Shown: positions 1 through 32,028, numbered from the stretch's first letter. The stretch is DNA of 32,028 nt from Desulfovulcanus ferrireducens (GCF_018704065.1 NZ_JAGUQP010000029.1:1-32028), one strand, 5' to 3'. The notes: generated by a model from the letters alone, not told the origin. A program made the numbers and translations.

Positions 1-92
1 AACAGGTCCAGGTCTTTGTACCAGCATGAAAAAAACCAGGACTAGAATAAACCATGGAAATTAAGTTGATAAAAAAGGTTGGCCACAGGCTC
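1..92 (-). repeat. Dispersed palindromic repeat, partial copy cut by the window start
   Basis: This is the end of the same element seen whole at 4091-4563. It is collinear with 4474-4563, sharing the blocks AAGTCTTTG/GGTCTTTG, CCAGCATGAAA and AAATTAAGTTGATAAAAA. It ends in the terminal inverted repeat GGTTGGCCACAGGCTC (77-92), followed by TTTT. No reading frame is present. The rest of the copy lies outside the window. Confidence 0.85.
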
Positions 93-293
93 TTTTAACA
101 TTTAAGGCCATTGCCTTTGCCAATTATTACCATTATGCTTTATGGGCAAGCCAAAATTGGTATAATAAAAGGGTGCTAAGCTGCTAAAAATTTAAGTTTG
201 AACAACTATAAACTGGTTCTCTATTTTCGACTGACAATGAACAAAAATTTTTAACAATTAAGATACAAAAGTTCTGGATATAAGGAAACGATC
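93..293. other. Intergenic region upstream of the YcaO gene
   Basis: A+T-rich and without an ORF. It contains short imperfect dyads, for example CCAATT near 119 facing AATTGG near 156, but no convincing terminator, tRNA or promoter. A purine-rich AAGGA Shine-Dalgarno sits just before the ATG at 294. Confidence 0.4.
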
Positions 294-1991
294 ATGGATT
301 ATGAACTCAATCTAACCACGACTGCCGAGACCATTGGCTTTTATGCCTGCGAACCCAAAAGTGACGCCCCCCTGGATAAATGCCTGACCTATCTGGTTCA
401 GCACCCAATGGATACATTTATGCGGTCGTTTATTTTGCGCAAATTGGGTGGCTTATCTGCCGTGGATGTCCAGACTCTTTTTGAACAATTTGCTCCTCTC
501 CCTTTGCCTTTGCAGGCCTTGGCTTTTGAACTCTGCCTTTTATCAACAAAATTTGAAAACCTTGCACATTTCTTTAAGAACAGTTCCCAAAAAGAACTCC
601 AAAAACATACCCCCTTGATAATCTCTCGTGTTTTTACCCAGAAAGACCATAAGCTCCATCAACAATGGATACAAATTTTCACCCGAAACATCCTTGAGCA
701 TAAAGAACTTCCTTTAATGGAAGAGACAAACCTCCCTGAGCCCATTTCTGCATCGTCTTCTACGGTCAGAACTCTGGTCACCCTGGAGCAAGTGCACTCA
801 CAACTCAGTAATCTAAATATCGCGTCCTCGCCCTTGCCTTCCATTTACGATCTGGCGAACTATGCCCTTGCCAGTCTTAAAAAATGCCAGGCTTTAGCAA
901 GTATCGAAATGCGCCATGAAAATTCTCTAAGCCCCATAGGCCTGTTTAGAAGATGGTCTTTTGAACGTCAGATAAAGACCAAAAAACTCTCCTATACGCT
1001 CCAAGGCATCCAGACCAGTTTTGGCCGAGGTTTCAACATGGACCAGGCTCGGGTGGGACTGTACATGGAAATGGTGGAAAGATTCTCTTCTTTTGCAAGC
1101 ATTTCCTCTGATCAAATCATGGACCTGACAGGTCCTGACCAGGTTTACCTGGGCTCATACTCTGAACTCCGGGAAAAGGGATTTAATTGCCTGGACCCAA
1201 ACGAACTTTGCCTGGATTTTAAATACCAGGACGAAGTCTTGCACTGGATGCAGGGAGAAAAGGTTATACAACCCGGACAGACAGAACCGGCCCTGGTTCC
1301 AATACAACTGGTATACCTTTTCGCCAATTTAGATGAAATAGACCTCTTTGACGGGCTTGGCTCAACTGGCCTGGCTGCCGGGGCAACCATTACCCAAGCC
1401 AAATTGGCTGGTTTGTTAGAAGTACTAGAAAGGGATAGCGAGGTACTGGGTTTTTATGAACCGCAAAAATGTTTTCGTTTAAATGTAAGGCAAGGCCCCG
1501 TGGCGAAACTTTTGGCCAGACTAAGCCAACAGGGAATCTATGTTATTTTTCAGGACTTAACCAATGAAATGGGACTTCCTTGTTATAAAGCCTTTGTGCA
1601 AAGCGAGGATGGCAAGATCATCAAAGGTACCGGCGCTCATTTAAACGGAGAAAAGGCCGTTGTCTCTGCCCTGACAGAAGTTCCCCATCCATTCCCCAAC
1701 GGCCCGAAAACCAAACCCTGGCCTAGAGAACTGCCAGAAAAAGAATTGCAGGATTTGCCTGATTATTCCCTGGGGAGTGTTGAAGCAGACCTTTACCAAA
1801 TTGAATCACTGCTTACAAAAAACAACTATTTCCCCATTTATGTGCACTTGACCCGCAAGGATTTAGGCTTGCCCGTAATCAGGGCCATTGTCCCAGGCTT
1901 GGAGCTACTGGCGGATTTTGATGACACAACTAGGATTAGACCAAGGCTCTGGGAGAGATATAAGAAGATGGGAAGCTGGGAAGATGGGTAG
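294..1991 (+). CDS. YcaO-domain protein with helical N-terminal extension
   Basis: YcaO enzymes use ATP to activate a carbonyl, usually a peptide-bond amide, for cyclodehydration or thioamidation. The substrate here is unknown. The YcaO domain covers about residues 215-550. The family's ATP/Mg motifs are visible: MEMVERF (258-264), GSTGLAAG (356-363), LLEVLERD (374-381) and the later GTGAHLNGEKAVVSALTE (445-462). Residues 1-150 look all-helical and TPR-like. The C-terminal proline-rich tail of azoline-forming YcaOs is absent. Neither a TfuA partner nor a RiPP precursor gene is visible nearby, although the upstream side is cut by the window edge. The start ATG is preceded by AAGGA. The last residues and the stop codon lie inside a GATGGGTA-type simple repeat, so the C terminus may have been altered. 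The family call is firm and the function is not. Confidence 0.85.
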   Translation: MDYELNLTTTAETIGFYACEPKSDAPLDKCLTYLVQHPMDTFMRSFILRKLGGLSAVDVQTLFEQFAPLPLPLQALAFELCLLSTKFENLAHFFKNSSQKELQKHTPLIISRVFTQKDHKLHQQWIQIFTRNILEHKELPLMEETNLPEPISASSSTVRTLVTLEQVHSQLSNLNIASSPLPSIYDLANYALASLKKCQALASIEMRHENSLSPIGLFRRWSFERQIKTKKLSYTLQGIQTSFGRGFNMDQARVGLYMEMVERFSSFASISSDQIMDLTGPDQVYLGSYSELREKGFNCLDPNELCLDFKYQDEVLHWMQGEKVIQPGQTEPALVPIQLVYLFANLDEIDLFDGLGSTGLAAGATITQAKLAGLLEVLERDSEVLGFYEPQKCFRLNVRQGPVAKLLARLSQQGIYVIFQDLTNEMGLPCYKAFVQSEDGKIIKGTGAHLNGEKAVVSALTEVPHPFPNGPKTKPWPRELPEKELQDLPDYSLGSVEADLYQIESLLTKNNYFPIYVHLTRKDLGLPVIRAIVPGLELLADFDDTTRIRPRLWERYKKMGSWEDG

Positions 1992-2034
1992 ATGAGAGGA
2001 TGAGTAGATGGGTAGATGAGGATGGGTAAAGGAT
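1962..2034. repeat. Purine-rich simple repeat (GATGGGTAGATGAG type)
   Basis: Degenerate head-to-tail units such as GATGGGTAGATGAG and GGAAGCTGGGAAGATGGG run through the last codons and stop of the YcaO gene and fill the gap to the convergent oxidase gene. There is no hairpin. Similar purine-rich units border other genes in this window. Confidence 0.7.
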
Positions 2035-2036
2035 AA

Positions 2037-3416
2037 TCAATACCCCTTGCCTGGATTCATGATGTTGTAGGGATCAAAGACTTTTTTTATCTGCCGCATG
2101 GCCATCAAAACTTCTGGCTCAACCTGCCAGGAGATAAACGGAGCTTTAGTCAGGCCAATGCCATGCTCGCCAGATAGGGTTCCGCCAAGGCCAAGCACTA
2201 TTCTCAAAATCTCTTTTTTTGCCTTTTGGGCATTTGCTGCTTCCTGGTCATCACCAACGTCATACATAATATTGGTATGGATATTACCGTCGCCAATGTG
2301 CCCAAAAGTAAGTATGGGAAGCCCATATTTTTGCCCGACCTGTTTTATCCTTTCCATGGCCTCCTTAATCTTTCCCCTGGGTACGGTAATATCCTCACTC
2401 ATCTTGGTAGGTCTAAGTTTAAACGAAGCCGGGTTAATAAGCCGGCGTAGTTCCCATAACTCTTCTTCCTCTTTGCCCAAGCCTTTTAGGCGGACACTGG
2501 CTTGAGCACATATTTTTTCCAGCTCAACCAAATTTTGTTTCACTCCCTGTTCATGGCCATCAAGCTTAATCAATAAAACCGCATTTGTACCCTTTGGCCA
2601 GGGCACAGGAGCAATATCTTCAATGCACTTTAGAACCAGGTCAGGCATAATTTCCAGAGCTGTTGGCAGGATGCCGGCCTGAAAAATCTGTTGCACAGTA
2701 TCCAGGGCCTGGTCCAAATCTGAAAAGCCAACCAAAAAAGAAGCTGTAAATGGAGGTTTGGGCAAAACTTTTAAATAAATCCTGGTAAATACCCCAAGGG
2801 TCCCTTCTGAGCCAATAAAAAGCCTGGTCAAATCGAGACCGACCACATTTTTGTGACAACGACTTCCCAAGTTCAGGAGCTTGCCTCCGGGCAAAACCAC
2901 CTCAAGCCCCAGGACATAGTCTCTGGTCACCCCATATTTTAAAGCACGCATCCCCCCGGCATTGGTGGAGACATTGCCGCCAATAGTTGAGATACGCACG
3001 CTGGCAGGATCCGGAGGATAGAATAGTCCCTTTGCAGCCAGAGCCTTTTGCAACTCATAAGTAATCACCCCTGGCTCGACCACAGCCACAAAATCCTGTT
3101 CGTCAAGATCCAAGATCCGGTTTAGCTTGAGCAGGGACAAAACTATTCCCCCACCCCTGGGCACACAGGCCCCAACCATGTTGGTGGCTCTGGCCCGGGG
3201 GAAGACAGGAATCCTTTCTTTTTGGGCAAAATATAAAAAATCCCGAACCTGCTCCGGACTTTTGGGCCGAACCACAGCCCAGGGCATATCCAACATCCTA
3301 CTGGAGTCAGTACCAAAAATTAGTTTTTGTTCAGGAGTTAAAAGCAGGTCTTCGGGGGGGAAAATTGATTTAAGGTTCTTGATCTGGGTTCTTTTTAAAA
3401 ATTGTTTGCAACTCAC
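2037..3416 (-). CDS. FAD-linked oxidase, GlcD/D-lactate dehydrogenase type
   Basis: Predicted flavoprotein oxidising a 2-hydroxy acid such as D-lactate or glycolate, usually passing electrons to a quinone or to an Fe-S partner. The FAD_binding_4 domain spans about residues 45-180, with the characteristic PDPAS and STIGGNVSTNAGG stretch (136-155). The C-terminal FAD-oxidase domain contains GHIGDGNIHTNI and the GEHGIG signature beginning at residue 416. At 459 aa the length is normal for GlcD. The start is read as GTG (3414-3416) with only a weak Shine-Dalgarno, so the exact N terminus is uncertain, although the conserved region begins soon after. No GlcF-like Fe-S subunit or lactate permease gene is adjacent in the window. 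Lactate is the classic electron donor of this group, and a larC gene for lactate racemase maturation lies 25 kb away. The substrate is inferred, not shown. Confidence 0.87.
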   Translation of the reverse strand: MSCKQFLKRTQIKNLKSIFPPEDLLLTPEQKLIFGTDSSRMLDMPWAVVRPKSPEQVRDFLYFAQKERIPVFPRARATNMVGACVPRGGGIVLSLLKLNRILDLDEQDFVAVVEPGVITYELQKALAAKGLFYPPDPASVRISTIGGNVSTNAGGMRALKYGVTRDYVLGLEVVLPGGKLLNLGSRCHKNVVGLDLTRLFIGSEGTLGVFTRIYLKVLPKPPFTASFLVGFSDLDQALDTVQQIFQAGILPTALEIMPDLVLKCIEDIAPVPWPKGTNAVLLIKLDGHEQGVKQNLVELEKICAQASVRLKGLGKEEEELWELRRLINPASFKLRPTKMSEDITVPRGKIKEAMERIKQVGQKYGLPILTFGHIGDGNIHTNIMYDVGDDQEAANAQKAKKEILRIVLGLGGTLSGEHGIGLTKAPFISWQVEPEVLMAMRQIKKVFDPYNIMNPGKGY

Positions 3417-3433
3417 ATCTGAAACTCTACAAG

Positions 3434-3536
3434 GGAAGTTAGGAAGATAAGAAGATACGAGGAAGACAGGAAGCCTGTAGCCTGAAAATTGGCAAAAAAT
3501 TCACCAAGCTTCTTATCTTCTAAGCTTCTTAACTCC
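3434..3536. repeat. AAG/CTT-rich inverted simple repeat between smpB and the oxidase
   Basis: A purine-rich run (GGAAGATAAGAAGATACGAGGAAG) begins near 3440, and its pyrimidine counterpart follows at 3507-3532. GAAGATAAGAAG (3443-3454) is matched by CTTCTTATCTTC (3509-3520), so a stem with a loop of about 54 nt is possible. It lacks a GC-rich stem with a T-run, so I do not call it a terminator. Confidence 0.55.
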
Positions 3537-3539
3537 AGG

Positions 3540-4004
3540 TTATTTATATTTAGCCAACTCCCGCGCTGTATCCCGGGCAATAGCTCTTTTTTTCAACTCT
3601 TCTCGCTGATCATAAAGCTTGCGCCCTTTGGCCAAAGCCAGTTCCACCTTAACTTTGCCATTTTTAAAATACATTTTGACCGGAATTATGGTCAGTCCCT
3701 TCTGCTCTATTTTACCCATTAAATTCTTGATTTCTCTTTTATGCAGAAGAAGTTTACGTGGCCTTTCCGGGTCATGCTGAGCATAGCCGGCATTCTCATA
3801 AGGAGCAATATGCACACCAACCAGATAGGCCTCTCCCCTCTCAAAGCGAACGTGACCATCTTTAAAACCAACCCTGCCAGCGCGCAATGATTTAACTTCA
3901 GAACCAGTAAGGACTATCCCTGCTTCAATAAAATCCAGGAGCTCATATTCTCGTCTGGCCTTTTTATTCTGGCCAATAATCTTTATTCCGCCTTTTTTAG
4001 TCAT
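3540..4004 (-). CDS. smpB: SsrA-binding protein SmpB
   Basis: Binds tmRNA and escorts it to stalled ribosomes for trans-translation in the cytoplasm. The 154 aa length is typical. The conserved N-terminal core reads [18 protein letters not shown] followed by [15 protein letters not shown] (OB-fold), and the protein ends in the basic tail [21 protein letters not shown]-like helix that reaches the decoding centre. The start ATG at 4002-4004 is followed directly by the usual short basic leader. The gene is separated from ptsI by a 565-base non-coding stretch containing a dispersed repeat, so it is probably transcribed on its own. The gene encoding tmRNA (ssrA) is not in the window. Confidence 0.97.
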
Positions 4005-4034
4005 CTTTGTAGCTCGTTGTTAACATTTAACATC

Positions 4035-4081
4035 TAGCATTTAGTATCTAGGGTTACGATTCGGCTGACTGCTAAATGCTA
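4035..4081. repeat. Perfect 10-bp inverted repeat upstream of smpB
   Basis: TAGCATTTAG (4035-4044) and CTAAATGCTA (4072-4081) form a perfect dyad around a 27-nt spacer. The left arm is also echoed as a short direct repeat (AACATTTAACATC, AGCATTTAGTATC). It lies between smpB and the neighbouring dispersed repeat and could be a hairpin in the smpB leader. No T-run follows on either strand. Confidence 0.45.
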
Positions 4082-4090
4082 ACCTCAAAA

Positions 4091-4563
4091 GAGTCTGTGG
4101 CCAAACCCTATATTAGTCACTGGTTGAAAGTCTTGGTTTATGAAATGCATTACAAACGGCTTGGGTAACCCAATCTTAACGAAGCTTGTGGAAAAACAGA
4201 GCATCGGGACGAATGGACTAAATATTTTGCGATACTGACCATAACTATCTAAAATTTATGAGCGATTTTTTTCCAGTTCAAACTTTGAGATTGCTTCGCT
4301 ACACTTTGTTCCACTCGCAATGACAGCAGCGAGTTCGTCATTGCGAGGGCAGCGAAGCTGTCCGTGGCAATCTCATCACCCATTGAGTGAAAATCGCTCA
4401 ACTTAGTATAATTAAAAGACTATTTGTTTACCCAAAATATCCAATTATGCTCTGTCCGCAAGCAAGTTTTAGTTGGGTCCAAGTCTTTGGACCAGCATGA
4501 AAGAAACCAAGACTGAAATAAACCTTGGAAATTAAGTTGATAAAAAGGTTTGGCCACAGACTC
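4091..4563 (-). repeat. Dispersed palindromic repeat, complete copy A (473 bp, MITE-like)
   Basis: The element is bounded by perfect 17-bp terminal inverted repeats, GAGTCTGTGGCCAAACC (4091-4107) and its complement (4547-4563). It is flanked by AAAA on both sides, a possible short target duplication. Inside are further inverted pairs in matching order on each arm (CTTGGTTT/AAACCAAG-type, GCTTG-TCTGT/ACAGAGCAT-type) and an 88-bp dyad core at 4287-4374. It has no ORF. Relative to copies at 21422 and 31336 it is inverted. Its right end stops six bases before the ptsI stop codon. Confidence 0.9.
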
Positions 4564-4569
4564 AAAACT

Positions 4570-6339
4570 CTATTCATCAATAAGCGATGTATAGAACATT
4601 AATTCTTCAGGGAACCGGTTATAAATCATTTCACGGACCAATTTATTACTCCGGGCCACTGTATCACTGTCTATGACCTGCTTCAATAATTGTTTACATT
4701 CTTCCATGGTTGCCCGGCGGATTATGCGCTTAATACCAGGTATAGCCTGGGGGTTAAGGCTCAAAGAGTCCACCTGCATGCCCATTAAAATAGGGACACA
4801 AAAGGGGTCTGCTGCAACTTCCCCACATAGACTGACCTCTATCCCGGCTTCATGAGCTGCGTCCACCACAAGCTTGATGCTGCGTAAGATTGCCGGGTGC
4901 AACGGCTGATAAAGATAAGATACATGCTTATTAGTCCGGTCTATCCCCAGAGAGTACTGAATCAAATCGTTGGTCCCAATACTAAAAAAATCCACCTCTT
5001 TGGCCAATATATCCGCTATGAGTACAGAGCCTGGGACTTCAATCATTATCCCCATAGGCATGTGCTCGTTAAAGGGAACATTTTCTTTTCTTAACTCCTC
5101 CTGTACCTCGAAGTAAAATTCCTTTACTTCCTGCAACTCCTGCAGACCGGATATCAGTGGAAACATGATCGAGATATTGCCCACGACACTGGCACGCAAA
5201 ATAGCCCTTAGTTGCGCTTTAAATAATTGCCTGTGTTTCAGGCAGAAGCGAATTGCTCTGAGCCCCAGGGCCGGATTGGCCTCTTCTAGTGACCCAAAGT
5301 GTTTTGCAATTTTGTCTGCGCCCATATCCAAGGTTCGGATGATCACCTTTCGCGGATGCATAATGTCAGCCAGATCACGATATTCCTCAAACAATTCCTC
5401 TTCCGTAGGCAGAGTCTCCCGGTTCAGGTAACTGTACTCGGTTCGGTAAAGACCTATACCTTCACCTCCATGATCAATAACAGCGGCCACTTCTTCAAAC
5501 AATTCAATATTGGCCAGAACCTGAACCTGGTAACCATCGATAGTCTCAGCAGGCAGATGGCAACATTTGCTAATTAAGGATTGATAGGCCTCGAACTGGT
5601 ATTTAATGTCTGCAAATTCAGCCAGTTCTTCTTCACTAGGGCCAACTATAATCCGGCCATGAAAACCATCGAGAATAATAAGTTGGCCATCTTCTATATC
5701 CTCCTCAAGACCCTCCACTCCTACCACAGCGGGGATCTGTAACGATCTGGCCATGATTCCGGCATGGGACGTTTTTCCACCCATTGTCGTGGCAAAGGCC
5801 ATAATCTTATCCACCTGCAAAGCAATTGTATCAGCCGGTGAAAGGTCGTGGGCCAGGAGGATAACCCGCTGCGAAATAGCCCCGATATCTTTGGTTTTAC
5901 CACGCAAGGCGTCCTGAACCCGATCAGCCACTAAACGGACATCTTGGATACGCTGGCGTATATATTCATCATCAATACGACTAAAGGCCTTGCCAATATC
6001 TGCCACAGTCTTTTCGAGAGCCCACTCAGCATTGATCATCTTATCCTGAATATATCTTAAAGCCCCCTGTTTAAAATTCTCATCTTTTAAAATCATCAGA
6101 TGGGAATCAATAATGGCCGCATGCTCTTTAAGTTCACTCGGAATCTTCTGTCGAATCTCATCCAGCTCCTGCAGGGCAGCCTCAAAAGCAGTAAGCAAGC
6201 GTTCTTTCTCATTAGGCACATCGCCTGCGGAAATGCTCATCCTTGGTAATGATGCCTTAGAGCCTCTGTTCAAGAAAAAGGCCTTGCCAATGGCGACTCC
6301 CGATGAAACCGGTATGCCGGACAATACCTTCTTGGCCAT
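4570..6339 (-). CDS. ptsI: PTS enzyme I (phosphoenolpyruvate-protein phosphotransferase)
   Basis: Transfers phosphate from PEP to HPr, the first step of the phosphotransferase system, in the cytoplasm. From the start chosen here the protein is 589 aa, close to the family's usual ~575. The phosphorylated histidine is His192 in GGKTSHAGIMARSL. The C-terminal PEP-binding TIM barrel shows MGIMIEVPG, FFSIGTNDLIQYSL and a CGE motif. I chose ATG at 6337-6339 (MAKKVLSGIPVSSGVAIG) because homologues begin there, a GGAGAAGAG Shine-Dalgarno lies about 8 bases upstream, and it leaves one base after the ptsH stop. A longer in-frame reading to 6369 would overlap ptsH by 29 bases. EIID, ptsH and ptsI form one tight unit. 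It may serve regulation as well as transport. Confidence 0.96.
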   Translation of the reverse strand: MAKKVLSGIPVSSGVAIGKAFFLNRGSKASLPRMSISAGDVPNEKERLLTAFEAALQELDEIRQKIPSELKEHAAIIDSHLMILKDENFKQGALRYIQDKMINAEWALEKTVADIGKAFSRIDDEYIRQRIQDVRLVADRVQDALRGKTKDIGAISQRVILLAHDLSPADTIALQVDKIMAFATTMGGKTSHAGIMARSLQIPAVVGVEGLEEDIEDGQLIILDGFHGRIIVGPSEEELAEFADIKYQFEAYQSLISKCCHLPAETIDGYQVQVLANIELFEEVAAVIDHGGEGIGLYRTEYSYLNRETLPTEEELFEEYRDLADIMHPRKVIIRTLDMGADKIAKHFGSLEEANPALGLRAIRFCLKHRQLFKAQLRAILRASVVGNISIMFPLISGLQELQEVKEFYFEVQEELRKENVPFNEHMPMGIMIEVPGSVLIADILAKEVDFFSIGTNDLIQYSLGIDRTNKHVSYLYQPLHPAILRSIKLVVDAAHEAGIEVSLCGEVAADPFCVPILMGMQVDSLSLNPQAIPGIKRIIRRATMEECKQLLKQVIDSDTVARSNKLVREMIYNRFPEELMFYTSLIDE

Positions 6340-6340
6340 T

Positions 6341-6625
6341 TTATTTCTCTTCTCCAAATCTTTGCGCAAAGAGTTGACTTAAATGAGTAACCGCCTCACT
6401 GGCATCCTCGCCTTTAGCCCACAAAGTGAGCGTGCTGCCACAAGGTGCAGCCAGAGTCAGGATATCTAAAATACTCTTGGCATCCACTTCTCTATCCCCA
6501 AAACTTACTTTGATCATGGCTGCAAATTTTTGGGCCTCCTGCGCCAATTTGGCTGCAGGCCTTGCGTGTAACCCAAGTTCGTTTAGGACTTTCACTTCCG
6601 TAGAAAAATGTTCCTTATTTGCCAT
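6341..6625 (-). CDS. ptsH: PTS phosphocarrier protein HPr
   Basis: Small cytoplasmic phosphocarrier accepting phosphate from enzyme I and passing it to EIIA/EIIB domains. The 94 aa protein shows the active-site motif ELGLHARPAAKL with His20. A serine in the regulatory position (DAKSILDIL, Ser51) is retained, so phosphorylation by HPr kinase is possible, though no hprK gene is in view. The start ATG at 6623-6625 is preceded by GAGG. The stop is one base from the ptsI start and the EIID stop is seven bases upstream, so translational coupling across the three PTS genes is likely. Confidence 0.95.
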   Translation of the reverse strand: MANKEHFSTEVKVLNELGLHARPAAKLAQEAQKFAAMIKVSFGDREVDAKSILDILTLAAPCGSTLTLWAKGEDASEAVTHLSQLFAQRFGEEK

Positions 6626-6632
6626 TTTTACC

Positions 6633-7403
6633 TCAATTAAGTAGATGTACCAGACTCTGATAAAACTCTACTATCCAGGACCAAAATAATACACCTAAGA
6701 ACATTAGCCAGGCTAAAAATTCACGGCTACATAAAAATTTACTGAAAATTAAAGCCAAAACCCCCACAGACAAAACTAACGTGTTAAACTGAAGCCAATT
6801 AACTGGTTTTGGCCAGATTATAAACCATATTATGAGCAGCAAAAGAGCATTTACGGTTTTAAATACTCTTCCCAGGTTGATTAAATCCCAGCTTTTAAGT
6901 CGACCCAAAAAGTCCAGCCCTTCGGAAAACCCTTTATAAAAGGTATAAATTTTAAAAAATTGCAAGCCGACAAACCATAAAATACCCCAAACAACAGCCA
7001 CTCTGGTAAGCCCACAAAACAAAAATAAAATTGTAGACAATGACCAGGTAATCAAAAGGCTGCCGCCAAAAAAAGAATCCCCTATGGCCGAAAGTGTATA
7101 AACCATAGTAGATTTTACCTTGGGCAGCGTGTTGGCTGGCAGAAGTCCTCGGGCAATCTTATTTTCCAAGTACAAAAAAATACCCACCAAAAGTGGGGCC
7201 CAGAATGGATGTGAGTTATATAGCTTTAAATATCTCTTTCTTGCCTTTAAAAGCCTCTTCTGGTCAGGATAAAGTATCCGCAGTCCAGGGTCCAAAGCAT
7301 ATATAAGTCCAATATTTTGCAGCCCCCTGGTATTAAAGGCACTGCCAATCAGGTAGGTTCGCCAAAAACATTGGCCTAAAGTCTTTACATCTAGATTTGG
7401 CAT
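6633..7403 (-). CDS. PTS mannose/fructose/sorbose-family EIID-like membrane component
   Basis: EIID is one of the two membrane subunits of mannose-type PTS permeases and works with EIIC. The N terminus carries the family pattern FWRTYLIGSAFNTRGLQNIG and then YALDPGLRILYPD, as in EIID proteins. The C-terminal half has several hydrophobic segments (from about residue 110 on: SFFGGSLLITWSLSTILFLF, VVWGILWFVGLQFF, LLLLIIWFIIW and others). At 256 aa it is slightly shorter than the usual ~275. The matching EIIA, EIIB and EIIC genes are not adjacent, since the upstream neighbour is rsmI, 55 bases away. Partial mannose-type PTSs are known in Desulfovibrio, so the missing parts may be elsewhere or lost. 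The family call is good. Whether it transports anything is open. Confidence 0.85.
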   Translation of the reverse strand: MPNLDVKTLGQCFWRTYLIGSAFNTRGLQNIGLIYALDPGLRILYPDQKRLLKARKRYLKLYNSHPFWAPLLVGIFLYLENKIARGLLPANTLPKVKSTMVYTLSAIGDSFFGGSLLITWSLSTILFLFCGLTRVAVVWGILWFVGLQFFKIYTFYKGFSEGLDFLGRLKSWDLINLGRVFKTVNALLLLIIWFIIWPKPVNWLQFNTLVLSVGVLALIFSKFLCSREFLAWLMFLGVLFWSWIVEFYQSLVHLLN

Positions 7404-7458
7404 TTCTAACTCATAACTGATTGAGTTTTCAGAAAGGCTAAAAGGTTAAGAGGCAAAT

Positions 7459-8325
7459 TCACCTTTTTACCTTTTCACCTTTAGACCTCGAACTTTGGAC
7501 TAATTTATAAATCTCTTTTCCCGACCAACCCTTTACCATGCCTGACACTTTGTGCACAATCTCTCTGGCCCTCAGGCCCTTTTGCCTGTTCTGTTCAATC
7601 AAATCCAGCACATCTTCCAGGCTTGTTTTTGTCTTTCCTGACCCCGGGCCAATTATGGCGGTTATCTCTCCTTTTAATCTCTCCTCATCCAACTCAATCT
7701 TATCCAGGGTACCAAAGATAAATTCTTCGAATTTTTTGGTCAACTCTCTGGCCAAGCAAAACTGCCGCGGCCCTAAGACTTCATATGCCACTTGCAATGA
7801 AGAAATTATTCTGTTTTTGCGCTCAAAAAAAACTATAGTGGAGGGGACATGCTCCCAGATTTGAAAAGTTTTTTTTATCTCCCCTTTCTTTCTGGGCAGA
7901 AATCCTATGAAAGTAAAAGGATAAGGAGGCAGACCGCAAGCCATGAGTGCTGCTATAGGAGCACAAGGACCGGGTACAGGACTGACATTAAAACCATGCT
8001 CCCGACAAGTACTCACCAGCTTGTAACCCGGATCAGAGATAAGGGGAGTGCCGGCATCAGAGATCAAAGCCACATCGCTGCCTTGGGCCAATTTATCTAA
8101 GACCAGACCAATTCTACTCTGCTCATTGTGCTCGTGAAGACTTAGCACGTTCTTGCCCAGGACACCGATTTTCTGAAGAAGAGACCTTGCGCGCCGTGTA
8201 TCTTCAGCCAGGATCAAGTCACTTTTATTGAGTGTTTCAATGGCCCGAGGAGAAAAGTCACCAAGGTTGCCAAGAGGAGTGGCTACTACCCATAGTGTAG
8301 ATGAACTCGAAAGCGTTTTGCACAT
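7459..8325 (-). CDS. rsmI: 16S rRNA 2'-O-ribose C1402 methyltransferase RsmI
   Basis: SAM-dependent enzyme methylating the 2'-OH of C1402 in the decoding centre of 16S rRNA. The 288 aa protein has the N-terminal tetrapyrrole-methylase fold signature [13 protein letters not shown], then LILAEDTRRARSLL, ALISDAGTPLISDPGY and PVPGPCAPIAAL, all diagnostic of RsmI. The reading frame starts with ATG 8323-8325, inside the last 68 bases of yraN in another frame. The Shine-Dalgarno is weak, so translational coupling to yraN is plausible. The final codons (SKGEKVKR) are encoded by a purine-rich AAAGGTG-type simple repeat that continues into the intergenic DNA. Confidence 0.96.
   Translation of the reverse strand: MCKTLSSSSTLWVVATPLGNLGDFSPRAIETLNKSDLILAEDTRRARSLLQKIGVLGKNVLSLHEHNEQSRIGLVLDKLAQGSDVALISDAGTPLISDPGYKLVSTCREHGFNVSPVPGPCAPIAALMACGLPPYPFTFIGFLPRKKGEIKKTFQIWEHVPSTIVFFERKNRIISSLQVAYEVLGPRQFCLARELTKKFEEFIFGTLDKIELDEERLKGEITAIIGPGSGKTKTSLEDVLDLIEQNRQKGLRAREIVHKVSGMVKGWSGKEIYKLVQSSRSKGEKVKR
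7460..7484 (-). repeat. AAAGGTG-type simple repeat encoding the RsmI C terminus
   Basis: On the minus strand, degenerate copies of AAAGGTGAA/AAAGGTAAA run through the last codons and the TGA of rsmI. It resembles the other purine-rich heptad-like tracts at gene ends in this window. Confidence 0.5.
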
Positions 8326-8662
8326 GCTCTATATCCGCGCTATTTTTTTCCACTATCACACATATCAAATCAAAACGGCACCTTTGATCCCAAAGATCAT
8401 TTCTACTCAAATACAGGCTAGCTGCCTTCAATAGTCTTTTCTGTTTAAGTTCGGGCAAGGCTTCGCACGGGTGAACCATCCCTGAAGCCGACCTTGTCTT
8501 TACTTCAACAAAGACAATTATCTTCTTGTGCCGACACACCAAGTCAAGCTCTCCAAATTTACATTCCCAGTTCCTATCCAAAATTTTATACTTCTTTTTG
8601 CGTAAATAAGATGCCGCCAGCTCTTCTCCGCTCTGGCCAAGACTTAAATGTTTGGCAAGCAC
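8258..8662 (-). CDS. YraN/UPF0102 family nuclease-fold protein
   Basis: Member of the UPF0102 (YraN) family, which has a restriction-endonuclease-like fold and no settled function. Key residues are visible in [16 protein letters not shown] followed by [10 protein letters not shown], the E-x(n)-D-x(n)-ExK nuclease pattern. The 134 aa length is normal. The start is read as GTG (8660-8662), just after a GAAGAG-type Shine-Dalgarno. The protein opens with [18 protein letters not shown], as in homologues. It overlaps the end of rnhB by 19 bases and the start of rsmI by 68 bases. The rnhB-yraN pairing is common in bacteria. Confidence 0.9.
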
Positions 8663-9264
8663 AATCTTTTCTCTTCTCGGTGTCTCAGCACACCCTTAAA
8701 AGTTTTTCTATGTATGGGGGAAGGTCCCAGCCGTTTAATGGCCAAACGATGCTCTTTGGTTCCATAACCTTTATGCTTGGCAAATCCATAACCAGGATAA
8801 CGCCTGTCTAAATGAAACATTAAATGATCGCGAAATGTCTTGGCCAGAATCGAAGCCGCGGATATGCTTGGCACCTGTGCATCTCCACCCACTATGGCTT
8901 TTTGAGCAACATCCAAAGGTATGGTTTGGTTGCCATCTATAAGGAGGAAACCGGGGGGTCGCTTTAAATTTTTAACGGCCCGTGTCATGGCCACAAGTGT
9001 AGCCTGCAGAATATTGATTCGATCAATCTCTTTAGGCCAAGCAAGACCAACGGCCCAGGCTTTGGCCTGGGCCTTGATCTCTACAGCAATTTTTTCGCGT
9101 TTTTGAGGGCTTAGCTTTTTGGAATCGTTAAGTCCGGGGAGAAAAAAATTGTCAGGCAGGATTACAGCGGCAGCAACAACAGGTCCGGCCAAACAACCAC
9201 GACCTGCTTCATCAACGCCGGCTATATGTTCTGATGAAATCCTCAAGGGGACCAAGGCATTCAC
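8644..9264 (-). CDS. rnhB: Ribonuclease HII
   Basis: Cleaves RNA in RNA-DNA hybrids and at single ribonucleotides misincorporated into DNA. The 206 aa protein begins with the type-2 RNase H signature [20 protein letters not shown] (catalytic Asp and Glu in DEAGRG). It later has LIDGN and [12 protein letters not shown], carrying the other acidic catalytic residues. The start ATG at 9262-9264 follows GAGGGG at good spacing. The gene lies 18 bases after rplS in the translation gene string, an order widely conserved in proteobacteria. Confidence 0.96.
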
Positions 9265-9282
9265 ATATCCCCTCAGACTAGC

Positions 9283-9633
9283 TTAATTCCAAGTTTCTTT
9301 ACTCTTAATACGAGCGGCTTTACCTTTCAGTCCACGCAAGTAGTAGATTCTACCCTGCCGTACCTTTCCTTCGCTGACCACTTCAATGCGCTCGATAAAA
9401 GGAGAATGCATGGGGAATACTCTCTCTACCCCAATACCATCTGAAATTTTGCGGACCACAAAAGTAGCGTTAGTTGTTCCTCGATTTACTCTAAGTACTA
9501 TCCCCTGAAATACTTGAATTCTCTCTTTTTCACCCTCGATAATACGCACATGTACCCTCACAGTATCGCCTGCCTTGAACTTCGGCAGATCCATACGCAT
9601 TTGTTCTCTTTCAATCTGTTGCAAAACGTTCAT
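9283..9633 (-). CDS. rplS: 50S ribosomal protein L19
   Basis: Structural protein at the 30S-50S interface. The 116 aa length fits. Typical blocks are [43 protein letters not shown]-like [20 protein letters not shown], and RRGKVRRAKLYYLR-like [21 protein letters not shown] strong AAGGAG Shine-Dalgarno precedes the ATG. It follows trmD by about 35 bases in the conserved rpsP-rimM-trmD-rplS order. Confidence 0.97.
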
Positions 9634-9668
9634 TGCTCCAATCTCCTTATATTATAACCTAAGTTCTT

Positions 9669-10949
9669 TCACGCAAAATAATCACCTAAAATACGATCGA
9701 CATATATAGAAGCGGCTGAGCGCACTGACAGATGATTGTAATCGCTTAAATAAGCAATAGGCCTGAGCGTGCTACCAGCCTCATTCATCACCTCGGAACT
9801 CAAACCAGACCCAGTTCCGAAAACCAACAAAACCGGCTCCTGTTCCAGAAGCTTACGAACATCTTCGCAGGCAAGATGCCCCACTTCCCTTGCACTGGTG
9901 ACTATTATCTTCGGCCTGTGACCTGTCTTCTCGGCAATATCCGACACCGCATCCTGTAGATATGAGCAGATAGTTATGGTTTCCAGCGCCTTAGCTCGAT
10001 CCGGATTTGCCTCTCCTCCTGGCCCTGAAACCCAGTGCTTAATCAACCTCGCAGCTAATTGCTGCTGATCCTTTAATGGCGTACAAATATAATATCCACC
10101 AAGGCCAAAAGTGCGAGAAACTCGTGCAATATCGTGAATGTCAAGATTTGTCAAAGATGTTGTTCCAATCTGACCATTTTTATTCAGGACAGGATAATGG
10201 ACCAGGGCAAGATAAAGATTCCTGCCCAGACGTATCCTTTCTAAATCTTTCAAATAACTAATGTCTGTCCCGGACAACTTTACTCTATCCAAAAGTTCGG
10301 GCCTTAAGTTTATTGTCTCTTCAAGAGCCTTACGCCTTCTCCACAGAGCGATCTCTTTATGGTTTCCGGATAAAAGCACATCCGGAACCTTATAACCCTG
10401 GAATACTTCCGGTCTGGTATAATGTGGATGTTCCAAAAGACCGGTAGCAAAACTCTCGTCAGTAAAAGACTCTTCTTTGCCCATAAAGCCAGGTATGAGG
10501 CGGGAAATGGATTCGACCAGACACAGGGCCGCGCTTTCCCCGCCATTCAAGACAAAGTCGCCAACAGACACGGGCTCTAAGTCGTACAAGTTTTCGATTC
10601 TGGCATCAATGCCCTCATAACGCCCGCATATAAAGGCAACCTCGCTTTCCAAAGCCAGGCTCTTAGCCATATCCTGGTTAAAGGGTTTTCCCTTGGGCGA
10701 AAGGAGAATCTTGCGGCACGTCCTGGGTAGAGTTTCTATGGCCCTGCTCAACGGTTCAAGCATCATGACCATGCCTGGCCCTCCCCCATAAGGACGATCG
10801 TCCACGATTCTGTGCCTGTCTTGAGTAAAATCCCTGGGATTTATAAATGAAAAGTTAATAAGCCCTTTATCTTGAGCCTTGGCAAGCAGTCCACATCTCA
10901 AAGGGGACTGAAAAAATTCGGGAAAAATAGAAAGAATATAAAAATGCAT
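9669..10949 (-). CDS. trmD: Bifunctional protein: tRNA (guanine37-N1)-methyltransferase TrmD fused to a second SPOUT-type RNA methyltransferase
   Basis: The N-terminal ~235 residues are TrmD, which makes m1G37 in tRNA and prevents frameshifting. Visible motifs are DDRPYGGGPGMVM, FICGRYEGID, VSVGDFVLNGGESA and RPEVFQGYKVPDVLLSG. Residues ~243-426 match, from memory, the SAM-dependent RNA methyltransferase family PF09936, with LALVHYPVLNKNG at its start, LLVFGTGSGL (about 374-383) and NHLSVRSAASIYVDR near the end, a typical knotted SAM-binding arrangement. The target of the second domain is unknown to me. I chose ATG 10947-10949 (MHFYILSIFPEFF), which matches the TrmD family start. A TTG at 10962-10964, overlapping the rimM stop, would add five residues. 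Neither start has a strong Shine-Dalgarno. Confidence 0.93.
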   Translation of the reverse strand: MHFYILSIFPEFFQSPLRCGLLAKAQDKGLINFSFINPRDFTQDRHRIVDDRPYGGGPGMVMMLEPLSRAIETLPRTCRKILLSPKGKPFNQDMAKSLALESEVAFICGRYEGIDARIENLYDLEPVSVGDFVLNGGESAALCLVESISRLIPGFMGKEESFTDESFATGLLEHPHYTRPEVFQGYKVPDVLLSGNHKEIALWRRRKALEETINLRPELLDRVKLSGTDISYLKDLERIRLGRNLYLALVHYPVLNKNGQIGTTSLTNLDIHDIARVSRTFGLGGYYICTPLKDQQQLAARLIKHWVSGPGGEANPDRAKALETITICSYLQDAVSDIAEKTGHRPKIIVTSAREVGHLACEDVRKLLEQEPVLLVFGTGSGLSSEVMNEAGSTLRPIAYLSDYNHLSVRSAASIYVDRILGDYFA

Positions 10950-10960
10950 TTCAAACCAAT

Positions 10961-11491
10961 TCAACCAATATAGATATCCAGCAATCCTTCGGGTGGATTA
11001 ATGACTATCTTCTTCAGCTCCAGGTCAACTTCCTGAACAAATTCCTCATTTGCAGGAAACAAAACCTCTTTTGCATCTTCGGTCATAATTACCCAGACTT
11101 CATTTCCACTGTGGACCTGAACATCTTTTAAAACGCCCAGATAAGCACCGTCTGATAAATAAATCCGGCAGTCCAGCAGTTCATATAGATAGATCTCATC
11201 ATCCTCCTTTGGAGGAAGATCCTTTTCTCTAACCAGGACTTCAGCCCCCCGCCATTCTTCAGCTTGGCTTCGACCTACAATATTTTCAAAAAAAACAAGC
11301 ATCTTGTTCTGGTGAGGTCGCCACGAGATGAGCCTGAAGGGCTTAGGCTTCTGTCCCTCCTTTTGCAAGTACAGCCGCGTAATGCCTTCCAAAAAGAAAG
11401 GGGAGTCTGCATAACAGGCAATGCAAAGCTCCCCTTTGAGTCCATGCGGCTTCAAAACCTTCCCACACAAAACAAGGTTTTTGGAAGCCAT
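10961..11491 (-). CDS. rimM: Ribosome maturation factor RimM
   Basis: Binds S19 and helps assembly of the 30S head. At 176 aa it is of usual size. The N-terminal domain opens with the family hallmark GKVLKPHGLKGEL, followed by a C-terminal PRC-barrel region (around EDDEIYLYELLDCRIYLSDG and later VLFPANEEFVQEVDLELKKI). It sits 12 bases after khpA and abuts trmD in the conserved rpsP-khpA-rimM-trmD arrangement. Confidence 0.96.
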   Translation of the reverse strand: MASKNLVLCGKVLKPHGLKGELCIACYADSPFFLEGITRLYLQKEGQKPKPFRLISWRPHQNKMLVFFENIVGRSQAEEWRGAEVLVREKDLPPKEDDEIYLYELLDCRIYLSDGAYLGVLKDVQVHSGNEVWVIMTEDAKEVLFPANEEFVQEVDLELKKIVINPPEGLLDIYIG

Positions 11492-11503
11492 GGGTTATTT
11501 TCT

Positions 11504-11743
11504 TTATTCCAATATTTCCAGAACAGCACGCTTTTGGGCCTTAGTTGAGGCAGCGCCCAGAATGGTGCGCATAGCTCTGGCAGTGCGTCCTTGTTTGCCG
11601 ATCACCTTACCTAAATCTTCTTTAGCTACCTTGAGTTCAATGACAGAAGTCTGTTCCCCTTCGATTTCAGACACAGATACGGCATCTGGATTGTCCACTA
11701 AAGACTTGGCAATGTACTCGATCAAATCCTTCAACATAAGCAC
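11504..11743 (-). CDS. khpA: KH-domain RNA-binding protein KhpA
   Basis: Small single-KH protein (79 aa) of the YlqC/KhpA family. Such proteins bind RNA and partner with KhpB/Jag in several bacteria. The KH core reads [20 protein letters not shown], in which GKQG is the GXXG loop. The family N-terminal pattern [16 protein letters not shown] is present. A strong GGAGGTG Shine-Dalgarno lies five bases before the ATG. Its place between rpsP and rimM is the standard one for this family. Confidence 0.94.
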
Positions 11744-11822
11744 CTCCGTTAGCTACAGTTCTAAATTGATTTTCCGGACCTGTTGAAAACAAACGCTGAC
11801 TTAGCAGCTATCGGCCCCACAA

Positions 11823-12062
11823 CTAGAAACCCACTTTTTTAAGCAAAGAGCGGACAGTGTCAGAGGGCTTGGCCCCCCTTTCCATCCACATCTTAACTTT
11901 TTCTTGATCGATTTTGATCTCTGGTGGTTCAGTCATTGGGTTATAGTACCCCAGGTAATCCAAAGCCCGACCATCACGCCTAGTCTCACTGTTCAAAGCC
12001 ACTATGCGATAAAATGGTCTTTTCTTGGATCCCATTCTCGTCAATCTCAATCTCAAAGCCAT
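11823..12062 (-). CDS. rpsP: 30S ribosomal protein S16
   Basis: Assembly protein of the 30S body. From ATG 12060-12062 the protein is 79 aa and begins [20 protein letters not shown], the S16 hallmark, followed by FYNPMTEPP-like [14 protein letters not shown] and [18 protein letters not shown]. An in-frame TTG three codons upstream is possible but unlikely, because a GGGGG-rich Shine-Dalgarno suits the ATG. It follows ffh after a 146-base gap and precedes khpA. Confidence 0.96.
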
Positions 12063-12217
12063 TCTTTTCAACCCCCATCTAATTTTTATTGAGTAGTTAA
12101 GCGGTAAGCGTCAAGCAGCTAAATATTATTTCTCTATACATTGATTGCACGTTAATCGACAACTCACCCTCTCAACTTCAAATATAAACAAGTTGTCTTT
12201 TTGTCCAGAGTTTAAAA

Positions 12218-13606
12218 CTACCTTTTCTTTTTCTTTCTCTTCGCCTTCTTGCGCTTCTTACGCAAAGATGATCCGGTACCAGACCCCAGACGCATGCCCC
12301 CTTTTACGCTCTGGCCCATCATTTTCTTCATCATTTTCTGCATCTGCTCAAAATTCTTGAGCAATTGATTTACTTCCTGGACTGATGTCCCACTACCTCT
12401 GGCAATTCTTTGCTTACGGCTGGCATTGATTATCTTGGGCTCATGTCGTTCCTCAGGAGTCATGGAATTTATAATGGCCTCCACCCGGGCCAGCTCCTTT
12501 TCGGGAACCTTGACATCTTTCAGCTTGTCTCGCAATTTGCCCATGCCAGGAACCAACTTCAGTAACCCCTCTATGGACCCCAGCTTTTTTAAGCGCCGCA
12601 TCTGGGTTCTAAAATCTTCCAAGTCAAACTGGGATTTTTTTAGCTTTCTTTCCAGCTCCTTGGCTTCGTTGGCATCAATGCTGGACTGGGCTTTCTCAAT
12701 CAGAGTGAGTATATCGCCCATGCCCAGGATTCGGGAAGCTACCCGATCAGGATGAAAAACTTCCAGATCGCTTAATTTTTCTCCTACGCCAATAAACTTG
12801 ATTGGCTTCTGCGTGACCGACTTAATGGACAGGGCAGCGCCTCCACGAGCATCGCCCTCCATCTTGGTCAACACAATACCGGTCACGTCCAGAAGCTCAT
12901 TAAACTTGGCAGCCACATTAACCGCATCCTGACCGGTCATAGCATCGGCCACGAATAAAATCTCATGCGGCTGGCATTCGGACTTTATGGCCACCAGCTC
13001 CTGCATTAATTTTTCATCAATGTGCAACCGACCTGCCGTATCCAGCAAAACCACGCTATAAGCATTCTTCTTGGCTTCATCGATGGCCTTGCGGCAGATA
13101 TCAACCGGGTCCATATCTGGCGTAGATGGATAGGCAGGAACATTAATCTCAGTAGCCAGCTTGTGTAATTGCTCTATGGCCGCAGGCCGATAAACATCCG
13201 CAGGAACCAGATACGGAGCGTACTTATTTCGCCGTAAATATAACGATAGCTTGGCCGCTGTTGTTGTTTTACCAGAACCTTGCAGCCCTACAAGCATTAT
13301 CACAACCGGCGGCTTGGCCTTTAAATTAAGTTCCTCACTCTGCCCGCCTAAAAGGTCAATGAGCTCTTCATGAACAATTTTAACTACCTGCTGCCCTGGC
13401 GTAAGGCTCTTTAAAACGTCCTGACCTAAAGCGCGTTCTTTTACTCGCTGAATAAAGTCCTTTACGACCTTATAATTGACATCCGCTTCCAAAAGGGCCA
13501 GACGTACTTCCCGCAAGCCCTCCTGGATATTCTTCTCATCCAGACGGCCATGACCTTTTAACTTCTTGAATACCGAGTTTAATCTATCAGAAAGACTATC
13601 AAACAT
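12218..13606 (-). CDS. ffh: Signal recognition particle protein Ffh (SRP54)
   Basis: GTPase that, with 4.5S RNA, recognises hydrophobic nascent chains and delivers them to FtsY and the Sec translocon. The 462 aa protein shows the N domain, the P-loop GLQGSGKTTTAAKL (from residue 107), DTAGRL (189-194), TKMEGDARGGAALS, and the methionine-rich M domain (MQKMMKKMMGQSVKGG). The C terminus is very basic (KKRKKAKRKKKKR). It is the first gene of a twelve-gene minus-strand series, and a plausible promoter lies at 13750-13778. The SRP RNA gene was not seen in the window. Confidence 0.97.
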   Translation of the reverse strand: MFDSLSDRLNSVFKKLKGHGRLDEKNIQEGLREVRLALLEADVNYKVVKDFIQRVKERALGQDVLKSLTPGQQVVKIVHEELIDLLGGQSEELNLKAKPPVVIMLVGLQGSGKTTTAAKLSLYLRRNKYAPYLVPADVYRPAAIEQLHKLATEINVPAYPSTPDMDPVDICRKAIDEAKKNAYSVVLLDTAGRLHIDEKLMQELVAIKSECQPHEILFVADAMTGQDAVNVAAKFNELLDVTGIVLTKMEGDARGGAALSIKSVTQKPIKFIGVGEKLSDLEVFHPDRVASRILGMGDILTLIEKAQSSIDANEAKELERKLKKSQFDLEDFRTQMRRLKKLGSIEGLLKLVPGMGKLRDKLKDVKVPEKELARVEAIINSMTPEERHEPKIINASRKQRIARGSGTSVQEVNQLLKNFEQMQKMMKKMMGQSVKGGMRLGSGTGSSLRKKRKKAKRKKKKR

Positions 13607-13749
13607 AATTATTAAAGCAACTGTAGTTTAAAATGTGCTAAAGCACCTGGCAGGTACATATCATTTCCAAGGCCAGCAACAACATATAATATATAAAAGT
13701 TCAGACAGACATCATATTTCTTGCCTGGCAGCAAAAAAAGAAGTCTATC

Positions 13750-13778
13750 TGAATAAATAAGATAGAGACACAAGTCAA
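13750..13778 (-). promoter_or_regulatory. Candidate sigma70-type promoter for ffh
   Basis: On the minus strand TTGACT (plus 13773-13778) and TATTCA (plus 13750-13755) are separated by exactly 17 bases. They lie about 145 bases upstream of the ffh start and just past the aminotransferase stop. The -35 is good and the -10 mediocre, so this is tentative. Confidence 0.35.
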
Positions 13779-13809
13779 TAGCTTTACACTTACAATATCA
13801 GCTTAATTC

Positions 13810-15006
13810 TCACGCCTTGAGCGCTTTTTCTACCGCCGTCCTGATTGCATCTGCGGACCGGGCAATAATATTGTCATCCACGCAAAAAGCAAAACGAACA
13901 TAGCCAGGATAGCCAAAGCCAGAACCGGGGACAGCCAAAACCTTTTCTTCTATAAGTATGCGTACAAATTCATGATCTTTTTCATGTGGAGCTTTGGGAA
14001 AGAAGTAAAATCCGCCTCTGGGCAGAGAAAACTCAAGGCCTGCGTTACTAAGTACCTCGGCCATAACCTTTCGCCGGAGCACATATTTTTCTGTATCCAC
14101 AAGAGAACCCAGACTCTTTAATATCAGATATTGTCCAATAACCGGCGCATTGACATAGCCAAGTATTCTATTGGTCAAGACAAGGCCGGCTAAGAGATCC
14201 TCTTTTTGTTCCATCTGCGGGCAGACAGCAATATACCCCACTCTTTCCCCTGCCAAAGCCAGACTTTTTGAAAAGGAACTCACAATAACGCTATCGGCAT
14301 ACAAAGACAAAATTGAAGGCACTTGAACCTGATCATAGGTAAGAAATCTATAAGGCTCGTCAGAAACAAGAAGTATGGGTCTGCCAAACTGTCTACTCTT
14401 AGCCTTTAATATGTCCACCAGGGCTTTTAACTCTTCCTCACTATAGACTTGTCCTGTGGGATTGTTTGGCGAATTGATTAGTACTGCTCTTACTTTTGGC
14501 CCAATGGCTGCCTCGAGCCCATCCAAATCAAGCTCAAAGGTCAGCGGTTTACAGGGCACGGTTTTTAAAATCCCTTTGAAATTTTGCACATAAAAACCAT
14601 ATTCTACAAAATAAGGAGCAGGGCAAACTACTTCGTCACCCGGCTCTAATATAGCCCGAAAGAGTGCATTTAACCCACCTGCAGCCCCGCAAGTAACAAT
14701 AATATCTTGCTCTTCCAGCTCCACCTTTTGTTCTTGACTTAAATATTTAGCCAGGGCCTGCCGTAGCTCTGGCAGACCGGCATTGGGCATGTATCCCAAA
14801 GCAAACGGTTTGCTTACCTGCTCAGCTAATTCTTTTAGCCCCTGCGCCACTTCTTGCGGAGGCGGCAAATCCGGATTGCCCAAGCTAAAATCAAAAACAT
14901 TTTCCGGACCATACTTTTGCTTGAGTTCCCGGCCCTTTTCAAACATCTGCCTTATCCAGGATGATTTTTCCAGATAGGCCTCAACTTGTTTAGACAAAAC
15001 TTGCAT
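13810..15006 (-). CDS. Class I/II pyridoxal-phosphate aminotransferase
   Basis: PLP enzyme of the aspartate-aminotransferase superfamily. The amino-acid substrate cannot be read from sequence. Signatures are FSLGNPDLPPP near the N terminus, INSPNNPTGQVYS (the NPTG cofactor motif), VSDEPYRFLTY, and the PLP-lysine region IVSSFSKSLALAGERVGYI. The chosen start ATG 15004-15006 (MQVLSKQ, 398 aa) has AAAGGGG six bases upstream. The in-frame ATG ten codons earlier (15034-15036) has no Shine-Dalgarno. The upstream neighbour is a branched-chain-type binding protein, separated by a hairpin, so common function is not implied strongly. Confidence 0.9.
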   Translation of the reverse strand: MQVLSKQVEAYLEKSSWIRQMFEKGRELKQKYGPENVFDFSLGNPDLPPPQEVAQGLKELAEQVSKPFALGYMPNAGLPELRQALAKYLSQEQKVELEEQDIIVTCGAAGGLNALFRAILEPGDEVVCPAPYFVEYGFYVQNFKGILKTVPCKPLTFELDLDGLEAAIGPKVRAVLINSPNNPTGQVYSEEELKALVDILKAKSRQFGRPILLVSDEPYRFLTYDQVQVPSILSLYADSVIVSSFSKSLALAGERVGYIAVCPQMEQKEDLLAGLVLTNRILGYVNAPVIGQYLILKSLGSLVDTEKYVLRRKVMAEVLSNAGLEFSLPRGGFYFFPKAPHEKDHEFVRILIEEKVLAVPGSGFGYPGYVRFAFCVDDNIIARSADAIRTAVEKALKA

Positions 15007-15012
15007 CTTTTT

Positions 15013-15019
15013 CCCCTTT
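15013..15019 (-). promoter_or_regulatory. Shine-Dalgarno deciding the aminotransferase start
   Basis: AAAGGGG on the minus strand, six bases upstream of ATG 15004-15006. The alternative ATG at 15034-15036 has no comparable site. Confidence 0.6.
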
Positions 15020-15087
15020 ACTCTCTCAATTTCCATTGCCCATCATGCAGGAGATATCAGAAGGCCTGATTAAATTTATAAAGAGAA

Positions 15088-15113
15088 ATGCGCCCGCAAT
15101 AAATGCAGGCGCA
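15088..15113 (-). terminator. Hairpin downstream of the binding-protein gene
   Basis: ATGCGCCCGC (15088-15097) pairs with GCAGGCGCAT (15104-15113) with one mismatch around a 6-nt loop. On the minus strand the stem is followed by a T-rich stretch (TTCTCTTTATAAATTT), so it is a probable, not perfect, intrinsic terminator for the gene ending at 15169. Confidence 0.55.
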
Positions 15114-15168
15114 TCCATCCATATCTCTTAGAACGACTGGCTTAATAGAGTAATGGTTTTACAATACA

Positions 15169-16311
15169 TTATTTTATGATTTTCCACTCGCCATTCTGGA
15201 TCTCGACCATTTCAAAGGCATCTTCGTCCAGGCCATTGTGGTCAGCAGGAGAGAAGTTGAAAATGCCACCGGTACCAACGAAACCAGTGATCTTTTCCAG
15301 GTTATTCCTAATGTCTGCGGGCTTAGTCGAATTGCCCATCTCAATAGCCTTCACAATAAGATGGAAAGCATCCCAGGCATGGCCCCCAAAAGTGGAAACA
15401 GGTGTATGGAATTTGGATTCATAATCTTGAATATAGGCTTTTAAAACTGGCTTTTGAGGGTTGTCATCAGAAATCTGATCAGCCACTATGAGTCGGCCGG
15501 CCGGAAGCATAATGCCTTCGCTGGCCTTGCCTGCAAGCTCTATAAATTTTTTCGAAGCAACACCGTGGCTCATGTAAAGCGGAGTTTTAATGCCAAGCTG
15601 AACACGGTTTCTGGCAACAACAGCCGGACCAGGATTAGTACCCCAACAAATAATTGCGTCCGGGTTCTGGCCTTTTATCTTGATAAGCTGGGAAGTCATA
15701 TCTGTATCTTTAGGGCCATAGACCTCATCGGCCACAAGTTGAAGGCCCATGGCCGGAACCAGTTCTTTAAGGACTGCCCGGCCAGCCTGACCAAAACCAT
15801 TAGAGACTGTGATAATCGCGATTTTTTTATAACCTTTACTCTTAGCGTGTTTTAAAATCTTGGTTACTGCATGCCGGTCTGACTGCGGAGTCTTAAATAC
15901 CCATTTTTTTACGGGTTTAACAATTTTCTCTGCAGCTGCACAAGAAACCAGAGGGATACGAGCACGCTCAAATTTATTTACAATGGCCAGGGTATTTCCG
16001 GACGTGGTCGGACCAATAACAGCAACCACACGATCTTTTTTGAGCAACTTATCAGCGGCAAGCACACATTTATTAACATCGGTTTCATCGTCATATATTA
16101 TAAGCTCAACCTTTTTGCCTAAAATACCACCCTGGCTGTTAATCTGCTCCTGAAGCATAAGGGCGGTATTTTTTTCTGGTTCGCCCAGAAAAGAGGCAGG
16201 ACCGGATGCGGAGAATATCGCTCCCAGCTTAATGACATCTTCGGCAAAACCGTTGACCGTTACAGCCATACAAATAGTCAAAGTCAGATAAAAAATTTTC
16301 AGAATTTTCAT
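15169..16311 (-). CDS. ABC transporter periplasmic binding protein, branched-chain amino acid (LivK) type
   Basis: Predicted periplasmic type-1 binding protein for amino acids or related small molecules. Residues 1-23 form a Sec signal peptide (KILKIFYLTLTICMAV, then GFA-ED, with no lipobox cysteine). The mature part opens with IKLGAIFSASGPASFLG and continues with QINSQGGILGKKVELIIYDD, both typical of the family. It also contains AVIGPTTSGNTLA and TFGGHAWDAFHL. At 380 aa it is full length. A strong AGGGAGGG Shine-Dalgarno precedes the ATG. No permease (LivH/M) or ATPase (LivG/F) gene is near, so the rest of the transporter must be elsewhere, or the protein serves as an orphan receptor. The ligand is unknown. 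Confidence 0.93.
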   Translation of the reverse strand: MKILKIFYLTLTICMAVTVNGFAEDVIKLGAIFSASGPASFLGEPEKNTALMLQEQINSQGGILGKKVELIIYDDETDVNKCVLAADKLLKKDRVVAVIGPTTSGNTLAIVNKFERARIPLVSCAAAEKIVKPVKKWVFKTPQSDRHAVTKILKHAKSKGYKKIAIITVSNGFGQAGRAVLKELVPAMGLQLVADEVYGPKDTDMTSQLIKIKGQNPDAIICWGTNPGPAVVARNRVQLGIKTPLYMSHGVASKKFIELAGKASEGIMLPAGRLIVADQISDDNPQKPVLKAYIQDYESKFHTPVSTFGGHAWDAFHLIVKAIEMGNSTKPADIRNNLEKITGFVGTGGIFNFSPADHNGLDEDAFEMVEIQNGEWKIIK

Positions 16312-16336
16312 AAACCCTCCCTTGAAAAGTTTAGAC

Positions 16337-16350
16337 AGACCCTAAGGTCT
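16337..16350. promoter_or_regulatory. Palindrome in the leader of the binding-protein gene
   Basis: AGACC-CTAA-GGTCT is a perfect 5-bp dyad. It sits inside an outer AGAC...GTCT pair, about 26 bases before the start codon at 16311. It could be an operator or a short RNA hairpin. There is no supporting second copy. Confidence 0.25.
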
Positions 16351-16425
16351 TGTTTTTGTCTAGTTTACAATTTTAAATTTTGCAGGCACCATTACACTGA
16401 ATAAGCAACAAAAGCAATGGAAGCT

Positions 16426-17184
16426 TCACGTTAAACGAGCAAAAACCAGGTAGCCTGTGTGGGCCACCATGCGATCGTCGGGACGCAAACGCTGAGGTAC
16501 AGGTTTATAGCGACGGACCAGGATCTCCAGAACCTCGATCTCGCCAAATGGCCCTTGCTCAAGGCATTCCAGGAGCTTGCTTACCTGGTTGGTGGTAGGC
16601 AAAAGAAAACCAAGTGGTGCACCTGGTTTTAACGCGGAAGGGATATGCTCCAGATAATCCCATGGAGTGCGTACATCCAAAAAAAGAGTATCGACGTTTT
16701 CTTGTAAAAATCCTGCGCTAATATCATGATTAAACTGTTCTACCCTGCTTCCAAGACCTGCCCTTGCCAAATTCCGGGCACAGAGTTTAAAAAACTCCTC
16801 CCTGCGTTCGTAGGTGTAGACTTTGCCCTGTTCGCCCACAAACCAGGCCAGGGCTGTAGTCAATGCCCCCGACCCGGACCCGGCCTCAATGACCTTACTG
16901 CCCGGACCTATTCCCAGTTTAATTATAATATATCCAATTTCTTTAGGATAAATTATTTGCGTCTGTCTTTTGATCGATTTGATCAAATCATAAAGGGTTG
17001 GTTTCAATACAAGGTAGGGGCGGCCCAAATGGGTGGGCACTGTTTGTCCAAATCCTGCCTGCAAAACTTTTTTAAACTCTAGTTGTCCATCATGGGTGTG
17101 CAACACATCATCTGGATGGGCAAGCTTAAAGTAACGCTTGCCCTTGGGACTGACTAACATTACCAGTTGACCGGGCTTGAGCAT
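16426..17184 (-). CDS. tRNA (adenine58-N1)-methyltransferase, TrmI family
   Basis: SAM-dependent Rossmann methyltransferase of the TrmI/GCD14 family, which makes m1A58 in the T-loop of tRNA. The N-terminal beta domain contains GQLVMLVSPKGKRYF. The SAM-binding motif is VIEAGSGSGALTTALAWFVG, followed by VYTYERREEFFKLCARNLARAG and the DTLFLDVRTPWDYLEHIPSALKPG block typical of TrmI. At 252 aa it is of normal length for bacterial TrmI. It runs opposite to the next gene, from which it is divided by a CTCAACTA-type simple repeat. The exact target base is inferred from family. Confidence 0.9.
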   Translation of the reverse strand: MLKPGQLVMLVSPKGKRYFKLAHPDDVLHTHDGQLEFKKVLQAGFGQTVPTHLGRPYLVLKPTLYDLIKSIKRQTQIIYPKEIGYIIIKLGIGPGSKVIEAGSGSGALTTALAWFVGEQGKVYTYERREEFFKLCARNLARAGLGSRVEQFNHDISAGFLQENVDTLFLDVRTPWDYLEHIPSALKPGAPLGFLLPTTNQVSKLLECLEQGPFGEIEVLEILVRRYKPVPQRLRPDDRMVAHTGYLVFARLT

Positions 17185-17228
17185 AAATCCTCCATATTTG
17201 GTTAAACAACTTGAGAAAATTTAATCTA

Positions 17229-17269
17229 ACTCAACTTACTCAACTACTCAACTACTCACCCACTCAACC
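17229..17269. repeat. Heptad-like simple repeat (ACTCAACT type) in a divergent intergenic region
   Basis: About five degenerate units of ACTCAACT/ACTACTCA lie between the divergent TrmI-like and radical SAM genes, where promoters for both would be expected. The complementary unit AGTTGAG recurs at 22145 and in looser form at 23742-23770. Confidence 0.6.
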
Positions 17270-17290
17270 AAAAACAAAGGAGAGTAAAAG

Positions 17291-18229
17291 ATGCGCTTCA
17301 AATATATCTTTGGTCCGGTTTTATCTTCTCGTTTGGGAAAATCCCTGGGTGTTGACCTGCTAGGGAATAAAATTTGTAATTTTGACTGCCTATATTGTGA
17401 GGTAGGTAAAACCGAGGTCCATACAACAAAACGAGCACGCTACGTGCCCAAAGAAAAAATATTTACAGAACTGAAAGAATGGTTAGAACTTGACCTGCCT
17501 GAACCTGACTTTATCACTTTGGGAGGACAAGGAGAGCCCTGCTTAAACCTGGAATTAGGAGAAATAATCCGAGGCATTAAACTCATAGCTCCAAAGATTC
17601 CGGTAGCAGTTTTGACCAACGGTACGCTCCTTGGTGATGCCCATGTCAGAAAAGAAATAAGCCTGGCCGATGTAGTCTTGCCTTCGCTGGATACTGTTGT
17701 TGAAACCGAATTTAAAAAACTGAATCGCCCTTGTTCGGGTGTAAGTTTAAAAAAAATCATAGCCGGACTTTTAACCTGGAGAAGGGAATTTAACGGTAAA
17801 GTTTTTTTAGAAATCCTTCTAATTCCCGGTATAAATGATAGCCTGCAGAATTTAGAGGGTTTACAAAAATTTTGTTTACAGTTTAAAGCAGACAGAGTGG
17901 ACGTTGTCGGCATGACCAGGCCCGGGGCATACATCAAAGATTGTCTCTTAAGTAAAAGCGCTATAAACAAGTGGCAAAAGGTTCTAGGTGCAACCACCGA
18001 GCCAGCACAAAAAATTGAAGGCCAAAAGATTAAAGTCCGGGCGGATGAAGACATAATTCTGGCCTCCCTTACAAGAAGACCACAAACAAAAAAAGACCTG
18101 GCCCTGGCGTTGAGTATGGGGGAGGAAGAACTCAGCGAAATTTTAACCAGATTGGAAAACAAAGGAATTGTGACAAAAAATTATGACAGCAAGAATACAA
18201 AAGAATTTTACACAGTTGATAAGAGGTAA
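17291..18229 (+). CDS. Radical SAM protein (COG0731-like) with C-terminal winged-helix-like region
   Basis: Radical SAM enzyme carrying the [4Fe-4S] cysteine triad CNFDCLYC (Cys29, Cys33, Cys36), followed by FITLGGQGEPCLN and VAVLTNGTLL, the usual SAM-binding strands. It resembles the COG0731 Fe-S oxidoreductase group. These are related to wyosine-type tRNA enzymes, but bacterial members lack an assigned reaction. Residues ~245-312 (RRPQTKKDLALALSMGEEELSEILTR... ) look like a helix-turn-helix domain. The start ATG has GGAGAG at good distance. The stop is two bases from the rng start, so these two are almost certainly co-transcribed, hinting at an RNA-related role. That role is inference only. 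Confidence 0.85.
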   Translation: MRFKYIFGPVLSSRLGKSLGVDLLGNKICNFDCLYCEVGKTEVHTTKRARYVPKEKIFTELKEWLELDLPEPDFITLGGQGEPCLNLELGEIIRGIKLIAPKIPVAVLTNGTLLGDAHVRKEISLADVVLPSLDTVVETEFKKLNRPCSGVSLKKIIAGLLTWRREFNGKVFLEILLIPGINDSLQNLEGLQKFCLQFKADRVDVVGMTRPGAYIKDCLLSKSAINKWQKVLGATTEPAQKIEGQKIKVRADEDIILASLTRRPQTKKDLALALSMGEEELSEILTRLENKGIVTKNYDSKNTKEFYTVDKR

Positions 18230-18231
18230 AA

Positions 18232-19698
18232 ATGCCTAGTAAACAAAGAAAAAGAAAAATGTTTATCAGTGTTTTGCCAGGAGAGCAGATTGAAGTGGCC
18301 CTGGCTGAAGATGGCCGTCTACAGGAATATTATGTGGAAATGTTGCATCAATCCAAGACCAAGGGCAATATTTACAAAGGAAAAATCCACAACATTGATC
18401 CGGCACTGCAGGCAGCGTTCATTAATTACGGGGGCCCAAAAAATGGTTTCCTGCAAGTGGATGAAGTCCATCCCGAATATTATCACTCGGACATCAAACC
18501 ATTAAAAGGCCATAAATACCCCCCTCTGCAAAGGGTGCTAAGGCCTGGACAGGAAATCCTGGTTCAGGTGGTCAAGGAGCCAACCGGAAACAAAGGAGCT
18601 TTTTTAACAACTTACCTGTCTCTGCCCGGAAGGTATTTTGTTCTCACCCCTGGTCGGGAACAACTTGGAATTTCTAGAAAAATTACCAATGAGAAAGAAA
18701 GAGAAAGGCTGCGCAAGATTGTCGAAGAATTCAAACTGGAGACGGGTTTAGGGGTTATTGTACGCACAGCCAGCGAAGGTCAGAGTAAGGCCAGCCTGTC
18801 CAGGGATTTACAATTCCTGAAGCGGCTGTGGAAAGAGGTCCGCAAGCGAGGTGTTTCAGAATCCGCTCCGGCCTTGATTTATGAAGAGAAGGACTTGGCC
18901 TTTCGGGCAATCCGAGACTATCTGACCCAGGATGTGGCAGAAGTATGGGTCGACCATGAAGAAACTGCTGAGCAGGTGCGCGAATTTGTCTCCCTGATTT
19001 TTCCCAGACGCAAAAAAATGGTCAAATTCCATTCTGATACTGGAAAAACCCTGCTGGAGAGGTTTAACTTAGAAGGTCAACTAGCCCAGATTTATTCTCG
19101 TGAGGTGGAGCTACCCTGCGGAGCCAGGTTGGTCTTTGATCAGACCGAGGCCTTGATGGCCGTAGATATCAATTCCGGGAAAATCGCGGGAGAAAAAAAT
19201 TTCAAGGAGATGGCCTTCAAGGCAAATTTAGAGGCAGCTGAAGAAATACCTCATCAACTAAGACTTCGTGATGTGGGAGGACAGATAGTTATTGATTTCA
19301 TCGAAATGAAAGACAAAAAATACATAAGAGAAGTGGAAAAAACTTTAAGAGCCGGCCTGAAGTCAGACAAGGCACGCACAGAAATGAATCCCATGTCCAG
19401 GTTTGGATTGGTTCAATTGGTCCGGCAGCGTCTGGGAATATCGGCCTTGTCCGTAACCATGCAAAACTGTCCGCACTGCCAGGGGACAGGTATGGTCAGG
19501 AATTTGGAATGGCAAGCTCAGCAAGCCTTAAAGGAAATTTATCGTGGCCTGCGCCGTAAAAATTGCCCCGAACCTTTTGAGTTCAAAGCAGATCCTGAAT
19601 TGGCCCTGTACTTATTGAACCACAAACGGGATAAACTCCGGGACTGGGAAATCAAGTTCGAGCGACACGTTCACATCGTGCCTCAGAAGCTAAGTTAG
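18232..19698 (+). CDS. rng: Ribonuclease E/G family endoribonuclease (RNase G-like)
   Basis: Single-strand-specific endoribonuclease for rRNA maturation and mRNA decay. At 488 aa it equals RNase G length and lacks the long degradosome-scaffold tail of RNase E. The S1 domain spans about residues 35-125 (GNIYKGKIHNIDPALQAAFI, GFLQVDEV). The DNase I-like catalytic part has LMAVDINSGK and GGQIVIDFIEMK, each with a metal-binding Asp. The zinc-link cysteines are in NCPHCQGTG. A GAGG Shine-Dalgarno precedes the ATG. It follows the radical SAM gene by two bases and precedes queH by ten. Confidence 0.95.
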   Translation: MPSKQRKRKMFISVLPGEQIEVALAEDGRLQEYYVEMLHQSKTKGNIYKGKIHNIDPALQAAFINYGGPKNGFLQVDEVHPEYYHSDIKPLKGHKYPPLQRVLRPGQEILVQVVKEPTGNKGAFLTTYLSLPGRYFVLTPGREQLGISRKITNEKERERLRKIVEEFKLETGLGVIVRTASEGQSKASLSRDLQFLKRLWKEVRKRGVSESAPALIYEEKDLAFRAIRDYLTQDVAEVWVDHEETAEQVREFVSLIFPRRKKMVKFHSDTGKTLLERFNLEGQLAQIYSREVELPCGARLVFDQTEALMAVDINSGKIAGEKNFKEMAFKANLEAAEEIPHQLRLRDVGGQIVIDFIEMKDKKYIREVEKTLRAGLKSDKARTEMNPMSRFGLVQLVRQRLGISALSVTMQNCPHCQGTGMVRNLEWQAQQALKEIYRGLRRKNCPEPFEFKADPELALYLLNHKRDKLRDWEIKFERHVHIVPQKLS

Positions 19699-19708
19699 GC
19701 AACTACTG

Positions 19709-20263
19709 ATGGACAAAAAAAGGGTTCTTCTTCATATTTGCTGTGGCCCTTGCGCCATTTATCCATTAACCTGGCTAAAAAAACAGGGGTATGAAGTCGT
19801 TGGCCTTTATTACAATCCCAATATTCATCCCTTGCAGGAATATGTACGGCGCAAGCAGGCACTGCAGGAGGTGGCAGCCAGATTGGAGGTCAAAGTCATC
19901 TTCAAAGACGAGGATTATGACCCTGGTCTTTATCTGCGGCAGGTAGTATTCAGGGAGGAGAACCGCTGCTTTTACTGTTATCAGATGCGCCTGGAGCGGG
20001 CAGCGGCCATCGCAAAGCGAGGGAACTTTGATTATTTTACAACCACTTTACTCTATAGCAAGTTCCAAAAACACGATCAGATCGCCGGTTTGGGCCGTGA
20101 CCTGGCTGGAAGCGGCAAGGTTCAGTTTTTATATGTTGATTTTCGTCAGGGGTGGAAACAAGGAATTAAGATTTCAAAAGAATGGAAAATTTATCGGCAG
20201 CAATATTGCGGTTGTATCTACAGTGAGTTTGAACGGTATAAAAAATTACTGACAGGTCAGTAG
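19709..20263 (+). CDS. queH: Epoxyqueuosine reductase QueH
   Basis: Catalyses the last step of queuosine synthesis in tRNA, reduction of epoxyqueuosine to queuosine, as a non-homologous substitute for QueG. The 184 aa protein (former DUF208) has the characteristic cysteines: LLHICCGPCA (Cys11, Cys12, Cys15), NRCFYCYQMRL (Cys87, Cys90) and QYCGCIYSE (Cys167, Cys169). The conserved YYNPNIHP and TTTLLYSKFQKH blocks are present. It lies ten bases after rng and fourteen before hemW in one tight plus-strand run. Confidence 0.94.
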   Translation: MDKKRVLLHICCGPCAIYPLTWLKKQGYEVVGLYYNPNIHPLQEYVRRKQALQEVAARLEVKVIFKDEDYDPGLYLRQVVFREENRCFYCYQMRLERAAAIAKRGNFDYFTTTLLYSKFQKHDQIAGLGRDLAGSGKVQFLYVDFRQGWKQGIKISKEWKIYRQQYCGCIYSEFERYKKLLTGQ

Positions 20264-20277
20264 TTACGAAACATAAA

Positions 20278-21405
20278 ATGCTCCTCTATGTTCATTTTCC
20301 TTTTTGCCGGAAAAAATGTAATTATTGTGCCTTTTTTTCCCAGAAACTTGTGCCGGAGATGGTCCAGATTTACCTGACCAGCCTGAAAAATGAGATTGTA
20401 TTCTGGTCCAATGAATTTAATTTTCCGGCTATCTCCAGTATCTATTTTGGCGGCGGCACTCCTTCTCTTTTATCTTCAGAAATTCTTGACCGGATTATTA
20501 ATTGGATCAACAAATACTTTCACCTGGCTCCTGCCTTGGAATTTACTTTAGAGGCAAACCCAGAATCCCTTGATAAAAAAGAGAAGGTTTCAGCCCTAAG
20601 AAAAATTGGCGTAAATCGAATCAGTCTTGGGATACAAAGTCTAAATGATGAAGACCTGAATTTCTTGGGTCGGGTACACACGGCCAAGCAGGCACACACT
20701 TCTTTCAGGCTTCTACGTGAAGCAGGCTTTGCCAATATCAGCCTGGATTTTATCTGGGGCCTGCCAGGACAGACATTACCCAAATGGCTTGGCATGTTAA
20801 AAAAAGTGGTTAAATTAAAACCAGAACATATATCCTGCTATGCCCTTACCATTGAACCCGGGACAAAACTAGCTCAAATAAAAGATAAACTCACCCTGCC
20901 TGATGAAAATGAACAGGGTAAAATGTATGTTTATGGGGGGGAACTTCTGGAAAGCGAAGGATACCTTCAATATGAAATCTCCAATTTTGCTCGAATAGGT
21001 TATTCATGTAGACACAACCAAGGTTACTGGGATGGACAGGACTTTTTAGGCCTGGGTCCTTCGGCAGTCTCTACCATAAAAGACAAACGCTGGCAGAACC
21101 CGGCTAACATCAAGGATTATCAAAAGCTGGTAGAGCAAAAGTATAAAGGTCTTGAATATGAGTTTTTGGATGAGAAGAAGAAAACCAATGAACTGGTTAT
21201 GCTCTCCTTGCGCACCAGCAAGGGACTAAAACTTAAAACATATCGACGATTGACTGGAAAAAATTTTGTCCAAGAATATGCAACTCTGGTAAATCTGCTG
21301 CATAAAAACCATCTGATAAGACTTTGCAATGGTTATTTACGCTTGACCAAGACCGGAATGCTGGTCAGCGATACCATTATTGAACGATTTATGGAGGAGG
21401 CTTAA
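20278..21405 (+). CDS. hemW: HemW-like radical SAM protein (coproporphyrinogen oxidase family)
   Basis: Radical SAM protein with N-terminal YVHFPFCRKKCNYCAFFS (Cys10, Cys14, Cys17 bind the [4Fe-4S] cluster). The absence of HemN's extra fourth cysteine points to HemW, a haem-binding chaperone-like protein, not to an oxygen-independent CPO. Further family blocks are SIYFGGGTPSLL, FTLEANPESLD, RISLGIQSLND, LDFIWGLPGQ and YEISNFAR. At 375 aa it is of HemW length, with a C-terminal wHTH-like end (MLSLRTSKGLKL). It closes the radical SAM-rng-queH-hemW run. A dispersed repeat starts 16 bases after its stop. Confidence 0.9.
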   Translation: MLLYVHFPFCRKKCNYCAFFSQKLVPEMVQIYLTSLKNEIVFWSNEFNFPAISSIYFGGGTPSLLSSEILDRIINWINKYFHLAPALEFTLEANPESLDKKEKVSALRKIGVNRISLGIQSLNDEDLNFLGRVHTAKQAHTSFRLLREAGFANISLDFIWGLPGQTLPKWLGMLKKVVKLKPEHISCYALTIEPGTKLAQIKDKLTLPDENEQGKMYVYGGELLESEGYLQYEISNFARIGYSCRHNQGYWDGQDFLGLGPSAVSTIKDKRWQNPANIKDYQKLVEQKYKGLEYEFLDEKKKTNELVMLSLRTSKGLKLKTYRRLTGKNFVQEYATLVNLLHKNHLIRLCNGYLRLTKTGMLVSDTIIERFMEEA

Positions 21406-21421
21406 AGAATAAGGTTAAAAA

Positions 21422-21895
21422 AGCCTGTGGCCGAACCTGTTATCAACTCAATTTCCATTGTTCATTCCTGTCTTGGTTTCTTTCATGCTGGTACAAAGAC
21501 TTGAACCCATCTAAAACTTGCTTGCGGACAGAGCATAATGGGATATTTTGGGTAAACAAATATTCTTTTAATTATAGCTGAGTTGAGCCATTTTCACTCA
21601 ATGGGTGAGATTGCCACGGACAGCTTCGCTGCCCTCGCAATGACGAACTCGCTCCTGTCATTGCGAGTGGAACAAAGTGTAGCGAAGCAATCTCAAAGTT
21701 TGAACTGCAAAAAAAATCGCTCAATTTAAACTGTCGATAGTTATGTCAGTATCGCAAAGTATTTAGCCCATTCATCCCGATGCTCTGTTTTTCCGCAAGC
21801 TTCATTAAGATTGGGTTACCCAAGCCGTTTGTAATGCATTTCAGAAACCAAGACTTTCATTCAGCGGTTAAAATAGGAGGGTTCGGGCACAGGCT
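21422..21895 (+). repeat. Dispersed palindromic repeat, complete copy B (474 bp, MITE-like)
   Basis: Terminal inverted repeats AGCCTGTGGCCGAACC (21422-21437) and, at 21880-21895, the complement of AGCCTGTGCCCGAACC match at 15 of 16 positions. AAAAA lies directly outside both ends. The two arms are collinear: GTCTTGGTTTCT, GCTTGCGGACAGAGCAT and GAGCCATTTT-like blocks on the left reappear inverted, in mirror order, on the right. The 88-bp dyad core is 21607-21694. There is no convincing ORF. The copy fills nearly the whole space between hemW and the DUF2905 gene. Confidence 0.9.
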
Positions 21896-21911
21896 AAAAA
21901 GGAGAAAAGAT

Positions 21912-22136
21912 ATGGGCGAGTGGTCTGAAATAGGTAAACTTTTAATCGTCTTTGGCCTGATTCTAATCGGAATAGGCCTCTTTTTACTCTTTGGCGATAA
22001 ACTGCCTCTAAAATTAGGCCACCTACCTGGAGATATTGTCTATGAACGGGGGAATTTTAAATTTTACTTTCCCTGGGTGACCTGTCTAGTCATAAGTATT
22101 ATTTTGACTCTGATCTTTTCTCTTTGGCGCAGATGA
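21912..22136 (+). CDS. Small membrane protein, DUF2905 type
   Basis: A 75-aa protein with two hydrophobic segments (LLIVFGLILIGIGLFLLFG near the N terminus and TCLVISIILTLIFSLW at the C terminus). Between them is the conserved-looking stretch LGHLPGDIVYERGNFKFYFP, which I recognise as the DUF2905 pattern (LGRLPGDI...). The function is unknown and the location is the inner membrane. I start it at ATG 21912-21914, with AAGGAG nine bases upstream. A longer in-frame reading to 21780 would run through the dispersed repeat and is rejected. The repeat ends only 16 bases before the start, so its promoter lies in, or beyond, that repeat. Confidence 0.85.
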   Translation: MGEWSEIGKLLIVFGLILIGIGLFLLFGDKLPLKLGHLPGDIVYERGNFKFYFPWVTCLVISIILTLIFSLWRR

Positions 22137-22280
22137 AGAAGGTAGTTGAGAAGTTGGGAAGATAAGAAGACAGGCCAATCCGTAGTTGCAAAGCTAGTTT
22201 TTTCGCCATTACGGCCAAATCTTCATTCAAGCTGCATACTTGCCTAACTTCTTAACCTCTTATCTTCTCAACTTCCTTCC
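22137..22280. repeat. Inverted purine/pyrimidine simple repeats between convergent genes
   Basis: GGTAGTTGAGAAGTTGGG and GAAGATAAGAAGA near 22141-22170 are answered by pyrimidine-rich CTTCTTAACCTCTTATCTTC and TCAACTTCC near 22249-22275. The arms could pair imperfectly over a loop of about 80 nt, and they resemble those at 3434-3536. No classical terminator is present. Confidence 0.5.
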
Positions 22281-23675
22281 TTAAATTCTATTCAACGCCC
22301 TCTTCATCCTCCTAATAGTCCGTTCTTTCCCCAGAACTTCCATAGTCTCGAAGAGACCGGGACTGGCAGTCCTGCCGGTGATGGCCACCCGAATGGGTTG
22401 GGCTATGACCTTAAATTTTATGTTAGCATCTTCCAGGTATTTTGCCAAAATATTTTCCAGCTCTTGCCGATCAAAGGTTTCAGCCTGCTCCAAACGCCTG
22501 ATGATCTCCTGAAGGTGGTTTCTGGCCTCATCTGACAGGAATTTTTGCACTGCTTTTGCGTCATACTGGAGCTGATCATCGGCAACCAAAAAGAACTCTG
22601 CCTGGTCGGCCATTTCCATAATCGTTTTAGCCCTGGGCTGAAGCAGGGGCACAATCTTTTCCAGGTAGGTCAAGTCTAAGTCTGAGTGACTGTCCCGGAT
22701 ATGCTCGCTTAGAAGCCTGGCCAACCGTCGGGGATCTCCTTCCTTTATGTAGTGGCTATTCAACCACAATAATTTATCCATATCAAAGACACTGGCTGAC
22801 TTGCTCAAGTTTTCCAAGGAAAACTTTTCAATCAGCTCTTCGCGGGAGAATATCTCTTCATCCCCATAGGCCCAGCCCAAACGTACCAGATAGTTGATCA
22901 TGGCTTCAGGCAAAAAGCCCATTTCTTTGTATTTCATTACTGACGTAGCGCCGTGGCGCTTGGAAAGTTTTTTCTTGTCAGGCCCCAGAATCATGGGCAC
23001 ATGCCCAAAAAGAGGCACGTTAAGCTCCAAGGCCCTGTAGATGAGGATCTGTTTGGGGGTATTGTTGATATGATCGTCCCCGCGCAAAACATGGGTTACC
23101 CCCATAGTCGCATCATCCACCACCACGGCCAGGTTATAGGTAGGTGTGCCATCAGCTCTCTGGAGTACAAAATCATCCAATTCTTCATTATTTACAGCAA
23201 TCGGTCCTTTGACCAGATCATGAAATGCTGTTTGGCCAGCCAAAGGGGCCTTTAAGCGAATAACCCGCCCAGGACCCGGGCCAAGATTTTTTTCCCGGCA
23301 GCGGCCATTGTATTTAGGCTTAAGGCCTTTGGCCCTTGCTTCTTCACGCATGGCATCCACTTCTTCAGGGGTACACTGGCAATAGTAGGCCTGGCCCGTG
23401 TCCACCAACTTCTGGATATATTCACGATATAGGTCTAAACGCTGGCTTTGAAAATATGGCCCCTGATCATAATCCAAACCAAGCCAATCCATTGCATCCA
23501 GAATGGCCTGGGTCATTTCTTCTCTTGAACGTTCAAGATCGGTATCTTCAATGCGTAGGATAAACTCCCCGCCATTTTTTCGGGCCAGGAGCCAGTTGAA
23601 GAGAGCGGTTCTAGCACCGCCAATATGCAGATAACCAGTGGGGCTGGGAGCAAATCGGGTAATTACTTTGGTCAT
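22281..23675 (-). CDS. gltX: Glutamyl-tRNA synthetase
   Basis: Class I aminoacyl-tRNA synthetase charging tRNA with glutamate. The 464 aa protein has the HIGH-type motif RFAPSPTGYLHIGGARTALF, the KMSKS-type motif KKLSKRHGA, FILRIEDTDLERS, and a zinc-type cysteine set (YYCQCTPEEVD and YNGRCRE). The C-terminal anticodon-binding helices end with RRMKRALNRI. Whether it is discriminating, or also charges tRNA-Gln for the GatCAB route, cannot be told here. The neighbouring nifU-like gene is upstream on the same strand after about 100 bases that carry a weak heptad repeat. Confidence 0.97.
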   Translation of the reverse strand: MTKVITRFAPSPTGYLHIGGARTALFNWLLARKNGGEFILRIEDTDLERSREEMTQAILDAMDWLGLDYDQGPYFQSQRLDLYREYIQKLVDTGQAYYCQCTPEEVDAMREEARAKGLKPKYNGRCREKNLGPGPGRVIRLKAPLAGQTAFHDLVKGPIAVNNEELDDFVLQRADGTPTYNLAVVVDDATMGVTHVLRGDDHINNTPKQILIYRALELNVPLFGHVPMILGPDKKKLSKRHGATSVMKYKEMGFLPEAMINYLVRLGWAYGDEEIFSREELIEKFSLENLSKSASVFDMDKLLWLNSHYIKEGDPRRLARLLSEHIRDSHSDLDLTYLEKIVPLLQPRAKTIMEMADQAEFFLVADDQLQYDAKAVQKFLSDEARNHLQEIIRRLEQAETFDRQELENILAKYLEDANIKFKVIAQPIRVAITGRTASPGLFETMEVLGKERTIRRMKRALNRI

Positions 23676-23741
23676 ATTTTTATGTTGGGGTTTAAGGTTT
23701 AGGACTAATACTTATATTGAACACACGGTTTGCTGGGTAAT

Positions 23742-23770
23742 GTCCAACTATTCGACTGCTCAACCATTCT
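23742..23770. repeat. Degenerate heptad-like tract upstream of gltX
   Basis: CAACTATTCGACTGCTCAACCATTCTACC shows loose seven- to eight-base periodicity of the CTCAACNATT kind, in register with the cleaner tract at 17229-17269. Confidence 0.3.
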
Positions 23771-23777
23771 ACCAGCC

Positions 23778-23999
23778 TTAAACTGCTTCTACAGCCTTTA
23801 GTTCCGGAATTTCTTTGAGAAGAAGGCGTTCAATGCCATTTTTAAGAGTCATCTGAGACATGGGGCAACCCTGGCAGGCACCCTTTAGCCTTACTTTGAC
23901 TATTCCGTTATCTGTCACTTCAACTAATTCTACATCCCCACCATCAGCCTGTAAAGTAGGCCTGATTTTATCCAGAACTTGCTCAACTTTTTCACGCAT
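23778..23999 (-). CDS. NifU C-terminal-domain (NfuA-type) iron-sulfur scaffold protein
   Basis: A 73-aa stand-alone NifU-like domain. It has the hallmark [20 protein letters not shown] and the cluster-binding [12 protein letters not shown] with Cys42 and Cys45. Such proteins carry [4Fe-4S] or [2Fe-2S] clusters to apo-proteins in the cytoplasm. The window encodes several Fe-S enzymes (three CxxxCxxC or multi-cysteine proteins in 17291-21405), which are possible clients. The start ATG 23997-23999 has an AGGAGG-type Shine-Dalgarno. Confidence 0.94.
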
Positions 24000-24014
24000 A
24001 GTTTCCTCCTATTA

Positions 24015-24791
24015 TCAAACAAATAAATTTTTAACCCAATCTAAAAATTTTTTAAGCTTAGACACAATTTCCTCTCTTTTTTGCGGCAGAGTAGCCGGAC
24101 CCACTTCCAAAGTCAAAAGATTGCCGTACTTCTTTTCTCTTAACAAACGCAGAAAATTATCCAAAGGCAATTCTCCATCGCCTGGCCAAAGATGCTCCTG
24201 TAGACCGCGTGCATCAGAAAAGTGGACATTGACGAGTATGTCCAGGGGGAACTCATCCAAGGCTTGAAGAATATCCTTGTTGCTTATCCCGAGGTGACAC
24301 ACATCCAGAGTCAGATTAACATTTTTGTTTATACATTGCTCAATATGTCCTTTAAAGGGATCTCGCCCAAAAGGATTGTCTGCCACTGTAGGCAAATTTT
24401 CCAGAGATAAGCCTACATTGGCCTTTAAATCTTCAGGCAAATTTCTGGTTTTGGCATACCACCAGAAATGAGCGAGCTGACTGAGTTTGAAAGCTGGAGG
24501 ATGCAAGGTGATATTTTGCAGCTCCGGGAGTTTATTCCCCAAAATAACGCTTTTTTCCCAAGCCCGCAGGTGTCCACCCCATAGACTCCATTGCCTGAAA
24601 GGGGCATGCAGACTTAAAATTGGCATGCCCCGGGTTTGAGTCATGGTTTGTTGAACATCCAAAAGTTCAGGGTGATTGAGAATGAGTTCGAGTCCGTCAA
24701 AACCTGCATCCCTGGCAATTCGCGCGCATTCAGACAGGGGCAGGTGGAATAAGCAACCTGAAGAAAGAAGGAACGTGGGTTGGTCGGCCAT
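24015..24791 (-). CDS. Sugar-phosphate isomerase/epimerase-like TIM-barrel protein
   Basis: A 258-aa protein of the xylose isomerase-like/AP endonuclease-2 TIM-barrel superfamily. Features are ARDAGFDGLELIL near the N terminus, ISLHAPF-like ILSLHAPF, GLSLENLPT, LTLDVCHLGI, VNVHFSDARG with GDGELPLDNFL, and LLTLEVGP. The Glu, Asp, His and Glu residues at the strand ends suggest a metal site. The family covers epimerases, isomerases and endonuclease IV relatives, so the substrate is unknown. It lies 15 bases upstream of the NifU-like gene and is probably co-transcribed with it. Confidence 0.82.
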   Translation of the reverse strand: MADQPTFLLSSGCLFHLPLSECARIARDAGFDGLELILNHPELLDVQQTMTQTRGMPILSLHAPFRQWSLWGGHLRAWEKSVILGNKLPELQNITLHPPAFKLSQLAHFWWYAKTRNLPEDLKANVGLSLENLPTVADNPFGRDPFKGHIEQCINKNVNLTLDVCHLGISNKDILQALDEFPLDILVNVHFSDARGLQEHLWPGDGELPLDNFLRLLREKKYGNLLTLEVGPATLPQKREEIVSKLKKFLDWVKNLFV

Positions 24792-24823
24792 GGATTAAAG
24801 GAAAAACTAAGCTTCTTTAATCA

Positions 24824-25501
24824 TTAACTAACTTTCGGATAAAAATGATCTCTGACCCAGAAAAGAAGGTCGTATTTTTGCTCAAGTTCTGCTCGCAGCT
24901 TATTTTCTTCGGCTTTTTCCATACCGTGGATACGGATGTAGACATGTCTAAACCCTGGTTCCGGCTGCTCATATGCACTGAGGATACTTATAATTCTGGC
25001 TTTATGAGCCCTCAGGTCATCCAGAATCTTTTTCAATGAACCAGGCTCATTAGGGAGCTTAAAGCCCATCTGCACCCCATCCAGGTAAACTCCGGTGATA
25101 TTGACAAGAACCTTAAATATATCCGTATCAGTAATGATACCGACCACATTCTGATCATCGTCAACAACAGGCAGGCCTTCGATTTTTTTATCCAGCATTT
25201 TGGCGGCTGCTTTTTCTACAGTATCATTAATATTTATAGTGTAGGGATTAGGTGTCATTATATCCTTAACCTTGATCTCAGAGAGAAGATAATAGAGTTC
25301 ATGCACATCTAAAGTAGTGGCTTTAGATGGGGAAGCCTCTTTAATATCTCTGTCGGTGACAATGCCCACCAACTTGCCCCTTTCATCTACAACCGGCAAT
25401 CTACGAATATTTTTATCCTTCAAAATTTTAGAAGCCTTCATCATAGATGTGTCAGGGGTAACAGTGATAACATCTTTGGTCATCCAATCCTTAATTAGCA
25501 T
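24824..25501 (-). CDS. CBS-domain pair plus ACT-domain regulatory protein
   Basis: A 225-aa cytoplasmic sensor-type protein. CBS 1 spans about residues 1-60 (WMTKDVITVTPD, RRLPVVDERGKLVGIVTDRD) and CBS 2 about 75-135 (IMTPNPYTIN, EGLPVVDDDQNVVGIITDTD). A C-terminal ACT-like domain follows at about 145-215 (LPNEPGSLKKILDDLRAHKA). CBS pairs bind adenine nucleotides and ACT domains bind amino acids or other small ligands. There is no catalytic domain. It is cut off from the symporter genes upstream by a strong terminator but lies on the same strand. A strong AAGGAGG Shine-Dalgarno is present. A regulatory link to the symporter is only a hypothesis. Confidence 0.9.
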   Translation of the reverse strand: MLIKDWMTKDVITVTPDTSMMKASKILKDKNIRRLPVVDERGKLVGIVTDRDIKEASPSKATTLDVHELYYLLSEIKVKDIMTPNPYTININDTVEKAAAKMLDKKIEGLPVVDDDQNVVGIITDTDIFKVLVNITGVYLDGVQMGFKLPNEPGSLKKILDDLRAHKARIISILSAYEQPEPGFRHVYIRIHGMEKAEENKLRAELEQKYDLLFWVRDHFYPKVS

Positions 25502-25603
25502 CTCTGCCTCCTTTTTTATTCAATATTAAACAGGATGGTAACTATGGAAATCTATTAAACATTATTGGACGGACTGGCAATGGCAAAAATAAATCGGACT
25601 CAT

Positions 25604-25635
25604 AAAAAAATGCCGGGTAAACCCGGCATTTTTTT
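25604..25635 (-). terminator. Intrinsic terminator of the symporter operon (possibly bidirectional)
   Basis: TGCCGGGT (25611-25618) and ACCCGGCA (25621-25628) form a perfect stem with a minimal AA centre. The stem is flanked by seven A on the left and seven T on the right, so it works on either strand. On the minus strand it begins directly at the symporter stop codon (TAA, 25634-25636). Confidence 0.92.
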
Positions 25636-27208
25636 ATGTTTGCTCTGGCCCATGAAGTATGGCCATGACCTTATCCACATCCGGCGGGAGAGCATCCTCC
25701 TTTTTGGATGCATATTCCAATTTAGAAAAGATATAGATAGCCAAAAAGCCCAGGACCATGACAAAGCCTCCGGGATTCTTAAATTGAAGCATTGTCGGCA
25801 GATAAGATTTTCCTAAAATCATGATAAATGAGCCAATTATGCCGGTTAACAGTCCGGCAATGGCTCCGTTTTTGGTCATTTTGGGCCACCAGATACCCAT
25901 GACCAAGACAGGAAAAAACGTTGATGCGGCAATGGCAAAAGCCAACCCCACAAGGACAGCGATCTGCATCTTTTCAGCCGCAAAACCCAGTGGGATCCCC
26001 AAAAGACCGATACCAACTGAGGCCAGGCGGGCTATTTTGACCCGATTTTTTTCCGGCATGTCCGGATTAAATATATTGACCACAAGATCGTGTCCAATAG
26101 CACCGGCACAGGCAATTATCAAACCTGCAACAGTAGACAAGATGGCCGCAAAGGCTCCCGCGACAACAATGCCGAGAAGGATCTGACCGCCAAAATAAGA
26201 CCCGGCTACAGGCACAGCCAAATTTTTACCATTCTCTGCCAGCCATTTGGTCAGATGAGGGCTCAACCCAAGCTCATTGCTGCGTAAAAACACATAGCGC
26301 ATGACATGGCCCACATAGGGAGACAAAATATAGAATAGACCTATAAGGAGAAGAACATAAATAACCGTACGCCGGGCAGCCTTGCCATCCGGAGCAGTAT
26401 AAAAACGAACCAGAATATGGGGCAAACCGGCTGTGCCAAACATCAAAGCCAGGAGCAAGGACAGAGTATCTTTGAGGTTAGTCAGCCAGTAACCTGGTTG
26501 AATATAGGCACTGCCCACAAATGTTTTATTGGTAATGGGCTCTGTACCGTTAAAAGATTGTATAAAATTTACCACATCCGTGTAGGTGTAACCCTTGAGC
26601 ACAAAGGGAATAAAAGCTAAAAGGAACATGGAGCCGAATAAAATCCAGAATTGGACCAATTGGTTGATGGTGGTACCTTTCATCCCGCCCACAGCTACAT
26701 AAGCGGTAATGATCAAAGCGATAACCACAATGGCAGCCTGATAACTCATGCCCAAAAGCAACCCCATGACCTTACCCGCTCCAAGCATTTGCGGGGCCAT
26801 GTAAAACAACGAAATAAAAAGAACACCAATGACCCCCAGAACTCTAGCTCCCTTGGAATGAAACCTTTCTGATACAAAATCCGGCACTGTATATTTACCA
26901 AATTTTCTAAGAGGTGAAGCCATAAATAAAAGTAAGGCAATGTAACCTACAAAAAAACCAAGCGCATAGATTATACCGTCAAAACCTTTCAAAAAAGCGA
27001 TTCCAGCTACACCCAGAAAAGAAGCGGCACTCAAATAGTCACTGGAGATCGCTGAGGCGTTGATAAAGCTGTTTACCTTACGACCAGCAAGATAATAATC
27101 AGCCGATGTTTTCTGGATGCGAAACATCCAGGTGGTGATGACAGTAAAAAGAAGCATCAATCCTATCAGGACCAAAGCAGTAACAGGGACTTGATAGCCA
27201 ACGTCCAT
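25634..27208 (-). CDS. Sodium:solute symporter, acetate permease (ActP)-like
   Basis: Inner-membrane permease of the SSS family, 524 aa, with about 13 hydrophobic segments. The N-terminal region has KTSADYYLAGRKVNSFINAS and AISSDYLSAASFLGVAG, and the middle has GTAGLPHILVRFYTAPDGKA. Segment AAILSTVAGLIIACAGAIGHDL matches the ActP/YjcG branch. A DUF485 small membrane protein encoded 14 bases upstream is the usual companion of that branch, supporting uptake of acetate or a similar short monocarboxylate driven by sodium. The start ATG 27206-27208 is preceded by GGGGAGAG. The substrate is inferred from family and context. Confidence 0.9.
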   Translation of the reverse strand: MDVGYQVPVTALVLIGLMLLFTVITTWMFRIQKTSADYYLAGRKVNSFINASAISSDYLSAASFLGVAGIAFLKGFDGIIYALGFFVGYIALLLFMASPLRKFGKYTVPDFVSERFHSKGARVLGVIGVLFISLFYMAPQMLGAGKVMGLLLGMSYQAAIVVIALIITAYVAVGGMKGTTINQLVQFWILFGSMFLLAFIPFVLKGYTYTDVVNFIQSFNGTEPITNKTFVGSAYIQPGYWLTNLKDTLSLLLALMFGTAGLPHILVRFYTAPDGKAARRTVIYVLLLIGLFYILSPYVGHVMRYVFLRSNELGLSPHLTKWLAENGKNLAVPVAGSYFGGQILLGIVVAGAFAAILSTVAGLIIACAGAIGHDLVVNIFNPDMPEKNRVKIARLASVGIGLLGIPLGFAAEKMQIAVLVGLAFAIAASTFFPVLVMGIWWPKMTKNGAIAGLLTGIIGSFIMILGKSYLPTMLQFKNPGGFVMVLGFLAIYIFSKLEYASKKEDALPPDVDKVMAILHGPEQT

Positions 27209-27222
27209 AACTCTCCCCCCCC

Positions 27223-27474
27223 TTATAACTTTTTTATTTCATCTTCCATGTTATTGGCCTTTTTGACATAATATATAAAGACTATCCAAGTTATGGGATA
27301 GACAAAAACAGCAACCAGAAAATAATGAAGAGGAAGAGAGAAAATCGTGACTCCGGCAATCCAGTCTTTGGCCAAATAGGTTAACAAATAGATAAAAAGA
27401 ATGAATAAAAAATACGGAATTCCAAAAATCAAAGCGAATCTTAATTGTTTTTTGCGTAATTCATTGACGTCCAT
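27223..27474 (-). CDS. DUF485-type small membrane protein, symporter companion
   Basis: An 83-aa protein with two hydrophobic helices (FALIFGIPYFLFILFIYLL and HYFLVAVFVYPITWIVFIYY) after a basic ELRKKQLR leader. This is the DUF485/YjcH plan found with ActP-like permeases. The start is taken as ATG 27472-27474 because GGAGGT lies six bases upstream. The in-frame ATG two codons earlier (27478-27480) touches that Shine-Dalgarno directly and could not be used well. It is co-transcribed with the permease. Its biochemical role is unknown, perhaps assembly or regulation of the transporter. Confidence 0.85.
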   Translation of the reverse strand: MDVNELRKKQLRFALIFGIPYFLFILFIYLLTYLAKDWIAGVTIFSLPLHYFLVAVFVYPITWIVFIYYVKKANNMEDEIKKL

Positions 27475-27480
27475 GGCCAT

Positions 27481-27489
27481 ACCTCCTTT
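27481..27489 (-). promoter_or_regulatory. Shine-Dalgarno deciding the DUF485 start
   Basis: AAAGGAGGT on the minus strand abuts the first ATG (27478-27480) but is ideally spaced for the second (27472-27474). Confidence 0.6.
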
Positions 27490-27521
27490 TCCTCTTTATT
27501 ATAAATGATTATAGAAAAATT

Positions 27522-27549
27522 ATTATCAGGATTTCTTTAACAATTGCAA
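27522..27549 (-). promoter_or_regulatory. Candidate promoter of the DUF485-symporter operon
   Basis: On the minus strand TTGCAA (plus 27544-27549) and GATAAT (plus 27522-27527) are spaced by 16 bases, about 48 bases before the start codon. The region is A+T-rich, so chance matches are likely. Confidence 0.3.
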
Positions 27550-27678
27550 GTAAATATTTTTTTTAACAGTAACTGCAACCTATTGAACATTTATGATAAA
27601 TATAACCCATTTAACCCTCATTTTTTGCCGTTTAACGCACATTATTCGTTGGCCGGAGTTTTTTAAGGAGTTGTAATT

Positions 27679-28719
27679 ATGGGCGCTTTGAAGTTAGAGC
27701 AAAACCTTAAGGACATCGACTTTAAATCTCTTATTGAAGAGGGAAAGTTGGCGGAAATACGCAATCTGCGCCTTAGGCTAGTGCAAAGCTGGATGAGCCA
27801 AAAAATTTCAACCTATAAGCTGTGCAAATTAATTTCTGGATTTAATGAAAAGGTTATTCAGAATACTTTGACTATATTTTCCCTGGAGTTCTCCTGGCTA
27901 AGAGAATGTACTTTTTTGGAGTTTGGTTCAGGAGGCAGAGGAGAACAGGTACTCACATCCGATCAGGACAATGGGCTTTTATGGCTAAAAAAACCCGATG
28001 AGTATGAGTTGGAAGAGGCCTGCCAAAATATAATTATGACGTTGGACGGAGCAGGTCTAAACCTATGTCCGGGAAATGTGATGATCAATAATCCAGACTG
28101 GCGCGGAGATAAAAAACAATGGAAAGAAAGGCTTATTAATTGGTTGTCGAATCCGCTGGAAAAAGGACCCTGGCAATTTGGGTTGATTTTAGATTTCACC
28201 CCCCTTTTTGGCTGCCCAGATGAGGCTTTGGAACTTAGAGAAGAATTATGGGAGTATGTACGCACCAAACCTTTGGTTTTAAAATTTTTAATCGATGAAC
28301 TGCAACAATATAGAGTCCCGCTCTCTTTTTGGGGCAATTTCATTCTGGAAAAAAAGGAAGCACACAGAGGGCAATTAAACCTTAAAAAAAGTATCCTGGC
28401 TCACCTAACCAACGGAGTTCGAATTTTGGCCTTAAAATATGCGCTTAAGGAAGTGAATACGGTGGATCGCATCCGAAAACTACAGGAAGCAGGTCACATA
28501 GAAAAGAGCATGGCACAGGCCTTAAAAGAACTCTGGCAATGGACCCAACTAAAAAGGATAGAGATTGGCACTTCCTGTCTAAAAGAACAAAAACAAGGAC
28601 ATAATTACCTGAACCCTTATTTGTTGCCTAAAGATGAACAGAAAAGACTGAAAAGATGGCTGAATAATCTAGACAAATTTTTGAAATTGGTCTTTATGGG
28701 GACGCAATTTAGTGTCTGA
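27679..28719 (+). CDS. DUF294-type putative nucleotidyltransferase
   Basis: A 346-aa protein. Its central motif EFGSGGRGEQVLTSDQDNGLLW (about residues 75-97) is the DUF294 version of the nucleotidyltransferase GS...D.D signature, related to GlnD. The C-terminal part (from ~200) fits the DUF294_C helical domain, e.g. LKKSILAHLTNGVRILALKY. In many bacteria this unit carries N-terminal cNMP-binding and CBS domains, and these are missing here. It is divergent from the DUF485-symporter operon across 198 bases, an arrangement suggesting control of, or by, the transporter. A CBS-ACT protein is encoded beyond the symporter. The substrate and target are unknown. An AAGGAG Shine-Dalgarno precedes the ATG. 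Confidence 0.84.
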   Translation: MGALKLEQNLKDIDFKSLIEEGKLAEIRNLRLRLVQSWMSQKISTYKLCKLISGFNEKVIQNTLTIFSLEFSWLRECTFLEFGSGGRGEQVLTSDQDNGLLWLKKPDEYELEEACQNIIMTLDGAGLNLCPGNVMINNPDWRGDKKQWKERLINWLSNPLEKGPWQFGLILDFTPLFGCPDEALELREELWEYVRTKPLVLKFLIDELQQYRVPLSFWGNFILEKKEAHRGQLNLKKSILAHLTNGVRILALKYALKEVNTVDRIRKLQEAGHIEKSMAQALKELWQWTQLKRIEIGTSCLKEQKQGHNYLNPYLLPKDEQKRLKRWLNNLDKFLKLVFMGTQFSV

Positions 28720-28759
28720 TTCTCAAGCTGTATTTTTAGAACTATAAAAGAATGTATCT

Positions 28760-28783
28760 TGTTTTTACCCTGTCGTAAAAACA
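28760..28783. promoter_or_regulatory. Perfect 8-bp inverted repeat upstream of larC
   Basis: TGTTTTTA (28760-28767) and TAAAAACA (28776-28783) are perfect complements around an 8-nt spacer, 46 bases before the larC ATG and 40 after the DUF294 stop. It could be an operator for a dimeric regulator. The A/T-only stem makes a terminator unlikely. Confidence 0.3.
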
Positions 28784-28829
28784 GTATGCGGGGAGACTAT
28801 TGAATTTCCATTTAAAAGGATCAAACAAT

Positions 28830-29981
28830 ATGAAAACTTTATACATTGACTGCGAGTTTGGCATCAGCGGAGATATGTTTCTGGCGGCTCTGGCTGACCT
28901 TGGTCTAGACTTCTCTAAACTGGAAAAAATTTTTGAAGAAGCCGGGCTCAAAGCAACTATTGAAGTTAAAGAAGAACAACGGTGTGGTGTTGGTGGCAGG
29001 CAGGTGGACATAATTTATAATCAAAATCAGCCCCTCAGGACACTTAAAGATATTTTGCCTCTAGTTCAAAACTTGAAGATACAAGAAAACATTTTTCACA
29101 AGGTAGTTCAGGCCTTTAAGCAACTGGCCCGGGTAGAAGGCAGAGTACACAACATACACCCAGACAAGGTCCATTTTCACGAAATCGGGGCTATGGATAC
29201 CTTGGTGGACATAGTCGGGGCCTTTTGGGGACTACATGAGTTGGGCATTGAAAAGGTCTATTCTTCACCTGTCCCCTGGTTCCGGGGAAAAATAAATTGT
29301 GCCCACGGCAAAATATCCCTTCCAGCCCCGGCCACTACCCTTTTGCTCCTGGACAAGCCTGTCCAGGATTCAGATTTTGACTGGGAAATCATCACCCCAA
29401 CAGGCGCACTGATTATAGACCAGGTAGTTGATGAATTTAAACCTGGTCCTTGTGGTATTTTACGCGGAACTGGTATCGGTTTTGGGAAAACCAGGAAAGG
29501 ATTTAATGGCCTGCGTGTTTATTTACTAGAAGAGGAAATAACCCCTGCTGATGAGGTTTATGTCCTGGAGTCAAACGTTGACCATCTTACAGGGGAAGAG
29601 TTGGGGCTTTTTTTTGACCAGGTATTGGCCTCAGGGGCCCTGGACGTCATCTATTTGCCCGGAGTGATGAAAAAAAACAGGCCAGGCGGAATGCTCCAGG
29701 TCTTGTCCCCGCCTGAACATTTGCACACAGTGGAAGATATCTTTTTTAAACATAGTCTGACCCTGGGCTTAAGGATACGCAAGGTGCAAAGGGTCATGCT
29801 TCCTCGGCAGGAATCAACGGCCAGGACAAAATGGGGGGATGTGCAGGCCAAAAAGATAACCTGGAAAAATAATCAATTTTTGCGGCCGGAAAATGAATCG
29901 CTAAAAAAATTAGCCCAAAAAACAGGTCTTTCTGTGGTCGAACTAAGACTTTTAATGCAAGATTTACAGGAAATAGACTAG
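28830..29981 (+). CDS. larC: Nickel-insertion enzyme for the nickel pincer cofactor, LarC
   Basis: LarC inserts nickel into the pincer nucleotide cofactor of lactate racemase (LarA) and other LarA-like racemases/epimerases, in a CTP-dependent reaction. The 383-aa protein begins LYIDCEFGISGDMFLAAL and has VHFHEIGAMDTLVDIVGAF, ITPTGALII, GIGFGKTRKG and SNVDHLTGEELG, all LarC blocks. It is one continuous frame, unlike species where larC is split by a programmed frameshift. I chose ATG 28830-28832, with AAAGGA upstream. A TTG ten codons earlier is less likely. larA, larB and larE are not in the window. Its end overlaps the convergent U32 gene by four bases. Confidence 0.93.
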   Translation: MKTLYIDCEFGISGDMFLAALADLGLDFSKLEKIFEEAGLKATIEVKEEQRCGVGGRQVDIIYNQNQPLRTLKDILPLVQNLKIQENIFHKVVQAFKQLARVEGRVHNIHPDKVHFHEIGAMDTLVDIVGAFWGLHELGIEKVYSSPVPWFRGKINCAHGKISLPAPATTLLLLDKPVQDSDFDWEIITPTGALIIDQVVDEFKPGPCGILRGTGIGFGKTRKGFNGLRVYLLEEEITPADEVYVLESNVDHLTGEELGLFFDQVLASGALDVIYLPGVMKKNRPGGMLQVLSPPEHLHTVEDIFFKHSLTLGLRIRKVQRVMLPRQESTARTKWGDVQAKKITWKNNQFLRPENESLKKLAQKTGLSVVELRLLMQDLQEID

Positions 29982-31234
29982 GGTCTGTGCAACCGGATAA
30001 AAATATTTTCCGTGACCAGGGGATGGTCAGTGCAAAAAATGGCGCTCAACCCCGGGTGGACCAAAGAAATTTGCTCGCCGTTTTCCTTTTCCAGTGCATA
30101 GTCACTGTTTTTTAGTACTGGCCGCTTTAGCCCCGGACAGACGAGTTCAACATCTAAATTTCTATCCCATTTTTCTTTGACTCTGACCCGCCATTTATGC
30201 GCATCTAGCTGCTCAACGACTTGGGCCAGGATAATTTTCTTCTCATTTTTGGCCAGGGGGGAAACAAAAATTTTTCTTTGTGGCAGAAAAAAGCCGGAAC
30301 CCAAAGGCCTGGTACTGGTATTTCTAAGCTCCCGGAGGTAAATATCCAGGTCAAATTCTTTGCTCTCCAAAGCATTGAGTGCTGTTTTATATACATCCAC
30401 AACCTGAGCCAGGTAGGATGTGGTTTTCATCCGCCCTTCAATCTTCAGAGAAGCAATTCCAACTTTTTTCAGCCAGCTTAAATACTTGATCAAACACAGG
30501 TCTTCGGCACTAAAAAGCCTGGAAAACTCTTCCTGCTCGATAACTTCCCACAGAACCTTTCCGGGCCTGGTCTTCTCCTCAACCTGAAAGGTTATGGGCC
30601 TATACTCAAAACGGCAAGGATGTGTGCATAACCCTTGATTGGCCGAACGCTCATTCATGTAGGCACTCAAAAAGCATCGCCCGGATATGGCCATGCACAT
30701 GGCTCCGTGCACAAACAGTTCCAACTCAATATATTTAACCTGGGTTGCTATGGCTCGAATGGCCTTAAACCCCAGTTCGCGAGCCAGGTTGACCCTCTTT
30801 ATGCCCATCTTTCGCCAAAAGGCCACGCTTGCGCTGTTACTGGTATTAGCCTGGGTACTCAGGTGGATGGGTATGTGCGGACAGACCTTTTGGGCCAGGC
30901 TAATAATCCCCGGGTCAGCAATGATCAGCCCATCAATCTGCAACGGGGCCAGCCGGTGAAGATATGCCTCCACCGTGGGAAGATGGTGTTCAAGGGCAAG
31001 CAGATTGAGACAAAAATAAACCTTCACGCCTTTTTCATGTGCGAATTCTAAGGCGCGCTCCAGATCATCAAAGTCAAAACCTTGAGTTTTGGCGCGAAGG
31101 TTTAGGTCTGTACCGCCCAGATAGACGGCATCGGCTCCGTAAAAAATGGCTGTTTTCAGCTTATCAAAATTACCTGCCGGGCAAAGAAGTTCAGGATATG
31201 ACATTTTCATCACAGCAGAGACATAGCGTATCAT
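29978..31234 (-). CDS. U32 family protein (TrhP/RlhA/UbiU-like, annotated as peptidase)
   Basis: A 418-aa member of the U32 family. Its characterised members (TrhP, RlhA, UbiU/V) are Fe-S proteins hydroxylating RNA bases or ubiquinone precursors; proteolysis is doubtful. The N terminus reads PELLCPAGNFDKLKTAIFYG and GADAVYLGGTDLNLRAK. The family signature with cysteines is ELFVHGAMCMAISGRCFLS followed by NQGLCTHPCRFEY. The last Cys belongs to a probable four-Cys cluster site. Later come SAEDLCLIKYLSWLKK and ASLKIEGRMK. I keep ATG 31232-31234. ATGs at codons 9 and 11 also fit homologue starts and none has a clear Shine-Dalgarno. tRNA 5-hydroxyuridine formation (TrhP) is a reasonable guess for the role. 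Confidence 0.88.
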   Translation of the reverse strand: MIRYVSAVMKMSYPELLCPAGNFDKLKTAIFYGADAVYLGGTDLNLRAKTQGFDFDDLERALEFAHEKGVKVYFCLNLLALEHHLPTVEAYLHRLAPLQIDGLIIADPGIISLAQKVCPHIPIHLSTQANTSNSASVAFWRKMGIKRVNLARELGFKAIRAIATQVKYIELELFVHGAMCMAISGRCFLSAYMNERSANQGLCTHPCRFEYRPITFQVEEKTRPGKVLWEVIEQEEFSRLFSAEDLCLIKYLSWLKKVGIASLKIEGRMKTTSYLAQVVDVYKTALNALESKEFDLDIYLRELRNTSTRPLGSGFFLPQRKIFVSPLAKNEKKIILAQVVEQLDAHKWRVRVKEKWDRNLDVELVCPGLKRPVLKNSDYALEKENGEQISLVHPGLSAIFCTDHPLVTENIFIRLHRP

Positions 31235-31335
31235 GTCTCAAATTTTAAACATTAAATTTTGAAACAAAGAGATGTTCCAACCCAATAAACGCCTAATACT
31301 TAAAACCTAACAAAATTATTAGCAAGAAAATAAAA
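31235..31335. other. Short A+T-rich spacer upstream of the U32 gene
   Basis: No ORF, hairpin or RNA gene recognised. It should contain the U32 promoter but I see no good -35/-10 pair. Confidence 0.3.
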
Positions 31336-31758
31336 GAGCCTGTGGCCGAACTTTTTATCAACTTAATCTCCAAGATTTATTTCAGTCCTGGTTTCTTTCA
31401 TGATGGTACAAAGACCTGGACCTGTTCTCAAAACCTGCTTGCGGACAGAGCATAATGGGGTTTTTGGATAAACGAATAGTCTTTTAATTATACCTAAGTT
31501 TAGCTATTTTCACTCAATGGGTGATGAGATTGCCACGGACAGCTTCGCTGCCCTCACAATGACGAACTCGCTGCTGTCATTGCGAGTGGAACAAAGTGTA
31601 GCGAAGCAATCTCAAAGTTTGAACTGCAAAAAAATCGTACAATTTAAACTATCACGCACAATTTAAACTATCGATGTTATGGTAAGTCTCGTAAAATATT
31701 TAGCCTATTCACCCCGATGCTCTGTCTTTTTCGCAAGCAAAACTCAAGATTGGGTAAC
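31336..31758 (+). repeat. Dispersed palindromic repeat, copy C (right end lost or replaced)
   Basis: It starts with the terminal repeat GAGCCTGTGGCCGAAC (31336-31351) after AAAA and is collinear with copy B through the 88-bp core (31526-31613) and up to GATTGGGTAACAC near 31758, where homology stops. CAATTTAAACTATC is duplicated in tandem near 31640-31672, which copies A and B do not show. No terminal repeat closes the right side. Confidence 0.85.
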
Positions 31759-31774
31759 ACATCTTGGCGAAAAT

Positions 31775-31945
31775 TGCGGAAGTGCTGTGCATAGGGAGGT
31801 TATTCCATCGAACTTTCGAAACCCATCATAACAACAGAAAAGGCATTAAGTAACATTCTATGAACTAACCCCATTATGCACAGCCCGCAAGCAAGCCTTA
31901 GATGTGTCCAAGTCTTTGTTAGCATTGAAGAAAATGCGCTCGCAA
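31775..31945 (-). repeat. Rearranged or inverted fragment of the dispersed repeat family
   Basis: Sequence 31868-31930 (ATTATGCACAGCCCGCAAGCAAG-like, then GTCCAAGTCTTTG and AGCATTGAAGAAA) matches 4444-4505 of copy A in the same orientation, i.e. an arm inverted relative to copy C. GCTGTGCATAGGGAGGTTA (31782-31800) is an imperfect complement of TAACCCCATTATGCACAGC (31866-31884), giving a new stem around about 65 nt. No ORF. Confidence 0.6.
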
Positions 31946-32028
31946 ATTAACTCAGCAACTGTGTTTTTTGTCAATAGTTAATGGTTAAAATTTATTGGTT
32001 AGTTTATTTTGTTTTCAAGAACAATTTT
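31946..32028. other. Window end, A+T-rich, no feature recognised
   Basis: No ORF or repeat homology beyond about 31945 could be supported. The sequence continues outside the window. Confidence 0.3.

Follow-up and report, generated by a model that had tools for sequence, protein, structure and literature searches.

A divergent DUF294-DUF485-symporter module beside an independent AcuB homologue in Desulfovulcanus ferrireducens

Introduction

In P. fluorescens, the CrbS/R acetate regulon includes a cNMP-CBS-nucleotidyltransferase, Pflu5625, together with ActP and a DUF485 protein, and strains lacking pflu5625, actP or the DUF485 gene show negligible effects on growth (PMC5715377). A literature search returned no biochemistry on any DUF294 protein and no reported DUF294 target. 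Among the genomes considered here there are operons in which a cNMP-CBS-DUF294 fusion is encoded with a DnaQ-like exonuclease, a small membrane protein and an SSF-family symporter (G003 and G006; our labels G, L, f and g denote genomes, loci, families and genera). Another system with a nucleotidyltransferase, a small partner and a transporter is that of GlnD, GlnK and AmtB. HEPN-related C-terminal domains have been described in polymerase-beta nucleotidyltransferases, and the helical C-terminal domain of GlnD belongs to the same Pfam clan as DUF294_C (PMC3710099). Finally, the regulator of acetoin and acetate utilisation AcuB, from Bacillus subtilis and Geobacillus, has the domain order CBS-CBS-ACT. 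Bacillus AcuB, which binds AMP, ADP, ATP and Ap4A, is an inhibitor of the deacetylase AcuC (PMC13121692, PMC13039410), and the two studies disagree on whether Ap4A strengthens or abolishes this inhibition.

We analysed a 32,028-nucleotide stretch of DNA from D. ferrireducens (contig 29 of a 2.59 Mb genome in 60 contigs; order Desulfovibrionales), which is referred to in its entirety as the window. A sequence-only reading had proposed that a CBS-CBS-ACT protein (CBS-ACT) and a DUF294 protein, encoded on either side of a symporter gene pair, are a split version of one fused regulator. Our analysis indicates instead that the four genes are two units, a DUF294/DUF485/symporter module and CBS-ACT. 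The module shares with the fusion systems and the Pflu5625 regulon a DUF294 plus DUF294_C core, a small DUF485/DUF4212-type protein and an SSF symporter, but it lacks cNMP, CBS and exonuclease components, its genes are divergent whereas those of the fusion systems are co-directional, its enzyme reads GSGGR..SDQDNGL where the fusions read GSEGR..TDQDNAL, and identity to the fusions is only about 25-31%. With GlnD-GlnK-AmtB it has in common a related catalytic motif in addition to the three kinds of component; unlike that system, it includes no PII protein and its enzyme has neither HD nor ACT domains.

Results

The DUF294 gene (27679-28719, plus strand) encodes a 346-residue nucleotidyltransferase in which a polymerase-beta-type core, GSGGRGEQ..SDQDNGL, is followed by a helical C-terminal domain. 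Pfam recognises DUF294 at 96.4 bits (cut-off 21; 1.7e-27) and DUF294_C at 115.3 bits (cut-off 22.5; 2.7e-33), and the Pfam scan bore out the earlier description of this protein as one without CBS or cNMP domains. On the minus strand are the genes for a DUF485/DUF4212-like small membrane protein of 85 residues (27223-27480) and for a 524-residue SSF-family sodium/solute symporter of VC_2705/ActP-like type (25634-27208; SSF 1.8e-74), and gene order marks 27481-27678 as a divergent promoter region common to the DUF294 gene and the DUF485-symporter pair. Past the symporter, also on the minus strand, lie the gene for CBS-ACT, a protein of 225 residues (24824-25501; CBS 5.9e-39), and, 33 bp downstream of it, a gene for a xylose-isomerase-like TIM barrel identified by domain scan (24015-24791). 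On the other side, the DUF294 gene is followed by a gene for LarC, of nickel pincer cofactor biosynthesis (28800-29981, plus strand), and one for a Peptidase U32 family protein (29978-31234, minus strand). All four open reading frames of the sequence-only reading are thus where it had placed them, and the symporter is indeed flanked by CBS-ACT and DUF294, but the conservation of these two flanks is very unequal.

A profile of standalone DUF294 proteins was run against 247 Desulfovibrionales genomes, in which members of the window's subfamily score E < 1e-110 and fusions 1e-52 or weaker; symporter orthologues were called in the same genomes at E < 1e-150. By these thresholds the DUF294 subfamily and the symporter orthologue occur in an identical set of 35 genomes out of 247, a co-occurrence whose p of 2e-43 overstates independence, as 30 of the 35 genomes belong to one genus and few independent events are represented. 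The two genes are divergent on the same contig in 34 of the 35, at distances of 440-874 bp that leave room for the DUF485 gene, and in the remaining genome (G225) they are severed by contig ends. The same arrangement is found in two further families (f1 and f3), and a phylum-wide sample of 395 genomes held no further module member at E 1e-56. Collectively, the DUF294, DUF485-like and symporter genes constitute a divergent three-gene module that is a fixed unit in inheritance. Such co-inheritance is an association, from which it does not follow that the symporter is the target. Separately, a scan of genome contigs with a single sequence recovered one relative only.

Seven residues of the DUF294 protein (G83, S84, R87, E89, D95, D97 and D172) do not vary across 34 module sequences, and five of them (G83, S84, D95, D97 and D172) are also kept in a 12-sequence set that includes fusions. 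This invariance of catalytic-type residues persists despite an average DUF294 identity of only 61% over the 34 sequences, as against 86% for the symporter; loss of the catalytic acidic residues, which the sequence-only reading had named as an outcome that would undo its proposal, was not seen. In G003 and G020, cNMP, two CBS, DUF294 and DUF294_C domains are fused on one chain, and only DUF294 and DUF294_C are present in the window protein, in a g22 relative (L089) and in the G019 protein. A 62-sequence tree places the window's subfamily in a clade of its own with 100/100 support, apart from the cNMP-CBS-DUF294 fusions. Within the fusions branches a second sensorless type (G025, G033), whose genes lie beside a different symporter, and therefore sensor loss or absence arose more than once. 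The gene at 27679-28719 encodes the one true DUF294 protein of its genome, the second and weak match being a GlnD encoded next to amtB, and the sensorless protein is the sole DUF294 match in G000, G004, G007, G010 and G019. This GlnD scores 20.7-21.2 bits with the DUF294 profile (cut-off 21). Alignment of DUF294 with GlnD by hhalign, at E 2.9e-4 and only 40% probability, pairs SDQD with SDID and D172 with the aspartate of the GlnD motif LDMRF; by BLASTP the likeness is weak (E 0.12). A PDB profile search with the DUF294 protein matched no solved structure and gave only spurious helical-repeat hits, and an AlphaFold model of the protein (two sequences) reached a pLDDT of 45, too low to be interpreted.

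The symporter lies above the cut-off of the VC_2705 family (TIGR03648; 342.7 vs 320.75) and fails that of the ActP equivalog (TIGR02711; 298.7 vs 1099.25). Because it passes the former and not the latter, 'acetate-type' is a label that we infer, and the substrate is probably acetate or another short carboxylate. Among 30 module sequences the symporter is at least 77% identical, with an average of 86%, and the average for the DUF485-like protein is 68%. Against Pfam DUF485 (cut-off 28), the latter scores 25.5 in the window (1.3e-5, under the cut-off), 31.1 in G019 and 18.9-26.7 in three others, and its DUF4212 score is similar. Its gene keeps its position throughout the module loci examined, apart from L166, where none was called. 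Tyrosines Y23, Y35, Y53, Y61 and Y71 of the protein are conserved.

The divergent promoter region of genus g22 contains phased direct repeats of GGTNAACGG, all in one orientation and spaced preferentially by 72, 51 and 21 bp. There are 57 sites in 27 g22 regions compared to 0.43 expected from shuffles, although the regions are related and the sites are not independent events. Of 12 genomes scanned, 7 contain a composite operator element, always at the module locus only, and none contains its reversed control. These g22 repeats are a putative operator specific to the locus; three f1 genomes have a weaker form of them, and the promoter region of the window has at most a degenerate trace. The CrbR 'ACTU' motif, a 17-bp imperfect inverted repeat, was considered as an identity for the g22 repeat and set aside as unlike it by eye. 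An Rfam scan gave no match, and PADLOC gave no link to defence.

Judged by its sequence, CBS-ACT is an AcuB homologue. It matches 5awe (1.3e-44, residues 1-195) and the AcuB structures 9s4w (3e-25, residues 2-194) and 9s4v (9e-22); its ACT-like C-terminus is under the Pfam cut-off (E 0.13) and is covered in the alignment to the AcuB structures. Domain order and length are those of AcuB, but the window locus has no acuA/acuC operon, and across the genomes the neighbours of CBS-ACT are LarC, U32, Grx-FTR-NifU-GltX or a TIM barrel. The CBS pairs of the fusions match CBS-ACT at only 27-35% identity. One PF00850 protein is encoded elsewhere in G000, and no AcuC-type deacetylase was found in G004, G007, G010 or G019. 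The acs gene of G000 is intact and includes PKTRSGK; its in-frame stops were only apparent, being its ordinary stop codons.

CBS-ACT is present in 197 of the 247 genomes, 163 of which are without the module. Where coordinates were available, it is linked to the module in 4 of 32 module genomes, namely the window and three g4 genomes, so that the gene-neighbourhood co-occurrence on which the sequence-only reading had staked its proposal fails for CBS-ACT in the other 28. DUF294/symporter genes flank CBS-ACT in 6 of 58 loci examined, all within the window's family; neither is a neighbour in any of the 48 loci from other families, nor in 4 of the 10 from inside it. In loci of other families, LarC is the neighbour most often recognised; it is encoded divergently in 20 of 48, and U32 and PHP frequently lie beyond it. 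Loci of the window's family also include ones in which CBS-ACT leads the string Grx-FTR-NifU-GltX, and a TIM-barrel gene lies 1.6-1.9 kb downstream of CBS-ACT in three g22 loci that have the module elsewhere (L170, L171 and L227). The window retains U32 and LarC, members of an ancestral PHP-U32-LarC-CBSACT string, with LarC at the far edge of the ancestral LarC-CBSACT site and the module between LarC and CBS-ACT. Read most simply, this gene order points to insertion of the module into an older U32-LarC-CBSACT string, and the reverse history, repeated loss of the module, would be less parsimonious.

The end of the symporter gene is overlapped by a 17-bp perfect hairpin with A/T flanks (25601-25638; fold -25.4 kcal/mol, z -6.65), and each of the symporter/CBS-ACT intervals of the window, G010, G004 and G003 holds a hairpin that folds far better than shuffles. 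The window's hairpin is predicted to be a bidirectional intrinsic terminator and, since it stands between the two genes, CBS-ACT is most likely transcribed separately. In G003, CBS-ACT adjoins a complete cNMP-CBS-DUF294 operon; CBS-ACT and cNMP-CBS-DUF294 fusions coexist, side by side in two genomes, and it is therefore not a detached sensor of these fusions. Two different DUF294/symporter cassettes are found directly beside CBS-ACT in the family, one in the window and g4 and the other in G003 and G016. LarC borders the other side of the cassette in the window, G007 and G003, and because it adjoins the fused cassette also where CBS-ACT does not (G005, G006, G014 and G015), LarC may be what anchors the site. 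The AcuB homologue may also contribute a functional reason for where the cassettes lie. CBS-ACT itself has a separate ancestry: it is an independent, older neighbour and not a conserved part of the module.

Discussion

We favour an account in which an inherited three-gene module lies beside an independent AcuB homologue and nucleotidylation of a membrane partner is the most likely mechanism, and we put the probability of this account as a whole at about 50%. In the mechanism that we infer, from catalysis and the nucleotide to target, substrate and direction of control, the DUF294 enzyme would attach AMP or UMP to the DUF485 protein or to the cytoplasmic face of the symporter, and this modification would switch uptake of the carboxylate, on the model of GlnD, which sets AmtB by tagging GlnK. 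As the enzyme has no cNMP or CBS domains, control of its activity would fall to transcription or to a substrate or partner that binds it directly. Covalent nucleotidylation of a membrane partner is favoured from what is known of the polymerase-beta nucleotidyltransferase family. Nucleotidyl transfer that controls uptake, as the sequence-only reading had suggested, is a fair hypothesis, since the DUF294 protein, which lacks sensors but keeps its catalytic-type acidic residues, proved to be strictly tied to the symporter and DUF485 genes; what found no support is CBS-ACT as a sensory half split from it. More tentative is the narrower proposition that this GlnD-like enzyme modifies the DUF485 subunit or the symporter itself reversibly with a nucleotide, and assignment of the target to exactly this class, DUF485 protein or symporter, is held with similar reserve.

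A model in which CBS-ACT and DUF294 are detached halves of the usual cNMP/CBS-DUF294 regulator and act as a complex has in its favour that they flank the same symporter in G000, G004, G007 and G010 and that AcuB proteins work via protein partners (PMC13121692, PMC13039410). Nonetheless, we consider this model highly improbable and reject it: 28 of 32 module genomes with coordinates have CBS-ACT unlinked, 163 of 197 CBS-ACT genomes are missing the module, CBS-ACT sits side by side with a complete fusion in G003, its nearest solved structures are of AcuB type whereas the CBS pairs of fusions are distant from it, a predicted terminator separates it from the symporter, and the older gene order does not include the module. 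A looser cooperation, in which the AcuB homologue is an adenine-nucleotide sensor that tunes acetate activation, and carboxylate symporter cassettes are favoured alongside it, with no DUF294/CBS-ACT complex, since both contribute to the assimilation of acetate, is unlikely but less so. It would accommodate both the two different cassettes beside CBS-ACT and the intact, PKTRSGK-containing acs of G000, and Bacillus AcuB regulates AcuC and thereby acetyl-CoA synthetase (PMC13121692, PMC13039410); against it, linkage is absent from all 48 CBS-ACT loci outside the family and 4 of 10 inside, and the known AcuB partner AcuC is missing in most module genomes tested (G004, G007, G010 and G019).

We regard as equally doubtful the idea that DUF294 modifies a soluble enzyme such as Acs, or a small regulator such as a PII-like protein, encoded outside the locus, and that the symporter linkage is co-regulation only. 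Relatives such as GlnD and GlnE modify soluble proteins, and the divergent regulatory region common to both sides would give co-expression. The exact co-occurrence of DUF294, however, is only with the symporter, and Acs is above cut-off in 38 of 41 relatives, most of which are without this DUF294 subfamily.

As this locus illustrates, an AcuB homologue that neighbours a symporter can pass wrongly for a split sensor. DUF294 proteins adjoin acetate-type symporters in several lineages, and the compactness of the three-gene module makes the question of enzyme and target testable with three proteins. If nucleotidylation of a membrane partner is the true mechanism, the module would provide an SSF-family carboxylate transporter with a covalent nucleotide switch dedicated to it.

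Genus g22, which carries the sensorless module, has phased direct repeats, GGTNAACGG, in its DUF294/DUF485 divergent promoter (intergenics of loci L089-L113 and L157-L166; for example L163:9470-9625), with repeat spacings of 21/51/72 bp, and the composite element had no match outside this promoter in the 12 genomes searched.

Within one bacterial family, the interval between LarC and the AcuB homologue can hold either of two different DUF294/symporter cassettes, the first within L077:7057-14043 and the second within window 24824-29981. The classical fused-DUF294 operon includes a DnaQ-like exonuclease gene, flanked by the fused DUF294 and the symporter (L077:10344-11090), whereas the sensorless module lacks this gene. 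A further DUF294 (374 aa), sensorless independently of the module's and nested within the cNMP-CBS-DUF294 fusions, adjoins a 515-aa symporter at two loci (L074:8988-11656 and L075:9395-12063).

The D. ferrireducens genome's own nucleotidyltransferase/transporter pair, amtB then glnD (G000:C21; L002:32-3231), is a useful analogue.
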